Shown here in pieces: positions 1 through 64,000 of a DNA stretch of 64,000 nucleotides. A program made the position numbers and the translations under genes. Location: positions 62,001-126,000 of the forward strand of contig CAIPDV010000080.1 of assembly GCA_903863935.1 (NCBI GenBank), given 5' to 3'. Below the pieces are notes generated by a model. The model ran no database searches. It was not told where the DNA came from and worked only from the letters and a program-made list of their open reading frames with translations. Each line of letters opens with the position of its first letter. Position 1 is the stretch's first letter. This DNA comes from an uncultured Bacteroidota bacterium. GTDB taxonomy: Bacteria > Bacteroidota > Bacteroidia > JABEUT01.

Positions 1-178
1 CTTCATTGGAATGATGCCCAGCCTGCAAACTGCTTACCGCAGCAAGCACTGCCATTATTGCAGTAGAAACCGCCAGGTAAATAGTCCAGCCTTTTTTCTT
101 TAGTTTGTGTTCGGCTTCTTCAATTTTTTCCGAAATAGTTTCGTGCAAGTGTTCTGTGGGTACCTCTGGTTCTTCCAT
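1..178 (-). CDS. DUF4337-like membrane protein, N-terminal fragment
   Basis: Reading leftward from an ATG at 178-176, an open frame runs off the left edge of the window. It encodes an acidic N-terminus (MEEPEVPTEHLHETI), a charged amphipathic helix and a hydrophobic segment (YLAVSTAIMAVLAAVSSLQA) followed by GHHSNE. This arrangement, including the GHH after the first membrane helix, matches what I recall of DUF4337 proteins, small inner-membrane proteins of unknown function. Only about 59 residues are visible, so the family call rests on the N-terminus alone. It is divergent from rnhA, with about 118 bp between the starts. Confidence 0.6.
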   Translation of the reverse strand, partial: MEEPEVPTEHLHETISEKIEEAEHKLKKKGWTIYLAVSTAIMAVLAAVSSLQAGHHSNE

Positions 179-195
179 ATCTAAGTTTAAAGAAT

Positions 196-280
196 GTAAA
201 GTTAATAAAGTTTGTAAATTCAGAAAGAAATCTTGTATTCAGTTTGGCCCAAACAACTTTATGAACTTTATTACCTTTAC
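196..280. repeat. Imperfect inverted repeat of AACTTTAT-type units upstream of rnhA
   Basis: Positions 196-218 and 258-280 are reverse complements at 20 of 23 positions. Both arms are built from degenerate 8-9 bp units such as AAAGTTAATAAAGTT and AACTTTATGAACTTTATTAC. Related units recur at about 3642-3677 and 52913-52945. On RNA the arms could form a hairpin just before the GTG start of RNase HI. Function is unknown. Confidence 0.55.
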
Positions 281-296
281 GAACTTTATAAAGTAC

Positions 297-758
297 GTGG
301 CTAAAGTTATAATTTATACAGATGGCGCATCTCAGGGCAATCCCGGCCCGGGAGGCTTTGGTGTTGTAATGCTTTCGGGCACTAAGAGGAAAGAAATCTC
401 CCAGGGTTTCAGGCTAACAACCAACAACCGAATGGAATTACTGAGCGTGATTGTTGCCCTGGAAGCCATGAAACAACCTCAAATGGATATTACCATATTT
501 AGTGATTCACGCTATGTGGTAGATTCAGTAAGCAAGGGCTGGGTTTTTGGATGGAGTAAGAAAAACTTTCATGGTAAAAAAAACGTGGACCTGTGGAAAC
601 GCTTTCTGCTTGTATATCCGACTCAAAAAATAAAATTTGTTTGGGTGAAAGGACATGCTGCAAATGTAGAGAATGAACGCTGTGATGTATTAGCTGTAGC
701 CGCTGCCCAATCAAGGCATTTACATGTGGACGAGGGTTATGAAAGATCGCAGGATTGA
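297..758 (+). CDS. rnhA: Ribonuclease HI
   Basis: Cleaves the RNA strand of RNA-DNA hybrids in the cytoplasm (R-loops, primers). The 153-residue product begins VAKVIIYTDGASQGNPGPGG and carries the four acidic catalytic residues: Asp in YTDGAS, Glu in NNRMELL, Asp in FSDSRYV and Asp in ENERCDVLA. Length is typical for the bacterial enzyme. I chose the GTG at 297 because homologous sequence begins there. The frame is open back to 105, but that part is repeat-derived and overlaps the divergent DUF4337 gene. An ATG at 261 is the alternative and would add 12 residues. The basic handle region looks short, as in many Bacteroidota enzymes. Confidence 0.88.
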   Translation: MAKVIIYTDGASQGNPGPGGFGVVMLSGTKRKEISQGFRLTTNNRMELLSVIVALEAMKQPQMDITIFSDSRYVVDSVSKGWVFGWSKKNFHGKKNVDLWKRFLLVYPTQKIKFVWVKGHAANVENERCDVLAVAAAQSRHLHVDEGYERSQD

Positions 759-797
759 AGACCTCACTCCTGACGCTTCGGTCAGGACTTAAAGCCA

Positions 798-1334
798 TTA
801 AGGTTTATCCTGAAGTTTTAAAAGCGTAATATCATAAATAACTACAGAACTGGGTGGGATCTTATCCCTATCCCCCGCTATTCCCTGAGCTAAAAAAGAT
901 GGAATAATAAATAACCCTTTATCTCCTTTGTGCATTAATTCGACGGCTTGGTGCACTCCGCTCTCAACATCATCTTTACCTACTCGAAATTCACGCGGAC
1001 CATCCTTTTTTGAATCATAACAAAGCGTTCCATCCATTAAACTTATTGTATATGCAATCTGTGCATAGTTGCCTACTTTGGCAATGTCTCCGGTACCATG
1101 TTCATAAATCATATAGCGGATGCCAGTTGAAGTTGCTGCCATGTTGTAATTATGGAGCTTAATATATTGATTGATCTCATCGGTTTCCTGGCGGATAAAT
1201 TTCTGCTGCGATGGAATTAATTGTTTATTAACTTCCTGTGCGTTTGGCAAAGGCTTTAGATTATCATCTTGCTGCGGGTTATGACAGCCGGAGAATGAAA
1301 AGATAAAAATAAGTGATAGAAAAAGACGTACCAT
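798..1334 (-). CDS. gldI: GldI-like FKBP-type peptidyl-prolyl isomerase lipoprotein
   Basis: A 178-residue lipoprotein. A hydrophobic signal ends in the lipobox FSFSGC with Cys17 as the lipidation site, followed by a linker and a C-terminal FKBP domain from about residue 75. Landmarks are GNYAQIAYTISLMDGT, ESGVHQAVELMHKGDKG, the IIPSFLAQG segment and the closing strand VVIYDITLLKL. FKBP proteins isomerise prolyl bonds and help periplasmic folding. In gliding Bacteroidota the FKBP lipoprotein GldI is needed for motility and T9SS function. It sits 8 bp after the DHH phosphoesterase gene with ndk divergent, an arrangement I associate with gldI in this phylum. The GldI name is an inference; a general FKBP lipoprotein is the alternative. 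Confidence 0.72.
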   Translation of the reverse strand: MVRLFLSLIFIFSFSGCHNPQQDDNLKPLPNAQEVNKQLIPSQQKFIRQETDEINQYIKLHNYNMAATSTGIRYMIYEHGTGDIAKVGNYAQIAYTISLMDGTLCYDSKKDGPREFRVGKDDVESGVHQAVELMHKGDKGLFIIPSFLAQGIAGDRDKIPPSSVVIYDITLLKLQDKP

Positions 1335-1342
1335 TAGTAAGG

Positions 1343-2389
1343 TTATTCTCCCTTTAATTCCTTTTTGTATTCTGCAACCAACGTCAAAAACTTCAAAATG
1401 GTTTCATCCATTGAAAGTTCACTCTTGCCTCCGGCAGCATTTATGTGCCCCCCGCCATTAAAATGTTTCCGGGCAAACAGGTTCACATCAAACTTATCTT
1501 TCGAGCGGAAAGAAATTTTTATTTCTCCGTCTTTTAATTCTGTAAACAATGCAGAAAACACAATTCCTTTCACTGAAATGGGTTCGTTTACCAATCCTTC
1601 AGTATCGCCTTCCCTGTAATCGAACCGTTTTAATTCGCTTTGCGTGAGTGTGATGAAACCAGTTGCAAAATCGGGGAGTATCTTCATCTTCTCCATTACA
1701 GCATATCCGAGCAATCTCAAACGTATATCCCGATTATTATCGTCAATAAAGCGGTGTATCTTAGTTGTTTCTGCTCCATGCCTCATCAGGTCGGCCACAA
1801 CATCATGCGTATGTGCCGATGTGCTTGAAAAACGGAACGAACCTGTATCTGTCATTATACCTGCATAAAGGCAATTAGCAATGTCTTTATTTATCTTTTT
1901 ATTTTCTCCCAATAAGGTGATAAAATCGTAAACTAATTCTGCTGTTGAAGAAGACCCAACATTATGAAAAGAAATGTCGGCAAACTTTTCTGGCTGTGGA
2001 TGGTGATCAATTACTAGCCTGAAAGCCTTTGATTTTTTAACCGCTATTTCCAAATCTCCAATACGTTTAAGTGAATTGAAGTCGAGAAATAATATAAGGT
2101 CAGCTTTCGCAATAGATTGATTGGCGGGTGATGGAGTCTTTTCAAAATCTATTACCGAGCGGGTTCCGGGCATCCACTTTAAAAATTCGGGATAGGCATT
2201 TGGCGAAAGAACAGTTACTGTATGTCCCCGTTTCTCCAAATAATGTTTCATCCCCAATGAAGAACCTACAGCATCTCCATCGGGAGATCTGTGCATAATA
2301 ATTACCACCTTACTTGGGGTGCCAAGTATCTCCTTTACTTTTAAAAGTTCTTTATCGGTCAAGTGGTGAGAATTGTGTTTGAGATGCAA
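1343..2389 (-). CDS. nrnA: DHH-family phosphoesterase (NrnA-type oligoribonuclease/pAp phosphatase)
   Basis: A 348-residue cytoplasmic phosphoesterase. The DHH domain shows HRSPDGDAVGSS (motif I), LFLDFNS (motif II), the DHH motif in IDHHPQPEKF and DTGSFRFSSTSAHTH. The DHHA1 domain follows, with the glycine-rich GGGHINAAGG near residue 315. These are the metal-binding and substrate motifs of NrnA, which degrades nano-RNAs and pAp to nucleoside monophosphates. It is co-directional with the GldI-like gene and probably co-transcribed with it. It diverges from ndk across a 67-bp gap. Whether the true substrate is nano-RNA, pAp or a cyclic dinucleotide product cannot be told from sequence. Confidence 0.85.
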   Translation of the reverse strand: MHLKHNSHHLTDKELLKVKEILGTPSKVVIIMHRSPDGDAVGSSLGMKHYLEKRGHTVTVLSPNAYPEFLKWMPGTRSVIDFEKTPSPANQSIAKADLILFLDFNSLKRIGDLEIAVKKSKAFRLVIDHHPQPEKFADISFHNVGSSSTAELVYDFITLLGENKKINKDIANCLYAGIMTDTGSFRFSSTSAHTHDVVADLMRHGAETTKIHRFIDDNNRDIRLRLLGYAVMEKMKILPDFATGFITLTQSELKRFDYREGDTEGLVNEPISVKGIVFSALFTELKDGEIKISFRSKDKFDVNLFARKHFNGGGHINAAGGKSELSMDETILKFLTLVAEYKKELKGE

Positions 2390-2419
2390 ATTTAGCAGGA
2401 AAGGGATGATAAACTAATA

Positions 2420-2427
2420 TATCTTTG
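2420..2427 (+). promoter_or_regulatory. -7 box of ndk promoter
   Basis: TATCTTTG followed by CAC matches the Bacteroidota housekeeping -7 element TAnnTTTG. It lies 29 bp before the ndk ATG. Confidence 0.6.
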
Positions 2428-2456
2428 CACTTTCACTAAAAAAATATAGTATTTAT

Positions 2457-2876
2457 ATGGCAACAAACAGAACATTTACAATGGTTAAACCGGACGCATT
2501 CGAGGCCGGAAATTCGGGAGCAATTCTGAGCATGATAGAGAAAGCAGGATTCAGACTTATAGCAATGAAAATCACAAGATTAAGCCCTAAAACCGCCGGT
2601 GCTTTCTATGAAGTTCATAAGGAACGCGGTTTCTATAATGAATTAGTGGAATTTATGTCTTCAGGACCTATTATTGCCGCTATTTTGGAAAAAGATAACG
2701 CAGTAGCTGATTTCCGTAAACTTATTGGGGCTACCGACCCAGCCAAAGCCGATGAAGGCACTATCCGTAAATTATATGCTAAGTCAATGGGAGCCAACGC
2801 AGTTCATGGCTCCGATAGTGATGAAAACGCAGCTATTGAAGGTAATTTCTTCTTCTCGAACCTGGAAAGGATTTAA
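2457..2876 (+). CDS. ndk: Nucleoside diphosphate kinase
   Basis: Transfers the gamma phosphate of ATP to NDPs through a phosphohistidine, balancing NTP pools in the cytoplasm. The 139-residue protein opens [20 protein letters not shown], has the conserved [19 protein letters not shown] segment and the active-site histidine in [12 protein letters not shown]. The C-terminus FFFSNLERI is typical. Length matches the family. It has its own TAnnTTTG promoter and is divergent from the DHH phosphoesterase gene. A palindromic repeat starts 28 bp after its stop. Confidence 0.95.
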
Positions 2877-2889
2877 TTTCACAATAAGG

Positions 2890-3645
2890 ATGCAAGTATT
2901 TAGAGAGATTGCTTTGTTCCTCGCAATGACGTTTGGGCTTTTAAAATTAGCCTACAGACAGATAATACGTCATTGCGAGGAACGAAGCAATCTCTTAACT
3001 GTTCGCATTAGTTTATTGATCGCCGCCTTTTACCTTTTACCTTTTACCTTAAGTGCACAGGAAAAGAAAGACTCCAACTATGGTGGTCAGCTTTCCTTTG
3101 GGATGAGAAATACATTCAGTTCTTTTACCGACGCCCAAAGTATTGGAATGGGGGCGGGAGGAGAATTCAGGATAAGACTTGCCAGGCAAATTAATACCGA
3201 ATGGTTTGCTGACTATTTAGCAACTGATATCCAGGGAATGGGTTACAGGCATGATATGCATATTGGATGGTCAGTATTGTTTTATTTCAGTAAACACCCT
3301 CTAACCACTGGTAAAATAAGCACCTATTTTTTAGCAGGGCATTGTTTCGATTATACAGAGGTTGTTTCTGAATGGCCCGGTGTTTCTAAAGGTACAAGAT
3401 GGAGTAGCGCAGTTCAGTGTGGCTTTGGAATACACTATAATCTGACAAAAAATTTCGATCTCTCTTTGCTTAGCCAGTATATGGTTCATTTGGGAACAGA
3501 TATCAACTCAAGCATTCAGGTTGACCCTGCTACAGGGTATAGCTATATGGATATTACAAGGCAATCGGGTTTCTCATTGGAAGGACATCTGCTAACCACC
3601 CTCAGTATTAACTATCAAGTAGGAAGATTATGGGGAAAGAGGTAA
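2890..3645 (+). CDS. Outer-membrane beta-barrel protein with repeat-displaced start region
   Basis: Probable porin-like outer-membrane protein of unknown function. From residue 46 there is a signal peptide (LLIAAFYLLPFTLSAQ, cleavage after SAQ), then alternating strands rich in Gly and aromatics, ending in a C-terminal strand with LSINYQVGRLW. The start is uncertain. Before the signal the frame runs through an inverted repeat (2904-2995), and part of the right arm translates as RHCEERSNL. The only upstream ATGs are at 2890, before the left arm, and 2926, inside it; a TTG at 3016 would leave a truncated signal core. A triple heptanucleotide repeat lies in the signal-coding part. The gene overlaps the ORF of the next barrel gene by 16 bp, although the chosen start of that gene is later. 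Confidence 0.65.
   Translation: MQVFREIALFLAMTFGLLKLAYRQIIRHCEERSNLLTVRISLLIAAFYLLPFTLSAQEKKDSNYGGQLSFGMRNTFSSFTDAQSIGMGAGGEFRIRLARQINTEWFADYLATDIQGMGYRHDMHIGWSVLFYFSKHPLTTGKISTYFLAGHCFDYTEVVSEWPGVSKGTRWSSAVQCGFGIHYNLTKNFDLSLLSQYMVHLGTDINSSIQVDPATGYSYMDITRQSGFSLEGHLLTTLSINYQVGRLWGKR
2904..2995. repeat. Palindromic interspersed repeat, CGTCATTGCGAGG family, copy 1
   Basis: Two 28-bp arms at 2904-2931 and 2968-2995 are reverse complements with one mismatch. The unit is CGTCATTGCGAGGAACGAAG followed by CAATCTCT. It lies between ndk and the next gene and is read through by that gene's open frame. Related copies are at 39781-39867, 44363-44436 and, as a single arm, 61685-61722. Confidence 0.9.
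3027..3047 (+). repeat. Three tandem copies of CTTTTAC in a signal-peptide region
   Basis: Three perfect heptamers, followed by a partial fourth (CTTA), lie in the codons for the hydrophobic core of the signal peptide. Since 7 is not a multiple of 3, gain or loss of one copy would shift the frame. Confidence 0.85.
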
Positions 3646-3677
3646 AAGTTTGTAAAGTTCATAAAGTTATAAAGTTG
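3642..3677 (+). repeat. AAAGTT-type degenerate tandem units
   Basis: Four to five units resembling AAAGTTTGTAAAGTTCATAA lie across the junction of two outer-membrane protein genes, just before the ATG at 3684. They match the units upstream of rnhA. Confidence 0.5.
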
Positions 3678-3683
3678 AAACGC

Positions 3684-4256
3684 ATGTTTTACTTTATTAT
3701 CTTTCTCCTTTTTACTATTCCCTGTGTAAGTCAATCCGATTCATCGTTTACTTATAAAGGAATGTTGAGAGGTACTGCCAATTTTGCCCTGGGCGATATG
3801 CCCCAATTAAATATTACCAATGCCTACCTTACAGGCAACCTGGAATATTACGCCAACAAAAAAATATCCATTCGTGGTGATAATTATTTGTTCTTAAACT
3901 CACTTACTAAAAACAGTATCCTTCAGGATAATGATGCTATTTACTTTGGTGCTTTCTACCATTTCCTGCCAAATCACCATTTTGATCCTCTCCTTGGGTT
4001 TCAGCCCGGGATAAGCCACACACAGATATCAATACCGTTCAGCGGTTTAAATGAAGCTGCTGAAACTACCATTTGTCCTCTCACCTCTTTTGTAGCCGGC
4101 TTTAATTATTTTGCCGATCAATGGTTTCATTTCCAACTCAACATTCGCTACACAATTGGCGAACATCTTACCACTGCCGATGAAACCAACATCAGCGAGA
4201 TAAGTTTCAACTTTGGACTTGGCTTTAACATTAATGTGTTGAAGAAGAAAAAATAG
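3684..4256 (+). CDS. Outer-membrane beta-barrel protein
   Basis: A 190-residue secreted protein. The ATG at 3684 starts a clean signal peptide (MFYFIIFLLFTIPCVSQ); the in-frame extension to 3630 is repeat-derived and unlikely. The mature part shows amphipathic strands such as YLTGNLEYYANKKISIRGD and a C-terminal strand (ISEISFNFGLGFNINVL) ending in a lysine tail. Spacing and style resemble the preceding barrel gene, so the two may be co-transcribed. No specific family could be assigned. It could be a small porin or a structural barrel of the envelope. Confidence 0.65.
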   Translation: MFYFIIFLLFTIPCVSQSDSSFTYKGMLRGTANFALGDMPQLNITNAYLTGNLEYYANKKISIRGDNYLFLNSLTKNSILQDNDAIYFGAFYHFLPNHHFDPLLGFQPGISHTQISIPFSGLNEAAETTICPLTSFVAGFNYFADQWFHFQLNIRYTIGEHLTTADETNISEISFNFGLGFNINVLKKKK

Positions 4257-4284
4257 AATCGGAATTTATCTATTTGTTAATACA

Positions 4285-4292
4285 TACCTTTG
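4285..4292 (+). promoter_or_regulatory. -7 box upstream of RND exporter gene
   Basis: TACCTTTG, a match to TAnnTTTG, ends 34 bp before the ATG at 4327. Confidence 0.6.
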
Positions 4293-4326
4293 TTTACTCG
4301 TTTCAATTTAATTATACAGGAGACTG

Positions 4327-6771
4327 ATGTGGAACCGGCTTGCTAATTTTATTTTAAAGAACAGGATTCTCCTGCTTTTTGTTATTGCCGGAATTACTGT
4401 GTTCATGGGGTACCAGGCAAAGCAGGACAAAATTGCCTATAATTATATACAGCTACTGCCAGACGATGACAGCACCTGGATGGATTATCTAAAATTTCAG
4501 GAACAGTTTGGCCCCGATGGAACTGTAATGATTGCAGGTATGCAATCTGATAGTCTATTCACCAACCTGCAAATGTTTAATGACTGGTATGCTCTCGACC
4601 ACGCTATAAAACATACCGGAGGAGTTAAGGATGTTATGTCGGTTGCTTCGCTTTATAAAGTAGTGAAAAATGACAGCCTGCAAAAGTTACTGGTCGATAC
4701 CATGCTTACGGCAAAACCCACATCACTCAGGCAACTCGATAGTATTAAACAAGCCATTTACAGGCAACCATTCTTCGAAAACATTATATACAATAAGCAC
4801 ACTGGATCTACACTTATGCTTATTACTTTCAAAGAAAAAGAAGTAAACACAGTGCGAAGAATCACGATTGTTGATTCTGTAAAAACACAGATGGAAGCCT
4901 TTGGGCAGAAGTATCACCTCACGATGCATTATTCAGGAATGCCCTACATACGCACCACCATTTCCCGTAAAATACAAAAGGAAATGTCGATGTTTATTGC
5001 CCTCTCTATCTTTATTACAGCCTTAATACTTCTGCTGCTGTTCCGTTCTTTTTATCTTGTCGTTTTCCCATTGCTGGTAGTTATTGTAGGAGTAATCTGG
5101 GCCGGTGCATTTATTAATATATGCGGTTATCAGATAACCGTTCTCACGGCTTTAATACCTCCGCTAATAATGGTTATCGGGGTTCCGAATTGTATCCTTT
5201 TGTTAAACAAATATCATACCGAATACCGTTTGCATGGCAACAAAATAAAAGCCATGCAGAGAATGGTGGGTAAAATAGGTATCTCCCTTTTTCTGGCAAA
5301 TGTTACTACAGCAATTGGTTTTGCAGTTTTCTGTTCTACCCATAGTGCTGCTCTGGTACAATTTGGACTGGTAGCTTCGATAGGAGTATTGTGTACCTTC
5401 CTGATTTCGCTGTTCCTTATCCCTATTATTTTTAGTTTCCTCCCTCCGCCTAAAATTAATCAAACTAAGCACCTCGATAGAAAACATACTGTTTCACTCC
5501 TGAATAAAATTGACAAAATGGTGCATCACCGCCGTAAAGTAATTTATGGCGTTGTGCTCATCGGCTTGCTTGTTTCGGTTTACGGCATTTCAAAAATAAA
5601 AGCCATCGGTTTTGTAGTGGATGACCTCCCGCAGAACGATCCGATCTACACGGATATGCATTACTTTGAAAACTGCCTTGGTGGCGTGCTTCCTATGGAA
5701 ATAAAGGTAGACACCCGGAAACCCAAAGGTGTTTTTTCAGAGACCGGAAAGACCTTATATAAAATGGAACGCCTGCAAAAAATGTTAAAAGGCTATCCTA
5801 TTTTCTCCCGCCCGATTTCGGTTGTCGAAGTTCTTAAATACGCCAACCAGGCCTTTCATGATGGCGAACCAAAGTATTACATAATGCCTACCCAAGGCGA
5901 TTTGCAATCTATTTTCGAATATGTGCAAGGGGCAGAAAATAAAAAAGATCTGTACAAAGGATTTTTAGATACCAGCAAGCAATTCACCAACATCGATTTA
6001 TTCATGCAGGATCTGGGCTCGGCAAAATTGAAGGAAGTTGTTGCATCTATCATCCCGCGTGCCGACAGCATCTTTAATTATGATGCAGCTACCAAATCAT
6101 TGCTTCAAAAAGATGACCCCAAGCGTTACAAACTAACCTTCACAGGTACTTGCGTGATCTTTTCTAAAGGCAACGACTACCTGGTTAAAAACCTTATTGA
6201 GAGCGTACTTCTGGCAATCCTGCTTGTTTCGTTTGTAATGTATTTATTGTTCATGTCAGTGCGTATGGTAATCATAGCAACCATTCCAAGCCTTATACCA
6301 TTAATAATTACACTTGGATTAATGGGCTTTTTCAATGTTCATCTTAAACCAAGCACTATTTTAATTTTTAGCATTGCATTTGGTATTTCATCGGACGGCA
6401 CAATGTATTTTCTCACCAAATACAAACAAGATCTGAAAAAATATAACTTCAGTATTTCTGAAATAGTTTCACTTGTTATAAAAGAAACAGGCGTAAGTAT
6501 GATCTATACCGCTATCATTCTTTCATGCGGGTTTATGATTTTTATTTTCTCAGGGTTCGGAGGAACAAGGGCTTTGGGCCTGCTGGTTTCTATAACATTA
6601 CTGATGGCGTATTCATCTAATCTTATTGTGCTTCCGTCTTTCCTGCTTTCGCTTGAAAAACGAAACAGGAAAAAAGAAGAAATGAAATCATTGATAGAGG
6701 TTGACTTTGCATTGCTGGAAGATGATTCGGAAGAAGAAGAATCAACTACAGAAACAGGAAAAAAGAATTGA
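4327..6771 (+). CDS. RND superfamily (MMPL-type) transporter
   Basis: An 814-residue inner-membrane protein with two homologous halves. Each half has one helix, a large periplasmic loop and a five-helix bundle: a first helix near residues 10-28, helices at about 220-370, a helix near 404-422, and helices at about 628-770. The glycine/charged helix GFAVFCSTHSAALVQFG and SIAFGISSDGTMYFLTKY are typical of MMPL/sterol-sensing-type RND proteins, which move hydrophobic or lipid substrates with proton flux. It lacks the length and loops of AcrB pumps, and no MFP or TolC gene is adjacent. Substrate unknown; lipid or hopanoid export is plausible. The 3' end overlaps the convergent next gene by 26 bp. 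Confidence 0.85.
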   Translation: MWNRLANFILKNRILLLFVIAGITVFMGYQAKQDKIAYNYIQLLPDDDSTWMDYLKFQEQFGPDGTVMIAGMQSDSLFTNLQMFNDWYALDHAIKHTGGVKDVMSVASLYKVVKNDSLQKLLVDTMLTAKPTSLRQLDSIKQAIYRQPFFENIIYNKHTGSTLMLITFKEKEVNTVRRITIVDSVKTQMEAFGQKYHLTMHYSGMPYIRTTISRKIQKEMSMFIALSIFITALILLLLFRSFYLVVFPLLVVIVGVIWAGAFINICGYQITVLTALIPPLIMVIGVPNCILLLNKYHTEYRLHGNKIKAMQRMVGKIGISLFLANVTTAIGFAVFCSTHSAALVQFGLVASIGVLCTFLISLFLIPIIFSFLPPPKINQTKHLDRKHTVSLLNKIDKMVHHRRKVIYGVVLIGLLVSVYGISKIKAIGFVVDDLPQNDPIYTDMHYFENCLGGVLPMEIKVDTRKPKGVFSETGKTLYKMERLQKMLKGYPIFSRPISVVEVLKYANQAFHDGEPKYYIMPTQGDLQSIFEYVQGAENKKDLYKGFLDTSKQFTNIDLFMQDLGSAKLKEVVASIIPRADSIFNYDAATKSLLQKDDPKRYKLTFTGTCVIFSKGNDYLVKNLIESVLLAILLVSFVMYLLFMSVRMVIIATIPSLIPLIITLGLMGFFNVHLKPSTILIFSIAFGISSDGTMYFLTKYKQDLKKYNFSISEIVSLVIKETGVSMIYTAIILSCGFMIFIFSGFGGTRALGLLVSITLLMAYSSNLIVLPSFLLSLEKRNRKKEEMKSLIEVDFALLEDDSEEEESTTETGKKN

Positions 6772-8326
6772 AAAATGCGTAGAAGGTAGATCCTGCCTCA
6801 GTTTCAAGCGTATCTTCGGTTAGCATAGATAGCATTACTATCATCCAGAAAACAAAGTAAATAAAGGTGTACATTTTTTTTGTTTTCATTCCGGGATAAA
6901 AAAGTGAAATGATAAACCAGGCTAATCCGGTTAATCCAAAGCCAACAGCAATTTCAAGATATTGGTCATGTGCCCGCAATCTCCATTGAGGTTTTAGTGG
7001 TGAGTGTGTTGAATCATAATAATCATCAAATGCTTTACGTACGTCACCGGTACCAACACCAATTATGGGATGTCTGTTTATCAGTATAAGTGCCACTCTC
7101 CAATATTCAAAACGCATGGTAACTGAATGCCCATTAATATCGGCTCCGCGCTGGTATTCTTTAATATCCCAAAACACCTGGAACAACCGATAACTCATGC
7201 TGCTTAACGAATTGAAACGGTAATTGGGAATACCTAATTGAATGGCGTTAATATCTTTTTCTGTAAGGCTCCAAACACCCACTGAATCCTTCCTCAATCC
7301 GAGCGATGTCATATACCTTATAACAGTTGACCGTATTGCATTACCTTTCAGATCCACACTATCAAAATGAATTTTGCTTCGCTTATTCCATTCCCTGGGC
7401 AGTTCTTTCCACGATATATATTGAACATCGTAATGCCCGTTCTCTGTAATATCTCCCCAATTATCTTGTCCGTATGGATTTCCATTTACCGTTTTTTTAT
7501 CCAGTTGTGCAAAATTCACTTTATCTCCTTCGGGAAAATAAGAATGGTAAAAATGGACCATGTAACCGGTTGAACCAAGTATTCCAAGCACAAACAAAAG
7601 AATTACAGAAGCACCAAACAAATATTTTTTTTCACGGATTGCTTTAAAAGCCCTGTATAAAAGTAATATCAGGCAAATTACAATCATCATTATAACAACA
7701 GTAAGTGATTGCATTATAACAAGGAAAAAAAGAAACCAGCCAACCCAAAGGATTGCAGCCACCGCCAATAAAGAAAAACGATTTGATACAATATAATATC
7801 CCAATAGGAATATTGATAAGGCTATCATCATGGCAAGCCTGACAGGAGCAATGAACTCTGAAATATCATGAATATCCACCAGCTGGTGTGTAATAAGCAT
7901 ATATCCTCCGTTAAGGGTTGAGAGGGTTACTGCAATGAGGAAAGAAAGTATGACTGCTTTTTTCTCCTTATCGAGTAAGGGAGCTGTTGTAGCCAATACA
8001 AAAGGGAAAAGAAAAAGAGGAAGTTTTTTATTCAGGTCTTCAAACCCGTAAGCAAAGTTGGATGTATAAATCAAACCCAGCAGATGCATTACATAAAATG
8101 AGCATAAAACCACAGCTGGCTTGTTGCGGACAAATGATTTTAACTTTGAAATGTAATTTCCTTCTACCAGCCAATTGAAGGCCAACACTGCCTGGCAGAT
8201 ACTGTTAATACCGTTAGATAAAGGCATTCCCACACACACACCTATTAATGCCGCTATAAAAATGTAGCGGTGAATCTGCGAACGCAAGGAAGCATCAGGT
8301 GCTAATGACTCAGTGGTTGAAAACAA
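6746..8326 (-). CDS. O-antigen ligase family (Wzy_C) membrane protein
   Basis: A 526-residue inner-membrane protein with about ten hydrophobic helices and one large periplasmic loop (about residues 260-420) before the C-terminal helices. The conserved RLRAHDQYLEIAVGFGLTG and HPIIGVGTGDVRKAFDDYY match the Wzy_C/O-antigen ligase superfamily, which joins polysaccharide to lipid A-core or polymerises glycans in the periplasm. It could be a WaaL-like ligase, a Wzy polymerase or a glycoprotein oligosaccharyltransferase. No glycan genes are adjacent; the flippase and glycosyltransferase genes lie 32 kb away. It ends inside the 3' end of the RND gene (26-bp convergent overlap). Confidence 0.8.
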   Translation of the reverse strand: MFSTTESLAPDASLRSQIHRYIFIAALIGVCVGMPLSNGINSICQAVLAFNWLVEGNYISKLKSFVRNKPAVVLCSFYVMHLLGLIYTSNFAYGFEDLNKKLPLFLFPFVLATTAPLLDKEKKAVILSFLIAVTLSTLNGGYMLITHQLVDIHDISEFIAPVRLAMMIALSIFLLGYYIVSNRFSLLAVAAILWVGWFLFFLVIMQSLTVVIMMIVICLILLLYRAFKAIREKKYLFGASVILLFVLGILGSTGYMVHFYHSYFPEGDKVNFAQLDKKTVNGNPYGQDNWGDITENGHYDVQYISWKELPREWNKRSKIHFDSVDLKGNAIRSTVIRYMTSLGLRKDSVGVWSLTEKDINAIQLGIPNYRFNSLSSMSYRLFQVFWDIKEYQRGADINGHSVTMRFEYWRVALILINRHPIIGVGTGDVRKAFDDYYDSTHSPLKPQWRLRAHDQYLEIAVGFGLTGLAWFIISLFYPGMKTKKMYTFIYFVFWMIVMLSMLTEDTLETEAGSTFYAFFNSFFLFL

Positions 8327-8374
8327 TTCGATTAATTAATGATAGAAATATGAATCGGATAGGAGTTTTATAGT

Positions 8375-8382
8375 TTTCTTTG
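8375..8382 (+). promoter_or_regulatory. Probable -7 box of purD
   Basis: TTTCTTTG followed by CAC, one mismatch from TAnnTTTG, ends 19 bp before the purD ATG. Confidence 0.4.
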
Positions 8383-8401
8383 CACAAAAATAAACTTTCA
8401 A

Positions 8402-9679
8402 ATGAATCTGTTATTACTCGGAAGTGGGGGAAGAGAACATGCATTGGCATGGAAACTAGACCAAAGCCCCCTTTTAGACGCCTTAGTTATTGCCCCTGGA
8501 AACGCTGGCACTGCGGATTACGGGATGAATATGAATATTGATATCCTCGATTTTGAAGCTGTAAAAAAAATAGTTTTGGAAGAAAATATCGACCTGGTTT
8601 TAGTAGGGCCGGAAGAACCGCTTGTACGAGGTATTTATGATTTCTTTAAATCAGATACAGAGCTAGTGTCTGTTCCGCTTATTGGCCCATCAAAAGCAGG
8701 CGCATTGCTTGAAGGCAGCAAGGACTTTGCCAAGCAGTTCATGATTAAAAATAATATCCCCACCGCGCGTTATGAAACCTTTACAAAAGAAACGGTTGAG
8801 CAGGGAATAGCATTTTTAAAAACACTTTCTGCTCCTTATGTTTTGAAAGCGGATGGACTGGCAGCAGGTAAAGGAGTGGTTATTACAAATACATTGGAAG
8901 AAGCGGAATCAACCTTGCGTGAAATGCTACTCGATGAAAAATTTGGAGCAGCAAGCAGTAAAGTAGTTATTGAAGAATTTTTGAATGGAATTGAATTATC
9001 TGTTTTTGTGCTTACCGATGGAATTAACTTTCACATTCTGCCGGAGGCGAAGGATTATAAGCGTATTGGCGAAGGTGATACAGGCCTTAACACAGGAGGT
9101 ATGGGAGCAATTTCTCCGGTTCCATTTGCCGATGCAGAATTTCTTGAAAAAGTAAAAAAACGTATTGTAATTCCAACTATAGAAGGATTAAAAAATGAAA
9201 CCATTGATTATAAGGGATTCATTTTCGTCGGGCTAATGAACTGCAACGGTGACCCTAAAGTAATTGAATACAATGTACGCATGGGCGATCCTGAGACAGA
9301 AGTTATAATGCCACGCATTAAATCAGATTTAATTGAACTTTTATTAGGTGTTGCAAGCCAAACATTAGACGAAAATGAAATGGAGTTTGATGAAAGAGTG
9401 GCGGCAACGGTGATGATTGTCTCTGGCGGATACCCTGATAAATACGAAAAAGGAAAAGTAATTTCTGGTTTAGATGATGTAACTGAAAGTATAGTTTTTC
9501 ACGCCGGTACAAAACAGGATGAAGATAATATTGTAAGCAATGGCGGGCGTGTATTATCGGTCACTTCATACGGCACTACTTTGAAAGAAGCTGTTGAAAC
9601 TTCCTACAGAAGCATTGCAAAAATTGATTTTGAAAAGAAATATTTCCGCGGGGATATAGGGAAAGACGTTGGAGCGTAG
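8402..9679 (+). CDS. purD: Phosphoribosylamine-glycine ligase (GAR synthetase)
   Basis: Catalyses ATP-dependent ligation of glycine to phosphoribosylamine, the second step of de novo purine synthesis. The 425-residue protein starts with the N-domain MNLLLLGSGGREHALAWKL. It has an ATP-grasp domain from about residue 105 (YVLKADGLAAGKGVVI, VVIEEFLNGIELSVFV), the loop DTGLNTGGMGAISPVPF and the metal-binding NVRMGDPETEVIMPR. A C-domain with MIVSGGYP follows. Length is normal and all hallmark motifs are intact. It stands alone, with no other pur gene nearby. Confidence 0.95.
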   Translation: MNLLLLGSGGREHALAWKLDQSPLLDALVIAPGNAGTADYGMNMNIDILDFEAVKKIVLEENIDLVLVGPEEPLVRGIYDFFKSDTELVSVPLIGPSKAGALLEGSKDFAKQFMIKNNIPTARYETFTKETVEQGIAFLKTLSAPYVLKADGLAAGKGVVITNTLEEAESTLREMLLDEKFGAASSKVVIEEFLNGIELSVFVLTDGINFHILPEAKDYKRIGEGDTGLNTGGMGAISPVPFADAEFLEKVKKRIVIPTIEGLKNETIDYKGFIFVGLMNCNGDPKVIEYNVRMGDPETEVIMPRIKSDLIELLLGVASQTLDENEMEFDERVAATVMIVSGGYPDKYEKGKVISGLDDVTESIVFHAGTKQDEDNIVSNGGRVLSVTSYGTTLKEAVETSYRSIAKIDFEKKYFRGDIGKDVGA

Positions 9680-9711
9680 AAAGTGAAGAGAGCAGAACTG
9701 AGAGTGCAGAG

Positions 9712-10014
9712 TTAATGAACCTTTAGTTTCTTCATTATTTCATTGGCTCCTCCCTCACTATATATGCCATAGGCATTAACCAATATACCCTTTATCTTAT
9801 ATTTTTCAGATGAAATAGCATACAATACAGATTGGTCTTCCGGGTCGCTTTCTCCTTCGAAGCGAAAAACCTTATCTACGTTAAAATCATCAGGCGATAA
9901 TTGGTATTTACCGTTATTGCAATGAATACAATTTTCCTTTAGGTTAAAATCTTCCGTATATCCCTGATTTTTCAACGCATTGATGGCTTCTATTAATGTG
10001 GTGTACGATTCCAT
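9712..10014 (-). CDS. Conserved small Bacteroidota protein (IEAINALKNQGYTEDF family)
   Basis: A 100-residue cytoplasmic protein with the pattern LIEAINALKNQGYTEDFNL, ENCIHCNN, a DDFNVDKVFRFEGESDPED core and a C-terminal VLYAISSEKYKIKGILVNAYG. This small family is widespread in Bacteroidota and, as I recall, sometimes carries the label phosphoribosylpyrophosphate synthetase, for which it is far too short and lacks motifs. I prefer the ATG at 10014 to the one at 10038, because the promoter -7 box at 10042-10049 would place the transcript start at or inside the upstream codon. Function unknown. Confidence 0.7.
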   Translation of the reverse strand: MESYTTLIEAINALKNQGYTEDFNLKENCIHCNNGKYQLSPDDFNVDKVFRFEGESDPEDQSVLYAISSEKYKIKGILVNAYGIYSEGGANEIMKKLKVH

Positions 10015-10041
10015 ATTTTCATTGAGTTTTAAGTTCATTTA

Positions 10042-10049
10042 CAAATATA
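10042..10049 (-). promoter_or_regulatory. -7 box of the small conserved gene
   Basis: On the minus strand the sequence is TATATTTG (TAnnTTTG). It lies only 3 bp from the upstream ATG candidate and 27 bp from the preferred start, and so decides the start. Confidence 0.55.
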
Positions 10050-10103
10050 CTCAATAATGGACAGAGTCACAAATCATTGTTAATTACTGGGTAATATCAC
10101 ATG

Positions 10104-10168
10104 TATTACTGCTCTTGTTTTTCGTACTTTTGTATTTACAAATGATACTTGATTGAGAGCAGTAATAC
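10104..10168. repeat. Perfect 13-bp inverted repeat spanning the rnc promoter and start
   Basis: GTATTACTGCTCT at 10104-10116 is the exact reverse complement of AGAGCAGTAATAC at 10156-10168. The -7 box (10126-10133) lies in the 39-bp spacer, and the right arm covers codons 2 to 6 of rnc. Two G-U pairs on the inner side could extend it in RNA. It may be a DNA operator or, on a read-through transcript, a double-stranded RNase III target. Confidence 0.85.
10126..10133 (+). promoter_or_regulatory. -7 box of rnc
   Basis: TACTTTTG matches TAnnTTTG. The transcript would start near 10139-10141, next to the ATG of a four-codon mini-ORF at 10142-10156 (Met-Ile-Leu-Asp-stop), whose stop overlaps the TTG start of rnc. 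Confidence 0.55.
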
Positions 10169-10878
10169 GTCATTGGATTTCTTCGGACCGTAAATTTTCT
10201 GGCACTTTAAAAAGCCTGTTGGGATTTTATCCTCATAATATTGCCCTTTACCGTATGGCTTTCCGCCATAAATCTGCCACCCAGGAATCAACTGACGAAA
10301 TTAATGAAAGCAACGAACGTCTCGAATTTTTAGGCGATGCCTTTTTAGGTGCCATTGTTGCAGAACATCTGTTCTCTACATTTCCTTATAAAGATGAAGG
10401 CTTTCTTACTAAATTGCGATCCAAAGTAGTAAGCAGGCATCACCTGAATACCATTGCACGCAAAATGGGCATCCCGCAAATTATGAATATGAATGAGGCT
10501 AATTTTGCAGGCAGTTCAATTTATGGAAATGCTCTGGAAGCACTTATCGGAAGCATTTATCTGGATTACGGATATAAAAAAACCAAAGAATTTATATTAG
10601 ACCGCTTTTTCGGATTATATGTTGATCTGCACGAACTGGAAACGGTGGAAACCGATTTCAAAAGCAGGATGACAGAATGGTCTCAAAAAGAAAAGCAGGA
10701 ATTGGAATTTAAAGTTCTCATGGAGCCGCGCCAATCGAAGGACAAAGGTTACCATGTGGGAGTAATGATTGGAAATACACTTGTTGCTGAAGCAAGTCAT
10801 CACTCAAAAAAACGAGCCGAACAGATGGCTGCTGAAAAAGCCTGGGGCAGCATTAACCAGCAGGTTCAAAGAGATTGA
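10153..10878 (+). CDS. rnc: Ribonuclease III
   Basis: Cleaves double-stranded RNA in rRNA and mRNA maturation. The 241-residue protein has the signature NERLEFLGDAFLG (about 54-66) with catalytic Glu and Asp, the second acidic site in NALEALIGSIYLDYG (about 126-140), and a C-terminal double-stranded RNA-binding domain (about 168-237) ending in AEQMAAEKAW. The start is TTG at 10153, because homology (RKFSGTLKSLLGFYPHNIALYR) starts close after it and no in-frame ATG precedes it. A mini-ORF overlaps this start, and a perfect inverted repeat spans promoter and start. It is followed directly by the IPExxVDY gene and pyk, an order I associate with this phylum. Confidence 0.93.
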   Translation: MRAVIRHWISSDRKFSGTLKSLLGFYPHNIALYRMAFRHKSATQESTDEINESNERLEFLGDAFLGAIVAEHLFSTFPYKDEGFLTKLRSKVVSRHHLNTIARKMGIPQIMNMNEANFAGSSIYGNALEALIGSIYLDYGYKKTKEFILDRFFGLYVDLHELETVETDFKSRMTEWSQKEKQELEFKVLMEPRQSKDKGYHVGVMIGNTLVAEASHHSKKRAEQMAAEKAWGSINQQVQRD

Positions 10879-10881
10879 ATA

Positions 10882-11286
10882 ATGGCAAAAACCCGGCTGA
10901 AGATAGAGTACGATTACGATTTTTGCCTGATAGGAATTGTTAGCTCCGAAAAGGATTTTCGTTTTTGCTGGATGCTGAACAACCAACTGGGGCAACGCTT
11001 TGCAAAGGTTGAGGACCACGAATCGGGTGCAGGAAATCATTCCAATTATTCATTCAATGATGAAAATAATATGCGCGAGTATTACCTTGTGGTTAATAAG
11101 AGCGATACTGGCAAATTACTTCTGGAGGAACACCAGCATACTGACTATTTTATCATAATAAAAGGTGAAATTTCCGACGAGGAAAAGAAGTACTTTGCCG
11201 AACAAATAAAAAAACTTAATGCAGTCTCTGCCTCTTACTTAATAGATGCAGAATCACTGAAATCAAAACATAACCTGATATTTTAA
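10882..11286 (+). CDS. IPExxVDY family protein
   Basis: A 134-residue cytoplasmic protein recognised by the N-terminus KTRLKIEYDYDFCLIGIVSS and its place between rnc and pyk. It starts 3 bp after the rnc stop and ends 3 bp before pyk, so the three genes form one operon. The family is named for a motif in other members; here the C-terminal part reads SYLIDAESLKSKHNLIF. Biochemical role unknown. Co-transcription suggests a link to RNA metabolism or pyruvate kinase. Confidence 0.75.
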   Translation: MAKTRLKIEYDYDFCLIGIVSSEKDFRFCWMLNNQLGQRFAKVEDHESGAGNHSNYSFNDENNMREYYLVVNKSDTGKLLLEEHQHTDYFIIIKGEISDEEKKYFAEQIKKLNAVSASYLIDAESLKSKHNLIF

Positions 11287-11289
11287 AAA

Positions 11290-12720
11290 ATGAAAACCGG
11301 TAATAAAACAAAGATAGTTGCAACCATAGGCCCAGCGTCCACGTCAAAAGAAGTGCTGCGCGAAATGATAAATTCGGGTATGAATATATGCCGTATCAAT
11401 TTTTCGCATGGCAATTATGATACGGTAGCTGAAACAATTCTAAATCTGCGCGAGCTGAATGTGGAAATGGAAACATACGTGGGTGTGCTTGCCGATTTGC
11501 AGGGGCCCAAACTCCGTATTGGCGAAGTAAAAGACAACGGTGTGGAGCTTATTCCAGGCAATCAGGTAACCATTACAACTGTGAAAGCAATTAGCACCGC
11601 CGAACGGATTTTTATTACCTATCCTGAATTTCCGAAAGATGTTATTGTTGGGGAAAATGTGTTGATTGATGACGGAAAGATTATACTCACGGTTCTTGAA
11701 TCCGATAATAATACGGAAGTAAAAGCTGTGGTAGTACAAGGTGGTACATTAAGTTCGCGTAAGGGGGTTAATCTTCCTAATACAAAGATTTCTCTACCAT
11801 GCCTTACTGAGAAAGACATCAATGACCTCGATTTTGCGATAAAAAATAAAGTAGAATGGATTGGACTGTCATTTGTACGGTCTGTAACCGATATTATTGA
11901 TTTGAGGACCAGAATAAGAGCTGCAGGTTCATCGGCAAGAATTGTTGCAAAAATTGAAAAACCCGAAGCATTGACCGAGATAGATGCTATTATTCATGCG
12001 ACAGATGCAGTTATGGTAGCGCGTGGAGACCTGGGTGTGGAATTACCTTTGGAACAAGTACCAACCATACAAAAAATGCTGGTGCGTAAATGCATTCAAC
12101 AATCCAGGCCAATTATTATTGCAACACAAATGATGGAGAGTATGCTTACCAATCAATCTCCTACCAGGGCGGAAGTGAATGACGTAGCCAATGCTGTGCT
12201 CGACGGAGCTGATGCCGTTATGCTGAGCGAAGAAACATCTGTTGGCCTATATCCCGTGAAAACGGTGCAACACATGCAACGTATTGTACGGTATATAGAA
12301 GAACACGAGAGAGGAATTTATTTCCGTGAACACCATCCGGAGCCGCATGATGTTACTTTTATTTCAGATTCGATTTGTTACAATTCCTGTGTAATGGCTA
12401 AACATGCTAATGTTACGGCTATTTCCACCATGACCAATTCGGGTTATACAGCTTTCAAACTTTCAAGTCACAGGCCTAAAGCGAACATATTTACATTTAC
12501 CGATAATCCTTCTCTACTCACTACACTCAGTTTATTGTGGGGTGTTTATGGCTTCTATTATGATAAGTATCAAAGCACCGATGATACCATTCAGGATATT
12601 CAGGACTTGCTACTCAAGGAAGGGCTTGTGAAAAAAGGAGATTTCGTAATTAACATTGCAAGCACCCCCATTAAAGAGCGTGGTCGTGCTAACATGATTA
12701 AGCTTAGCCAGGTTGGGTAA
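11290..12720 (+). CDS. pyk: Pyruvate kinase
   Basis: Converts phosphoenolpyruvate and ADP to pyruvate and ATP, the last step of glycolysis. The 476-residue protein shows TKIVATIGPAS at the N-terminus, NFSHG, the metal and catalytic segment IVAKIEKPEAL (catalytic Lys) with MVARGDLGVELPLEQVP, and the signature TQMMESM. The ADVANAVLDGAD-type segment reads VNDVANAVLDGADAVMLSEE. A C-terminal regulatory domain (about 350-476) completes it. Third gene of the rnc operon. Confidence 0.95.
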   Translation: MKTGNKTKIVATIGPASTSKEVLREMINSGMNICRINFSHGNYDTVAETILNLRELNVEMETYVGVLADLQGPKLRIGEVKDNGVELIPGNQVTITTVKAISTAERIFITYPEFPKDVIVGENVLIDDGKIILTVLESDNNTEVKAVVVQGGTLSSRKGVNLPNTKISLPCLTEKDINDLDFAIKNKVEWIGLSFVRSVTDIIDLRTRIRAAGSSARIVAKIEKPEALTEIDAIIHATDAVMVARGDLGVELPLEQVPTIQKMLVRKCIQQSRPIIIATQMMESMLTNQSPTRAEVNDVANAVLDGADAVMLSEETSVGLYPVKTVQHMQRIVRYIEEHERGIYFREHHPEPHDVTFISDSICYNSCVMAKHANVTAISTMTNSGYTAFKLSSHRPKANIFTFTDNPSLLTTLSLLWGVYGFYYDKYQSTDDTIQDIQDLLLKEGLVKKGDFVINIASTPIKERGRANMIKLSQVG

Positions 12721-12769
12721 CAATCACTTTTATCTACATATTGTAGCCCCAATGTGCCTTTCATTTTCT

Positions 12770-12777
12770 TAGTTTTG
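12770..12777 (+). promoter_or_regulatory. -7 box of rsgA
   Basis: TAGTTTTG (TAnnTTTG) ends 5 bp before the rsgA ATG, so the mRNA would begin at or next to the start codon (leaderless). Confidence 0.55.
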
Positions 12778-12782
12778 TAATA

Positions 12783-13715
12783 ATGCAAGAGGGGATAGTT
12801 TTAAAATCTTTGGGCCAACTTTATGAGGTGCTGACTAAAAGTGGTGCTGTCGTCAGTTGCACCCTGAAAGGCAACTTACGGATGAAAACCATTACCACCA
12901 CTAATCCTGCGGTGGTGGGAGATACGGTTACCATTGATGAAACAGCACCTAATGAATATGTAATTACTGAAGTAGCTCCTCGCAGAAACTACATTATACG
13001 CCGCTCAAAAAAACTTTCGAAACAGTTTCAAATTATTGCTTCTAACATTGACAGGGTATTTGTTTTGGTGACCATTTCACATCCTAAAACACAAAATTCA
13101 TTTATTGACCGGATACTTACTACTGCCGAGGCTTACCAGATAGATGCCCATTTGATTTTTAATAAAACAGATCTGTATACCGAAAAAAATAAGGCCGACG
13201 CTGAGGAGAGAATTGAAACGTACACCTCCATCGGATATCCTTGCCATTCCGTTTCCTTACTGGATGATAAACAGGTTTCAGACTTAAAAAAATTATTCGC
13301 AAATAAGGTTTCGTTGTTATGTGGAATGTCTGGCACCGGAAAATCAACTCTCATCAATCACCTGGTTCCGGGCATTAACCGGAAGACCGGAATTATTTCC
13401 AAAGCACATAAAAAAGGAACTCACATGACAACCTTTTCTGAAATGATTCCACTGCCAGGAGGAGGCTTCATTATTGATACTCCAGGCATACAGGAATTCG
13501 GATTGGCGGATATAAGCAAGTATGATCTTTCGCAATATTTCCGTGAAATGAACCTGGTTCGCAACAACTGCAAGTTCAATAGTTGCATGCATACCAACGA
13601 ACCCGGCTGTGCTGTGATGGCAGCAGTAGATGAAGGCAGCATTGCTGTTTCGCGCTATGAAAGTTATCTAAGCATGCTCTTCAACGAAGGTGAGGAGGAG
13701 GTGCGATATGATTGA
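12783..13715 (+). CDS. rsgA: Ribosome small-subunit-dependent GTPase A
   Basis: A circularly permuted GTPase that acts late in 30S maturation. The 310-residue protein has an N-terminal OB fold (about 1-70), then G4 (FNKTD), G1/P-loop GMSGTGKSTLINHL (about 181-194) and G3 DTPGIQEFG in the permuted order. A C-terminal zinc knuckle has the ligands in CKFNSCMHTNEPGCAV. Switch region HMTTFSE is present. The start is the ATG at 12783, next to a -7 box. The 3' end overlaps the radical SAM gene by 8 bp, suggesting translational coupling. Confidence 0.93.
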   Translation: MQEGIVLKSLGQLYEVLTKSGAVVSCTLKGNLRMKTITTTNPAVVGDTVTIDETAPNEYVITEVAPRRNYIIRRSKKLSKQFQIIASNIDRVFVLVTISHPKTQNSFIDRILTTAEAYQIDAHLIFNKTDLYTEKNKADAEERIETYTSIGYPCHSVSLLDDKQVSDLKKLFANKVSLLCGMSGTGKSTLINHLVPGINRKTGIISKAHKKGTHMTTFSEMIPLPGGGFIIDTPGIQEFGLADISKYDLSQYFREMNLVRNNCKFNSCMHTNEPGCAVMAAVDEGSIAVSRYESYLSMLFNEGEEEVRYD

Positions 13716-14865
13716 GAACACTCAACCCCAAACCCCTAAAGGGGCTTTAAAGGCAAACCCCTCTACCCAAAGCCCCTTTAGGGGTTTGGGGCAAGAAGGC
13801 CAACCAAACTCAAAAGAATATTTTACAGGAAGAGGTGCACAGGTAAACCCTGCCAACAAGTTTTTAAAGACCTCCTACGTTCAGGAACACTGGGAAGGAA
13901 TAGATGAGGATTCACTCACGGAGAATAAGCAAACACAATATATTGAAGTCTTTCCGAAGACAATTGTCAATAAGGTAGACAGTCCCGATTTAGGAGAATA
14001 CTCCATGAACCCATACCAGGGATGTGAACATGGCTGCCTCTATTGCTATGCCCGAAACACTCATGAATACTGGGGTTATAGTGCAGGAATGGAATTCGAA
14101 CAAAAAATACTGGTGAAGAAAAATGCTCCTCAACTGCTCGAAGAACTCTTTCAAAAACCAAAGTGGGAGCCCCATCCAATCATGTTTTCGGGGAATACAG
14201 ATTGCTATCAGCCGATTGAACGAAAAATGAAAATAACGCGCGGTATGCTGGAAGTATGTTTGAAGTATCGTCACCCTGTCGGGATGATTACAAAAAATGC
14301 GCTCATATTGCGCGATCTTGACATACTTACCGAAATGGCTAAGTTGAAACTGGTGCATGTGATGGTCACCTTTACTTCCCTCGACGAAGACCTCCGGATG
14401 ATTATGGAGCCCCGCACTGTTACTTACAAAAATAGGTTGAAAGTATTAAAACAACTATCGGCAAATGGAATACCATGCGGGGTGATGGTAGCACCAATAA
14501 TACCAACCATTAATAGTTCGCATATACCGGATGTAATTCAAGCCGCTGCGCAAAATGGTGCCACAAAAGCAGGTATGACCATTGTTCGTTTAAACGGACA
14601 AGTCGCTGTTATTTTTAAAGACTGGCTACAGAAAAAATTTCCCGATAGGGCAGATAAAGTGTGGCATCAGATTGAAGCATGCCATGGCGGACAAGTGAAT
14701 GACTCCCGCTTCGGAACCCGTATGAGAGGCGAAGGAAAAATTGCCGAATCAATACATCAATTATTTAAATTATCGGTAAAACGGTTCATAGGGGACTCTC
14801 CTAAATTTTCTTATGACTTATCTATTTTTAAGAGTAAAGGCAAAGAACAATTATCTTTGTTTTAA
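13708..14865 (+). CDS. PA0069-type radical SAM protein with repeat-derived N-terminus
   Basis: A 385-residue radical SAM enzyme. The [4Fe-4S] motif is CEHGCLYCYARNTHEYW (CX3CX2C), preceded by GEYSMNPYQ. Later landmarks are MFSGNTDCYQPIE, RHPVGMITKNALILRD and IVRLNGQVAVIFKDWL. It resembles the PA0069/SplB-like group, whose substrate is not established. The start ATG at 13708 follows GAGGAGGAG and overlaps the rsgA stop. Residues 7-28 (PQTPKGALKANPSTQSPFRG and two more) are encoded by a perfect inverted repeat at 13726-13791, so this tail looks like a tolerated insertion. The conserved part begins near residue 46 (QVNPANKF). Confidence 0.83.
   Translation: MIENTQPQTPKGALKANPSTQSPFRGLGQEGQPNSKEYFTGRGAQVNPANKFLKTSYVQEHWEGIDEDSLTENKQTQYIEVFPKTIVNKVDSPDLGEYSMNPYQGCEHGCLYCYARNTHEYWGYSAGMEFEQKILVKKNAPQLLEELFQKPKWEPHPIMFSGNTDCYQPIERKMKITRGMLEVCLKYRHPVGMITKNALILRDLDILTEMAKLKLVHVMVTFTSLDEDLRMIMEPRTVTYKNRLKVLKQLSANGIPCGVMVAPIIPTINSSHIPDVIQAAAQNGATKAGMTIVRLNGQVAVIFKDWLQKKFPDRADKVWHQIEACHGGQVNDSRFGTRMRGEGKIAESIHQLFKLSVKRFIGDSPKFSYDLSIFKSKGKEQLSLF
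13726..13791. repeat. Palindromic repeat, CCCCAAACCCCTAAAGGGGC family, inside a coding region
   Basis: The 22-bp arms at 13726-13747 and 13770-13791 are perfect reverse complements. The same 22 bp occur once more at 39754-39775 between genes. Each arm contains a near-palindrome CCCCTAAAGGGG. Both arms and the spacer are translated in frame in the radical SAM gene. Confidence 0.92.
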
Positions 14866-14877
14866 CTATGATGCAAT

Positions 14878-14940
14878 GCCACGAAAACACCAAAACACAA
14901 AAGTTTGTGAAATTTAGAGATTTAGTGTTTTAGTGGCTTT
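14878..14940. repeat. Imperfect inverted repeat, GCCACnAAnACACnAA family
   Basis: The left arm begins GCCACGAAAACACCAAAACA and the right arm, read on the opposite strand, AAGCCACTAAAACACTAAAT. They pair imperfectly across the gap between the radical SAM gene and dtd. A related single copy is at 22517-22544. Confidence 0.6.
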
Positions 14941-14953
14941 ATAAAACAAAAAA

Positions 14954-15406
14954 ATGCGAGTAGTCATTCAACGTGTTTCCTCTGCCAGTGTTTCAGTCAA
15001 TAAAAAAGTAATTGGCAGTTGCGCCAATGGCTTGCTTATCCTTGCAGGTATTGAAGATTTAGACACGGAAGAAGATGCAGCATGGCTCAGTGCAAAAATT
15101 GTAAACCTTCGCATTTTTAATGATGCGGAAGAAAAAATGAATCTCTCATTAAAAGATGTAAACGGCGAAATGCTCGTTGTTAGTCAATTTACTTTACATG
15201 CAAGCACAAAGAAAGGAAACCGCCCCTCCTACATACTTGCAGCCCGCCCTGAGAAAGCTTTGCCACTCTTCAATGCATTTGTAGAAATGCTAAAAAAAGA
15301 ATCTGGCTGGCCTGTTGCAACCGGAGAATTTGGCGCACACATGGAGGTGAGTTTGGTGAATGATGGACCGGTGACGATTATTATTGATTCCAAAAATAAG
15401 GAATGA
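14954..15406 (+). CDS. dtd: D-aminoacyl-tRNA deacylase
   Basis: Removes D-amino acids and mischarged glycine from tRNA, protecting translation. The 150-residue protein has the family landmarks [16 protein letters not shown], the active-site segment [17 protein letters not shown] and the C-terminal motif [10 protein letters not shown] (Gly-Pro of the chirality filter region). Full length. It overlaps the next gene by 4 bp, and the MazG-like gene follows, a pairing I associate with this phylum. Confidence 0.95.
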
Positions 15407-16011
15407 AGACACGATTCTTTTGGTTAATCATTGTTTTATTTGTGATGGAATCATGTCTTCAATATCCTAGAAACATAAACAATAAGGCCCGAGAATATTT
15501 AGCGTTCTATAAACCCTTTGATACAATCTTTTATGAGAATTCCAAATCCTCTGTAGATACATTTTTAATTACCACTGTTGATTCTGAAACTACTGTTCAT
15601 AATTCACTTGGCATAATGTCACCTGCCCCCGGTAAGTCGATAACAGTTCATTATACAGCATTATCCCCGTACGAAAGAACTATGAAAGGAAGAGATCTTA
15701 CTTACGATAGAAACAATGATTGGTACTTCATTGCTCTTCGCATACTTAGATATGATAGTATGCCTATAATGGATTTCGGGTTTATTGGATTTAATTACAC
15801 CTTTCACCAAGACAGCATTGGCGTTTTAAAAACAGATACATTACTAATTGACGGGAAAATATTCAATAAGTATCGTTACTTTGAACTTCCTAAAGATAAT
15901 TGGATTAATAATCCCACACAGATTGTTGCAATTTGGTGGCAAAATAAATATGGTTTAATTGCTTATAAATGGCAAAATGGCGATATGTGGAAAAGAATAA
16001 ATCTTAAATAA
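15403..16011 (+). CDS. Hypothetical lipoprotein
   Basis: A 202-residue protein not recognised by family. The N-terminus [18 protein letters not shown] looks like a lipoprotein signal with Cys18 as the acceptor. The rest is rich in Tyr, Asp and Thr, with [20 protein letters not shown] and a C-terminal [17 protein letters not shown], suggesting a beta-sandwich fold. It overlaps dtd by 4 bp and ends 1 bp before the MazG-like gene, so all three are probably one transcript. It may be a late insertion between a conserved pair. Confidence 0.6.
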
Positions 16012-16012
16012 C

Positions 16013-16342
16013 ATGACAATTACTGAAGCCCAAAAATTCGTTGATAACTGGATAAATAAGCATGGTGTGCGTTATTTCAACGTGCTTACCAATATGGCTA
16101 TGCTCACAGAAGAAGTGGGTGAAGTAGCCCGTGTTATAGCGCGCACCCATGGAGAACAATCGTTTAAAAAATCGGATAAAGGAAAAGATTTAGGAGAAGA
16201 ACTGGCTGATGTTTTATTCGTTTTAATCTGCATTGCTAACCAAACCGGCATTGATTTGGAAAAAGCTTTTCTGAAAAATATTGAGAAAAAAGATAAGCGT
16301 GATAAAACAAGACACAAGCGCAATCCGAAGTTGAAGAAATAA
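16013..16342 (+). CDS. MazG-like nucleotide pyrophosphohydrolase
   Basis: A 109-residue all-alpha NTP pyrophosphohydrolase. The metal-binding motif is LTEEVGEVARVIAR (ExxE) with the second acidic pair in LGEELADVLFVLICIA (ExxD). The C-terminus is strongly basic (KKDKRDKTRHKRNPKLKK). Single-domain MazG proteins hydrolyse (d)NTPs to the monophosphate and remove aberrant nucleotides or act on ppGpp. Third gene of the dtd operon. A large nested inverted repeat follows 9 bp later. Confidence 0.85.
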   Translation: MTITEAQKFVDNWINKHGVRYFNVLTNMAMLTEEVGEVARVIARTHGEQSFKKSDKGKDLGEELADVLFVLICIANQTGIDLEKAFLKNIEKKDKRDKTRHKRNPKLKK

Positions 16343-16350
16343 TGTCTTAA

Positions 16351-16476
16351 AGTTGCCACGACCTTTAGGTCGTGGATAATATATACTACTACTGGGCTTT
16401 AGCCTAACATACTAGTTTTAGGCTAAAGCCAAATTCAATTTTATTCGTACTCCACGACCTAAAGGTCGTGGCAACT
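16351..16476. repeat. Nested inverted repeats (GCCACGACCTTTAGGTCGTGG family) between convergent genes
   Basis: Outer arms at 16351-16376 and 16451-16476 are perfect 26-bp reverse complements (AGTTGCCACGACCTTTAGGT plus CGTGGA). Inner arms at 16395-16407 and 16418-16430 are perfect 13-bp reverse complements (GGCTTTAGCCTAA). Each outer arm also contains its own short palindrome, CACGACCTTTAGGTCGTG. It fills the whole gap between the MazG-like and DUF5686 genes and may end transcription from both sides. Confidence 0.9.
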
Positions 16477-16478
16477 AG

Positions 16479-19022
16479 CTACTCAAACGAAGTAGTAATT
16501 GTAAGTTTTATCGCCAAATTATCTTTTGGCCTGCTCAATGAATATGGCCCATAGCGGTAATAGCCACCTACTCCAATACGGAAAAAGCCTGATTTCAAGA
16601 GGCTGTTAATCTCAAGCCCTGATTCATAATAACCTTTACTCATGGTTTTATAAGAAACAAAATAATGGCTGCCCGGATTGTCGAGCATACCCCATCCGGC
16701 ATGTGAAACCAATTTCAATTCGGGCCGGAAATGATTGTGACGGAATAAAAACGACTGGAAATTATGGGAATAAAAAAGGTTCACATACCTGCTTGATAAA
16801 AATTCATTAACGCGCATTGTCTGAAAGGAGTTATCTACGGCAAGTGGGAAATTTTGAATAGTTAAAGCCTCGTATGAGCCTTTGCCATTATATAAAAGTG
16901 TGTAGGGCACATCCTGCTGCACATACCCTGCCAACAAAACTATAGATGAATAACCAGCCTGTGGAATATGAATGTCCTTGCTTATTTTTAAATCATACCG
17001 CGTGTATTTATATTCTCCGTTTAGCACGCCGTTTAAACCCTGAGTGATATTCCCCCAAACAATCGGATACTTGGTGCCGAGAGAAATCATTCCCAAAGGG
17101 CTTTTAAGGAAATTTTCCTGGTAAGCAAACCGGAATCCTACTCCAGCTTCTGTAAACCAGTATTGGTTTTTGAAGACTGTAATATTGTCTCCATTCGTAC
17201 CAAATTCATAACCATTGGTAACCGTTCGCAACTGTTCATCGCCAAAAAAATTGAACTGAAAATAGCGGAGTGCATCAAAGGAAAATGAAACCATTCCCTT
17301 TTGCATCTTATCCATATTATTTACAAAATAATCGTAATAATTTTCGGTGGAAAGCAAACTCTGGTTGTTATAAAAACTCACGGTGCCTGCGCCAATTACA
17401 TCCTGCTGATAAGCAAAATCAAGTTTAACATGGTTGTAGGGATTGAAAACAATACCCAAATCTCCGCCATATTTAAAGGCTTTATCGCCGAAGCCGTACG
17501 CGCCATAACCACCAACCGAAACATATTTCGAAACCGCATCGTTGGTATGGAGTCCCATTCCCAGCCTGAATTTTTCGTAGCCGTTATAATTTAAGATCCG
17601 GTTCAAATCCATATTGAGCCAACCCATTTTCAATTCGCCCGAACTTAATGCTTCGAACCATTTCAGCTTACGGTCGAAATGATTTGCTTTGCCAATACTG
17701 TCAATTACCCTGTACGTTCTCTTTTCTTTTTTCGACAAAGTATCTCCCCGGTACTTATTCCAGAATGCTTCCGATTTTTCAGAGGCATGGTCATCTACTT
17801 CTACTTCCACCCTGCCGAATTCCCTTTTACGTAAGGCTGTATCGAGCACAATATTTTTAATGTAAGTACGCGAAACAACTTTCAGTTTATTATGGTCATC
17901 GTCGGGGTTTGCCGAAACATTGGTGAGAATAATGGCTGTGTCTTTCACCACCGAATTATTATAAAACCAATCGGTATTCAGCTGCACCGGGAACCACTGC
18001 CCTCCTTTGCCTTGTTCGGGTGGCAAAGGAATATAATCGTATTTCTGTTGTATGTGCACACTCATGCTTTGGTCGTCGCGGATAGGTTGTGCAATTACAT
18101 TCTGCACGGCATACCCTTTATTATTAATATACACCACGCCTTTCATAGCATTAAAATTCTTCCCTGACTTCGGATTGAAGGAAATTACGAACACCGTATC
18201 CTTAGCGTTGTACAAGGTATCGAGTATGATGTAGTAATACCGTTTAATTCCGCCATCCGATATTGGATTCAGGTAATCAATATCGAAAATACTTACCTGA
18301 TCGTTATAAAAAGAGAACGATTGCATTTGTTGTGCCAGCAATGCGAATGGTGAATCTTTAAGCCCCGAAGTGCGCGATGCCACTACCTTTTCGTAATTAT
18401 GTCCCGGATAAAGGTATTTCCGTTGGCTCACCGATTCCATCAAAAATAAATATTGTTTTTTTAATATGCGCTTTAGCGAGCGGTGGTGCTTGTGATGCGC
18501 TGTATCTTTATGTGCAGTTTGCAATTTAACTGAATCGAGCGAGTTAACGGTGTCGTTAGCTTCTTTCATATCTGCTGTGCAATACAGTTTATTGTAAGAG
18601 TCGTACATAAACGAATGAACTTTCTCCGGGTTGTTTTTATCCTTATTATTGATGGCAGTCTGAATTATTCTTAATGCCGGATTTACTCCCGGAAATATTT
18701 TCACTTCCTGAAGCTTATTCCCCGCTTCCTGAAGTTTAATAACTACATCCTTGCTATCACCACTGATTGCTATAATGGTATCCTTGTATCCTACGTAGGA
18801 AAATGAAAGGGATGAAATTTTGAATGACGCAGAAATTTTAAAACGTCCGTCAATATCGGCGGTAGCACCAAGTTGCGGATGACCGGTGACAATCATATTG
18901 ACAAAAGGAAGTGAAACACCTGTGTTCTTGTCAATGATCTTTCCGGTTACGGAGTATTCCTGCGACTTACCCGACACAATCATCAACAAACAAAAGACTA
19001 CGGCTATACCTGCTTTTTTCAT
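16479..19022 (-). CDS. DUF5686 outer-membrane protein with carboxypeptidase-like N-domain
   Basis: An 847-residue envelope protein. The ATG at 19022 gives a clean signal peptide (MKKAGIAVVFCLLMIVSGKSQ); a start 15 bp upstream is possible but adds nothing. An N-terminal CarboxypepD_reg/CNA-B-like domain (about 25-105) contains YSVTGKIIDKNTGVSLPFVN and DIDGRFKI. A long DUF5686 region with beta-barrel strands follows to the end. These proteins look like TonB-dependent-receptor relatives without a plug. Function is unknown; a role in envelope assembly is plausible. It has its own -7 box. Confidence 0.82.
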   Translation of the reverse strand: MKKAGIAVVFCLLMIVSGKSQEYSVTGKIIDKNTGVSLPFVNMIVTGHPQLGATADIDGRFKISASFKISSLSFSYVGYKDTIIAISGDSKDVVIKLQEAGNKLQEVKIFPGVNPALRIIQTAINNKDKNNPEKVHSFMYDSYNKLYCTADMKEANDTVNSLDSVKLQTAHKDTAHHKHHRSLKRILKKQYLFLMESVSQRKYLYPGHNYEKVVASRTSGLKDSPFALLAQQMQSFSFYNDQVSIFDIDYLNPISDGGIKRYYYIILDTLYNAKDTVFVISFNPKSGKNFNAMKGVVYINNKGYAVQNVIAQPIRDDQSMSVHIQQKYDYIPLPPEQGKGGQWFPVQLNTDWFYNNSVVKDTAIILTNVSANPDDDHNKLKVVSRTYIKNIVLDTALRKREFGRVEVEVDDHASEKSEAFWNKYRGDTLSKKEKRTYRVIDSIGKANHFDRKLKWFEALSSGELKMGWLNMDLNRILNYNGYEKFRLGMGLHTNDAVSKYVSVGGYGAYGFGDKAFKYGGDLGIVFNPYNHVKLDFAYQQDVIGAGTVSFYNNQSLLSTENYYDYFVNNMDKMQKGMVSFSFDALRYFQFNFFGDEQLRTVTNGYEFGTNGDNITVFKNQYWFTEAGVGFRFAYQENFLKSPLGMISLGTKYPIVWGNITQGLNGVLNGEYKYTRYDLKISKDIHIPQAGYSSIVLLAGYVQQDVPYTLLYNGKGSYEALTIQNFPLAVDNSFQTMRVNEFLSSRYVNLFYSHNFQSFLFRHNHFRPELKLVSHAGWGMLDNPGSHYFVSYKTMSKGYYESGLEINSLLKSGFFRIGVGGYYRYGPYSLSRPKDNLAIKLTITTSFE

Positions 19023-19034
19023 ACTTACTTCAAA

Positions 19035-19042
19035 CAAAAGTA
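19035..19042 (-). promoter_or_regulatory. -7 box of DUF5686 gene
   Basis: Minus-strand TACTTTTG (TAnnTTTG), 12 bp before the ATG at 19022. Confidence 0.55.
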
Positions 19043-19080
19043 ACCAATGCCATAATACCGCCTGCTTTAGCCGAAATAAA

Positions 19081-19106
19081 AAACCCCCCGTTTTTACGGA
19101 GGGTTT
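19081..19106 (-). terminator. Rho-independent terminator of the small secreted protein pair
   Basis: Arms 19081-19091 and 19096-19106 (AAACCCCCCGT / ACGGAGGGTTT) pair with one mismatch around a 4-nt loop. The minus-strand read-out continues into a T-rich run. It lies 21 bp after the stop of the 19128-19502 gene. Confidence 0.8.
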
Positions 19107-19127
19107 GTAATTATTTATAATTCGAAA

Positions 19128-19502
19128 TTACTTCTTTGCTTTAGCTTTCGCAGGGGCTTCACCCTCTCTTCTGCCTTTTACAATATCTGCATATTGCTTT
19201 TGCTGGTCGGCATTCAGAACAGTATTTACATTTGCCTGAAATGTTTTACTGCTTTCTCTATCAGCCGCAGCTAATCCTTTGCTGTCGCTTGCATACTTCG
19301 TTTTATTATCGTCCTTGGCTGTATAATACTGAAGCGCAAACGCCTGAATTTTAGTCTCCTGATCAGCGGTAAGTTTTAACTTGGGAGAGATACTTTTTGT
19401 ATATCGCTCTGCCGCTGCCTGTGGAGTTTCAGCCTTTTTTTGTGCATAACTAAAATTGAAAGCCGCTAAAAAAATAAAAGCGAAAAGAATAAACTTCTTC
19501 AT
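19128..19502 (-). CDS. Small secreted LTxxQ-type helical protein
   Basis: A 124-residue protein with a signal peptide ending NFSYAQ and a mostly helical, charged body. Two motifs stand out: LKLTADQETKIQAFALQYY in the first half and VNTVLNADQQKQYADIVKG in the second. This double LTxxQ-like layout recalls Spy/CpxP periplasmic chaperones and DUF4890-like Bacteroidota proteins. The tail EGEAPAKAKAKK is Ala/Lys-rich. It is a paralogue of the gene directly upstream (19522-19905), with a 19-bp gap and a shared terminator. A periplasmic chaperone or stress role is an inference. Confidence 0.65.
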   Translation of the reverse strand: MKKFILFAFIFLAAFNFSYAQKKAETPQAAAERYTKSISPKLKLTADQETKIQAFALQYYTAKDDNKTKYASDSKGLAAADRESSKTFQANVNTVLNADQQKQYADIVKGRREGEAPAKAKAKK

Positions 19503-19521
19503 AGTCCTGCCCTTTTTATGT

Positions 19522-19905
19522 TTATTTATTGTCAGAAGCTTTGGTTGCCTTAGCCTTTGCTGCTTTTTCAGTCATTTCTTTTTCCTTTGCAGCTAATTCC
19601 TTTTGTTGTTCAGCGTTTAATATAGCATTAAGCTTGGTGTTCATAGTGGCTTTACCGGTTTTGTTAGCTTCCACAAATTTTTCCTTGTCCTTGCCATATT
19701 TTTCTTTGTTGGCAATACGTGCATTCACAAATTCAGTTACAATGGGTTTTGCTTTGGTAACTTGTTCTGGAGTAAGATGACAGGTAGTTGTCAAATTAGT
19801 CATCATCTTTTCAATTTGCTGATCGGCAGAAGGTGCAGTTTGTTGTGCCTGTGCAAAGAATAAAGAACTAAGTACAATTCCGGCGGTAAGGAGTAATTTT
19901 TTCAT
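19522..19905 (-). CDS. Small secreted LTxxQ-type helical protein (paralogue)
   Basis: A 127-residue protein. The signal peptide ends FFAQAQ, then come CHLTPEQVTKAKPIVTEFV and, about 55 residues later, LNAILNAEQQKELAAKEKE, with an Ala/Lys-rich end. The same two-motif layout is seen in the next gene and, twice, in the 302-residue protein at 34487-35395 (CDLTPEQLTKVQPIV), so all three belong to one family. The promoter -7 box is 45 bp upstream. Likely periplasmic; function unproven. Confidence 0.65.
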   Translation of the reverse strand: MKKLLLTAGIVLSSLFFAQAQQTAPSADQQIEKMMTNLTTTCHLTPEQVTKAKPIVTEFVNARIANKEKYGKDKEKFVEANKTGKATMNTKLNAILNAEQQKELAAKEKEMTEKAAKAKATKASDNK

Positions 19906-19950
19906 GTTTTTAAGTTGTTTTATAATTATGGTTTCGTTTATTATCTTTTA

Positions 19951-19958
19951 CAAAGGTA
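19951..19958 (-). promoter_or_regulatory. -7 box of the LTxxQ gene pair
   Basis: Minus-strand TACCTTTG (TAnnTTTG), 45 bp before the ATG at 19905. Confidence 0.6.
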
Positions 19959-19987
19959 AAAAAAATTTAATATCAGGGTGTATTTTG

Positions 19988-21280
19988 TTAAATGCTTTGC
20001 ATTCCAAGCAGAATTACCGGGTTCTCCATTAACTGTTTAAAGGTTTGCAGGAAGGCTGAACCTATTGCTCCGTCAACGGCACGATGGTCGCAGGACATGG
20101 TAACTTTCATTACATGTCCCGGAACTACTTTCCCGTCCTTTATTACAGGTGTTTCACGAATACCGCCGATAGCTAAAATACATGCATCGGGTGGGTTAAT
20201 AATGGCCGTAAACTCCTCTATTCCAAACATTCCCAGGTTTGATATGGTGAAGGTATTGCCCTCCCAATCGGCAGGTTGCAGCTTTTTGCTTTTTGCCCTT
20301 TGGGCGAAATCTTTGGCTTCGGCAGATATTTGAGATAATGTTTTTGAATCGGCAAAACGAATTACCGGAACTAGTAATCCGTCTTCAACAGCCACTGCCA
20401 TACCAATATGCACATGGTTGCTGTAACGTATAAAATCGCCCCTCCAGGAAGCATTTACCCGTGGATGTGCTTTCAAACCCATAGCTACCGCCTTAATTAC
20501 AATATCATTATAGGATATTTTAACCGGGGCGGCAACCTGGTTTATAGCTTCTCTTGCCTTAATCATCTCATCCATTTCAATTTCCATGGTAAGATAAAAG
20601 TGAGGAGCCGAAAATTTGCTTTCAGCAAGCCTCCGTGCAATGGTCTTGCGCATTTGCGATACAGGTTCATCACTATAGCTTTCTTCGAGCACAGGGGTTG
20701 CAGCATGACCGCCCTTGTAGTTTTCAATATCCCTCTTTATCACCCTTCCGGCATCGCCGCTACCTTTAATAAATGAGAGGTTAATATTTTTATCACCAGC
20801 CAGCTTTTTTGCGAGTGGCGACACCTTTAAACGGCCATCGTTGGTAGCTGTTTTTGGTGGTTCTGAATATGTTGTTTTCGATGCGGGAGCTTGTGCTGCA
20901 GGTGCAGCAACCGGTGCTTTTGCAGGTTCTTCTTTTTTAGTTTCCGCAACAGGAGCACTTGCCGGTGCAGGTGTTGCAGGAGCTTCCGCAGCAGGTGCAG
21001 GTTTTTTACCTTCTGAAGCAATTAATGCAGCAACATCTTCACCTTGTTTTCCAACTATGGCAAGAATAGAATCGACAGGAGCAGTCTTCCCTTTTTCCAC
21101 ACCTATATAAAGTAATACCCCTTCCTGGAAGGATTCAAACTCCATAGTGGCTTTATCGGTTTCAATATCCGCAAGCAACTCTCCGCTCTTTACGGTATCT
21201 CCAATTTTTTTATGCCATTCAGCCACCACGCCTTCGGTCATGGTATCGCTCAGTTTGGGCATTCGAATTATTTCTGCCAT
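19988..21280 (-). CDS. pdhC: Pyruvate dehydrogenase E2, dihydrolipoamide acetyltransferase
   Basis: Transfers acetyl from the lipoyl arm to CoA and forms the core of the pyruvate dehydrogenase complex. The 430-residue protein has one N-terminal lipoyl domain (lipoylated Lys in IETDKATMEFES, about residue 44), an Ala/Pro-rich linker, an E3/E1-binding domain (VSPLAKKLAGDKNINLSFIK) and the catalytic domain with the active-site DHRAVDGAIG near the end. It lies downstream of E1-alpha. No E1-beta or E3 gene is in the window. The linker and charge pattern create long antisense open frames that are not genes. Confidence 0.92.
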   Translation of the reverse strand: MAEIIRMPKLSDTMTEGVVAEWHKKIGDTVKSGELLADIETDKATMEFESFQEGVLLYIGVEKGKTAPVDSILAIVGKQGEDVAALIASEGKKPAPAAEAPATPAPASAPVAETKKEEPAKAPVAAPAAQAPASKTTYSEPPKTATNDGRLKVSPLAKKLAGDKNINLSFIKGSGDAGRVIKRDIENYKGGHAATPVLEESYSDEPVSQMRKTIARRLAESKFSAPHFYLTMEIEMDEMIKAREAINQVAAPVKISYNDIVIKAVAMGLKAHPRVNASWRGDFIRYSNHVHIGMAVAVEDGLLVPVIRFADSKTLSQISAEAKDFAQRAKSKKLQPADWEGNTFTISNLGMFGIEEFTAIINPPDACILAIGGIRETPVIKDGKVVPGHVMKVTMSCDHRAVDGAIGSAFLQTFKQLMENPVILLGMQSI

Positions 21281-21288
21281 AGTTTTAT

Positions 21289-21400
21289 AGTTATGAGTTA
21301 TAAGTTATGAGTTATGACCAAATTATCTTGAGAATTTACCTGTCTAAACATTTTTATTGAGGTAATCAGGAATAACTTAAAACTCATAACTTATAACTAG
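21289..21400. repeat. Imperfect inverted repeat, AGTTATGAGTTATAAGTTAT family
   Basis: The left arm (about 21289-21316) and right arm (about 21372-21400) are built from GAGTTATAAGTTAT-like units and are mutually reverse complementary with mismatches. It fills the gap between the E1-alpha and E2 genes. It could reduce or fine-tune read-through from E1-alpha to E2. Confidence 0.65.
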
Positions 21401-21406
21401 TTGGTT

Positions 21407-22429
21407 TTAGTCCATTATATACGGATAGTCTTCCTGCATATACACATCTTTGTATAATTCGGAAGGATCCGGATAAGGTGATTCATCTGCAAATTTAACT
21501 GCATCATCAATCACTTCTTTAATCTTGTGTTCTATTTCTTCAATCTTCGCATCGGTTATCCATTTGTTATCTTTCATAACATTCAGCACTTGCTGAATAG
21601 GATCTTCCGCTTTAAATTTTTCCACTTCCTCTTTACTTCTGTAATTCGCAGGATCACTCATGGAATGTCCGCGATAACGATACGTTTTCATTTCCAAAAG
21701 CGTAGGACCATCACCCTTTCTGGCTCTTTCAACAGCCGAAGAAATGGCTTCATGCACTGTTTCGCAACGCATACCATCCACCGGAAAAGAAGGCATTTCA
21801 AATGCCTTTCCCAATTCGTATAACTCTTTTACATTACTGGTTCTTTCCACCGACGTACCCATAGCATACCCATTGTTTTCAATAATGAATATTACAGGAA
21901 GTTTCCATAGCATTGCCATGTTCAGGGCTTCGTGAAAAGCACCCTGACGCACGGCTCCGTCGCCCATCATACATAGGGTAACAATATCATTGCCCCTGTA
22001 TTTATCGGCGAATGCCAAACCGGCACCGAGCGGAATTTGCCCCCCCACAATACCATGCCCTCCGAAAAATTTATGTTTTACATCAAATATGTGCATGGAA
22101 CCACCTTTGCCCTTTGAACACCCGGTTGCTTTGGCAAAAAGTTCGGCCATTACATATTTCGATTCTGTTCCTTTAGCTAAAGGGATAGCATGATCGCGAT
22201 ATGCGGTTATAATGTTATCATCCTGGCGGATGGCACTTATTGAACCTGCTGCCACAGCTTCCTGCCCGCTATAGATATGGCAAAACCCGCGTATCTTCTG
22301 CTGGAGATACATTTGCTGGGCGCGTTCTTCGAACCTTCTCATCAACAGCATGTCTTCATACCATTTTAGATATTGTTCTTTCGGGAACTTACTTACAGCG
22401 TTCGCTTTTTTAGAGGATACCTTTTCCAT
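21407..22429 (-). CDS. pdhA: Pyruvate dehydrogenase E1 component, alpha subunit
   Basis: The thiamine-diphosphate-dependent subunit that decarboxylates pyruvate. The 340-residue protein shows the ThDP motif GDGAVRQGAFHEALNMAML to ENNGYAMGTSVER (GDG to NN), the phosphorylation-loop-like segment TYRYRGHSMSDPANYR and an N-terminal RRFEERAQQMYLQQKIRGF. Length is normal. It has its own -7 box and precedes E2 by 126 bp. The E1-beta gene is not adjacent, unlike many species. Confidence 0.93.
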   Translation of the reverse strand: MEKVSSKKANAVSKFPKEQYLKWYEDMLLMRRFEERAQQMYLQQKIRGFCHIYSGQEAVAAGSISAIRQDDNIITAYRDHAIPLAKGTESKYVMAELFAKATGCSKGKGGSMHIFDVKHKFFGGHGIVGGQIPLGAGLAFADKYRGNDIVTLCMMGDGAVRQGAFHEALNMAMLWKLPVIFIIENNGYAMGTSVERTSNVKELYELGKAFEMPSFPVDGMRCETVHEAISSAVERARKGDGPTLLEMKTYRYRGHSMSDPANYRSKEEVEKFKAEDPIQQVLNVMKDNKWITDAKIEEIEHKIKEVIDDAVKFADESPYPDPSELYKDVYMQEDYPYIMD

Positions 22430-22449
22430 TTTCGTTAGGTTAACAGTTG

Positions 22450-22457
22450 CAAAAGTA
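22450..22457 (-). promoter_or_regulatory. -7 box of pdhA
   Basis: Minus-strand TACTTTTG (TAnnTTTG), 20 bp before the ATG at 22429. Confidence 0.6.
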
Positions 22458-22516
22458 AAAAACTACTAGGATTTATTGTATTTTCTTTGTCGAACTTGCA
22501 GTTTAGAGTCTTGTTT

Positions 22517-22544
22517 TTGCCACAAAGACACTAAGGCACAAAGG
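22517..22544. repeat. Single copy of GCCACAAAGACACTAAGGCA-type repeat
   Basis: A short unit between pdhA and the DUF5615 gene that resembles one arm of the inverted repeat at 14878-14940. No second arm is seen here. Confidence 0.5.
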
Positions 22545-22556
22545 CTCACTAAATAA

Positions 22557-22913
22557 TCAGGACTGATTTCTAATCCTAATTTTGTCAGTTGTAATTACGG
22601 TAAATTTATCCACGAACTTACCTTCAAATTTTTGCAGAACATCAAGAAATTTCTTGTTCCTTTCATGTATTGGAACTCCGCTAAACCTCAACAAAATAAT
22701 TCCATGATTTGACTTTCTTAATCTGAAAGTAAGTTCTCCGAAATCTTTATCTTCTGTTATTAAAATAGCGTTTATTGAGGTCGCATATTTTAACACCTCA
22801 TCATCATCAATACCCGGTGTTTCTTTGATGATGGCAATAACTTCAAAACCCGATTCCCTTAAAAACTTAACTATTCTAAAGTCAACGCTTTCGTCAGCGA
22901 CAAATTTGTCCAT
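22557..22913 (-). CDS. DUF5615 PIN-like protein (probable toxin component)
   Basis: A 118-residue PIN-fold-like protein. Acidic positions typical of the group are FVADESVDFRIVKFLRESG, IDDDEVLKYA and LITEDKDFGELTFR, followed by GIILLRFSG. DUF5615 proteins are normally encoded just downstream of a DUF433 protein, as here (3-bp gap), and the pair is regarded as toxin-antitoxin-like. Nuclease activity is inferred from the fold. Confidence 0.82.
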   Translation of the reverse strand: MDKFVADESVDFRIVKFLRESGFEVIAIIKETPGIDDDEVLKYATSINAILITEDKDFGELTFRLRKSNHGIILLRFSGVPIHERNKKFLDVLQKFEGKFVDKFTVITTDKIRIRNQS

Positions 22914-22916
22914 GTT

Positions 22917-23150
22917 TTAGGACGCTAATGAATAGACAATTTCATTTTTAATAGCGTCAGATGCAAATGCCAATGTAGCATAGATGTCATCTTTTGTAAT
23001 GGTAGGATAGGCTTCCTGTAAATCAGCAATAGTTTCGCCATCCGCTAATTTTTCAAGCAACAGGTCAACAGGTATGCGGGTGTTTTTTATAACAGGCTTA
23101 CCCATCATTACCTTTGGATTCGATTCAATATGTGTTCTCCAGTTCATCAT
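22917..23150 (-). CDS. DUF433 domain protein (probable antitoxin)
   Basis: A 77-residue protein with the DUF433 pattern ESNPKVMMGKPVIKNTRIPV, LLEKLADGETIADLQEAYP and ITKDDIYATLAFA, a small winged-helix-like fold. It is the upstream partner of the DUF5615 gene. Two adjacent ATGs (23150 and 23147) are possible starts. A -7 box lies 20 bp upstream. Confidence 0.85.
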   Translation of the reverse strand: MMNWRTHIESNPKVMMGKPVIKNTRIPVDLLLEKLADGETIADLQEAYPTITKDDIYATLAFASDAIKNEIVYSLAS

Positions 23151-23170
23151 GGAATTGGGATTTTATTTTG

Positions 23171-23178
23171 CAAATTTA
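23171..23178 (-). promoter_or_regulatory. -7 box of DUF433/DUF5615 pair
   Basis: Minus-strand TAAATTTG (TAnnTTTG), 20 bp before the DUF433 start. Confidence 0.55.
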
Positions 23179-23220
23179 CGAAAAATAAAAAATAAGGCGT
23201 CTATCCTTACATAACTATGC

Positions 23221-24936
23221 TCATTTCTGAATCTCCACCTTCCCGCTTCCTATTACATTTCCACTCTCCCCTATTACCCGGTAAAAATAAATGCCGTTGG
23301 GTTGGTTTAGCTCAATAAGATTGTCATCCGCCGACTGGCGAATCTGTTTTAAAACTTGCTCCCCCATCACATTATAAATCTCTACGCTTGTTTTCTCCCC
23401 CGCAATATATGCTGAATGACTAAGAACAATAGTGAAAATACCGGAGTTGGGGTTGGGGAAAAGGGAGATGGGTTCTGTTTTATTTTGGATTGGGTTTATT
23501 GTGGTTTCAATAGTATTACAACCACTCCACCTCGCAATAAATGGAAAGTCAGTCCCGCTTACAGGTAAGGTGTCTTTAGCAAAAATGGTTGTATCAAATA
23601 AATCACCAGTAATATAAACATATTTTCCAGAGGGGTCTACAGCTATTCCATCTCCATCATCTTCATCGCCTTCCGAAAACACACTTCCACATTGGACATT
23701 TCCTGAGGAATCAAAATGTATAAGTGTTGTTGCTGTAGTGTGATTGGATACTAATTTAAAAGTATCCAAACCAAATTTTAGCTTTACACTCGTTGTCCCT
23801 CCACCAATAATCAATACATCACAACCCCCTTGAATAGAAGTATCACAAGAGATGCTATTGCCATACCATTCGTTACTATCACTATGGGTACCTTGTTTAG
23901 CCCAAATTACCTTTCCGTTCGCATCATATTTTACTACGAATGGAACACTCAATATCCAATTATTAATCAACTTAAATGAATCGAAAGAAACAGTATCAAT
24001 TATTCCTCCTGTTATATATGCATTCCCGGCTCTATCAACTGAAACTGAGTTTCCTCCTCCTGAACTTGAACTACTTGCAAGTATAGATTGCTTAACCCAA
24101 ATAATATTCCCTGCTGAATCATACTTTGCTAAAAAACCAGCAGTGCTTGGAGTCTTCAATGTAAATGAACCAAGTGTGATTGTATCAGTGAATCCGCCTG
24201 CAACAAATATTTTACCCCAAGCATCTGTTGCAATGGAAAGTGCCATTCCGGAACTTGCACTACTTGGCAATAATCCTTGCTTACCCCAAATAAGGTTTCC
24301 ATTTACATCATATTTTATCAGGAACATATCATAAGTGCTTTTGGTTATTAAATTTACGGAACCAAAAGAAAGTGTGTCCGAAAAATATCCGGTTACGTAT
24401 ACATTTTCTTGTGAATCAACAGCAATAGAACTTCCAATGGCGTAACCATTGATAGTATTTATTTCACCCTGTTTTGCCCATATAACATTTCCTAATGCAT
24501 CATATTTTACTGTAAATATTCCGAGAGTTCCTGATGCACGTAAAGTAAATGAACCAAACGATACAGTATCAACAAAATATCCTGTAAGATAAGAATTCCC
24601 TGATTTACCTATTGTAACAGAATTTCCTTGTGCGCCACTTGTTCCAGTAGAAACAGATTGTTCAGCCCAAATAACATTACCTGAAGTATCATATTTTACT
24701 AAATAAGCATCGATGTTATTTGTAGTTAAAATGTATGAGCCGAAATGTAACGAGCCTTCAAAATAGGCTGTTATGTATGCATTGCCATGACTATCTGCAG
24801 CAACACTATGGTCTGCCAAAATATCTCCGCCACCGGTAGGCACTATACCTGGTTCTCTCCCCCATACCCAACTCTGCCCTTCACAAAGCGAACCCCAAAA
24901 AACCAACATCGAAAAAACAATAACTATCCTTTTCAT
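23221..24936 (-). CDS. T9SS type A sorting-domain protein with SBBP beta-propeller repeats
   Basis: A 571-residue secreted protein. The signal peptide ends LCEGQ. About seven repeats of roughly 60 residues follow, each with the pattern (A/V)D..GN.YITG.F.D...FGS..L......YDA.GNVIWAKQ, matching SBBP repeats likely forming a propeller. The last about 80 residues are a type A sorting domain (ISLFPNPNSGIFTIVL, VEIYNVMGEQVL, LNQPNGIYFYRVIGESG). T9SS cargo is cleaved and released or anchored at the surface. Function unknown. Its promoter -7 box overlaps one copy of a 33-bp direct repeat. Confidence 0.88.
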   Translation of the reverse strand: MKRIVIVFSMLVFWGSLCEGQSWVWGREPGIVPTGGGDILADHSVAADSHGNAYITAYFEGSLHFGSYILTTNNIDAYLVKYDTSGNVIWAEQSVSTGTSGAQGNSVTIGKSGNSYLTGYFVDTVSFGSFTLRASGTLGIFTVKYDALGNVIWAKQGEINTINGYAIGSSIAVDSQENVYVTGYFSDTLSFGSVNLITKSTYDMFLIKYDVNGNLIWGKQGLLPSSASSGMALSIATDAWGKIFVAGGFTDTITLGSFTLKTPSTAGFLAKYDSAGNIIWVKQSILASSSSSGGGNSVSVDRAGNAYITGGIIDTVSFDSFKLINNWILSVPFVVKYDANGKVIWAKQGTHSDSNEWYGNSISCDTSIQGGCDVLIIGGGTTSVKLKFGLDTFKLVSNHTTATTLIHFDSSGNVQCGSVFSEGDEDDGDGIAVDPSGKYVYITGDLFDTTIFAKDTLPVSGTDFPFIARWSGCNTIETTINPIQNKTEPISLFPNPNSGIFTIVLSHSAYIAGEKTSVEIYNVMGEQVLKQIRQSADDNLIELNQPNGIYFYRVIGESGNVIGSGKVEIQK

Positions 24937-24952
24937 CCTTTAAATTTCATCT

Positions 24953-24960
24953 CAAAGGTA
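24953..24960 (-). promoter_or_regulatory. -7 box of the T9SS SBBP-repeat gene
   Basis: Minus-strand TACCTTTG (TAnnTTTG), 16 bp before the ATG at 24936. Most of it lies inside the 33-bp direct repeat 24956-24988. Confidence 0.6.
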
Positions 24961-24988
24961 AAAAAATAATGGTTTGCTAATAAAATTA
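24956..24988 (+). repeat. 33-bp direct repeat, copy 1
   Basis: Exactly repeated at 25571-25603; begins AGGTAAAAAAATAATGGTTT. The two copies bracket the antitoxin and broken toxin genes. Copy 1 carries most of the -7 box of the T9SS gene. Confidence 0.95.
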
Positions 24989-25006
24989 ATTGAGATTTCT
25001 CGTTAC

Positions 25007-25304
25007 CTATTTGGTTAACCATTCATGATTATCCTTAGAAGTATGAAAAACAGAAATGATATATACCTCATTTTGCTTTTCATCAACAATATAGTGAATC
25101 AAAAAAGGAAATTTTCTAACAGGCAGGCACCTGATACCATTATACCTGATTTGGAAGAACAGGTTTTTCCCGATAGTTGAAAAGTGTTTGTCAATAGCTT
25201 TTTCAAACTTTTTGCCTAACCCTGCCTGGCCGGCTATCATAATAATCTATTGCTTGTTGAATATCCGCCAAGGCCCTTGGCTCAACCAATACCGTAAAAG
25301 GCAT
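25007..25304 (-). pseudogene. RelE/ParE-family toxin with a +1 frameshift
   Basis: Reading from the ATG at 25304, the frame encodes MPFTVLVEPRALADIQQAID then YYDSR, a typical ParE/RelE N-terminus. It shifts frame at 25228-25229, where one extra C is present. The downstream frame continues QAGLGKKFEKAIDKHF and ends VFHTSKDNHEWLTK, with the family's KFPFLIHYIVDE strand. Removing one base restores a toxin of 98 residues with consensus YYDSRQAGLGKKF across the joint. As written the gene is broken; a truncated product could start at the ATG at 25240. It lies 2 bp after the antitoxin gene. A sequencing error is the alternative. Confidence 0.8.
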
Positions 25305-25306
25305 TG

Positions 25307-25516
25307 TTATTTGCTTTTGAGTTGTTTTTTAGCTTTGCCCCAGGGAATAAAATCAGCCTGTTTGCTTGTTTTAATGCGGTGAAGGGTTTGCTCCTTATGC
25401 CATTTGGGAATAGAAAAGTCTTCTATTTCTTCAATTTTAGCATCGGGCACATGTTTAAGGAAATCTATAAAAGTCTTATAAAAACTCTCTGGAACAGTTA
25501 CGCTTACTTGTTTCAT
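25307..25516 (-). CDS. Putative antitoxin of the ParE/RelE pair
   Basis: A 69-residue protein: MKQVSVTVPESFYKTFIDFL, an acidic middle (DAKIEEIEDFSIP) and a basic tail (WGKAKKQLKSK). It lies directly upstream of the frameshifted toxin, which is the order expected of an antitoxin. I recognise no named antitoxin fold. The assignment rests on size, charge and position. A -7 box precedes it. Confidence 0.68.
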   Translation of the reverse strand: MKQVSVTVPESFYKTFIDFLKHVPDAKIEEIEDFSIPKWHKEQTLHRIKTSKQADFIPWGKAKKQLKSK

Positions 25517-25530
25517 AAACCGACTTTTTA

Positions 25531-25538
25531 CAAAATTA
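25531..25538 (-). promoter_or_regulatory. -7 box of the antitoxin-toxin module
   Basis: Minus-strand TAATTTTG (TAnnTTTG), 14 bp before the antitoxin ATG. Confidence 0.5.
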
Positions 25539-25570
25539 ATTCTTTTTTGTTAATCACAATTGCAATTAAT

Positions 25571-25603
25571 AGGTAAAAAAATAATGGTTTGCTAATAAAA
25601 TTA
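25571..25603 (+). repeat. 33-bp direct repeat, copy 2
   Basis: Identical to 24956-24988, 615 bp away. Here the three bases before it differ, so the TACCTTTG box is not complete. The rest of the 25517-25817 gap holds the module promoter and two hairpins; I see no gene in it. Confidence 0.95.
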
Positions 25604-25654
25604 TGTGTGTGGCAAATGTGTAGTACTTGTCTGGCATTTATTACACAAAAAAAA

Positions 25655-25684
25655 TATGTCAGTACCCCCCTAGGTACTGACATA
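25655..25684 (-). terminator. Hairpin with TGTCAGTA stem, likely terminator of the MORN-variant gene
   Basis: TATGTCAGTACC pairs with GGTACTGACATA. The minus-strand read-out runs into eight Ts. It lies 133 bp after the stop of the 25818-26708 gene. Confidence 0.6.
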
Positions 25685-25729
25685 AAAAAATGGCTTTATG
25701 TAATTAATTATCAATTAAATATAGCTATG

Positions 25730-25762
25730 TGTCAGTAAAGTGATTTTTTGATTTTACTGACA
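25730..25762. repeat. Second TGTCAGTA hairpin
   Basis: TGTCAGTAAA pairs with TTTACTGACA around a 13-nt loop. It shares the stem sequence TGTCAGTA with the hairpin at 25655-25684. No T-run in stem-proximal position on the minus strand, so it is not a simple terminator. Confidence 0.6.
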
Positions 25763-25817
25763 TATTCGCAAAATCAGAAATCAGAAATTTTCGGTAAAAA
25801 AATGAATGGTTTTTGAC

Positions 25818-26708
25818 CTATTGCTCCCCTCCCGGTTGCCTGTACTCATCATCCAGCGTGCCCGGATGTTCCAGTTGCTCCTGTAGCTTTTGGTATTTCT
25901 GCTTCAGGGCATCTTCCTCTTTATGGGTGCGCGAAAACTTGGCCATATTTGTGCATCTTCCATGGCGGAAAGTAAGGGTATCCTTGGGTCTACCATTAGC
26001 ATAATATACCAGGTTGCCTTCTTTTAAATCGTCAACATAAAAGCATTGGGCCGCTATCTTTCCATCCGGTTCGTAAACGGTAAGGGTATCCTGCAACATG
26101 CCATTCTTATAGGTTCCTTCTTCTTTTATTCCGCCTTCGTCAAAATACTGCACGTAGGGCCCTTCCTGCAGGTTGTTCTCAAAAGTTAGGACCTCTAGAA
26201 CATGTCCGCTGGGGTAAAAGACCACCGATTTACCATTGAGTAATCCGTTTTTATAGTTGTCCTTTCGTATCAATTGTTGCGCCGCACTATAGTATTTCCA
26301 AATGCTGTCTTTCTGTTCGTTCACATACTTGCCTTCGGCCATCAGAGCTCCGGTGGTGTAGAACATGTGTGAGTAGGCTGTTTTGCCATCGTCCGAAAAA
26401 ATACGCAACGATTCAAGGCTGTCGCCTCCATCGTAATAGTTCTTGAACACTCCATACGGATGATTGTCCCAGAAATGCCCCGTATAACGGATGTCTCCGT
26501 CATCGTATCTTTTCACCCATAAGCCCTCTTTCATTCCTTTGCTGTCAATCTTGTTCAGCGCAATGCCGGTATCGGCATACACATACACAGCCTTAATACT
26601 ATCAGCCTTAAACACAGGAATACTATCAGGTGGCAAACCCTGGGCAAAAAGGTTCCCCGAAATTATCAACAAAATGGCTGCTATGGTTATTCCTTTTATT
26701 TTCATCAA
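25818..26708 (-). CDS. Secreted MORN-variant (YwqK-like) repeat protein
   Basis: A 296-residue protein with a signal peptide ending GNLFAQ and six to seven MORN-variant repeats of about 22-25 residues: GMKEGLWVKRYDDGDIRYTG, DNHPYGVFKNYYDGG, NGLLNGKSVVFYPSGHV, NLQEGPYVQYFDEGG and NGMLQDTLTVYEPDG. Many proteins of this repeat type are labelled YwqK-family antitoxins, but a signal peptide and no toxin partner argue against that role here. The tail is acidic/Gln-rich. Function unknown. Confidence 0.75.
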   Translation of the reverse strand: MMKIKGITIAAILLIISGNLFAQGLPPDSIPVFKADSIKAVYVYADTGIALNKIDSKGMKEGLWVKRYDDGDIRYTGHFWDNHPYGVFKNYYDGGDSLESLRIFSDDGKTAYSHMFYTTGALMAEGKYVNEQKDSIWKYYSAAQQLIRKDNYKNGLLNGKSVVFYPSGHVLEVLTFENNLQEGPYVQYFDEGGIKEEGTYKNGMLQDTLTVYEPDGKIAAQCFYVDDLKEGNLVYYANGRPKDTLTFRHGRCTNMAKFSRTHKEEDALKQKYQKLQEQLEHPGTLDDEYRQPGGEQ

Positions 26709-26898
26709 CAGGTTAATACATTATAATACACAAATTGACTAAAAGATACATTAACATTCTATATATTTGGTTTTCAGTCGTAATTAATCAAGATTAATTC
26801 TTCATTCCCGTTTGCCAAATGTTCGTTTAAGCAAGTTCTCCATCTGCAAATCTATTAATTTAGATGAGTACCGATTACCAATGCAAGCATAAATTATC

Positions 26899-26906
26899 TA
26901 ACTTTG
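26899..26906 (+). promoter_or_regulatory. -7 box of pyrG
   Basis: TAACTTTG (TAnnTTTG) ends 30 bp before the pyrG ATG. Confidence 0.55.
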
Positions 26907-26924
26907 CCAAGTTGAAAAAGGTAA

Positions 26925-28583
<1,659 letters not shown>

Positions 28584-28639
28584 GAACAATTCTTCCCATT
28601 TACAGGAAATAAAAATCCATTTTTATATTTTATTAAATC

Positions 28640-28647
28640 TATCTTTG
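28640..28647 (+). promoter_or_regulatory. -7 box of the 28655 gene
   Basis: TATCTTTG (TAnnTTTG) ends 7 bp before the ATG at 28655, which implies a nearly leaderless mRNA. Confidence 0.55.
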
Positions 28648-28654
28648 TGATAGA

Positions 28655-30157
28655 ATGTTAAAATTAAATCTCCGGATATTTTTATTCCTGTCTCTCTTTT
28701 CTGCTAATCTAATTGCCCAGTACAAGCCATTAAAAAGAAATAAGGTTACAGACTCCTTATGGGCCGAAGGGTTGGCATTGCACCACAATCTTAAAAACCA
28801 TTCGAGGCCTTATGACACTGGAAAGCGTGCTTGGCAGTATAATAGCACAATCTATTATTCATCCGATAGATACATCCGGATTGCACAAACCAAAGCCTAC
28901 AATGCCTATGGCTCCTATTATTTTGCAACGCTTCAATTCAATTACAAAGGCACACAATATGATAAAACATTTGGAGATAATACAGACATCCTTTTAAATT
29001 TCCCTATCAAACATATTTACAAATTGCCCGGGAAACCGCATTCTTACTTAATATTATGTGAGGGAGAAGAACTCACTTATGATTACGGAGAACAGAAACA
29101 AATTCCAAACTCCATTTTCAATGCTGTCACCTTCCGATTAAAAGATGACACTTTAAAACCAATTGAGTTTTTAGAAACTGAATCGTTAGATAATGACGAA
29201 GAAGATGATACTTTAATAGGCTATGACAATCTATCTATATATAGTTTAAAGGAATCTCCGGTTTCTAAAACTCCACAAAGGTTTTTAAAATATGATTCGA
29301 TAAAACAACAGTTAAGTTATACCTATATCTATTCTTACGGAGCTACCTTTCCTTTTGTTGGAATAGTTTCAGACAGTTATGATTATTGTGACTCCGCTTT
29401 TGTTCTGAGAAAAGATAGCACCGGGTATTTTCCGCCTCTTGCTAAATTAACAGATACGGTTTCCATTTCAAAAATTAAAAGAGGGAATAATATTATTAAA
29501 ACTACAACTGTTCATGCGTATGGAATAATAGATAATTCGGATAAAGAAATTGGATTATACACCCGGCGTTTTTTTGAGATTAATGGAGTTCCTTTAACTA
29601 TTGACAACATTGAAATTGAACGGGACAGTTTAACTTCAGATACCACGCTTTTGTGCAAGGTTATGGATGATTCTTCCCTTATAATACCTACCTGTGAATA
29701 CATTGTTGGAAACGGCCCTGGTGCGTGCGGTATGTGCGATAATGAATATTTTGGGTTTTATAGTTATCGCCAAAATCAGGCTAAAGTTATTGCCGGTATG
29801 GGTTTCAATCTTGGCATGATGTCTGGTTCATATAACTATGATGATTGCCAGGGAAAAGCAAAAAGAAGAATTGGAGATAGGGGCGGATACTTTTATTTTA
29901 ACAAAGATGATAACACATTTATTATTTTTGAAAACGAAGCTGATGATGCAGATTGGGAAAACAATACAAGCTTTTTAATTAAAATACATGGCAACAACTC
30001 AAGTGAATCTTCCTACCGGGGATTCAGGCTTAAGTTTAATACCTCAAACGGACAAACTTGTGTTGATATGATAATTGACAAAGACGTTACTGACTCGGGC
30101 TTAAATGAGGAAAAGAAGGACCAAAAATCCCCTCAATCCCCCTCTAATTCTAAATAA
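28655..30157 (+). CDS. Hypothetical secreted protein
   Basis: A 500-residue protein with a signal peptide (LRIFLFLSLFSANLIAQ) and no family I recognise. The body is rich in Tyr, Asp and Ser with probable beta structure. A Gly/Cys segment GNGPGACGMCDNEYFGFYSY and EDDTLIGYDNLSIYS are notable. The last residues (KKDQKSPQSPSNSK) are encoded partly by the 131-bp repeat that also precedes the next gene. It may be a surface or periplasmic protein. Confidence 0.55.
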   Translation: MLKLNLRIFLFLSLFSANLIAQYKPLKRNKVTDSLWAEGLALHHNLKNHSRPYDTGKRAWQYNSTIYYSSDRYIRIAQTKAYNAYGSYYFATLQFNYKGTQYDKTFGDNTDILLNFPIKHIYKLPGKPHSYLILCEGEELTYDYGEQKQIPNSIFNAVTFRLKDDTLKPIEFLETESLDNDEEDDTLIGYDNLSIYSLKESPVSKTPQRFLKYDSIKQQLSYTYIYSYGATFPFVGIVSDSYDYCDSAFVLRKDSTGYFPPLAKLTDTVSISKIKRGNNIIKTTTVHAYGIIDNSDKEIGLYTRRFFEINGVPLTIDNIEIERDSLTSDTTLLCKVMDDSSLIIPTCEYIVGNGPGACGMCDNEYFGFYSYRQNQAKVIAGMGFNLGMMSGSYNYDDCQGKAKRRIGDRGGYFYFNKDDNTFIIFENEADDADWENNTSFLIKIHGNNSSESSYRGFRLKFNTSNGQTCVDMIIDKDVTDSGLNEEKKDQKSPQSPSNSK

Positions 30158-30268
30158 ATGTTAGATTTGTGATATCAAATCACCTATTTGAAAAAGATTA
30201 CCCAAGGTTTTCAAAGTCTTTTGCTACTAGCTTTTCTGTTCATTCAGAATAACTCCTTTTCACAAACC
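30138..30268 (+). repeat. Promoter plus signal-peptide cassette, copy 1
   Basis: 131 bp repeated at 31438-31568 with five mismatches. The segment holds the end of the upstream ORF, a -7 box, a small inverted repeat (GATTTG/CAAATC), the TTG start and the whole signal-peptide coding region. Confidence 0.95.
30162..30169 (+). promoter_or_regulatory. -7 box of the 30188 gene
   Basis: TAGATTTG (TAnnTTTG), 18 bp before the TTG start, followed by an inverted repeat GATTTGTGATATCAAATC (30164-30181). Confidence 0.5.
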
Positions 30269-31354
30269 AAAAATCAGGCGACAGCAAACAATACGGTTTG
30301 GAAGGCAACTTTAAGTTATTGCTTAAGTAGGGAGCGGAATGACTCATATACATTTCGGTATTATGGGGAGGATGGACTTGAACTGGAAAACAGTTCTATC
30401 TACAATTATAGCACATTAAATCAATCAGGGAGCCTTAAGAACGTACTTGGTTCAATATACGATTCCATTTCCAGGGGCGTAATTTATAAATTCCCGCAGA
30501 ATGGTTTGGATTCTACCCACTATGGTCACGATAACAGTTTAAACATTTTGTATTTAAGTTATTTTTTTGAAAACAAATTTGAAAAGGGGAATAAAATCTT
30601 AGTTGATACTTCAGGAATTGGCAAACAAAATGTAAACGGAATTGTGTTGAACCGGGAATGGATGTACGATGCAAAGGAACATAAACTATTAACAAAATGT
30701 ACAGATGCCGCCATATTCTATCCGATAGGTTCTGCATATCTACAAATTTATGGTAACATGCTTTTTTTAAAACGAGCAGATGCTTCATCTGGACTCAATC
30801 AGAAAGTGTGCAAGCCTGAAATTGTTTGGTGCCGGAATATGGCACTTCCTTTGGTAAACGAAAGGGATAGCTCTAAGTTATTTGTTTACAAAACCTATGC
30901 TAAAGGCGACACAATTGCTAAATATCCCTTTCAAATGCTATATGGGGTGCCGCATATTGCTTTTAGTGGATTCAATACCATTGTAAAAACCACCTTTGAA
31001 AAACCTCTGGTAAATTGGATTTGGGATGAGGCAAGAAACGGCGCGCTCGAATGTTTTGCAAATGATAGTGGTAAAATAGGAAAAAGATTAACCAAAGATG
31101 AAGTGATGAATGCAGGATCACGAATCGATACCGCAGTAGAAGAGGATGGAGGTTATATAATTATTAAGGTTTTGGTTGACCCGCAAAATTTGGATGGGCT
31201 CGAAATAAAAGAAGAATTATCATTCAATAAAAAGACTTTCCGTTTTGAATCAAAGATAAAATATGCCGCATTAATTCTAAAAGATGTCAGCAGCAATACA
31301 GGAAAATTTGAGGGAGATCATGAACTGCTATACTGGGTAAAATTTAAGGATTAG
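30188..31354 (+). CDS. Hypothetical secreted protein with shared signal peptide
   Basis: A 388-residue protein starting at TTG 30188 with the signal peptide MKKITQGFQSLLLLAFLFIQ to NNSFSQ. The body is not recognised. It has beta-rich and charged stretches (IWDEARNGALECF, IIIKVLVDPQNLDGLEIKEE). Its first 27 codons and upstream DNA are nearly identical to those of the next gene. After the signal the two proteins diverge, though KNQATANN here and DNQATGNE there may be a remnant of common sequence. Confidence 0.55.
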   Translation: MKKITQGFQSLLLLAFLFIQNNSFSQTKNQATANNTVWKATLSYCLSRERNDSYTFRYYGEDGLELENSSIYNYSTLNQSGSLKNVLGSIYDSISRGVIYKFPQNGLDSTHYGHDNSLNILYLSYFFENKFEKGNKILVDTSGIGKQNVNGIVLNREWMYDAKEHKLLTKCTDAAIFYPIGSAYLQIYGNMLFLKRADASSGLNQKVCKPEIVWCRNMALPLVNERDSSKLFVYKTYAKGDTIAKYPFQMLYGVPHIAFSGFNTIVKTTFEKPLVNWIWDEARNGALECFANDSGKIGKRLTKDEVMNAGSRIDTAVEEDGGYIIIKVLVDPQNLDGLEIKEELSFNKKTFRFESKIKYAALILKDVSSNTGKFEGDHELLYWVKFKD

Positions 31355-31437
31355 TTACTCCTGAACAATCACACTCCCAAAAAGAGGCTTTATCCTATTA
31401 ACTATTGTGTGTCTTCCTGAAATAGGTTGGATTAATA

Positions 31438-31568
31438 CCCCTTCTAATTCCAAATAAATGTTAGATTTGTGATATCAAATCACCTATTTGAAAAAGATTA
31501 CCCAAGGTTTTAAAAGTCTTTTGCTACTTGCTTTTCTGTTCATTCAGAATAACTCCTATTCACAAACC
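31438..31568 (+). repeat. Promoter plus signal-peptide cassette, copy 2
   Basis: Second copy of the 131-bp segment, exactly 1300 bp from copy 1. It includes the TTG start at 31488. Confidence 0.95.
31462..31469 (+). promoter_or_regulatory. -7 box of the CHU_C gene
   Basis: TAGATTTG (TAnnTTTG), 18 bp before the TTG start, inside copy 2 of the duplicated cassette. Confidence 0.5.
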
Positions 31569-34247
31569 TCAGTAAAGCCTAAACTAAACTGGCGGGTTGC
31601 AAACCCTTTTGAACAAGCTGTTTTTATTGAGAATAAAGGTCAGTTCGATAATCAGGCAACAGGGAATGAAAAGATTCTTTATAAAACGGTAATTAGCGGG
31701 ACAGATGTTTACATTACCGATAAGGGAATACTATATAGTCATACTGAAAAGGTAAAAGCCGCCCAACCAAAAGGAGCCAAAGATGAGGATGAGCGGACGC
31801 CGCTTATGACTGTAAGGCACTATGCCGGGTTCGAATGGAAGAATCCTAATTCGGCAATGCAAGTTATTCCGGAGGGAGAAACAAGCACCTATTATACATA
31901 TACTGATGGCAAGAAGGGTAACATACTCGCAAGTGCTTTTAAGAAGTTGCTATTGCACAACATATTTCCAGCAATTGATTTGGAATACTCATTTCCGGAG
32001 GGCGGAAAAAGCCTGTATTGTAAAGTAATTGCCCAACCTTGGGCAGATACCAAAACTATTTCATTGATCTATCCGGGTCTGGCTTCATCAAAGGAGAATG
32101 AAACAGCAACCATTAACATCAGTCATGATTTAGGGGACTTTACCATTTCTTCAAATGCGGCACAATCAGGTTTGCTCGGTTTAAACAAACGGGAGAATGA
32201 AATTGAAATTAATGCAGCATCTAATACTGCTTTATGGATTACCAATCCAGCATTTAGCGGTTACGATGCGATGTACGACATATGTTATGACGACAGTGGA
32301 AACGTTTATGTTTATGGCGGTATGGGGCCATACCAGCTTGCTAAAATTGATAATGCAGGAAATATTAAATGGATTTACAATATCTACTTTGGAGGAAAGA
32401 GCAGTGGTAATACGTTTTATGGAGACTTTGTAACTGATAAACATACCGGAACAAGTTACATAGGTGCAGCAGTCGATTATTATGATGGTCCGGAAATATT
32501 GAAAATTAACAGGTTGGGTATACTTGTAGATACTACTCACTTAAGTTTAAACTTATCTGAAATTTGGAGGATGGATATGAACTATTGCACCAACCAAATA
32601 CTTATTGGCGGAGGTGGAATTAATAGTATGAACCAGACTGCTACAATGGATACTGGGCTTTCAACATTACACATCTATGATCCTCTCGGGGCCACTGAGA
32701 GCAAGCATGATATAACCTTACTTGGCGCAGATAAAAACTCTCCACAATGTTTTATGGCAACAGCCGCATCCAATACTTTTAATGGCAACTATGATAACAT
32801 ACTAATGAAATGCCCACTCCCAGCTATGCTGCCGCCGGCTTATATGAATTATGATATGTATGCATTTATGGAAATACTAAGTAATGACTATGTATATGGA
32901 CTAACCGTAAATAACAGTAACAGTGCGGCAAATGGGATCAACGGAATTGTTGCCACTGCCAATAATGTTTACCTGTGGGATGGTGGTCTCATTTCCGGTT
33001 TCAATAAAAACAGTGGATTACTTATTAATTCAAGAAGTATCAATTCGGTTAATCGGGGAATGTTTAATGGCGAACTTGTTTATTGCGGCGGCATTGATGC
33101 TGACCCTTGCGGGAATATATATATTGGCAACAATGCAGAAATAGACATTCTGGATTCAAACTTTAATACAACCAATGTAATTTCCTTACCTACATCAACT
33201 GATACTGTTTTTGATCTGCATATTACACCCCTTGGAACACTTTATGCCTGTGGTTATGGGTTTGTAACTTCATATTCAATCCCTCAAAGCGTTTCTTCCA
33301 TTAATAAAGTAACCAGTCCTGCATGTTCCGGCTGTAATGGTACTGCTATAGTTTCACTATCCTCATGCGGCACCGCAGAATATAGCTGGAGCAATGGAAG
33401 CACAGGTGATTTTGTAACCAATCTTTGCGCTGGCACCTATACGGTTACTGCCCGACTTGATTGCTCAACCGTTATAAGCGATACGGTTACAATTCTACCT
33501 TCAGCTAATCCCAGTGTAACTATTCCGGGAGCAGATGTAAAGGATATTACCTGCTATAATGACCACAATGGTTCTGCTATTGCTATTGCATCCGGTGGAA
33601 CACCGCCTTATACCTATGCCTGGTATCCATCCAATATTTCAAATGATACCATCTCGAATCTATATCCGGGCACCTACACTTTTGTTGTGACCGATATCCA
33701 TGGCTGCGCTTCTATAGATACGGTAACCATAACCCAACCAAGTGTATTGGGAGTTTCAGCAAGTGGAACCGGACCGGTTCATCTAGGCCAGGTTGCAACC
33801 CTTACGGCCCAGGCTTCAGGAGGTACCCCACCGTATACCTATGTGTGGAGTGATAGTGCAGGAAGCAATTCAACGGCCAATGTTAGCCCCGGCAATACGA
33901 TAACTTATACGGTTACAGTTACTGACCGGAACGGATGCACTTCAATGGCGGTGATTACAGTGGAAGTATTGTGCGGCGATGTTTTTGTTCCCGATATCTT
34001 TTCACCAAATAGCGATGGACACAATGACAGACTATATGTACGGGGTGATTGTATTACCGATATGACCTTCATGGTATTTGACCGTTGGGGCAATAAAATA
34101 TTCGAATCGGATAAGCTTACAACTGGCTGGGATGGTTATTTCAAGGGACTCCCCATGAATCCGGGAACCTATGTGTGGTTTTTAAAAGCGACATTAAAAG
34201 ATGGCGCAAGCATTCAGCGCAAAGGGAACATAACCCTTGTCAGGTAA
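31488..34247 (+). CDS. Gliding-type CHU_C (T9SS type B) surface protein with SprB repeats
   Basis: A 919-residue secreted protein starting at TTG 31488. The signal peptide ends NNSYSQ. Then an ENKGQFDNQ domain (about 45-240) common in large Bacteroidota surface proteins and a middle propeller-like region (SGNVYVYGG, AKIDNAGNIKWIY). Two SprB-type repeats follow (about 604-680 and 682-750; CSGCNGTAIV, GGTPPYTYAWYPS), then a PKD-like module (752-826) and the CHU_C domain (about 827-919: FVPDIFSPNSDGHND, FDRWGNKIFES). CHU_C directs T9SS export and surface anchoring. A role in adhesion or gliding is an inference. Confidence 0.88.
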   Translation: MKKITQGFKSLLLLAFLFIQNNSYSQTSVKPKLNWRVANPFEQAVFIENKGQFDNQATGNEKILYKTVISGTDVYITDKGILYSHTEKVKAAQPKGAKDEDERTPLMTVRHYAGFEWKNPNSAMQVIPEGETSTYYTYTDGKKGNILASAFKKLLLHNIFPAIDLEYSFPEGGKSLYCKVIAQPWADTKTISLIYPGLASSKENETATINISHDLGDFTISSNAAQSGLLGLNKRENEIEINAASNTALWITNPAFSGYDAMYDICYDDSGNVYVYGGMGPYQLAKIDNAGNIKWIYNIYFGGKSSGNTFYGDFVTDKHTGTSYIGAAVDYYDGPEILKINRLGILVDTTHLSLNLSEIWRMDMNYCTNQILIGGGGINSMNQTATMDTGLSTLHIYDPLGATESKHDITLLGADKNSPQCFMATAASNTFNGNYDNILMKCPLPAMLPPAYMNYDMYAFMEILSNDYVYGLTVNNSNSAANGINGIVATANNVYLWDGGLISGFNKNSGLLINSRSINSVNRGMFNGELVYCGGIDADPCGNIYIGNNAEIDILDSNFNTTNVISLPTSTDTVFDLHITPLGTLYACGYGFVTSYSIPQSVSSINKVTSPACSGCNGTAIVSLSSCGTAEYSWSNGSTGDFVTNLCAGTYTVTARLDCSTVISDTVTILPSANPSVTIPGADVKDITCYNDHNGSAIAIASGGTPPYTYAWYPSNISNDTISNLYPGTYTFVVTDIHGCASIDTVTITQPSVLGVSASGTGPVHLGQVATLTAQASGGTPPYTYVWSDSAGSNSTANVSPGNTITYTVTVTDRNGCTSMAVITVEVLCGDVFVPDIFSPNSDGHNDRLYVRGDCITDMTFMVFDRWGNKIFESDKLTTGWDGYFKGLPMNPGTYVWFLKATLKDGASIQRKGNITLVR

Positions 34248-34486
34248 GGGGTTAAACCTTCTCTGGAATCTTTGCATCTCCTTTTCTTATTGCTTTTTCC
34301 ATGATTCAGATCATGCAATTGAAAAATCCAAGATGATGTATTCCACCTGATGGTTGGGCTTAAAATGATGCGCATCAACTTTTGAAAAAAATGTGTGAAT
34401 TATGTAAACTTTTCAGAATTGCCTGCGTAGAAGAATAAGACAACCCAAGATTATAACACCAATGAACCACTCTAAACTCAAGTCTC

Positions 34487-35395
34487 ATGAAAAACCAACT
34501 ATTAACAATCAGCATCTTCCTTTGTGGAATTGTAGCATCAAGCGGACAACAACAAACGAACCCCCAATCAATTTTAACCAATGAAATAACCGAACTCTGT
34601 GACCTTTCACCCGAACAAGTGGCCAAAGTGCAACCAATTGTTGCCAATTTTGAACAAAAACGCGACTATACCTATAGAAAGTTTCATCATACTCCGGCTG
34701 TCTTAACGAAAGAAGTAAAACAAAACAAATGGAATTATGAGTTTTCTTTAATCGGAATCTTAACCCCGGAACAAATGGGCTTACTTAAAGCCTTTGATCA
34801 ACGCAATGCAGATTTAATGAGCGGTAGCGGTACAAGGGTAACCAAAGTGGATTATCTTGTTTCCAGAGATAATATTAGCACCCAGACTGCATCCGTTACA
34901 ACATCACCAGCAGCTACTTCAAGTGCGCCGGTAGCATTAATTACTCCAACAGTAGCTATGGTTCCGGTGTCTACAGAAGAAGTTACCACTTCAACTCCTG
35001 AGATAGTAGCTACGGTTCAACCTGCAACTCAACCCACGGTTGAACCAGTTGCAAGTACAGAAACGCCAACCCAATATACTTATCAGTCAGTTTTGATTGA
35101 TCAGATGAAAGAACTTTGCGATCTTACGCCTGAACAACTAACTAAGGTGCAGCCTATTGTTGCCACTTTCGAACTGAAACGCGATAAAAGTTATCGTATG
35201 TATCACCACTACCCTACCGTTTTTACCAGAGAGGTAAAACAAAACAGGTGGAATTATGAAGTTTCTTTAATTGGAATCTTATCCCCGGAACAAATGGGCT
35301 TATTAAAAGCTTTCGATCAACGTAACACCGAATTAATGTCAGGCACCGGCACAAATGTTATCAGTGTAGATTACCTGTTAGCAAGAACAAAGTAA
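34487..35395 (+). CDS. Secreted protein with two tandem LTPEQ domains
   Basis: A 302-residue protein. The signal peptide ends ASSGQ. Domain 1 (about 28-126) and domain 2 (about 200-302) are close copies: ELCDLSPEQVAKVQPIVANF versus ELCDLTPEQLTKVQPIVATF, and IGILTPEQMGLLKAFDQRN versus IGILSPEQMGLLKAFDQRN. A Thr/Pro/Val-rich linker of about 70 residues joins them. Each domain has the two-motif layout of the small proteins at 19128-19905. Likely periplasmic and helical; function unknown. The 239-bp region upstream holds a short palindrome (ATGATTCAGATCAT) but no clear -7 box. Confidence 0.68.
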   Translation: MKNQLLTISIFLCGIVASSGQQQTNPQSILTNEITELCDLSPEQVAKVQPIVANFEQKRDYTYRKFHHTPAVLTKEVKQNKWNYEFSLIGILTPEQMGLLKAFDQRNADLMSGSGTRVTKVDYLVSRDNISTQTASVTTSPAATSSAPVALITPTVAMVPVSTEEVTTSTPEIVATVQPATQPTVEPVASTETPTQYTYQSVLIDQMKELCDLTPEQLTKVQPIVATFELKRDKSYRMYHHYPTVFTREVKQNRWNYEVSLIGILSPEQMGLLKAFDQRNTELMSGTGTNVISVDYLLARTK

Positions 35396-35419
35396 CACGT
35401 CCCCTCCCTTCCCTTCAAG

Positions 35420-35451
35420 GCCTCTCTGGTATCCGGAGGGGCTTTTGTTTT
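35420..35451 (+). terminator. Rho-independent terminator after the LTPEQ gene
   Basis: GCCTCTC at 35420-35426 pairs with GAGGGGC at 35436-35442 (one G-U), followed by TTTTGTTTT. It abuts the stop of the convergent HsdR_N gene. Confidence 0.75.
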
Positions 35452-35926
35452 AAACATTCTCCTTCTTCCAAATAGGAATTTCAGTTAATGCAACATACGT
35501 CTGGTTTGCTTTATCTAGCTGAAAACAAAAATGGTTGATACCATTACTTAATATCATTAATTGCACGTCCATAATCAGGTTGTACCGCAATGCCTGGTCA
35601 AACACCCCTTGGGTAATTTCCACATCAGCACTTTTACATTCTGCCATTAATAAAGGTGCTCCGGTGCGGTCGCATACAACTATATCACAGCGTTTGCTTA
35701 ATTTATTATACTTAAATTCTTTTTCCACCATCATTAGCCCGATTGGGTAGCCTTTCTCCTTGAGGTAATAGATAAGATGCTGACGAACCCACTCTTCTGG
35801 GGTAAGTGCCACATATTTTTTGCGGGCAAGGTCAAATATCTTCAACCCACCGTTTTCCTCCCGGATACGGAATTCATAAGGTGGGAAATTAAGGGTTGGC
35901 AGACCTGTTGGTAAAAGTGTGGACAT
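35450..35926 (-). CDS. Orphan HsdR N-terminal domain (PD-(D/E)XK) protein
   Basis: A 158-residue protein resembling only the nuclease domain of type I restriction HsdR subunits. Core residues are Asp in KRCDIVVCD and the Glu-x-Lys of LMAECKSADVEI, with a helical TQGVFDQALRYN after. No hsdS, hsdM or helicase part is near, so it is not a restriction system. It is divergent from holA with 65 bp between, an arrangement I associate with Bacteroidota. DNA processing linked to the replisome is a guess. Confidence 0.78.
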   Translation of the reverse strand: MSTLLPTGLPTLNFPPYEFRIREENGGLKIFDLARKKYVALTPEEWVRQHLIYYLKEKGYPIGLMMVEKEFKYNKLSKRCDIVVCDRTGAPLLMAECKSADVEITQGVFDQALRYNLIMDVQLMILSNGINHFCFQLDKANQTYVALTEIPIWKKENV

Positions 35927-35941
35927 CTCGTTGATTAGTTA

Positions 35942-35949
35942 CAAAGGTA
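35942..35949 (-). promoter_or_regulatory. -7 box of HsdR_N gene
   Basis: Minus-strand TACCTTTG (TAnnTTTG), 15 bp before the ATG at 35926. Confidence 0.6.
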
Positions 35950-35966
35950 GGTATAGTATAGAAAAC

Positions 35967-35974
35967 TATATTTG
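35967..35974 (+). promoter_or_regulatory. -7 box of holA
   Basis: TATATTTG (TAnnTTTG), 17 bp before the ATG at 35992. Divergent from the HsdR_N box 17 bp away. Confidence 0.55.
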
Positions 35975-35991
35975 GAGTCGGAATTTAAGCA

Positions 35992-37071
35992 ATGGATTAC
36001 AAGGATATCATAAAAGATCTAGAGAAAAAACTGTTTCACCCGGTTTATTTTTTCTGTGGCGAAGAGCCCTTTTATATTGATATGTTATGCCAAGCCATTG
36101 AAAAAAGCGTGCTCGATGAAACCGAACGCGAGTTTAACCAGTTTGTGTTTTATGGCCGCGATAGCAATCTTGCAACCATCCTCGATGCAGCCATACGGTT
36201 CCCTATGATGGCCAACTACCAGGTAATTATTGTTAAAGAAGCGCAGGACCTGAAAGACTTGTTACCCCGTGGCGGAGAAAAAAGCAAAAGCGATAAAGAG
36301 CCTTTATTACTATCTTACCTGAATAGTCCCCAGAAAACTACGGTGCTCGTGTTTTGCTATAAGTACAAAACACTCGACATGCGTACATCGCTGGCTAAGA
36401 AGCTTTCGAAAAGTGCCGTTTTCTTCGAATCGAAAAAGCTTTACGACAATAAAATTCCGGCTTGGATTGAAACTTATTTAAAAGACAAGGGCCTTATTAT
36501 TGGCCACAAAGCCCTTGCCCTGCTTACAGAATACCTTGGCAACGATTTGAGCAAAATATCGAACGAGCTGAACAAGCTGATGATAAATATCTCTCCTCCG
36601 CAGGAAATTACGGTGAATGATATTGAACAAAACATTGGCATAAGTAAGGACTATAATGTATTTGAGCTTCATAGTGCGCTTGGCAGCAGAGATGCGGCTA
36701 AAGCCATGCGAATCATAGATTATTTTGCATCGAATACCAAAGACAATCCTTTTGTAGTGAGCATGGGTGCGCTTTACAGTTGGTTCAGCAAATTGCTTAT
36801 TTACCATACTCTGAAAGACAAAACACAGAACAATGTGGCTGCTGCGCTTGGGGTATCTCCATTTTTTGTGAAAGATTACATTGGTGCCGCCAAAATGTAC
36901 CCGATGCCAACCATTCAAAAGGCAATTCATATTTTAAAAGAATATGACCTTAAATCGAAAGGCTTGGGCAATACATCAATGGATGAAAGCGACCTTTACA
37001 AGGAATTAATATTAAAGCTCGTTTACCTTGATAAGGTAGTGCTGGAAGAGGCGGACGAAGAAATCAGTTGA
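35992..37071 (+). CDS. holA: DNA polymerase III, delta subunit
   Basis: The clamp-loader subunit that opens the beta ring. The 359-residue protein has the delta N-terminal pattern KKLFHPVYFFCGEEPFYIDM, the conserved SVVFFESKKL-like strand (SAVFFESKKLYDNKIPAWIE), a LTEYLGNDLSKISNELNKLM helix and a C-terminal collar domain with SMGALYSWFSKLLIYHTL and VSPFFVKDYIGAAKMY. Length and order fit. Divergent partner is the HsdR_N gene. Confidence 0.92.
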   Translation: MDYKDIIKDLEKKLFHPVYFFCGEEPFYIDMLCQAIEKSVLDETEREFNQFVFYGRDSNLATILDAAIRFPMMANYQVIIVKEAQDLKDLLPRGGEKSKSDKEPLLLSYLNSPQKTTVLVFCYKYKTLDMRTSLAKKLSKSAVFFESKKLYDNKIPAWIETYLKDKGLIIGHKALALLTEYLGNDLSKISNELNKLMINISPPQEITVNDIEQNIGISKDYNVFELHSALGSRDAAKAMRIIDYFASNTKDNPFVVSMGALYSWFSKLLIYHTLKDKTQNNVAAALGVSPFFVKDYIGAAKMYPMPTIQKAIHILKEYDLKSKGLGNTSMDESDLYKELILKLVYLDKVVLEEADEEIS

Positions 37072-37104
37072 AAATTGAGAGTGGAAAATGAACAATCCTG
37101 AAAC

Positions 37105-37560
37105 ATGCTCCCGATAAGTAACTTAACAAACGCAAAACTTGAGTCTAAGTCAGATATCATAAATTTATCAAAGGAAGCTACTGCATATTTAAAGGAATTT
37201 AATTGGTGCAAAGAAGTTCTAAATGGATTCTTGGCAGTTGAGTTTGGATATATATTTTGTGTTTTTTATTTTGAAATAATACCTTCTCAAGGGAGTGATG
37301 CTGATAAATATATTTGGATTATTGTAGGAGATATACCACCTGCATATATTGACATTATTAGTGCTCCAACTATTCGTGATGTAATAACATGCTATTGTGA
37401 TATAATGGAAGATTGGATAAGTAATGTTATCAGTGGAATTTCAGTTGAAGAATGTTACCCAATTAATGCACCTGCAACCAAAGAATATGCGGATATGTTA
37501 GAAACAAGAATCTTGCTCATAAAAAATGAACTACTACCAAACTTAGTAGAACTAACCTAA
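37105..37560 (+). CDS. Conserved hypothetical protein (IVGDIPPAYI type)
   Basis: A 151-residue cytoplasmic protein. The middle reads KYIWIIVGDIPPAYIDII then APTIRDVITCYCDIMEDWI, and the end ISVEECYPINAPATKEYADM with a helical close. I believe this layout recurs in scattered bacteria, often as accessory or immunity-like genes, but I cannot assign a named family. The gene's codon use is more AT-rich than holA upstream. Function unknown. Confidence 0.55.
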   Translation: MLPISNLTNAKLESKSDIINLSKEATAYLKEFNWCKEVLNGFLAVEFGYIFCVFYFEIIPSQGSDADKYIWIIVGDIPPAYIDIISAPTIRDVITCYCDIMEDWISNVISGISVEECYPINAPATKEYADMLETRILLIKNELLPNLVELT

Positions 37561-37617
37561 AAAAACCGGGTATTTTAATTTTTTATTACATTTGGTCTCT
37601 CAATTCATACTCAACTC

Positions 37618-37824
37618 ATGAAAAACAAACTAATCTCTTTCGTCATTTTGGCAGTTACTTTTTTACTACCATTCCGTTATGCAGTACTTGATGTAGACTC
37701 GGATTCCCATGGTGCAAGCGTGTTTGGTGTGTTTTTCACTGCAGTAGGTTTTGTTGCCGGCTTTTATTTCCTCATCAAAGGTGATGATGAAAAGTCACAC
37801 GGCGGAGAGCACGCTTCCCACTAA
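37618..37824 (+). CDS. Small membrane protein
   Basis: A 68-residue protein with two hydrophobic segments (KLISFVILAVTFLLPFRYAV and VFGVFFTAVGFVAGFYFLI) and a polar His-rich tail (HGGEHASH). Not recognised. The start ATG at 37618 gives a good membrane start. The His-rich tail could bind metal, but this is conjecture. Confidence 0.5.
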   Translation: MKNKLISFVILAVTFLLPFRYAVLDVDSDSHGASVFGVFFTAVGFVAGFYFLIKGDDEKSHGGEHASH

Positions 37825-37849
37825 ATAATTATTGCCAGTCGGGCTCCGA

Positions 37850-39682
37850 CTAGAAGTAACTTACTATTCCAAAGTTAATTTTTCCTGTACTGAAGTTAAG
37901 CGGGTTGCCTTTGGCATTGCCTAAAGCATAATCGAGCGAAAATATTCCAGCCTTTGTCTGGAAGGCCATACCGGCACCAAAACCGCCGGGCGTATCGTTA
38001 TAAAATCCGATTGAAGAAGCAGGAGTCTCTCGGCACCAGGCTTGGTCATAAAACACAAACAGGTATGAATTTTGTTCCAACAGATAATGGAACTCTATTG
38101 TACCAACCGCATATTGCGAGGCATAAATAGATTGCTCATTAAAGCCTCGCAACACTTCTAATCCTCCAATGCGGTAAAGATCATTTAACAAGAGCGAAGG
38201 AGTTTGGATAAATCCTCCATTTACGGCAAACTTAATGGTAGCACGTGTTGCAATAGGGAGATAACAATCGGCTAAAACATGCGCGCGATATTCAATAGAA
38301 CTGAGTTGTAAACCTTCATACACGGAAGGATTAACTGAAGCATTTTCACGAATGGTCCTGTTACCAACTGCCGCTGAACCCAAAAACTCATAACCCCGGC
38401 GGGGATTGTAGATATAATCAAGCCGTCTTATTCTGTATTCTATCCCATATAAATTCGTGGTGCCATCGGTATAAGGTGGTAGTGTAGTAATGTTTTGCAA
38501 TCCCACCGTTGAAAGCAGGCTGGTGATAATACTTTCATAATATACCTCAAGGTAATTTCCACCAATAAAAAGGTATTTCAACCCCAGTTTATTATCTACT
38601 TGCAAGTAGGTAGTGTCCTGCTTGAATAGTTTGAAATCTTCCACCACACCAATTGGTGTTTGAAAAAGATAGGGATAACTGAAATGAACTGCCAGATTTT
38701 GGGTCAAAGGTTGTAAATGCTGCCAGTGAAAACCCAGTTCATCCGCTCTGTGAAAGGCATTCTGTAGTTGCAGGTTTATATCTCCTGTAATGATTACTTT
38801 ACCTGTGCTGTTGGGTAAAATACCCACAATCCCATTAATTTGATTAGCACTTTTTTTAGAAAGATAAAGAAGAATTTTAGCCTTATCGTGAATAAAAACA
38901 ACTTGAATTGGTTTGGTCTCTGTAAGGAATGGCATAGCTTTTAACCGGATGTTCATATCCGCCACTTTCGATTCATCATACAGGTCTCCGGGTTTGAGTC
39001 CGAGGTAACCGTACAGGTATTGCGATGAAAGTTTAAGGTTGCCTACAATCACAATACTATCAATGGTCTCCACCGATTTTTTATCCACCTTAAGCGATGC
39101 TGAAATGGTATTGCCTTTGATTCCAATACTGTCTAATTTTATTTTGGCAAAAGGATATCCGTGGTTCTCATAAAAGGAAAGAATACGGTTCATCAGCTTG
39201 GCTGCCGTTTTATAATAGAATGACTTACCGCGAAATATTTTATCGCGAAAACCAGACAAGCTAAGTGCGGCATCTTCCACATTGCCTTTCCTTAAATACG
39301 CCCATTGATATGATGCTCCGGGCCTCAGAAACGCTGTAAGCCTGGTACTGTCCATAACTGTGCTATCGACTGTCGCTGTGAGGTAGGACATGTCATGCAA
39401 ATTGGATAACAGAGTTTGAAGCTCTTGTTGCCTTTCTTTTGTTGAATAGAAAATTTTAGAATAATCTGGCATCTTGAAACCCTTAATGGATGCAGAATCC
39501 AGGTTAACCACTTTAAGGAATAGTTTTTTCCCTAATGGGGCTTGAACAACCTTAGGTTGAATAGAATCTTTCTTTATCGTTACATTTTTCTTTTCTGCCA
39601 CAGAATCCTTCTGAGCCTGTATATTGACCATACAGGTTAAACACAAAATAAAGATAAGGATATTATGTTTGATGTTTGGCAC
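37850..39682 (-). CDS. Omp85/BamA-type outer-membrane protein with POTRA region
   Basis: A 610-residue protein with a signal peptide ending VNIQAQ, a linker, POTRA-like domains (about 95-290; SIGIKGNTISASLKVDKKSV, YGYLGLKPGDLYDESKV, FLTETKPIQVVF) and a C-terminal barrel. The RGF-type motif is GLEVLRGFNEQSIYASQYAV, and the last strand ends in INFGIVSYF. Shorter than BamA, it is closer to TamA-like or accessory Omp85 proteins. The role in barrel insertion or protein translocation is inferred. Confidence 0.78.
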   Translation of the reverse strand: MPNIKHNILIFILCLTCMVNIQAQKDSVAEKKNVTIKKDSIQPKVVQAPLGKKLFLKVVNLDSASIKGFKMPDYSKIFYSTKERQQELQTLLSNLHDMSYLTATVDSTVMDSTRLTAFLRPGASYQWAYLRKGNVEDAALSLSGFRDKIFRGKSFYYKTAAKLMNRILSFYENHGYPFAKIKLDSIGIKGNTISASLKVDKKSVETIDSIVIVGNLKLSSQYLYGYLGLKPGDLYDESKVADMNIRLKAMPFLTETKPIQVVFIHDKAKILLYLSKKSANQINGIVGILPNSTGKVIITGDINLQLQNAFHRADELGFHWQHLQPLTQNLAVHFSYPYLFQTPIGVVEDFKLFKQDTTYLQVDNKLGLKYLFIGGNYLEVYYESIITSLLSTVGLQNITTLPPYTDGTTNLYGIEYRIRRLDYIYNPRRGYEFLGSAAVGNRTIRENASVNPSVYEGLQLSSIEYRAHVLADCYLPIATRATIKFAVNGGFIQTPSLLLNDLYRIGGLEVLRGFNEQSIYASQYAVGTIEFHYLLEQNSYLFVFYDQAWCRETPASSIGFYNDTPGGFGAGMAFQTKAGIFSLDYALGNAKGNPLNFSTGKINFGIVSYF

Positions 39683-39753
39683 TTGCTTGTATAGCTACTT
39701 ATAACGCAGAAAGTATAAAATTATTAAAAAAGGGGGAGATGGAGATGTTCCCA

Positions 39754-39775
39754 CCCCAAACCCCTAAAGGGGCTT
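39754..39775. repeat. Single arm of CCCCAAACCCCTAAAGGGGC family
   Basis: 22 bp identical to the left arm at 13726-13747. It stands 5 bp before a CGTCATTGCGAGG-family element. No second arm is present. Confidence 0.9.
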
Positions 39776-39780
39776 CCAAT

Positions 39781-39867
39781 CGTCATTGCGAGGCTCCGCG
39801 AAGCAATCTCATAAAATACGCATGCAATTTTTAGGGTAAGATTGCTTCGCGGAGCCTCGCAATGACG
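39781..39867. repeat. Palindromic interspersed repeat, CGTCATTGCGAGG family, copy 2
   Basis: Perfect 29-bp arms at 39781-39809 and 39839-39867 (CGTCATTGCGAGGCTCCGCG plus AAGCAATCT). The segment 39831-39868 on the minus strand matches the 38-bp insert in aroC with one mismatch. It starts 8 bp after the flippase stop. Confidence 0.95.
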
Positions 39868-39875
39868 AGAAGGAA

Positions 39876-41384
39876 TTATTCAAACATATCTTTCTCTGAA
39901 TCCATTTTCAGATACTTCCAACCGGTTAGTTTGAATGCCATATTATTTATCTCCGGTGAGAACCTGAAAAGCAATATGCAGCCCATATATATAATTCCAA
40001 TTATGGCAGAGTTGATGCAGATGCTTATGTATTTATTTATGATAAAGGGCATGAAGTGAATTATTCCCCATGTGCCTGCTGTAATTAGTAATATCCACAA
40101 ACAATTTAGTGTGAATGGCTGCATTTTGAAGTTATACCACACGAAAGCAAGCCGGAGTAAATTATAAACCACAAGACTAATCATGGCTGCCCAAGCCGCT
40201 CCCGTAATGCCATAGATGGGTATGAACACAATATTTAAAACGATGGTCATAATAACGAGCACAAGCATAAAATATAAATCATACTTATACTTTTTTGAAG
40301 TAATGGTGATGATACCATTCAAACCCGCAACCATGTCGACATATTTTGCAATGCAAAGCAGGTAGAACGAATGCCGTGCAACAGAATATTCCTTTGGGAT
40401 GAACATAAATATGGAGTTAATATTTCCGAATAAAAGCACTATCAGCCCTCCGCCTATTATCATCATTACCAAAGTAGTTTTGTCGTAGAGGTCTGCTACC
40501 GCCTGCATGTCGCGGTTCTTCCAAAACCTTCCTACAAGCGGATATGTAATCTTCTGAATGGAACGGTAGGGTATAGCCAAGGCAGTAGCCATTAAAAATA
40601 TGGTTGTATAAATGCCCGATTGTGCAAGGTTAAGTTTCGATGCTATCATAAGCGTGTCGATATTTACAAGAATACCGCTGCCCAATACCGAAAGAATGGT
40701 AAATGTTCCGTAAAGTAAAATAGGTTTGAGTAAGCGTTTATATAGTTTGCTTTTTTCCGGACGAATAAAAAACTGTTTCAGGTAAATGATGTACACCAGC
40801 AGAATTAAGGTGTTCAGAAAATTACTGATAACATAAATAATCACCATCTGGTGGAAGTCGATAAGTTTAAGTGCAAAGAGTGAGATACAGATTGTTACCA
40901 GTATTTTTGAGAATACTTCATTCAGAAATGTAGGCACCACAGTTTTTAACAACGACCGTAAATACGATTCGAAGAACTGGAAATAAACGGAAGTAAGTGC
41001 TAAGAAAATAAGATAATAATAGTAATCAACTATCATGGGTGAATTATCGACATATTGCCGGATAATTACAGGCTTTAATATAAGGAATAGCACGGTAGAA
41101 ATGAGGAATCCGATAAACACAAAAACATTCCCCCAGAAAAAATAACCATGATGTTTTTTATCTCTGTTATGGAAAAACGGGAAGAAACGATTGCTAATGC
41201 TAGGGATTCCCAGGGTTGCAAACTGTGCATACAATACTGCTACACTTGGCAAAATATTAATTAACCCAACCTGTGTAGCCGATAAAAAATTAGTCAGAAG
41301 AAGGACCTTATTTAAATACCCGAGTGCCGAGCCCAGATAAATAACTACCGTAAGTTTTACACTTTCCTTTTGTACAATCCCCAT
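39876..41384 (-). CDS. Polysaccharide flippase family protein (MOP/MATE superfamily)
   Basis: A 502-residue inner-membrane protein with about 14 helices. The N-terminus (YLGSALGYLNKVLLLTNFLS, ATQVGLINILPSVAVLYAQF) and the paired helices after GTFTILSVLGSGILVNIDTL are typical of Wzx-like flippases, which move lipid-linked glycans across the inner membrane. The exact substrate is unknown. It is divergent from a glycosyltransferase gene, which supports a glycan role. Confidence 0.85.
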   Translation of the reverse strand: MGIVQKESVKLTVVIYLGSALGYLNKVLLLTNFLSATQVGLINILPSVAVLYAQFATLGIPSISNRFFPFFHNRDKKHHGYFFWGNVFVFIGFLISTVLFLILKPVIIRQYVDNSPMIVDYYYYLIFLALTSVYFQFFESYLRSLLKTVVPTFLNEVFSKILVTICISLFALKLIDFHQMVIIYVISNFLNTLILLVYIIYLKQFFIRPEKSKLYKRLLKPILLYGTFTILSVLGSGILVNIDTLMIASKLNLAQSGIYTTIFLMATALAIPYRSIQKITYPLVGRFWKNRDMQAVADLYDKTTLVMMIIGGGLIVLLFGNINSIFMFIPKEYSVARHSFYLLCIAKYVDMVAGLNGIITITSKKYKYDLYFMLVLVIMTIVLNIVFIPIYGITGAAWAAMISLVVYNLLRLAFVWYNFKMQPFTLNCLWILLITAGTWGIIHFMPFIINKYISICINSAIIGIIYMGCILLFRFSPEINNMAFKLTGWKYLKMDSEKDMFE

Positions 41385-41457
41385 TATTTATACCTAACAA
41401 TATGCAAATATGACAATAACTTGCCTGTTAAACCCCATTTACTGCTGTTCTATTATG

Positions 41458-41465
41458 TATTTTTG
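41458..41465 (+). promoter_or_regulatory. -7 box of the glycosyltransferase gene
   Basis: TATTTTTG (TAnnTTTG), 18 bp before the ATG at 41484. It supports the ATG over the GTG at 41475. Confidence 0.5.
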
Positions 41466-41483
41466 TCTTAAATAGTGTTAAAG

Positions 41484-42743
41484 ATGTCCGCATCGTCCCG
41501 CAAAATATTTCTGAATAAGCTACGATGGTTTGCCTATGAAAAGCTTACATCGGCGGGTGATTTACTATCTTTTTATTTAGGTTTACCTGTGAGTGGAAGC
41601 AGCACTATTAAAGGAGAAAAAACCATTATTTATGTCGGGGAATTTCTTCCACCCCGAATTGCGAGAGTTGCAAAATGGTTCAAAAAAAGTGGCAGTTACA
41701 CCACCGTTTTGGTTTGCCACAAAAGAGGATTTGTTGAAAAATTCTCTAACCCTGATATTGACCATACTTTTCTCTTTCGCAACGAATGGCACTTGAAAAG
41801 AATAATCAGGGCGATTAAAAACCCATATATATTGCATGGTTTTGCACCCAAGAGCAAGTTCCCGTTTATTGCAAAAGAGGCCAGTAAAAAATATTATCCA
41901 AATACTCCATTCATTATAGATTATCAGGATGTATTTGTTATTTATTACGGCAAAAACCCTGCCATGCGCTGGTTACAAAGTGAGTTGCCATATGAGTATG
42001 GCTGTTTTCACGATGCGGATGGAATAATTGCAAATAGCCTTGAAGCCTGCGAAGCCATGAAAGTCTGGGAGGTTAAAAAGCCCGGCAAACGCATATTTTT
42101 TCCGCTTTATAGTGATAATGATTATTTCTGCAATACGCCTAAAAAATTTCCTGAAGGAGAAATACATTTGGTGTATGCAGGCGGTATCTATGGCTCGCAC
42201 CGTGATAAAAGCCATTATGGTATTGCCCAACTCCATTGGCTAATTGAATATCTGCAACCACAAAAAGTGCATTTGCATATTTACCCAAGCCCCTCCTCTA
42301 TTGGAGCAGACTATGAAGAATATGCAGAAATGGCAAAAACAAACCCGTATTTGCATTTGCATCCTTCGGTTTCACAATCGAAATTGGCAGAGGAACTTTC
42401 TCAATATGATTATGGGTTGATGCCTTTCTTTTCAACCTCTTCGAACCAGAGCGACATAAAACTAAAATACGCCACCACCCTCAAACTCTTTAACTATGCC
42501 GAAGCTGGCATACCTATCTTAGTCGCCGCCGATGTAATGTATCAAAGCTGGCTGGTGACACGTTATGGTTTGGGGATATCCGTTGCACATAAAGATGATT
42601 TTAAGGATGTGCGCAAACTAATTGGTAACACACCCTACGCCGAACAGGCTGCTAGCGTTATTAAAAACAGGGAAGTATTGTCGTTGAAGGAGCATATTCC
42701 GAGATTGATTAGGTTTTATGAGAAGATGAGGGAAAAAGCATGA
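41484..42743 (+). CDS. GT-B-like glycosyltransferase
   Basis: A 419-residue cytoplasmic protein with a two-Rossmann layout: N-domain KTIIYVGEFLPPRIARVAKW and C-domain EIHLVYAGGIYGSHRDKSH. The acceptor/donor helix region is YATTLKLFNYAEAGIPILVA, similar to the E-x7-E region of GT4-like enzymes. The donor is unknown. It is divergent from the flippase gene and overlaps the next gene by 4 bp. I chose ATG 41484; GTG 41475 adds three residues. Likely builds envelope glycan. Confidence 0.75.
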   Translation: MSASSRKIFLNKLRWFAYEKLTSAGDLLSFYLGLPVSGSSTIKGEKTIIYVGEFLPPRIARVAKWFKKSGSYTTVLVCHKRGFVEKFSNPDIDHTFLFRNEWHLKRIIRAIKNPYILHGFAPKSKFPFIAKEASKKYYPNTPFIIDYQDVFVIYYGKNPAMRWLQSELPYEYGCFHDADGIIANSLEACEAMKVWEVKKPGKRIFFPLYSDNDYFCNTPKKFPEGEIHLVYAGGIYGSHRDKSHYGIAQLHWLIEYLQPQKVHLHIYPSPSSIGADYEEYAEMAKTNPYLHLHPSVSQSKLAEELSQYDYGLMPFFSTSSNQSDIKLKYATTLKLFNYAEAGIPILVAADVMYQSWLVTRYGLGISVAHKDDFKDVRKLIGNTPYAEQAASVIKNREVLSLKEHIPRLIRFYEKMREKA

Positions 42744-43351
42744 AGGGGGTTTTGATTTTGATATTATCTTGTTTTACTATTGCTGCTTTTGGGCAAAAAG
42801 CAACATCAGATAAATACAAATATGGAGTAAATAGAGGTGGGGATTACTTTATTTCAATGAAAAATGGAGATACCCTTATCTGTAAAGATGCTGATACGGC
42901 ACCTGCAACAGTATTACTAAAACATGGGGAAACGCTAAAGAAACTGCATTCATTTTTCAATATTTGGAATTGGCTTGAGATGGATGGTGACAATTATTTT
43001 ATGATTGGTTCGGGTGGACGTGGTTCTGGCAGCCCAGAGGCAATTTATGTTTTTAGAAAAAACTCAGGAGATAGTGTGTTTTTTACCTTTGGATTTCCAA
43101 TTTATTCAGATACGTTGAAAAGTATAATCGTATTTGATGATAAAGACAAAAATATCGGGTTCTTTACACTATATAATCTTAACACTAATAAATATGAATT
43201 ATATAAAGAGCCGACAGATAACCCATGTATTTGTTGTGAATGCTGGGATGAAGTTAATGTTACAAATACTAAGTTAAAGATAACTTATAAAGATCTCGCA
43301 GAAAAAACAAAAACTATAGAGTACACCCGTAACGGCAATGAAATCAAATAG
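42740..43351 (+). CDS. Hypothetical secreted protein
   Basis: A 203-residue protein with a signal peptide (GVLILILSCFTIAAFGQ). The body has Gly-rich (MIGSGGRGSGSPEAIYVF) and Cys-rich (PCICCECWDEV) segments; the cluster of four Cys in seven residues may bind metal. Not recognised. It overlaps the glycosyltransferase gene by 4 bp, so is probably co-expressed, though the functional link is unclear. Confidence 0.55.
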   Translation: MKGVLILILSCFTIAAFGQKATSDKYKYGVNRGGDYFISMKNGDTLICKDADTAPATVLLKHGETLKKLHSFFNIWNWLEMDGDNYFMIGSGGRGSGSPEAIYVFRKNSGDSVFFTFGFPIYSDTLKSIIVFDDKDKNIGFFTLYNLNTNKYELYKEPTDNPCICCECWDEVNVTNTKLKITYKDLAEKTKTIEYTRNGNEIK

Positions 43352-43373
43352 AGATTACTTTCCTGCCCATGTC

Positions 43374-43441
43374 TTTGTCATCCTGACGAAGGAAGGATCT
43401 GTTTTAAAATACAGATTCTTCGCTGCGCTCAGAATGACAAA
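43374..43441. repeat. Imperfect inverted repeat, CATCCTGACGAAGGAAGGAT family
   Basis: The left half begins TTTGTCATCCTGACGAAGGA and the right half is the related ACAGATTCTTCGCTGCGCTC, closing with AGAATGACAAA. It forms a long imperfect hairpin after the 42740-43351 gene. Confidence 0.75.
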
Positions 43442-43476
43442 GTCTCGTTGGCATTAGCTTTTTTGAGACCTCACCC

Positions 43477-43501
43477 TACCCTCTCCTATGAGGAGAGGGT
43501 A
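43477..43501. repeat. Perfect inverted repeat TACCCTCTCCT/AGGAGAGGGTA
   Basis: 11-bp arms around ATG at 43488-43490. Preceded by GACCTCACCC. It lies 8 bp before a -7 box. Confidence 0.85.
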
Positions 43502-43509
43502 AATTCACT

Positions 43510-43517
43510 TATCTTTG
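43510..43517 (+). promoter_or_regulatory. -7 box of the methyltransferase gene
   Basis: TATCTTTG (TAnnTTTG), 27 bp before the ATG at 43545. Confidence 0.6.
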
Positions 43518-43544
43518 CCACCCTTTTGAAAAACATATACTTTC

Positions 43545-44342
43545 ATGGAGAAACTTCACAACCTGGACGAAAAAGACTTTCAGGATATATTAAAATATAA
43601 GGACCTATTGCTTTCCAATGGTAAAAAGTTGGCGCAGCTTGACCCTAACGATTATTATTGGCAGGACCTTTCGAATGAAAACAACTTGTCGAGAAATGGT
43701 ATTTTCCTCGAAAGCAATATGGTGGAATCGTGGGTGGGAGCTACCCGCAAACCCAAACGCATTTTGGAAATAGGCACTCGTGCCGGCGGCTCTCTAATTG
43801 CTTTGCTTTGCGTTTATTCCAAAGAAGAATATGATAAAATAGAAGAAGTATTGAGTTTTGATATGTGGAGGGAATATGTGAGCATAACCCCGTTTGCAAC
43901 ATTTCTTTCCAAACTGATGGGCAAGAAGCGCAACATCAATATTTCGGAGCGATTTACCAAATTTATAGGAAACTATGTTGAGAAAAAATCGACCGATAAA
44001 GTCCGCAGAAACCTTGCAGCATTTAATATTAAGACCGATAAAATAAAATTTATCTCCGGCGATTCTACCATAAAAGTGCCTGAGTATTTCAAACAAAATC
44101 CCGATAAAAAGTTCGATTATATATTAGTGGATGGCGGCCATACCGAGGAAATTGCAACCAAAGACCTTGACAATGTAGTGGCTCATGCCGCCAAAGGAGG
44201 AATTATCCTATTTGATGATATTATGCCAGAAAGCTATAACCTAATGGGCGTTTGGAATCAATTCAAAGAGAAACATAAAAACGAATTTGATTTCTTTGAG
44301 ATTCGCCATAGGAAAGGGATTGGGTTTGCGATTCGTAAATAA
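43545..44342 (+). CDS. Class I SAM-dependent methyltransferase
   Basis: A 265-residue enzyme. Motif I is RILEIGTRAGGSLIALL, the acidic strand-2 end is VLSFDMWREYV, and the later core is DYILVDGGHTEEIATKDLDN with IILFDDIMPES. The pattern fits Methyltransf_24/cephalosporin hydroxylase-like enzymes, which methylate small molecules or sugars. Substrate unknown. Promoter and flippase/glycosyltransferase neighbours suggest envelope glycan modification. Confidence 0.78.
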   Translation: MEKLHNLDEKDFQDILKYKDLLLSNGKKLAQLDPNDYYWQDLSNENNLSRNGIFLESNMVESWVGATRKPKRILEIGTRAGGSLIALLCVYSKEEYDKIEEVLSFDMWREYVSITPFATFLSKLMGKKRNINISERFTKFIGNYVEKKSTDKVRRNLAAFNIKTDKIKFISGDSTIKVPEYFKQNPDKKFDYILVDGGHTEEIATKDLDNVVAHAAKGGIILFDDIMPESYNLMGVWNQFKEKHKNEFDFFEIRHRKGIGFAIRK

Positions 44343-44362
44343 TTTTAATTTCCTAAACTTAA

Positions 44363-44436
44363 AGAGATTGCTTCGCGGAGCCTCGCAATGACGTATTAAC
44401 GCTATGTTCGTCTTTGCGAGGAACGAAGCAATCTCT
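44363..44436. repeat. Palindromic interspersed repeat, CGTCATTGCGAGG family, composite copy
   Basis: The left arm 44363-44393 is the GCGGAGCC subtype (as at 39781-39867); the right arm 44409-44436 is the GAGGAACGAAG subtype (as at 2904-2995). Outer parts pair, the inner parts differ, so this copy combines two variants. Confidence 0.85.
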
Positions 44437-44452
44437 GTCATATGTCCACAAA

Positions 44453-44482
44453 AAAAGTCCCGAACTTCCGTTCGGGACTTTT
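44453..44482. terminator. Bidirectional rho-independent terminator
   Basis: AAAAGTCCCGAAC at 44453-44465 pairs perfectly with GTTCGGGACTTTT at 44470-44482 around TTCC. T-runs follow on both strands. It lies between the convergent methyltransferase and Cys-rich genes. Confidence 0.88.
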
Positions 44483-44505
44483 CTATTTTAATCCAACAAA
44501 AGCTA

Positions 44506-44727
44506 TTATTTCTTATCGCTCTTGGTAGTGGTTGCAGTGCTTGAAGATGAAGGTTTGCAGGTCTTGCTGCTCTTGTCGCAGGTACCTTCTTTCTTGCAGC
44601 ATTTTTTATCGGAGCAAGATTTGGTGCAAGCTTTAGAATCTTTGCTGTCTTTTGAACCTGCTGCTTGTTGTCCAATAGCGAAACTTGTCATTCCAAGTAT
44701 GGCTGCAGCTACAAATAATTTTTTCAT
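44506..44727 (-). CDS. Small secreted cysteine-rich protein
   Basis: A 73-residue protein with a signal peptide (AAAILGMTSFAIGQ) and a mature part of about 50 residues with seven Cys (ACTKSCSDKKCCKKEGTCDK, then SSKTCKPSS) and many Lys and Ser. The Cys/Lys density suggests metal binding or disulfide knots. No family recognised. It has a good -7 box and a strong terminator, so is probably a highly expressed single gene. Confidence 0.68.
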   Translation of the reverse strand: MKKLFVAAAILGMTSFAIGQQAAGSKDSKDSKACTKSCSDKKCCKKEGTCDKSSKTCKPSSSSTATTTKSDKK

Positions 44728-44759
44728 TGTGTTTTTGTTTTTAAGGGATTAGTATAAAG

Positions 44760-44767
44760 CAAAGGTA
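44760..44767 (-). promoter_or_regulatory. -7 box of the Cys-rich gene
   Basis: Minus-strand TACCTTTG (TAnnTTTG), 32 bp before the ATG at 44727. Confidence 0.6.
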
Positions 44768-44813
44768 ATACTTATTCAGACGAATTGAATGTTAAAATAT
44801 TGTAAATATATTC

Positions 44814-45311
44814 CTATCGTTCGTGTTGGATAACCTCAACTACCATATTGTCTTTGAACTCGATTTCAAGATAATCCGGGTCAATATTAAATAGTTCCGG
44901 CCTGAATCCAAGTTTATAATTCCAGGTATTTTCATCGTTCGTGTTGCCTTCATCACCAAGCAATTGTATTACCTCTTGTTTTGTTTTTCCAAGCAACATT
45001 TTGCTCTTTATCAAATCCCCGGAAAGCTCATACCGTTCTTCTTTATCATTCATCCATTTATTTTTATCAAACGAATATTTTGGATAATAGGTTATCGAAT
45101 AGATTACCATCATACTTATTCCAAAATAAATTAAAGGGGATCCAATGACTGTTGCACCCCAGGTAAAAAGCCTTCTCCTTTTATCGTCTTTAATTCGTTT
45201 CTTAAATAACCAACGCCAGAAGAAAAAAGTAGGGATACCTATTAAAAGCAGAATAAAGTAAACCTCGAGACTAACTCCAAAAATTACAGGTATATATAGT
45301 TGTGTAACCAC
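44814..45311 (-). CDS. Membrane protein with SmpA/OmlA-like C-terminal segment
   Basis: A 165-residue protein from the GTG at 45311 (MVTQLYIPVIFGVSLEVYFI). Two hydrophobic helices (about 7-30 and 48-70) are followed by a soluble domain: KSKMLLGKTKQEVIQLLGDE then WNYKLGFRPELF. The GKTKxEVxxLLG pattern resembles SmpA/OmlA-type domains. The frame is open further upstream but enters the antisense of the B12 riboswitch, so I rejected that extension. Start uncertain; function unknown. Confidence 0.55.
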   Translation of the reverse strand: MVTQLYIPVIFGVSLEVYFILLLIGIPTFFFWRWLFKKRIKDDKRRRLFTWGATVIGSPLIYFGISMMVIYSITYYPKYSFDKNKWMNDKEERYELSGDLIKSKMLLGKTKQEVIQLLGDEGNTNDENTWNYKLGFRPELFNIDPDYLEIEFKDNMVVEVIQHER

Positions 45312-45380
45312 AATCTCAATAGGTTGAACAATTATAGAAGTAAATGTAGGACTATTTTTTCTGAGAAATAAAACTTTTAT

Positions 45381-45388
45381 TACATTTG
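45381..45388 (+). promoter_or_regulatory. -7 box of the cobalamin riboswitch transcript
   Basis: TACATTTG (TAnnTTTG) directly upstream of the riboswitch. Confidence 0.55.
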
Positions 45389-45390
45389 TC

Positions 45391-45567
45391 CCGCAATGGT
45401 TTCGTTCCTGAAGTAAAATTTGGGGCGGATTAAAAGGGAATCGGGTGAAAATCCTGAACAGTTCCCGCTGCTGTAAGCTCTTAAAAATGTTTTTGAAATC
45501 ATTTTGCCACTGTCCGCCTGAGGCGGACGGGAAGGCCTCAAAAACAGAGCGAGTCAGAAGACCTGCC
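45391..45567 (+). ncRNA. Cobalamin riboswitch
   Basis: The conserved core AAAAGGGAATCGGGTGAAAA is followed by TCCTGAACAGTTCCCGCTGC and TGTAA, and the B12-box end is GAGTCAGAAGACCTGCC (45550-45566). These are the hallmarks of adenosylcobalamin/cobalamin aptamers. It precedes a BtuB-like receptor gene, so binding of B12 probably reduces its expression. A short GC-rich palindrome (45512-45528, GTCCGCCTGAGGCGGAC) sits in the variable stem region. A 6-bp inverted repeat (TGTTAC/GTAACA) lies near the btuB start and could take part in the expression switch. Confidence 0.9.
45512..45528. repeat. GC-rich palindrome inside the riboswitch
   Basis: GTCCGCCTGAGGCGGAC, 8-bp arms around one G, in the peripheral region between the core and the B12 box. 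It is more GC-rich than its surroundings and resembles short interspersed palindromes. Confidence 0.75.
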
Positions 45568-45684
45568 ACTGCACAACTAATTAATTCAACGCTTTCGGGT
45601 AAAGAGCGAGGAGTGGAAAGACGGGAGATTTTTCTATTTCTTTTTTTGCCTGAGGTGTTACAAACAAATGTAACATTCATTATT

Positions 45685-47898
45685 ATGAAAAAGAAAACAG
45701 CAATTTTAGTAACCCTCTTTCTGTCTGCGGCAGGGTTCATCTATTCTCAGGAAACAAGAAAAATTTCAACTGACACAACCCGTCAAATTGCGGGACTACC
45801 AACGGGAACACTTACCGATTCAATTAAAACAGTAACTATTACAGCCACCCGCACCGAAAAAAATGTGATGGATGTGGGCCGGAGTGTAACTGTAATTTCC
45901 GGGGACCAACTGAATGTGCCCGGTTGCAACAATGTAGCAGAACTGCTCTCTCAACAGGAAGGCATTTATATTTCCGGAACAGGCCAAAACCCCGGTGCCA
46001 TACAAAGTCTGTTTATGCGAGGAGCTGATGCAAACCACACAGCCATAATGATAGACGGAGTTCCATTGTCTGATCCGGCCACAGACCACGGACAATTGGA
46101 TCTCTCAGAGCTTTCATTGGCCGATGTAGACAAAATTGAAATTGTACGCGGTTCGCATTCCACACTTTATGGCTCAAGTTCAATCGGTGGGGTAATTAAT
46201 ATCATGACAAAAAAGAAGTACACTCCGGGAATACATGTTTCGGCAAATGTTACAGGGGGTGAATTTGGAACTCAAACATCTACTTTAGATGAAAATGTAT
46301 TGTTGGATTACACATTCAAAAACGGTTTGTATTTAACGGGAGGATACCACCGTTTGGATGTTAAAGGGCTGAATGCAACGGTTGATACTTTTTCGCATCC
46401 GCTTTCATACCAAATGAACCCTGACAAGGATAATTACAATAAATCGGAGCCATTTGCCAAACTTGGCTTTTACAACAAAAACTGGGATATCTATGCCGAA
46501 TACAAAAACCTGATTGAAAATACAGATGCAGATGGTGGCGCATTTACGGATATAAAAAATGCGACCGATCACTTTGTAAGGGATTTCTACACCGGTGGAA
46601 TTACCTACAAACTAAATGACAATTTTCATTTGCAATATACAGGTTCGTATTCACATGATATACGTGTATACAGGCAAGGCCAGGATACAGTTGATATGTT
46701 TGGTGATGTTTCCACTGAGGATGATTTTTTTACGGGAACTTCTATGTTTCACGATTTCAAAGCAACCTATATATTCAAGACCTCTCATTTCATTGCAGGA
46801 GGAGGATATACCAAAGAATCTATGACCTTAAATACTTACAGCTATAATTCTGCTTTCGGATATTATGATGACACTCCTGATTCGGTAAAGTTTGAACAAT
46901 CAACTGCTAATTTTTATGCACAGGCCGATATTAACGGAGGAACATTTGCATCTTCCTTAAGCCCCTATAATTTATTGCTTGGGGCCAGATATACTAACAA
47001 TTCTGTTTTTGGAAGCAATGAAACCTACGATATAAACCCGTCGGTAAAAGTAGGAGCAAATTCGCTTTTATATCTCTCCTATTCTACCGGCTTTGCTACT
47101 CCTTCATTATATGAGTTGTATGCACCCAATAAATATGGCGATAATCCAGCAAACTCTTACACACTAGGTAATACACAACTTAAGCCTGAAACATCTTCAT
47201 CGTTTGAAATTGGTATTAAGCATTCCATTGCAAATAATTTGTTTTTTACCATTTCTTGGTTTAAAACCAAGGTAGAAAATCATATTGATTATGTTGGCTT
47301 GTGGAACCCTAATAAAGCTATCGATTCATTGGGATATGGCGATAATTTAGGGTACCGGTATATTAACCTGGGTGAGCAAATTACGCAAGGATTTGAGGTA
47401 AATGTATTCCTTAAACTTTCTGAAAAAGTAGGCGTTTCAGGTAACATTAGTTTGCTTTCAAGTGCACTTAAATATTCTGCAAATAACATAGACACAACAC
47501 AAACTCATAATGCCAAAGTTCAAATCTATGATGGGGGTTCTTTCCTGGGCACAGCAGGTCAAAACACAGGCCTGTTGCGCCGTCCCGGAGGATTGGGTAA
47601 TTTCAGCATTACCTGGCGACCGGTTAAAAAGCTGGCACTTACTTTAAGAGCACGTTACGTAGGTGCGAGTTATGATGCAGTTTATAATTCCACCCTCGGA
47701 GTAAATTATTACGGTGCACTTGCGTTTGTAAATGTTGGCGATTATACCTTGCTTGATGTTTCAGCTTCATATGAAATAACCAAACAGTTTTCCGTGATGG
47801 CAAGAGGAGAAAATATGCTCAATACAACTTATTATGAAATATTGGGATACTCTACCCGTGGCAGAAGTTTTTATCTCAACCTGCGTTATACCTTCTAA
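45685..47898 (+). CDS. btuB: TonB-dependent receptor, BtuB-like (vitamin B12 uptake)
   Basis: A 737-residue outer-membrane receptor. The ATG at 45685 gives a signal peptide ending GFIYSQ. The TonB box region is followed by the plug (TATRTEKNVMDVGRSVTVIS, LLSQQEGIYISGTGQ, SLFMRGADANHTAIMIDGVP, IEIVRGSHSTLYGSSSIGGV). A 22-strand barrel ends with ARGENMLNTTYYEILGYSTR and the final aromatic LRYTF. The riboswitch upstream supports cobalamin as substrate. No btuCDF genes are present here. Confidence 0.92.
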   Translation: MKKKTAILVTLFLSAAGFIYSQETRKISTDTTRQIAGLPTGTLTDSIKTVTITATRTEKNVMDVGRSVTVISGDQLNVPGCNNVAELLSQQEGIYISGTGQNPGAIQSLFMRGADANHTAIMIDGVPLSDPATDHGQLDLSELSLADVDKIEIVRGSHSTLYGSSSIGGVINIMTKKKYTPGIHVSANVTGGEFGTQTSTLDENVLLDYTFKNGLYLTGGYHRLDVKGLNATVDTFSHPLSYQMNPDKDNYNKSEPFAKLGFYNKNWDIYAEYKNLIENTDADGGAFTDIKNATDHFVRDFYTGGITYKLNDNFHLQYTGSYSHDIRVYRQGQDTVDMFGDVSTEDDFFTGTSMFHDFKATYIFKTSHFIAGGGYTKESMTLNTYSYNSAFGYYDDTPDSVKFEQSTANFYAQADINGGTFASSLSPYNLLLGARYTNNSVFGSNETYDINPSVKVGANSLLYLSYSTGFATPSLYELYAPNKYGDNPANSYTLGNTQLKPETSSSFEIGIKHSIANNLFFTISWFKTKVENHIDYVGLWNPNKAIDSLGYGDNLGYRYINLGEQITQGFEVNVFLKLSEKVGVSGNISLLSSALKYSANNIDTTQTHNAKVQIYDGGSFLGTAGQNTGLLRRPGGLGNFSITWRPVKKLALTLRARYVGASYDAVYNSTLGVNYYGALAFVNVGDYTLLDVSASYEITKQFSVMARGENMLNTTYYEILGYSTRGRSFYLNLRYTF

Positions 47899-47901
47899 CG
47901 C

Positions 47902-48348
47902 TTAGTAAAGGAAATGGTGTCCGGTATGGAGATTGTCGTGATGAATTTTTATTGGCTTGAAATAAACAATCACCGATGAACAAAGTATGGACACCAGAAT
48001 TCCATAGGATGCCGTACTTGTAAATGGAATGCTGTGCAAATGCAAGGGTGAAAAGAACTTTACTGTTTCGGCAGGATAAGGAACAAAAAAGAGGCAAAGC
48101 AAACCGGTAACTACCGCTGCAATAAAACTCATTTCAATTCCCAGCCAAAAAGTAGGCAGGAAGTTTACCTGGTAGTTGGGATTTGCTGTTTTCAGTTTCT
48201 TGAAATGCATTCGCATTCCTATATAAAGTCCAAATAACGGTACAAAGTGAATTTGGTAATTCTCAATTGGTGTAAATACCCTGAACCAGCGCATCAAAAA
48301 AACTGCTAACCCAATCAATATTGCAATAAGAATTGTATCTTTTTTCAT
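47902..48348 (-). CDS. Hypothetical four-helix membrane protein
   Basis: A 148-residue inner-membrane protein with four hydrophobic helices (TILIAILIGLAVFLMRWF, IHFVPLFGLYIGMRM, GIEMSFIAAVVTGLLCLFFV and ASYGILVSILCSSVIVYF) and a His-rich end (IHHDNLHTGHHFLY). It is convergent with btuB, 3 bp apart. Not recognised. The His-rich tail and B12 context could suggest cobalt handling, but this is a guess. Confidence 0.5.
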   Translation of the reverse strand: MKKDTILIAILIGLAVFLMRWFRVFTPIENYQIHFVPLFGLYIGMRMHFKKLKTANPNYQVNFLPTFWLGIEMSFIAAVVTGLLCLFFVPYPAETVKFFSPLHLHSIPFTSTASYGILVSILCSSVIVYFKPIKIHHDNLHTGHHFLY

Positions 48349-48476
48349 ATAGTGAGGGTTTAAAAATTATCACTCTTCTTGTATAGAAACGCAATATAAC
48401 AAAATTTATTATATCTAAATATTAATTTAAGTTTACCAATTCACAATTCAGGGTGAATTATTGACAATTCAAAAGC

Positions 48477-48484
48477 TACCTTTG
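48477..48484 (+). promoter_or_regulatory. -7 box of the ABC-F gene
   Basis: TACCTTTG (TAnnTTTG) ends 8 bp before the ATG at 48493, implying a leaderless mRNA. A TTGAC lies 13 bp upstream. Confidence 0.55.
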
Positions 48485-48492
48485 CAACCTTT

Positions 48493-50385
48493 ATGAACCT
48501 ATTATCAGTCGAAAACCTATATAAAGCTTATGGCGATAAGCAACTTTTCTCGGGCATTAGCTTTGGAATAGAACAAGGTCAGCGTGTGGCACTTGTAGCC
48601 AGAAACGGGGCTGGAAAGTCAACCCTTTTAAAGATCCTGGCAGGGGGCGATATAGCCGATAGCGGCAATGTTACCTTCCGGAATGGAATTCCTGTATCTT
48701 TTTTGGAACAGGAACCTGAATTTAACCCCAATGACACTGTTTATCATGCACTTTTCCATTCGGAAAACGATATGCAAAAGGCCATTAGTGCATATGAAAT
48801 AGCCCTTGAAAAGCAGGAAGAAGACCCTACCGAAGAACATCAGAAACAATTGGGTTTGGCTATAGAAATGGTTGAGGCACAGGACGCCTGGAACTATGAA
48901 AACAAAGTAAAACAGATACTTTCCTCCCTCAATATTCACCATTTGGAGCAAAAAGTAAGCTCGTTATCGGGAGGAGAGCGTAAAAGGCTCGCTTTAGCCC
49001 GTGTTCTTATTGAAGAACCCCAACTTTTAATAATGGACGAACCTACCAACCACCTTGATCTTGATATGATTGAGTGGCTGGAAAACTATTTCATACGGAA
49101 TGATGTTTCGTTATTGCTTGTAACGCACGACAGGTACTTTTTAGATAATGTCTGCACAGATATTCTGGAGCTTGAAAACGAACAATTATACCGCTACAGG
49201 GGTAATTATGAATACTTTATAGAGAAAAAAGCCGAACGGGAATTCAACGAAGGCAAAGAATATGAAAGGGCTAAAAACCTTTTCAGGAGGGAACTCGAAT
49301 GGGTGCGGAAAATGCCCAAAGCCAGAACTACCAAATCAAAGGCACGGGTAGACCAGTTTGATAAATTGAATGAATCACTTGCAGGCAGAAAGAAAGAGCA
49401 GGAACTGAAGCTGCAGGTGAAGATGAGCCGTATTGGTGGCAAAATTCTGGAACTGAAAAAAATAAGAAAAAGTTACGGAAGCAAAGTCATATTGGATGGT
49501 TTTGACTATACATTTAAAAAAGGAGAACGCATCGGCATAGCCGGAAAAAATGGTGCAGGAAAAACAACATTCCTAAATTTGATTACAGGCCTTGAACAGC
49601 CTGATTCGGGAAAAATAGCGGTTGGCGAAACCATAATCTTCGGTTACTATTCCCAAAAAGGCATCGTTCTGAAAGATGATAAACGGGTAATTGAAGTAAT
49701 AAAAGATGTGGGTGATTATATCCCGATGGGCGATGGAACAAAACTGTTGCCATCTCAACTGTTGACCATGTTTCAGTTTCCTCCCGAAATGCAATACAAC
49801 TATGTATCCAAACTTAGCGGTGGGGAACGAAAGCGTTTGTATTTGCTTACCGTTTTGATGAAGAACCCGAACTTCTTAATCCTGGATGAACCAACCAACG
49901 ACCTTGATCTTATTACTTTAAGTACGCTCGAACAGTTTTTACTCGATTTTCAAGGTTGCCTCATAATGGTTTCTCACGATCGTTATTTTATGGATAAGCT
50001 GGCTGACCAATTATTTATTCTGGAAGGAGATGGTGTTGTAAAAATGTTCAATGGCTCGTATACCGAGTATCGTGAATTGGAGAAAGAGAATAAGAAAAAT
50101 GAAGGGAAAGCTGAAACAAAATCTGAACCGGAAAAAGCTGCCATCTTTAAGCCACCCGCTATTGGCCTAAGAAAAATGACCAACAAGGAAAAATTTGAAT
50201 TCCAGGGATTGGAGAAAGAAATAGCAGCTCTTGAAAAACAAAAAGCTGACCTCACAGCAAAAATGGTTAGCGGAATTACTGACCACAAAGAACTTTCGGA
50301 CATAGCAATAAAACTGGGTGAGATAACCCAACTGATTGATGAAAAACAATTGCGCTGGTTGGAATTAAGTGAAATGGAGTTGTAA
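48493..50385 (+). CDS. ABC-F family ATPase (Uup-like)
   Basis: A 630-residue soluble protein with two ATP-binding domains. Walker A: ARNGAGKSTLLKIL and AGKNGAGKTTFLNLI. Signatures: LSGGERKRLALARVL and LSGGERKRLYLLTVL. Walker B: LLIMDEPTNHLDL and FLILDEPTNDLDL. The inter-domain linker is basic and helical (VRKMPKARTTKSKARVDQF), and the C-terminal 80 residues form a coiled coil as in Uup. No membrane domain is present. ABC-F proteins act on the ribosome; Uup is linked to stalled or structured DNA/translation. It is probably housekeeping, but a resistance-type ABC-F is not excluded. Confidence 0.9.
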   Translation: MNLLSVENLYKAYGDKQLFSGISFGIEQGQRVALVARNGAGKSTLLKILAGGDIADSGNVTFRNGIPVSFLEQEPEFNPNDTVYHALFHSENDMQKAISAYEIALEKQEEDPTEEHQKQLGLAIEMVEAQDAWNYENKVKQILSSLNIHHLEQKVSSLSGGERKRLALARVLIEEPQLLIMDEPTNHLDLDMIEWLENYFIRNDVSLLLVTHDRYFLDNVCTDILELENEQLYRYRGNYEYFIEKKAEREFNEGKEYERAKNLFRRELEWVRKMPKARTTKSKARVDQFDKLNESLAGRKKEQELKLQVKMSRIGGKILELKKIRKSYGSKVILDGFDYTFKKGERIGIAGKNGAGKTTFLNLITGLEQPDSGKIAVGETIIFGYYSQKGIVLKDDKRVIEVIKDVGDYIPMGDGTKLLPSQLLTMFQFPPEMQYNYVSKLSGGERKRLYLLTVLMKNPNFLILDEPTNDLDLITLSTLEQFLLDFQGCLIMVSHDRYFMDKLADQLFILEGDGVVKMFNGSYTEYRELEKENKKNEGKAETKSEPEKAAIFKPPAIGLRKMTNKEKFEFQGLEKEIAALEKQKADLTAKMVSGITDHKELSDIAIKLGEITQLIDEKQLRWLELSEMEL

Positions 50386-50404
50386 TAAATTTTAGGCAAA
50401 ATTG

Positions 50405-50608
50405 ATGGAGATATCAAATTTAAATATGCATCAATCTGTCCTGAAAAAATGCCCTGAATGTAGTAATGAATTTAATTGTTCTCCGGTAGATTGCTGGTGT
50501 TCAAAACTCCCATTAGCCATTCCGGTTGATATGAGTAAGGAATGTCTTTGCCCGGAATGCCTTGAGAAAGCTATCAACCTCAAAGTAGCAGAAAAACAGG
50601 CAAATTGA
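50405..50608 (+). CDS. Cysteine-rich CWC family protein
   Basis: A 67-residue protein with the CWC pattern CPECSNEFNCSPVDCWCSKLP and a second CxxC (CLCPECLEKA), together a probable zinc-binding domain. The start is the ATG at 50405 (a TTG lies directly before it); an internal Met (MHQSVLKKCPEC) is possible. It starts 19 bp after the ABC-F gene and is probably co-transcribed. Function unknown. Confidence 0.78.
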   Translation: MEISNLNMHQSVLKKCPECSNEFNCSPVDCWCSKLPLAIPVDMSKECLCPECLEKAINLKVAEKQAN

Positions 50609-50724
50609 TTGTCTCTTTTTGCGAATGTAATAACCGAAACTGCGCACTCAAATAGATTTTTTTATCTTCGCCAATATATACAGGCTGGGATTTGCAAATT
50701 ATTCCCTCAAAAGAATGTGCTGTG

Positions 50725-51612
50725 ATGAATAATGTGAGTAAAATAGTTTCAATATCGCGCGATAAACAAAAGCCGGGTTCCAATCTACTTATTATTGTTT
50801 TACTATCCGTAGTTGTTATAGCAGGTATAGGGTGGTTATTATACTACTTTCTGCCAGACCACATGGTAAACTATTTTAAAACCACCGGCTGGAAATACTT
50901 CACCATAGGTGCTTTTGCCGAACTGGCAAATGGTACTATCGGGATGGCTTATGGTATTACAACTGCCACTGCGTTACTATCCATGGGAGTTACACCCGTT
51001 TCCACCAGCAGCGTTGTTCATATTTCTGAAATTTTTACCGGTGCAGTTAACGGAATCATGCATTTTCGGTTTAAGAACGTAAATAAAGTAATGTTTAAAA
51101 AACTTTTATATCCCGCCATTGGCGGAGCTGTTGTAGGCTCCATTTTGCTTTTCATGTTAAGCAAAGCCACTCAGATTGTAAAAACAGTTGTTTCGGTTTA
51201 TATCCTTATTCTTGGTATTGTGATCTTGTATAATGCCCTGCGGAATAAATTACCCAAAAGGAAAATCAAGATCATTGGTATCGTAGGATTTTTAACTGCG
51301 ATGTTTGATGCAATTGGTTGCGGAGGTTTTGGCACAACCGCCTCTACTACTTTAATTGCAGGTGGAAGAAATGTATTACGCACCCTTGGAGCAGTAAGTG
51401 CGGCGAAATTTTTTGTAGCTGCCGCCAGTTCAGTTACACTGGTTATTCTTGCCCACAATGTAGACGGAACACTATTGCTTATGCTGGTAACCGGCGGATT
51501 AGTTGTATCTCCTATTGGTCCATACCTGGCTAAACACCTACCTAAAAAGGCTCTTATGATTACCCTTGCCATTGCCGTAATAATTGTTAGCCTTAAACAA
51601 TTATTTTTCTAA
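50725..51612 (+). CDS. TauE/SafE family permease
   Basis: A 295-residue inner-membrane protein with about eight helices in two halves. The repeated signature appears as GTIGMAYGITTATALLSMG and GCGGFGTTASTTLIAGG. The TauE/SafE family exports or imports organic sulfonates, sulfite or sulfate. The ATG at 50725 gives a short N-terminal tail (MNNVSKIVSISRDKQKPGSN) before the first helix. No sulfur genes are nearby, so substrate is unknown. Confidence 0.82.
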   Translation: MNNVSKIVSISRDKQKPGSNLLIIVLLSVVVIAGIGWLLYYFLPDHMVNYFKTTGWKYFTIGAFAELANGTIGMAYGITTATALLSMGVTPVSTSSVVHISEIFTGAVNGIMHFRFKNVNKVMFKKLLYPAIGGAVVGSILLFMLSKATQIVKTVVSVYILILGIVILYNALRNKLPKRKIKIIGIVGFLTAMFDAIGCGGFGTTASTTLIAGGRNVLRTLGAVSAAKFFVAAASSVTLVILAHNVDGTLLLMLVTGGLVVSPIGPYLAKHLPKKALMITLAIAVIIVSLKQLFF

Positions 51613-51654
51613 GAGTAAACTTTATAACTTTACCAACTCAATTAACTAAAACGG

Positions 51655-52620
51655 ATGATAGTTGTAACAGGTGCAGCAGGATTTATTGGCAGTTGCTTAG
51701 TCAGGAAACTAAATGACGAACGGTTTTTTGACGTGGTGGTGGTTGACGATTTTTCCAATAAAGATAAAGCCCCTAACCTTGAAGGCAAAAGGTTTTCGGC
51801 CAAAGTACACCGCGATGAATTTGCCAACTGGTTGAAACAAAATCACCGTTTTGTTCAGTTTGTTTTTCATATTGGGGCACGTACAGATACAACAGAAATG
51901 AGTACCGAAGTATTTGACAGACTCAACCTCAACTATACTAAATCTGTTTGGAAATTATGCGTGGAATATGGCTTGCCTCTAGTTTATGCATCCTCTGCTG
52001 CTACATACGGAGCAGGTGAATTGGGTTATGATGATGATGAAAAAATCATTCCAAATTTAAAACCACTCAATCCTTACGGTGTTTCTAAAAATGAATTTGA
52101 TAAATGGGCGTTGAAAGAAAAAAAATCTCCTTATTTCTATGCGGGGTTAAAGTTTTTCAATGTTTACGGGCCAAATGAATACCACAAGGGAAGAATGGCA
52201 TCTGTAATATTTCATGCTTATAACCAAATTCAGAAAAATGGCGAGATGAAACTTTTCCGCTCCCATCGCCCCGATTACAAGGACGGAGAACAAAAACGTG
52301 ATTTTGTATATGTGAAAGATGTGGTGAATGTATGTTACTTTTTAATGCATCATAGGCGCGATTCAGGCATTTATAACTTAGGTTCCGGCAGGGCACGTAC
52401 TTTCTTAGACCTTGCAAAAAATATTTTCTACGCACTCGATAAAAAGCCTGAAATAAAATTTATTGATACTCCAATTGATATTCGCGATACCTACCAATAT
52501 TTCACCGAAGCAAGTATGGAAAAACTAAAAAGTATTGGTTACGATATCCCATTCCATGGCCTTGAACAAGGTGTGAGTGATTATGTGAAGAATTATTTGG
52601 TGCCGAATAAGTATTACTAA
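51655..52620 (+). CDS. hldD: ADP-L-glycero-D-manno-heptose 6-epimerase
   Basis: An SDR-type epimerase in LPS inner-core heptose synthesis. The 321-residue protein has MIVVTGAAGFIGSCLVRKLN (NAD(P)-binding), the catalytic Tyr/Lys in NPYGVSKNEFD, HIGARTDTTEMS and FFNVYGPNEYHKGRMAS. These extra motifs, notably GARTDTTE and NEYHKG, distinguish HldD from other epimerases. The preceding DNA has AACTTTA-like repeat units. No other hld or LPS genes are beside it. Confidence 0.9.
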   Translation: MIVVTGAAGFIGSCLVRKLNDERFFDVVVVDDFSNKDKAPNLEGKRFSAKVHRDEFANWLKQNHRFVQFVFHIGARTDTTEMSTEVFDRLNLNYTKSVWKLCVEYGLPLVYASSAATYGAGELGYDDDEKIIPNLKPLNPYGVSKNEFDKWALKEKKSPYFYAGLKFFNVYGPNEYHKGRMASVIFHAYNQIQKNGEMKLFRSHRPDYKDGEQKRDFVYVKDVVNVCYFLMHHRRDSGIYNLGSGRARTFLDLAKNIFYALDKKPEIKFIDTPIDIRDTYQYFTEASMEKLKSIGYDIPFHGLEQGVSDYVKNYLVPNKYY

Positions 52621-52633
52621 TTCTTCTGAAACC

Positions 52634-52912
52634 ATGCTAAAAAAAATTAAAGCAAATACTATTGATTGGGTATCTGCTTATATCTTTTTCCAGTTTGGGT
52701 TAAGTAATTATAGGTCAAGAAACTTCCCTGGTTCCCTTTTAAATAATAGTAAAGCAATCAGGTTAAAACCTGATTTTACTTTTGCGTATTTTAACAGAGG
52801 ATTAGCAAAATTCGATATTAGTGATTTCCAAGGTGCAATTGAAGACTATCTAAAAGCTGTAGAATTAAAACCAAATTTTGAAGAAGCAATCAATGCGCTT
52901 AAATCTTTATGA
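52634..52912 (+). CDS. Small TPR protein
   Basis: A 92-residue protein with one and a half to two tetratricopeptide repeats: FQFGLSNYRSRNFPGSLLNN and AYFNRGLAKFDISDFQGAIE with DYLKAVELKPNFEEAINALK. It starts 13 bp after hldD. TPRs mediate protein contacts; the partner is unknown. Confidence 0.72.
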   Translation: MLKKIKANTIDWVSAYIFFQFGLSNYRSRNFPGSLLNNSKAIRLKPDFTFAYFNRGLAKFDISDFQGAIEDYLKAVELKPNFEEAINALKSL

Positions 52913-52945
52913 ACTTTCTCCTTTGCAACTTTATGAACTCCTTTG
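52913..52945. repeat. AACTTTATGAACT-type degenerate units
   Basis: Units like GAACTTTCTCCTTTGCAACT and TTTATGAACTCC lie between the TPR gene and the end of the convergent helicase gene, similar to the units upstream of rnhA. The right part overlaps the helicase stop region. Confidence 0.45.
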
Positions 52946-55366
52946 CAGCCATGCCAACACCATTCTCAACTTCCCCCACGATACATCAGCAGGCACTCTT
53001 TCCTTAATTCCTGCTAGTTGAATACTTCCTCCATCGGGAGTATAATATTTGGCAATTGTATCCACTTCAGTCATGGGCATTACCTCAGTAATATCAATTT
53101 GACCGCTGCCTATTGCTTTCGCAAGATGTGCTTCAATGGTGCTTTCCGCATAGTTCCGTTCAATTGCAGTCTCGGCAATTGATTTACCGCTCCTGATTGA
53201 TTTGAGCGTTATACCTACTGTGTCTGTAATCTGTTTGGGTTGAATATCCTTTTCTTTGCAATAGGTATTTACAATAGTTACAATATCCTCAGCAAACGGA
53301 CTTATTTTTATTTTATTAATTCCTTTAATATTGATTAATGACTCTTTATCACAAGGGAGATTTTCACAAATTTTTTCAACCACCTTATTACTAAAAATCC
53401 GGGTAACAGAAACACGATTTTCTCTGGCTAATCTTTTCCTGAGTTCATTGATTCTATTATATAGAACACCCACCCCGGTAGGGTTTTCAATATCTATCAT
53501 GCTGGCATTTGATGACTTAATTTTTGCAATCGGTTCTATTGCCTTTTTACTATTCTCCAAATATGCATTCAGTAAAAAGCCTTCTTTGCAAAAATTTATT
53601 TTTCGCAAAATCTCGTGAATAATAACATTCAATTCTATCAACGGATCATCCAATTTCCGTGACACTTTTTTGGTCTTAACACTCAATTGATGGTGGATAA
53701 AATTTTCTTTCCAATCGTTTATCTCTTTAGAGAAATAGTTTGCTGCATCTTTAACTCTTTTTTGCAAGGCTTCATTCGTTTCTACATCCGGATTTTGGTT
53801 GTAGGTATTGGTCAAATAACCTTTGAACTTTTCCGCCACTTCGGTTATTCCCTTTTGTTTGTTCATCAAATTATCAATCCAAAGAAAGCTTGTAGGAGTA
53901 AGGGTTTCCGGGTTCGCTTTCATAACATCATTCAACTCTTTCAATTCAAAATGCCAGTTCTTCCAACTGAAAATGTTTTGCAATTCCTTTTGAATAAAGA
54001 GTTCCCTCTCCTCGACAAACCGCCTTTCCAAATCTCTTTCCTTTTGATTTTTGGCCGTCCAGTCAGTAAGGTTCTGCGTTGCTCCCATGAACCTTTGATT
54101 GACGGGTGATGTAAGCACTAATCCTTCTAAAGATGTGCATCTACTGAGTGCAACATAAACCTGCCCATTTGCAAACGCTTTTTCCGCATCAATAATTAAT
54201 TTATCGAATGTAAGCCCCTGACTTTTATGAATGGTAATAGCCCATGCAAGCCGTAACGGATATTGCTGAAAGCTGCCCAACTCCTCCTCTTCTATTTGGC
54301 GGGTGGTCGGATTGAGCGAATAATTCATGTTTTTCCACTCGTATTTCTGCACCTCAATATCATAATTCTCGCCCTTGCATCTTACGCGTATGGTATCATT
54401 ATCCAGATACGTAACCGTACCTATTTTCCCATTGAAATATTTGCGTTCTTCTGTATCGTTTTTCAGAAACATAACCTGCGCACCTTCTTTCAAATCGAGG
54501 TATTGTTCTGCCGGAAAAATATGCTCCGGAAAGTTGCCTTCAACATGTGCTAGAAAAGTAATTTGACGTGCGTCCAGATCCCCTAATTTGCCTTTGTTTA
54601 TTGCATCCGACTGGGAATTGTGAGTAGTAAGGGTGATGTATCCTTCTTCCTCATCGGCCACAAAATTTCGCTGCAGGCGGGAGTTAAGTAACTCGTAATT
54701 TTCTTGTGTCAAATCATTATTTCTAACTCCGTTCAATATCTCAATAAAAGCATCATCCTGCTGACGAAAAATTTCTTTCAGTTCGATCATCACCGGAATA
54801 TTTTCCTTTAAAACCAAGCTGTCGAAAAAGAAAATAGAGGCGTAATATTCCTTTAAAAACTCCCATTCATCCCTTTTCACCACCGGTGGAAGCTGGTGCA
54901 GATCGCCGATAAATAAAACCTGCACTCCTCCAAATGGCTCATTATATCTGCGTCTCACACTCCGTAAAATGGTATCAATTGCATCGATAGAATGTGATGC
55001 AACCATACTCGTTTCATCAATAATCAACAACTCCAACTTGCGCAATAAATTCAGTTTGTCTCCATGATAGTGTATCTGCGACAAAAGCGAATGACTGTTC
55101 ACTGCATTCTCATTGGAAGAATTTTTCGACGGAACAAACGGAGCAAAAGGCAATTGAAATAATGAGTGCAGAGTAACTCCGCCTGCATTAATTGCAGCAA
55201 CACCGGTTGGTGCAGCAACTACCATATTCTTGCGGCTGTTTGCACGCAGGTATTTCAGAAAAGTAGTTTTCCCGGTTCCTGCTTTCCCGGTGAGAAAAAT
55301 ATTTTGGTTTGTTTCGGTTACAAAACGATAGGCGAGATTAAACTCTTCGGTTAATTTAATTTCCAT
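52931..55366 (-). CDS. Pif1-like helicase with HRDC and HTH C-terminal domains
   Basis: An 811-residue SF1B helicase. Walker A is TGKAGTGKTTFLKYL, motif Ia AAPTGVAAINAGGVTLHSLF, Walker B LLIIDETSMVASH, motif III FIGDLHQLPPV, and the later motif AITIHKSQGLTFDKLIID. The C-terminus has an HRDC-like part (LRKRLARENRVSVTRIFSNK, about 650-720) and a helix-turn-helix like HTH_40 (SIRSGKSIAETAIERNYAES, about 735-775). Pif1 helicases unwind G-quadruplex and R-loop DNA. This architecture is known in Bacteroidota. Confidence 0.87.
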   Translation of the reverse strand: MEIKLTEEFNLAYRFVTETNQNIFLTGKAGTGKTTFLKYLRANSRKNMVVAAPTGVAAINAGGVTLHSLFQLPFAPFVPSKNSSNENAVNSHSLLSQIHYHGDKLNLLRKLELLIIDETSMVASHSIDAIDTILRSVRRRYNEPFGGVQVLFIGDLHQLPPVVKRDEWEFLKEYYASIFFFDSLVLKENIPVMIELKEIFRQQDDAFIEILNGVRNNDLTQENYELLNSRLQRNFVADEEEGYITLTTHNSQSDAINKGKLGDLDARQITFLAHVEGNFPEHIFPAEQYLDLKEGAQVMFLKNDTEERKYFNGKIGTVTYLDNDTIRVRCKGENYDIEVQKYEWKNMNYSLNPTTRQIEEEELGSFQQYPLRLAWAITIHKSQGLTFDKLIIDAEKAFANGQVYVALSRCTSLEGLVLTSPVNQRFMGATQNLTDWTAKNQKERDLERRFVEERELFIQKELQNIFSWKNWHFELKELNDVMKANPETLTPTSFLWIDNLMNKQKGITEVAEKFKGYLTNTYNQNPDVETNEALQKRVKDAANYFSKEINDWKENFIHHQLSVKTKKVSRKLDDPLIELNVIIHEILRKINFCKEGFLLNAYLENSKKAIEPIAKIKSSNASMIDIENPTGVGVLYNRINELRKRLARENRVSVTRIFSNKVVEKICENLPCDKESLINIKGINKIKISPFAEDIVTIVNTYCKEKDIQPKQITDTVGITLKSIRSGKSIAETAIERNYAESTIEAHLAKAIGSGQIDITEVMPMTEVDTIAKYYTPDGGSIQLAGIKERVPADVSWGKLRMVLAWLQRSS

Positions 55367-55386
55367 TACTTTTTCTTAAAAACCTT

Positions 55387-55394
55387 CAAATTTA
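55387..55394 (-). promoter_or_regulatory. -7 box of the helicase gene
   Basis: Minus-strand TAAATTTG (TAnnTTTG), 20 bp before the ATG at 55366. Confidence 0.55.
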
Positions 55395-55490
55395 AGCTTT
55401 ATAGCAGACTACCAACGCACTTTTTGCAGTATATTTCATTGAGTACTAGCCATATTAATCTAGATTAACTTCTTTTTCCCCTTTTTTGCG

Positions 55491-55498
55491 TAATTTTA
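55491..55498 (+). promoter_or_regulatory. Possible -7 box of the chorismate operon
   Basis: TAATTTTA, one mismatch from TAnnTTTG, ends 10 bp before the ATG at 55509. It is the best candidate in the 133-bp gap; no attenuator or leader peptide was seen. Confidence 0.35.
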
Positions 55499-55508
55499 CG
55501 TGGTATTT

Positions 55509-56483
55509 ATGATTGAAGATATAAAGAATCCAGCTGTTTCCGTTATTGCGGGGCCCTGTTCCATAAGCGAAGATAATTTCCACGAGTTATACCAATTGGC
55601 ATCTATTGAGGTGCGTAATTCATTGGGAAATTTGCAGCGAGCCATTTCTGGCGTTAGAGTTGTAGGATTAAAATCCCGTACCAATTACCGGCCCGAAGGC
55701 AATGATTTGGGAATTGATTATCCGCTTTTTTTACATAACCTATCTATCTACCGTCAAGGTGGAAGCATCAATGATTTTGTTATGATGCCCGGTATAGAAA
55801 TGGCCGGGAGGTTTGCCAAAGAAACAGGGTTGATTGTAGCATCCGAAATAGTTTCTCCACTTATTCAGGTTCCGCTTTTTGAGCGTTTGCTTAAGGACGA
55901 TAATGTGTTATTATGGAATCCGGCTGTATCGCAAATTGGTTGGCATTTTCTTGAAATGACTCAGTTTTTAAAAGGCACTAACTGGAAATTAGGACTTAAA
56001 AATCCGAAATGGCAGGGAAAGAAAAAATATGATGCCGCTACTGCAACTGAATTAACTTCCATGGAAAAAGCATGGCTGGGGCTTAGCACCTATGCTGCCG
56101 GTTTTCAGGACAGAATTATTTTTATTCACCGTGGCGTAAATCTTGCAGAAAGCGGTATGTACCGAAATATGCCAATGCATGAATCGGCGAAAAAAATTAA
56201 ACAAATCACAGGAGCAAAAATGTATTTCGACCCAAGCCACTCCTATGGATCAAAACTACGGGATAAGATTGTGGATGGTACGGTTGAGGCTATGAAAATG
56301 ATGTTTTCGGAAGATGAATACCTCTATGATGGTATTCTAATTGAGGCAGGTTCATCACGCACAGATTCAGGACAGCATATTACTCATAACGAATTGCAGG
56401 GATTAGTAAATTCCATTGCTAAGTTTAGAGATATAGCTCAACCCGTAGAAAAAACCGAACCACGCCCAGCGGGCATTAATTAA
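55509..56483 (+). CDS. DAHP synthase superfamily protein (divergent), first gene of chorismate operon
   Basis: A 324-residue TIM-barrel protein. The DAHPS/KDO8PS motif is SVIAGPCSISEDNF, with GLKSRTNYRPEGNDLGIDYP, IIFIHRGVNLAESGMYRN, YFDPSHSYGSKLRD and GILIEAGSSRTDSGQHI. These give the metal ligands Cys, His, Glu and probably Asp. It differs from usual forms: KSRT instead of KPRT, and the Glu-Asp spacing is shorter. First position in an otherwise complete chorismate operon supports 3-deoxy-D-arabino-heptulosonate 7-phosphate synthase activity (PEP plus erythrose 4-phosphate). No chorismate mutase domain is fused. I chose ATG 55509 over GTG 55500. Confidence 0.75.
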   Translation: MIEDIKNPAVSVIAGPCSISEDNFHELYQLASIEVRNSLGNLQRAISGVRVVGLKSRTNYRPEGNDLGIDYPLFLHNLSIYRQGGSINDFVMMPGIEMAGRFAKETGLIVASEIVSPLIQVPLFERLLKDDNVLLWNPAVSQIGWHFLEMTQFLKGTNWKLGLKNPKWQGKKKYDAATATELTSMEKAWLGLSTYAAGFQDRIIFIHRGVNLAESGMYRNMPMHESAKKIKQITGAKMYFDPSHSYGSKLRDKIVDGTVEAMKMMFSEDEYLYDGILIEAGSSRTDSGQHITHNELQGLVNSIAKFRDIAQPVEKTEPRPAGIN

Positions 56484-56494
56484 GCCTTTTTAAT

Positions 56495-57580
56495 ATGAAG
56501 ACTTCTTCACCGGAACCAATTTTTTATTCTGTTCCCGGTGTCACGCTTACTATACCTGTATATACCGGCCATAATTTATTTAATAAATTAAAATCTCTAT
56601 TTTCGTTTGATACTTTTTCTTCTGTTCTAGTTTTAGTGGATGAAAATGTAAATAAGTATTGGGATAAGAAAATTTTGGAAGTACTCGGAAAGGACACATT
56701 TTATTTAGTAATTAAGGCAGCTGAAAAAAATAAAAGCCTGACCACGGTAGAAAAAATATGGACCTCTCTTTCCCAAAATAGGTTAGACCGAAGATCTCTT
56801 GTTATTAATATTGGAGGAGGCATGGCCTGCGATATCGGGGCCTTTGCTGCAAGTACTTTTATGCGTGGAATTCCATTTGTAAATGTCCCCACTACCTTAC
56901 TTGCACAGGCTGATGCAGCTATTGGTGGAAAAACAGGCTTCAATTTTAATGGCTTAAAAAATACAATAGGAACGTTTGCTTCCCCCCTTGCAATAATAAG
57001 TGATACCGCTTTTCTTACTACTCTTCCTCAACGGGAATTCAATTCAGGTTTTGCAGAAATTATTAAACATGCCATTATTGCCGATGCCCAATTATTCGCT
57101 GATTTAGGGAAGAAAAAACTAACCAACCTGAAAGGCAAAGAACTGGATAAAATACTTTCACAGTCTACCCAAATAAAGTGCGATATAGTTAAAAAAGACC
57201 CTTACGAAAAAAGTGATCGCAAGAAATTAAACTTTGGACATACCGTTGGGCATGCAATAGAAATGGCCTGCAAAAACAAATTGTTGCATGGCGAAGCAGT
57301 GGCTATAGGAATGATTGCCGAAGCCAGAGTGTCCTTTCTTTCCGGACATCTTTCAGAAAATAAATTCCGGGACATTGAAAAATTACTTAGCAATGCTAAT
57401 CTTCCGATCCAAATTACTGCTACCAATAAAAAACTGATTTTCGAAAAAATGCTGTCCGATAAAAAGAATGTGAGCCAACAGATAAAGTGGGTATTCCTTG
57501 AAGATATTGGTAAAGTAATGGTGGATGTGGTTTTACCGACTGAAATAATAAACGAAGGACTTAATTATATCCTGAAATAA
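56495..57580 (+). CDS. aroB: 3-dehydroquinate synthase
   Basis: Cyclises DAHP to 3-dehydroquinate with NAD and a metal. The 361-residue protein has the NAD-binding segment RSLVINIGGGMACDIGAFAA, the FVNVPTTLLAQADAAIGGKT signature, GFAEIIKHAIIAD and the metal-binding histidines in LNFGHTVGHAIEM and HGEAVAIGM. Length is normal. It lies 11 bp after the DAHP synthase gene and 3 bp before aroA::aroK. Confidence 0.95.
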   Translation: MKTSSPEPIFYSVPGVTLTIPVYTGHNLFNKLKSLFSFDTFSSVLVLVDENVNKYWDKKILEVLGKDTFYLVIKAAEKNKSLTTVEKIWTSLSQNRLDRRSLVINIGGGMACDIGAFAASTFMRGIPFVNVPTTLLAQADAAIGGKTGFNFNGLKNTIGTFASPLAIISDTAFLTTLPQREFNSGFAEIIKHAIIADAQLFADLGKKKLTNLKGKELDKILSQSTQIKCDIVKKDPYEKSDRKKLNFGHTVGHAIEMACKNKLLHGEAVAIGMIAEARVSFLSGHLSENKFRDIEKLLSNANLPIQITATNKKLIFEKMLSDKKNVSQQIKWVFLEDIGKVMVDVVLPTEIINEGLNYILK

Positions 57581-57583
57581 GCC

Positions 57584-59395
57584 ATGAGTTTAGTTAGGAG
57601 CATTGCAACTATACATCCCTTAAATGGAGCTATAAAGGCCCAAATAATTGTTCCCGGCTCAAAAAGTTTCACTAACCGCGCATTGATTATTGCTTCGTTA
57701 GCAAATGGCACAAGCACTTTATCGGGCTATTCCAATTCAAATGATAGTTTACTCCTGATAAATATACTTAAACTATTTGGTATAGATATTTTAATTGAAA
57801 AAGACTTAATTACAATAAAAGGTAACCCCGGTAAATTCAAAGAGTTCATTGGAAAAATAGATGTAGAAGATGCCGGAACCGTAATGCGATTCTTAACAGC
57901 ATTATGTTGTATTATTCCGGGAGAAATTATTCTGGAAGGCTCATCACGTATGCATCAGCGGCCTATTAAGGGCCTTGTAGATGCGCTCAAACAATTAGGC
58001 ACTGATATTACTTATTTAGGCGAGGAAGGGTTTCCACCTCTAAAAATAAAAGGTGGACCGCTAGATGGTGGAAAAGTGGAAATGGATGCATCAAAAAGCA
58101 GCCAGTTTATTTCTGCATTATTAATGATTGCTCCTGTTTTAAACCCCCATTTGGAAATAGTTACGGAAGGAGAAATTGCTTCGGCCCCTTACATTGAAAT
58201 GACAATTTCAGCCATGAAACAGTTTGGTTTAAGTGTTGAGGCAAACGCTGGGAAATATAGTATTAAAGGGGGTTCCGGATATACTTCAACAAACTATTTG
58301 GTTGAAGGAGATGCTTCTTCTGCATCTTATTTTTTTGCATTAGCCGCATTAACACAAAGTACCATTCGGGTAAATAATATTTCTCCAACAAGTTTACAGG
58401 GCGATGTCAAATTTGCAGATCTATTATTACAAATGGGTTGCCAGGTAACCAAGGGTGAAAACTATATTGAAGTAATAGGCACAAATGAACTGCATGGCAT
58501 TATGGCCGACATGAAAGATATGCAGGATGTGGCACAAACTCTGGCTGTGGTAGCGGCATTTGCCGATGGAGATACAACAATTACAGGTGTAAAAAACCTC
58601 GAAATAAAAGAGACTAAAAGACTATCAGCACTACAAAAAGAATTACTCCGGATGGGTATTAAATCTACCATTGGGGTTGATCATATTATGATTAAAGGAG
58701 GTCAGCCGAATGGCACGTTAATCCGCACTCATAATGACCATCGAATGGCAATGGCATTTGCTATTGCAGGTGCAAAAACACCCGATATGCAAATTGAGTC
58801 ACCGGAAGTGGTTAGTAAATCGTTCCCAGAATTTTGGCAAAAACTTAGCGAAACAGGAATAAAAACTCAACATGCGGAAGAGCCCATGAACATTGTTCTC
58901 ATTGGTTATATGGGTGCCGGAAAAACAACTGTTGCAAAACTATTATCTGAGCAAACAGGGTTGCCTTTAATTGAAACTGACTCGGAAATCGTTGCTCAAT
59001 CGGGATTAGGATCTGTTGGTGAAATCTTTGAACAGAAAGGTGAGACTTACTTTCGTGAATTAGAGAAAAAGGCAGTAACGGAGGCTTCTCTGAAAACAGA
59101 GGTAATTATTTCATGCGGCGGCGGCGTGGTGATGAGTTATGATAATATTGCAGCATTGCGAAAATTTGGTAAAATAATTTACCTCGCAGCTTCATTCGAT
59201 ATTATTAAAGAACGATTGAATAATACTGATTCCCGTCCACTATTTAAAGATGAACCGATGGCACAATTACTCTATCAAATCCGCTTGCCGCTTTACACTC
59301 AATATGCCGATGAAGTAATACAAACAGATAAATTATCTCCTACTGAAATAGCTAATATTATTGCATCTAAAATAAAATTGAAAAGTGCAAAATAG
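57584..59395 (+). CDS. Fused EPSP synthase and shikimate kinase
   Basis: A 603-residue bifunctional protein. Residues 1 to about 430 are 3-phosphoshikimate 1-carboxyvinyltransferase (AroA): IVPGSKSFTNRALIIASLAN, DAGTVMRFLTALCC, HQRPIKGLVDALKQL, LVEGDASSASYFFALAAL and NDHRMAMAFAIAG. After the short linker KTQHAEEP, residues 435-603 are shikimate kinase (AroK): MNIVLIGYMGAGKTTVAKLL (P-loop), LIETDSEIV, YFRELEKKAV, SCGGGVV and DSRPLFKD. The frame is continuous. An internal ATG at 58886 could also give free kinase by internal initiation. In the pathway the kinase acts just before EPSP synthase. Confidence 0.93.
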   Translation: MSLVRSIATIHPLNGAIKAQIIVPGSKSFTNRALIIASLANGTSTLSGYSNSNDSLLLINILKLFGIDILIEKDLITIKGNPGKFKEFIGKIDVEDAGTVMRFLTALCCIIPGEIILEGSSRMHQRPIKGLVDALKQLGTDITYLGEEGFPPLKIKGGPLDGGKVEMDASKSSQFISALLMIAPVLNPHLEIVTEGEIASAPYIEMTISAMKQFGLSVEANAGKYSIKGGSGYTSTNYLVEGDASSASYFFALAALTQSTIRVNNISPTSLQGDVKFADLLLQMGCQVTKGENYIEVIGTNELHGIMADMKDMQDVAQTLAVVAAFADGDTTITGVKNLEIKETKRLSALQKELLRMGIKSTIGVDHIMIKGGQPNGTLIRTHNDHRMAMAFAIAGAKTPDMQIESPEVVSKSFPEFWQKLSETGIKTQHAEEPMNIVLIGYMGAGKTTVAKLLSEQTGLPLIETDSEIVAQSGLGSVGEIFEQKGETYFRELEKKAVTEASLKTEVIISCGGGVVMSYDNIAALRKFGKIIYLAASFDIIKERLNNTDSRPLFKDEPMAQLLYQIRLPLYTQYADEVIQTDKLSPTEIANIIASKIKLKSAK

Positions 59396-60200
59396 TGCAA
59401 AGAAAATATGTTTGGTAATTAAGGACAAGGTATCACAATCCTTATCGCCTACCATGCACAATGCAGCTTACAAGGCTTTAGGAATTGATTCGGAGTATAC
59501 ATTTTTAGCAAGGCAGATTAAACCGGAAGAACTTGCTAATGCCATGCAAAATGAATTGCGAACTTCCGACATTTGTGCTTTTGCTATTACAATTCCTCAC
59601 AAAGAAACCATCATCAATTATCTTGATGAAATTGATTCAACAGCCAAAGAAATTGGTGCCGTTAATACTGTGATAAACGTAAATGGAAAATTAAAAGGAT
59701 ATAATACTGATTGGGAAGGTGCGATGAATTCGCTTTTGAAATATACTTCACTCAAAAATAAAAAAGTCGCTATACTTGGCTCTGGTGGCACTGCACGTGC
59801 TATTGCTTATGGCCTATCTAAAGAGGGTAGCGAAATTAGTTTATATACTAGAAATATAGATACCGGTACAAAAATTGCAACCCAGTTCGGGTGTAAATTA
59901 TTTTCTTGGGATAACCGGGAAGAGGCCTGCAATGCAGATATAATAATCAATACAACGCCTATTGGAAGAGAGGATGATGCCACTCCCCTTTCGGGAAATA
60001 GAATGCAGGCGCAACAAATTATCTTTGATGTAAATTATAAAAAAGGTAGCACACAATTGTTAAATTTGGCGAAGCAAAAGAATGCGATTACGATTGATGG
60101 GTTAGAAATGTTACTTCAACAGGGAATGCTGCAATTTGAATTATATACCGGCTTGAAAGCCCCGGAGGAAGCAATGAGAAAGGCACTTTACAATGAATAA
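59385..60200 (+). CDS. aroE: Shikimate dehydrogenase
   Basis: Reduces 3-dehydroshikimate with NADPH. The 271-residue protein begins at GTG 59385 and overlaps aroA::aroK by 11 bp. Motifs: SLSPTMHNAAYKALGI (substrate binding), ITIPHKETIINYLDEID with the catalytic Lys, GYNTDWEGAM with the catalytic Asp, VAILGSGGTARAIAYGL (NADP) and the closing DGLEMLLQQGMLQFEL. Full length. Confidence 0.94.
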   Translation: MQNSAKKICLVIKDKVSQSLSPTMHNAAYKALGIDSEYTFLARQIKPEELANAMQNELRTSDICAFAITIPHKETIINYLDEIDSTAKEIGAVNTVINVNGKLKGYNTDWEGAMNSLLKYTSLKNKKVAILGSGGTARAIAYGLSKEGSEISLYTRNIDTGTKIATQFGCKLFSWDNREEACNADIIINTTPIGREDDATPLSGNRMQAQQIIFDVNYKKGSTQLLNLAKQKNAITIDGLEMLLQQGMLQFELYTGLKAPEEAMRKALYNE

Positions 60201-60873
60201 GGATTTCAAAATATGCACTGTAGTTCAAGGTAAGAGCCTTGAATCTTTCGTTAGAAATTTGAAGAAGGCCCAAAAAACTGCTTCGATGATTGAGTTGCGT
60301 GCTGATTCAATCACAGATTTTAGCGTCGAAGATATTCCCATCATTAAAGGGCTGGTGAAAGTCGCCTGCATCTTTACTTGCAGAAGTAATAAAGAAGGTG
60401 GATTGTTTGAAGGTTCATTAGCAAAACAAAATGAAATTCTTAAAAATGCATTTGAATCAGGATTTGATTATGTTGATGTAGCATACAATAACCCTGTGAT
60501 AGATGACCTATCTGATGAAGAGAAAAAACATCTGCTAGTTTCTTATCATAATAATAAAAGTACTCCTACTCTTATTGAATTAGCAGAGCTTTTAAAATAT
60601 CTGCGCTCTTTTAATCCGGCCATTATTAAGATAGCCACTTTTGTTAAGGAGAAGATGGATGTGCCTATATTAGCTGCTCTTTTAAGAAAACGTAAGAAAG
60701 ATGAAAAACTAATTGTAATTGGTATGGGCAAAAAAGGTGAAATAACCCGGTTGACTTTTCCACCCGCAGGAAGTTATATCGCTTATGTTACCATGAAAGG
60801 CGAAAAAAATATTGCCCCTGGAATGCTTACAGAAAAAGACTTACAGCCAATTTTTAATTATCTTAATAAATAA
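60193..60873 (+). CDS. aroD: 3-dehydroquinate dehydratase, type I
   Basis: A Schiff-base enzyme that dehydrates 3-dehydroquinate. The 226-residue TIM barrel shows IELRADSITDF, CIFTCRSNKEGGLFEG, the catalytic His in LLVSYHNNKST and the Schiff-base Lys in AIIKIATFVKEKMD, with GMGKKGEITRLTFPPAGSYI near the end. It overlaps aroE by 8 bp. Many bacteria use type II; a type I enzyme next to aroE recalls the AROM and plant fusions. Confidence 0.93.
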   Translation: MNKDFKICTVVQGKSLESFVRNLKKAQKTASMIELRADSITDFSVEDIPIIKGLVKVACIFTCRSNKEGGLFEGSLAKQNEILKNAFESGFDYVDVAYNNPVIDDLSDEEKKHLLVSYHNNKSTPTLIELAELLKYLRSFNPAIIKIATFVKEKMDVPILAALLRKRKKDEKLIVIGMGKKGEITRLTFPPAGSYIAYVTMKGEKNIAPGMLTEKDLQPIFNYLNK

Positions 60874-60877
60874 CAAT

Positions 60878-61999
60878 ATGCCCGGCAATTCATTTGGAGA
60901 ACTATTTAGTATTACGACTTTTGGTGAATCTCACGGTGCAGCTATTGGAGTTATTATTGACGGCTGCCCTCCCGGATTAGCCTTATCTGAAAAGGATATT
61001 CAGCCCGACCTTGATCGCCGAAAACCCGGTCAGAGTAAAATCACTACTCAAAGAAAAGAAGAAGATGCTATTCATATTCTCTCCGGAGTATTTAATGGAA
61101 AAACTACCGGCACACCTATTATGTTGATGGCGTATAATAAAGATGCAAATCCGAAAGATTATGAAAAACTAAAAGACCTCTATCGCCCATCCCATGCCGA
61201 TTATACCTATGATTTAAAATATGGTATTCGCGATTGGAGAGGTAGCGGAAGAGCGAGTGCAAGAGAAACTTTAGCAAGAGTAGCGGCTGGTGCCATTGCA
61301 AAAAAATATTTGAAAGAAAAATGCGGAGTAGAATTTCTGAGCCATGTGGTGCAGATTGGTACAATCCGCGCTGATATTGACATGCAAAAGGTAACATCAA
61401 AAGCCATTGATGCAAGTTTAGTGCGTTGTCCTGATAAATCTGCATCTGACAAAATGCTGAAATTAATTGAAGAAGTCCGTAAGGAAGGTGATTCAGTTGG
61501 TGGAATTATTCGCGGCTTGGTTCGCAATGTGCCTCCCGGTTTAGGCGAACCAGTATTCGATAAACTTCCCGCTGATTTAGGCAAAGCCATGCTAAGTATT
61601 AACGCCGTAAAAGGTTTTGATTTCGGCTCGGGCTTTGGTGGTTCAATCATGCGTGGCAGCGACCATAATGATGAATTCATCCTATCGTCATTGCGAGGCT
61701 CTGCGAAGCAATCTTACCCTAAAGGCAGCAAGAATATTACGACCAAAACCAACAATTCCGGCGGAACATTAGGTGGCATCTCCACCGGAGAAGATATTTA
61801 TTTCCGGGTAGCATTTAAGCCTGTAGCAAGCATTGCACTTCAACAAAATACCGTCACCCGTTCCGGAAAAGCAACTAAGATTTCTGTTGAAGGAAGGCAT
61901 GACCCTTGTGTTTTACCAAGGGCAGTGCCTATTGTAGATGCTATGGCTGCCTTAGTTTTAATGGACCATTATTTGAGGAATAAGGCGCAGAACGGGTAG
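60878..61999 (+). CDS. aroC: Chorismate synthase with an in-frame repeat insertion
   Basis: Converts EPSP to chorismate with reduced FMN. The 373-residue protein starts MPGNSFGELFSITTFGESHG at 60878; the open frame upstream overlaps aroD and is not used. Motifs: DRRKPGQSKITTQRKEED, DWRGSGRASARETLARVAAG, GSGFGGSIMRGSDHNDEF, TKTNNSGGTLGGISTGEDI and RHDPCVLPRAVPIVDAMAAL. Residues 270-281 (SSLRGSAKQSYP) are encoded by a 38-bp interspersed repeat, in a position where the usual enzyme has a short loop between DEF and the TxTNNSGG motif. The frame and catalytic motifs are intact, so the product is probably active. Confidence 0.93.
   Translation: MPGNSFGELFSITTFGESHGAAIGVIIDGCPPGLALSEKDIQPDLDRRKPGQSKITTQRKEEDAIHILSGVFNGKTTGTPIMLMAYNKDANPKDYEKLKDLYRPSHADYTYDLKYGIRDWRGSGRASARETLARVAAGAIAKKYLKEKCGVEFLSHVVQIGTIRADIDMQKVTSKAIDASLVRCPDKSASDKMLKLIEEVRKEGDSVGGIIRGLVRNVPPGLGEPVFDKLPADLGKAMLSINAVKGFDFGSGFGGSIMRGSDHNDEFILSSLRGSAKQSYPKGSKNITTKTNNSGGTLGGISTGEDIYFRVAFKPVASIALQQNTVTRSGKATKISVEGRHDPCVLPRAVPIVDAMAALVLMDHYLRNKAQNG
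61685..61722. repeat. CGTCATTGCGAGG-family repeat arm inside aroC
   Basis: 38 bp starting TCGTCATTGCGAGGCTCTGC and ending CTTACCCTAA. It matches positions 39868-39831 (minus strand) with one mismatch. Only one arm is present. Confidence 0.95.
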
Positions 62000-62010
62000 G
62001 AAATATTTTG

Positions 62011-62526
62011 CTATTTATCTCGCATGTATTCTTCAACTTTACTCCAAGAAACATCTTTCTCAATATCCCAACCAAATTCTCTCACTCTCTTATCATCCTT
62101 ATGAAGTCGAAAGAAATCGTCTATCTTTTTAGATTCTTGCACATAAAAGAATATATCCAGAAATCCATCATTAAAAAAATGCCCAACATATTGTGCCGGT
62201 TCAATATTTCTAATCAAAGCAAGTAAACTATCCTCCGTTTTGTAAGCAATATTGGATTCTTCTGTTTTTGGTAATCCATTCGCAAATAAATTATTAGTAT
62301 CCAAAAGTACTATCATATGAAGACACCATGGAAATTCGGCTTTTTTGTCGAAATTTTTAAATTCATGATTCATACTTCCGACTAAAGGCTTTCCTTTTAA
62401 CTCTGCGGTAAAACCCACAAAACTTTCCTTAGGATAAATGTTCGTAGTATCCTTGATCTTAGCATTCTGACCATTGCAACCAAACATTAGAATACATAAT
62501 AGTGGTATAAGCAATTTAGGTTTCAT
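62011..62526 (-). CDS. Hypothetical lipoprotein, DUF695-like
   Basis: A 171-residue protein with a lipoprotein signal (LIPLLCILMFGC, Cys17). The body has PWCLHMIVLLDTNNLFANGL, YVGHFFNDGFLDIFFYVQES and REFGWDIEKDVSWSKVEEYM. This order of strands resembles DUF695/RraB-like domains. No partner gene is visible. Convergent with aroC, 11 bp apart. A -7 box precedes it. Confidence 0.55.
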   Translation of the reverse strand: MKPKLLIPLLCILMFGCNGQNAKIKDTTNIYPKESFVGFTAELKGKPLVGSMNHEFKNFDKKAEFPWCLHMIVLLDTNNLFANGLPKTEESNIAYKTEDSLLALIRNIEPAQYVGHFFNDGFLDIFFYVQESKKIDDFFRLHKDDKRVREFGWDIEKDVSWSKVEEYMRDK

Positions 62527-62543
62527 ATTCTTAGAATATGATT

Positions 62544-62551
62544 CAAAGATA
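62544..62551 (-). promoter_or_regulatory. -7 box of the DUF695-like lipoprotein gene
   Basis: Minus-strand TATCTTTG (TAnnTTTG), 17 bp before the ATG at 62526. Confidence 0.6.
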
Positions 62552-62599
62552 ATTGAATAATTTTATTGCTTAAAAGACTCTCCACAAACTCATCCTTAT

Positions 62600-62971
62600 T
62601 TACTTTTCGTAAAGAATTAGATTCAATTCCTTTACTTTACTGAATACTTTATCTGAAGTGATAAATGGAATACCAAGAAATAGAGAAGTAGCTCCAATAA
62701 TACTATCGGGCAGTTTTAAATTATACGTATTTCTCAATAAAATTGCATTCTCTTTTATCTTAGAAGTAATATCTATTATTTGACAAACGGCCAAAAAAGA
62801 AGTAATTTGTGATTTATCTTTTAAAGATAAACCCGGATAACCTAATAGTTCTAACTCGGTAATAAATGATATATAAATGTTCCTTTCATTCAGTAAAGTA
62901 GCTAAGGTTTTATCTCCATTCAGAAGATAGAGAACAATGTTTGTATCAACAATTATACTATCGCCACTCAT
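62600..62971 (-). CDS. VapC-type PIN-domain toxin
   Basis: A 123-residue PIN-domain ribonuclease. Acidic residues: Asp in IIVDTNIVLYLLNG, Glu in ISFITELELLGYP, Asp in LKLPDSIIGATSLFLG and Asp in PFITSDKVFSKV. This is the VapC pattern; the target is usually tRNA or rRNA. Its start overlaps the end of the 54-aa antitoxin gene by 14 bp, so translation is probably coupled. Confidence 0.85.
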   Translation of the reverse strand: MSGDSIIVDTNIVLYLLNGDKTLATLLNERNIYISFITELELLGYPGLSLKDKSQITSFLAVCQIIDITSKIKENAILLRNTYNLKLPDSIIGATSLFLGIPFITSDKVFSKVKELNLILYEK

Positions 62972-63122
62972 TCCGCATCTTTTTTTGGATGCTCAATGGA
63001 TCTTCTTGTAAATGAATAGTACCGCAGTATTTAAAAGCATCCAACCCTTTCGAATTACGCAGTTTTTTTAATGCCTGACTAATACATCTCGGAGTACTTC
63101 CCTTTTTAATAATTGTTACCAT
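62958..63122 (-). CDS. Short antitoxin paired with VapC
   Basis: A 54-residue protein from ATG 63122 to TAG 62958: MVTIIKKGSTPRCISQALKK, then LRNSKGLDAFKYCGTIHLQE and DPLSIQKKMRNEWR. The N-terminal basic part and the KYCG...L.EDPLxIQKxMRxEW end match a small Bacteroidota antitoxin type found before VapC genes. The last 14 bp overlap vapC. A -7 box lies 19 bp upstream. Confidence 0.82.
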   Translation of the reverse strand: MVTIIKKGSTPRCISQALKKLRNSKGLDAFKYCGTIHLQEDPLSIQKKMRNEWR

Positions 63123-63141
63123 ACAATATTACGTTACTATA

Positions 63142-63149
63142 CAAAGATA
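63142..63149 (-). promoter_or_regulatory. -7 box of the VapBC-type operon
   Basis: Minus-strand TATCTTTG (TAnnTTTG), 19 bp before the antitoxin ATG. Confidence 0.6.
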
Positions 63150-63158
63150 CTCATTTTT

Positions 63159-64000
63159 CTACTGCTTAAACAAACTCTCCACAAACTCATCCTTGTCGAA
63201 CAAGCGGAGATCATCTATCTTTTCGCCTATGCCAATGTATCGCACGGGAATTTTAAACTGGTCGGAAATACCAATAACTACGCCGCCTTTGGCGGTGCCA
63301 TCTAATTTGGTGAGGGCAAGTGCGGTAACATCTGTTGCTTTGGTGAACTCTTTGCATTGCTCAATCGCATTCTGGCCTGTGGAGGCATCCAACACCAGCA
63401 ATACCTCGTGAGGAGCAGTAGGGATCACCTTTTGCATCACCCTGCGGATTTTAGAAAGCTCAGTCATCAGTCCCACTTTGTTATGGAGACGGCCTGCTGT
63501 GTCAATAATTACCACATCCATTTTTTGTGCAACGGCCGATTGCAACGTATCAAACGCCACCGCTGATGGATCGGCATTCATACCTCTGGAGATAACAGGA
63601 ACATCTACCCGTTTACCCCAAATTTGTAATTGGTCAACCGCTGCTGCGCGGAAAGTATCGGCTGCGCCGAGCATCACTTTCAATCCTGATTTTTTGAAGT
63701 GAGCAGCAAGTTTGCCAATGGTAGTTGTTTTACCAACTCCATTCACTCCTACAACCATTATCACATAAGGTTTTTCTTTGGGAAGTTCGACTGCAGTACC
63801 ATTATTGCTGTTCGCTAAAAGGTGAGCTATTTCAGCTTTCAGCATGGCATAAATATCAGTAGTCTTAGCGCCTTTGGTCGCCTCGACTTTCTTCTGTAAA
63901 CTCTCAATAATTTTTACCGTAGTTGCAATTCCCACATCCGAAGAAATCAACGTTTCTTCAATGTTTTCCATCACCTCTGCATCAATGGTGGATTTGCCCA
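63159..64000 (-). CDS. ftsY: Signal recognition particle receptor FtsY, 5' end cut by window
   Basis: The GTPase that docks SRP-ribosome complexes at the inner membrane. About 280 residues are visible, covering the N domain end (IDAEVMENIEETLISSDVGI) and the full NG GTPase: G1 VGVNGVGKTTTIGKLAAHF, GAADTFRAAAVDQL, G3 IDTAGRLHNKVGLM, G4 ALTKLDGTAKGG, and the closing RYIGIGEKIDDLRLFDKDEF. The frame stays open to the right edge, so the N-terminal region lies outside the window. Ends at 63159. Confidence 0.94.
   Translation of the reverse strand, partial: GKSTIDAEVMENIEETLISSDVGIATTVKIIESLQKKVEATKGAKTTDIYAMLKAEIAHLLANSNNGTAVELPKEKPYVIMVVGVNGVGKTTTIGKLAAHFKKSGLKVMLGAADTFRAAAVDQLQIWGKRVDVPVISRGMNADPSAVAFDTLQSAVAQKMDVVIIDTAGRLHNKVGLMTELSKIRRVMQKVIPTAPHEVLLVLDASTGQNAIEQCKEFTKATDVTALALTKLDGTAKGGVVIGISDQFKIPVRYIGIGEKIDDLRLFDKDEFVESLFKQ

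Follow-up and report, generated by a model that had tools for sequence, protein, structure and literature searches.

Near the start of a gene for a radical SAM protein in an uncultured Bacteroidota bacterium lies an inverted repeat, which raises the question of whether such a sequence is part of the encoded protein and how it came to be there. The window analysed here is a stretch of 64,000 nucleotides from a draft genome of 3.76 Mb, referred to as G000. The repeat is very probably a copy of a selfish, genus-specific, non-autonomous mobile element, a REPIN-shaped and RPE-like coding palindrome of Bacteroidota that is tolerated in genes. The original prediction concerned the repeat in one gene; its facts largely held, and the repeat proved to be one case of a genome-wide phenomenon.

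The repeat is composed of two arms on the plus strand, arm 1 (13726..13748, CCCCAAACCCCTAAAGGGGCTTT), which consists of the conserved tag CCCCAAA and the small hairpin CCCCTAAAGGGG, and arm 2 (13769..13791, AAAGCCCCTTTAGGGGTTTGGGG), its reverse complement. The spacer between them (13749..13768, plus strand) is free of stops in the frame of the radical SAM gene. The arms are 100% complementary, as had been proposed, over 23 nt and not 22 bp, and the description as a complete palindrome applies to the arms only, the 20-nt spacer being non-palindromic. The single-stranded hairpin sequence of the element is CCCCAAACCCCTAAAGGGGC, and the 66-nt RNA of this copy is predicted to fold at -45 kcal/mol (z = -5.9). 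The 20-nt arm core has three matches in the window (13726+, 13772- and 39754+) against 0.01 expected from shuffles. The third belongs to a second copy with one arm (39754..39775, plus strand), where the same 22 bp had been reported between genes; the match was confirmed and lies outside any long ORF.

Distribution and structure of the element

The arm is present in G000 in 64 copies at three or fewer mismatches, and in 38 by a near-exact pattern; most are arranged in inverted pairs with lengths of 60-84 bp. A 60-bp near-palindrome, CCCCAAACCCCTAAAGGGGCTTTGAATAGYRCTATTCAAAGCCCCTTTAGGGGTTTGGGG, is the full form seen most often. The element was found in most genomes of the genus, all compared as draft assemblies of which several are incomplete, and its exact form was missing from all 49 genomes surveyed outside the genus; low numbers of one-mismatch variants (CCCCCAACCCC... 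and CCCCAACCCCC...) are present in some further families of the class. A search of Rfam with the element returned no family, only spurious miRNA-type hairpin matches far below the cut-off.

Each arm consists of the tag CCCCAAA and its own small hairpin, and a pair of arms forms a REPIN-like long hairpin. The arms vary independently, and other hairpin types can stand in for one of them: type B, AAAG[TCCGCC..GGCGGA]TTTGGGG; type C, AGTCGGGCTCCGACT; and type D, TCCCGCAATCTCTGCGGGA. Such differences extend to orthologous sites within genes: the radical SAM and ABC genes carry A-A copies in G000 and A-B and A-D copies in G005, the nearest sampled relative, and the GT28 and MtaB sites of G005 hold partly decayed type C hairpins. 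These arm differences would reflect either exchange of an arm in place or re-insertion at the same spot. A type C hairpin (AGTCGGGCTCCGACT) was also observed at 37837-37851 of the window, outside any long ORF.

The terminal inverted repeats, dispersed copies and small size would also suit a classical MITE, whose termini are recognised by the DDE transposase that moves it. However, no target site duplication above chance was detected for k=2-9 in 66 dimers, and arms that each contain an internal hairpin and vary independently are as in REP/REPIN-type repeats, which makes a classical MITE unlikely. Read outward from either end, the junction consensus is GGGG|YWRA, and when the flanking positions were tested for an extended palindromic target, only the first base pair was found to co-vary (R:Y, z = 3.6).

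The N-terminus of the radical SAM protein

The radical SAM gene (13708..14865, plus strand, 385 aa) belongs to the PA0069 family, with a score of 479.6 bits against the NCBIfam profile NF033668 (cut-off 360). It follows rsgA, encoding ribosome small subunit-dependent GTPase A (12783..13715, plus strand), whose stop overlaps the radical SAM start codon by 8 bp (ATGATTGA). The repeat begins 10 bp past the end of rsgA; the overlap once ascribed to the repeat is that of the start codon. Translation from the ATG at 13708 reads MIENTQ-PQTPKGALKANPSTQSPFRGLG-QEGQPNSKEYFTGRGAQ..., in which the element accounts for residues 7-28 exactly as predicted. The profile match begins at residue 41. In an AlphaFold2 model built from 52 aligned sequences, residues 1-42 are predicted to be disordered (pLDDT below 50), and much of the core exceeds 90.

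The hairpin starts at nucleotide +19 of the gene, so that its placement in the translation initiation region was partly right. Nucleotide +19 lies just beyond the usual ribosome footprint. With a very stable fold so near the start codon, numerous further copies between genes, and a TTG at 13786 within arm 2, the repeat could be read as an untranslated regulatory hairpin (an attenuator, an mRNA stabiliser or a device of translational coupling), with the real start downstream. That TTG is, however, the sole alternative start nearby: no in-frame ATG, GTG or TTG occurs from 13792 to the conserved GRGAQ motif, and the next in-frame ATG is M100, part of the conserved motif MNPYQGC. G002, G005 and G007 all retain the ATG that overlaps rsgA, and two of them (G002 and G007) do so with no repeat present. 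Elsewhere the same element stands in frame within the body of enzymes, where it is necessarily part of the mRNA. An untranslated hairpin is therefore improbable.

Homologues that share the tail and lack the repeat were looked for among the relatives, and none was found: G002 has the same rsgA overlap followed by a short tail without the element (MNHEVIEIKPKEYFGGMGAQ), the tail of G007 is unrelated, and G001 and G008 have almost none. Judged from the reading frames, the upstream ATG at 13708 is by far the best candidate for the start. Because no in-frame start follows the repeat before the conserved domain, the repeat is very likely translated, in agreement with the earlier proposal that it lies within an expressed gene.

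In-frame copies in conserved genes

In-gene copies were identified by translating around each copy, and the host ORFs were assigned with NCBIfam and Pfam. At least seven further G000 copies lie in frame inside conserved proteins, namely CysS, NadE, MtaB, BshC, an ABC ATPase and two glycosyltransferases. Internal positions are occupied in MtaB, NadE, the DppD/F-like ABC ATPase, the PMT_2 and GT28-type glycosyltransferases and CysS, and the copy in BshC is a single arm. Terminal copies were found in GldB and the radical SAM protein, both at the N-terminus, and in RimO, at the C-terminal end. The hosts in G005 are an ABC ATPase, an RlmI-like methyltransferase, CtaA and a C-N hydrolase, and the host in G008 is FolK/HPPK. 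From either strand, the encoded peptide is PQTPKGAL(N/S)S..QSPFRGLG, since stops interrupt both remaining frames of the common form. The central part of BshC (L145 332-2071) also has a tandem peptide repeat (NPTPLVKQGV...), which may be a further insertion of a repeat.

Alignments with relatives from the genus revealed empty sites in NadE, CysS, GT28, PMT_2, MtaB, the RlmI-like protein and the C-N hydrolase, and the radical SAM site is empty in G002. The cleanest example is the RlmI-like gene, in which the flanks of G000 and G005 share 93% amino-acid identity and the net difference is 66 bp. In most host genes, the insertion edges differ from relatives by several codons, and therefore the exact mobile unit is uncertain. 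Several in-gene sites are common to G000 and G005, and those in the ABC and BshC genes are probably also present in G002, whose ABC gene retains a collapsed relic of the element, still in frame. Such shared sites might be taken for the copies of one ancestor, amplified only by gene duplication or recombination without transposition, but this is very improbable, since the host genes are unrelated, the NadE and CysS sites are occupied in G000 but not in G005, and the RlmI-like and C-N hydrolase sites are filled in G005 only.

Of the 57 copies in G000 and G005, 20 lay within ORFs of 150 aa or longer, against 2 of the 79 from sister genomes (Fisher p=3e-7), where G000 copies had been seeded at three or fewer mismatches and those of other genomes by near-exact arms, and where some of the 20 placements lie near ORF termini (e.g., L147, L176, L183 and L193) and may be untranslated. 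The element in the sister genomes of the genus is thus almost only intergenic. Phase 0 is used by 20 of the 22 ORF-embedded copies. Dimer length follows the same division: 18 of 29 dimers in G000 and G005 are exactly 60 bp and 24 are multiples of three. In the sister genomes the lengths are scattered, 11 of 32 dimers being divisible by three, and most dimers have stops in every frame. Non-coding copies of 60 bp are also present; this length would therefore stem from the source copy, and not solely from selection in each gene.

The preferred explanation, a mobile coding palindrome, can be outlined as follows. The element consists of two inverted 20-nt REP-like units, each with a CCCCAAA tag and a small hairpin, separated by a spacer of about 20 nt. 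In G000 and G005 its common form is stop-free, 60-66 bp long and a multiple of three, and can therefore sit in genes, but only in phase 0. Copies entering exposed loops or tails in this phase would survive as insertions of 20-22 aa, and in the radical SAM gene such an insertion would have extended the N-terminus just past the rsgA overlap. The other insertions fall where relatives vary in length, which, together with the modelled disorder of the radical SAM tail, fits insertions that are tolerated and near-neutral in disordered parts or loops. A bolder extension is possible, though doubtful: within this one genus, a REPIN-type selfish element may have moved its niche from intergenic regions into genes through a stop-free 60-bp master copy, its length divisible by three and a single frame open on each strand, and may still be active there, its arms replaced with the frame kept, continuously rewriting the loops of essential enzymes.

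Comparison with known repeats and a second repeat family

Protein-coding palindromes have been considered largely typical of Rickettsia and Wolbachia, and intragenic REPs are scattered elsewhere. The Rickettsia palindromic elements (RPE) and their Wolbachia counterparts (WPE) are palindromic repeats located both in intergenic DNA and, in frame, within conserved ORFs that are unrelated to one another (PMC2229807, PMC10969869). The present element is likewise found both in intergenic regions and in several unrelated conserved ORFs, the same palindrome being read throughout in one frame (phase 0, as above). It differs from RPEs, as these are described, in its phylum and its size (about 60-66 bp versus 105-150 bp), and in arms that each hold a small hairpin of their own and are exchangeable.

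REPINs are REP doublets that form hairpins, are extragenic and adjoin their cognate RAYT gene (PMC3116915). The element resembles them in its architecture, a short variable spacer between two inverted REP units that each contain a hairpin, in its tens of dispersed copies, and in single units that look like remnants. An extragenic location holds for the sister genomes, but not for G000 and G005, where about a third of the copies lie in ORFs. A cognate RAYT gene with the same REP was sought, and an element arm stood beside none of 37 RAYT-type Y1_Tnp loci sampled in ten draft genomes of the genus with 4-5 mismatches allowed; the locus L048 shows one weak 5-mismatch arm match, and none of the seven Y1_Tnp genes of G000 is flanked by an arm. 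The survey thus linked no transposase to the element. One of these loci, L270 (G000:C46:28309-28647), is flanked by its own paired REP, CCACGACCTTTAGGTCGTGG, and could represent a functional REP/RAYT system of the genus. The favourite mobiliser of the element is an HUH/Y1 (RAYT-like) transposase, which would act in trans on the single-stranded hairpin.

REPs tagged with GTAG or CGTC, including intragenic ones, are known in several species (PMC3733652). They share with the element the short tagged hairpins, the homo- and heterodimers and the occurrence of some copies within ORFs; the tag CCCCAAA and the junction YWRA set the element apart. Nematomorph mitochondria contain coding palindromes in the form of long perfect inverted repeats of up to 284 bp that are apparently actively maintained (PMC6649704). 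These too are inverted repeats translated within genes, whereas the element is one short dispersed sequence family whose old copies decay. A full-text search of open-licence papers yielded no description of such elements in Bacteroidota.

The element would thus place a short, sequence-defined repeat of this kind in another phylum, inside genes for tRNA synthetase, NAD synthase and tRNA modification. Taken together, the empty sites, the decayed copies and the sister lineages with intergenic copies only may offer a direct view of a selfish repeat becoming compatible with genes and of new protein segments arising. For annotation, tails or loops of the type PQTPKGAL...SPFRGLG should be regarded as probable inserted DNA and not as domains.

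The same genome contains a second repeat family that behaves like the CCCCAAA element in lying in frame within genes, the CGTC-type repeat CGTCATTGCGAGG. Two such repeats are within genes, aroC and nadE. In aroC (chorismate synthase, 60878-61999), the repeat (61686..61712, plus strand) covers about residues 270-278 and reads ...NDEFILSSLRGSAKQSYPKGSKNITTKTNNSGG.... The nadE gene (L152 / L365, G000:C74) carries two different palindromic insertions, one of the CGTC type (PSLRGSAKQSLS) at about residue 294 of the ORF and one of the CCCCAAA type at residue 511. The two families also occur together. At L149 (1463-1589), a CGTC-type dimer is nested in the spacer of an intact CCCCAAA element, and in the window the single arm at 39754 is followed by a head-to-head CGTCATTGCGAGG pair (39781..39867, plus strand), so that the segment 39754-39867 resembles this arrangement after loss of the second arm. 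Head-to-head CGTCATTGCGAGG pairs were also observed at 2919-2980 and 44381-44421 of the window, the former within an open frame that precedes what is probably a secreted protein.
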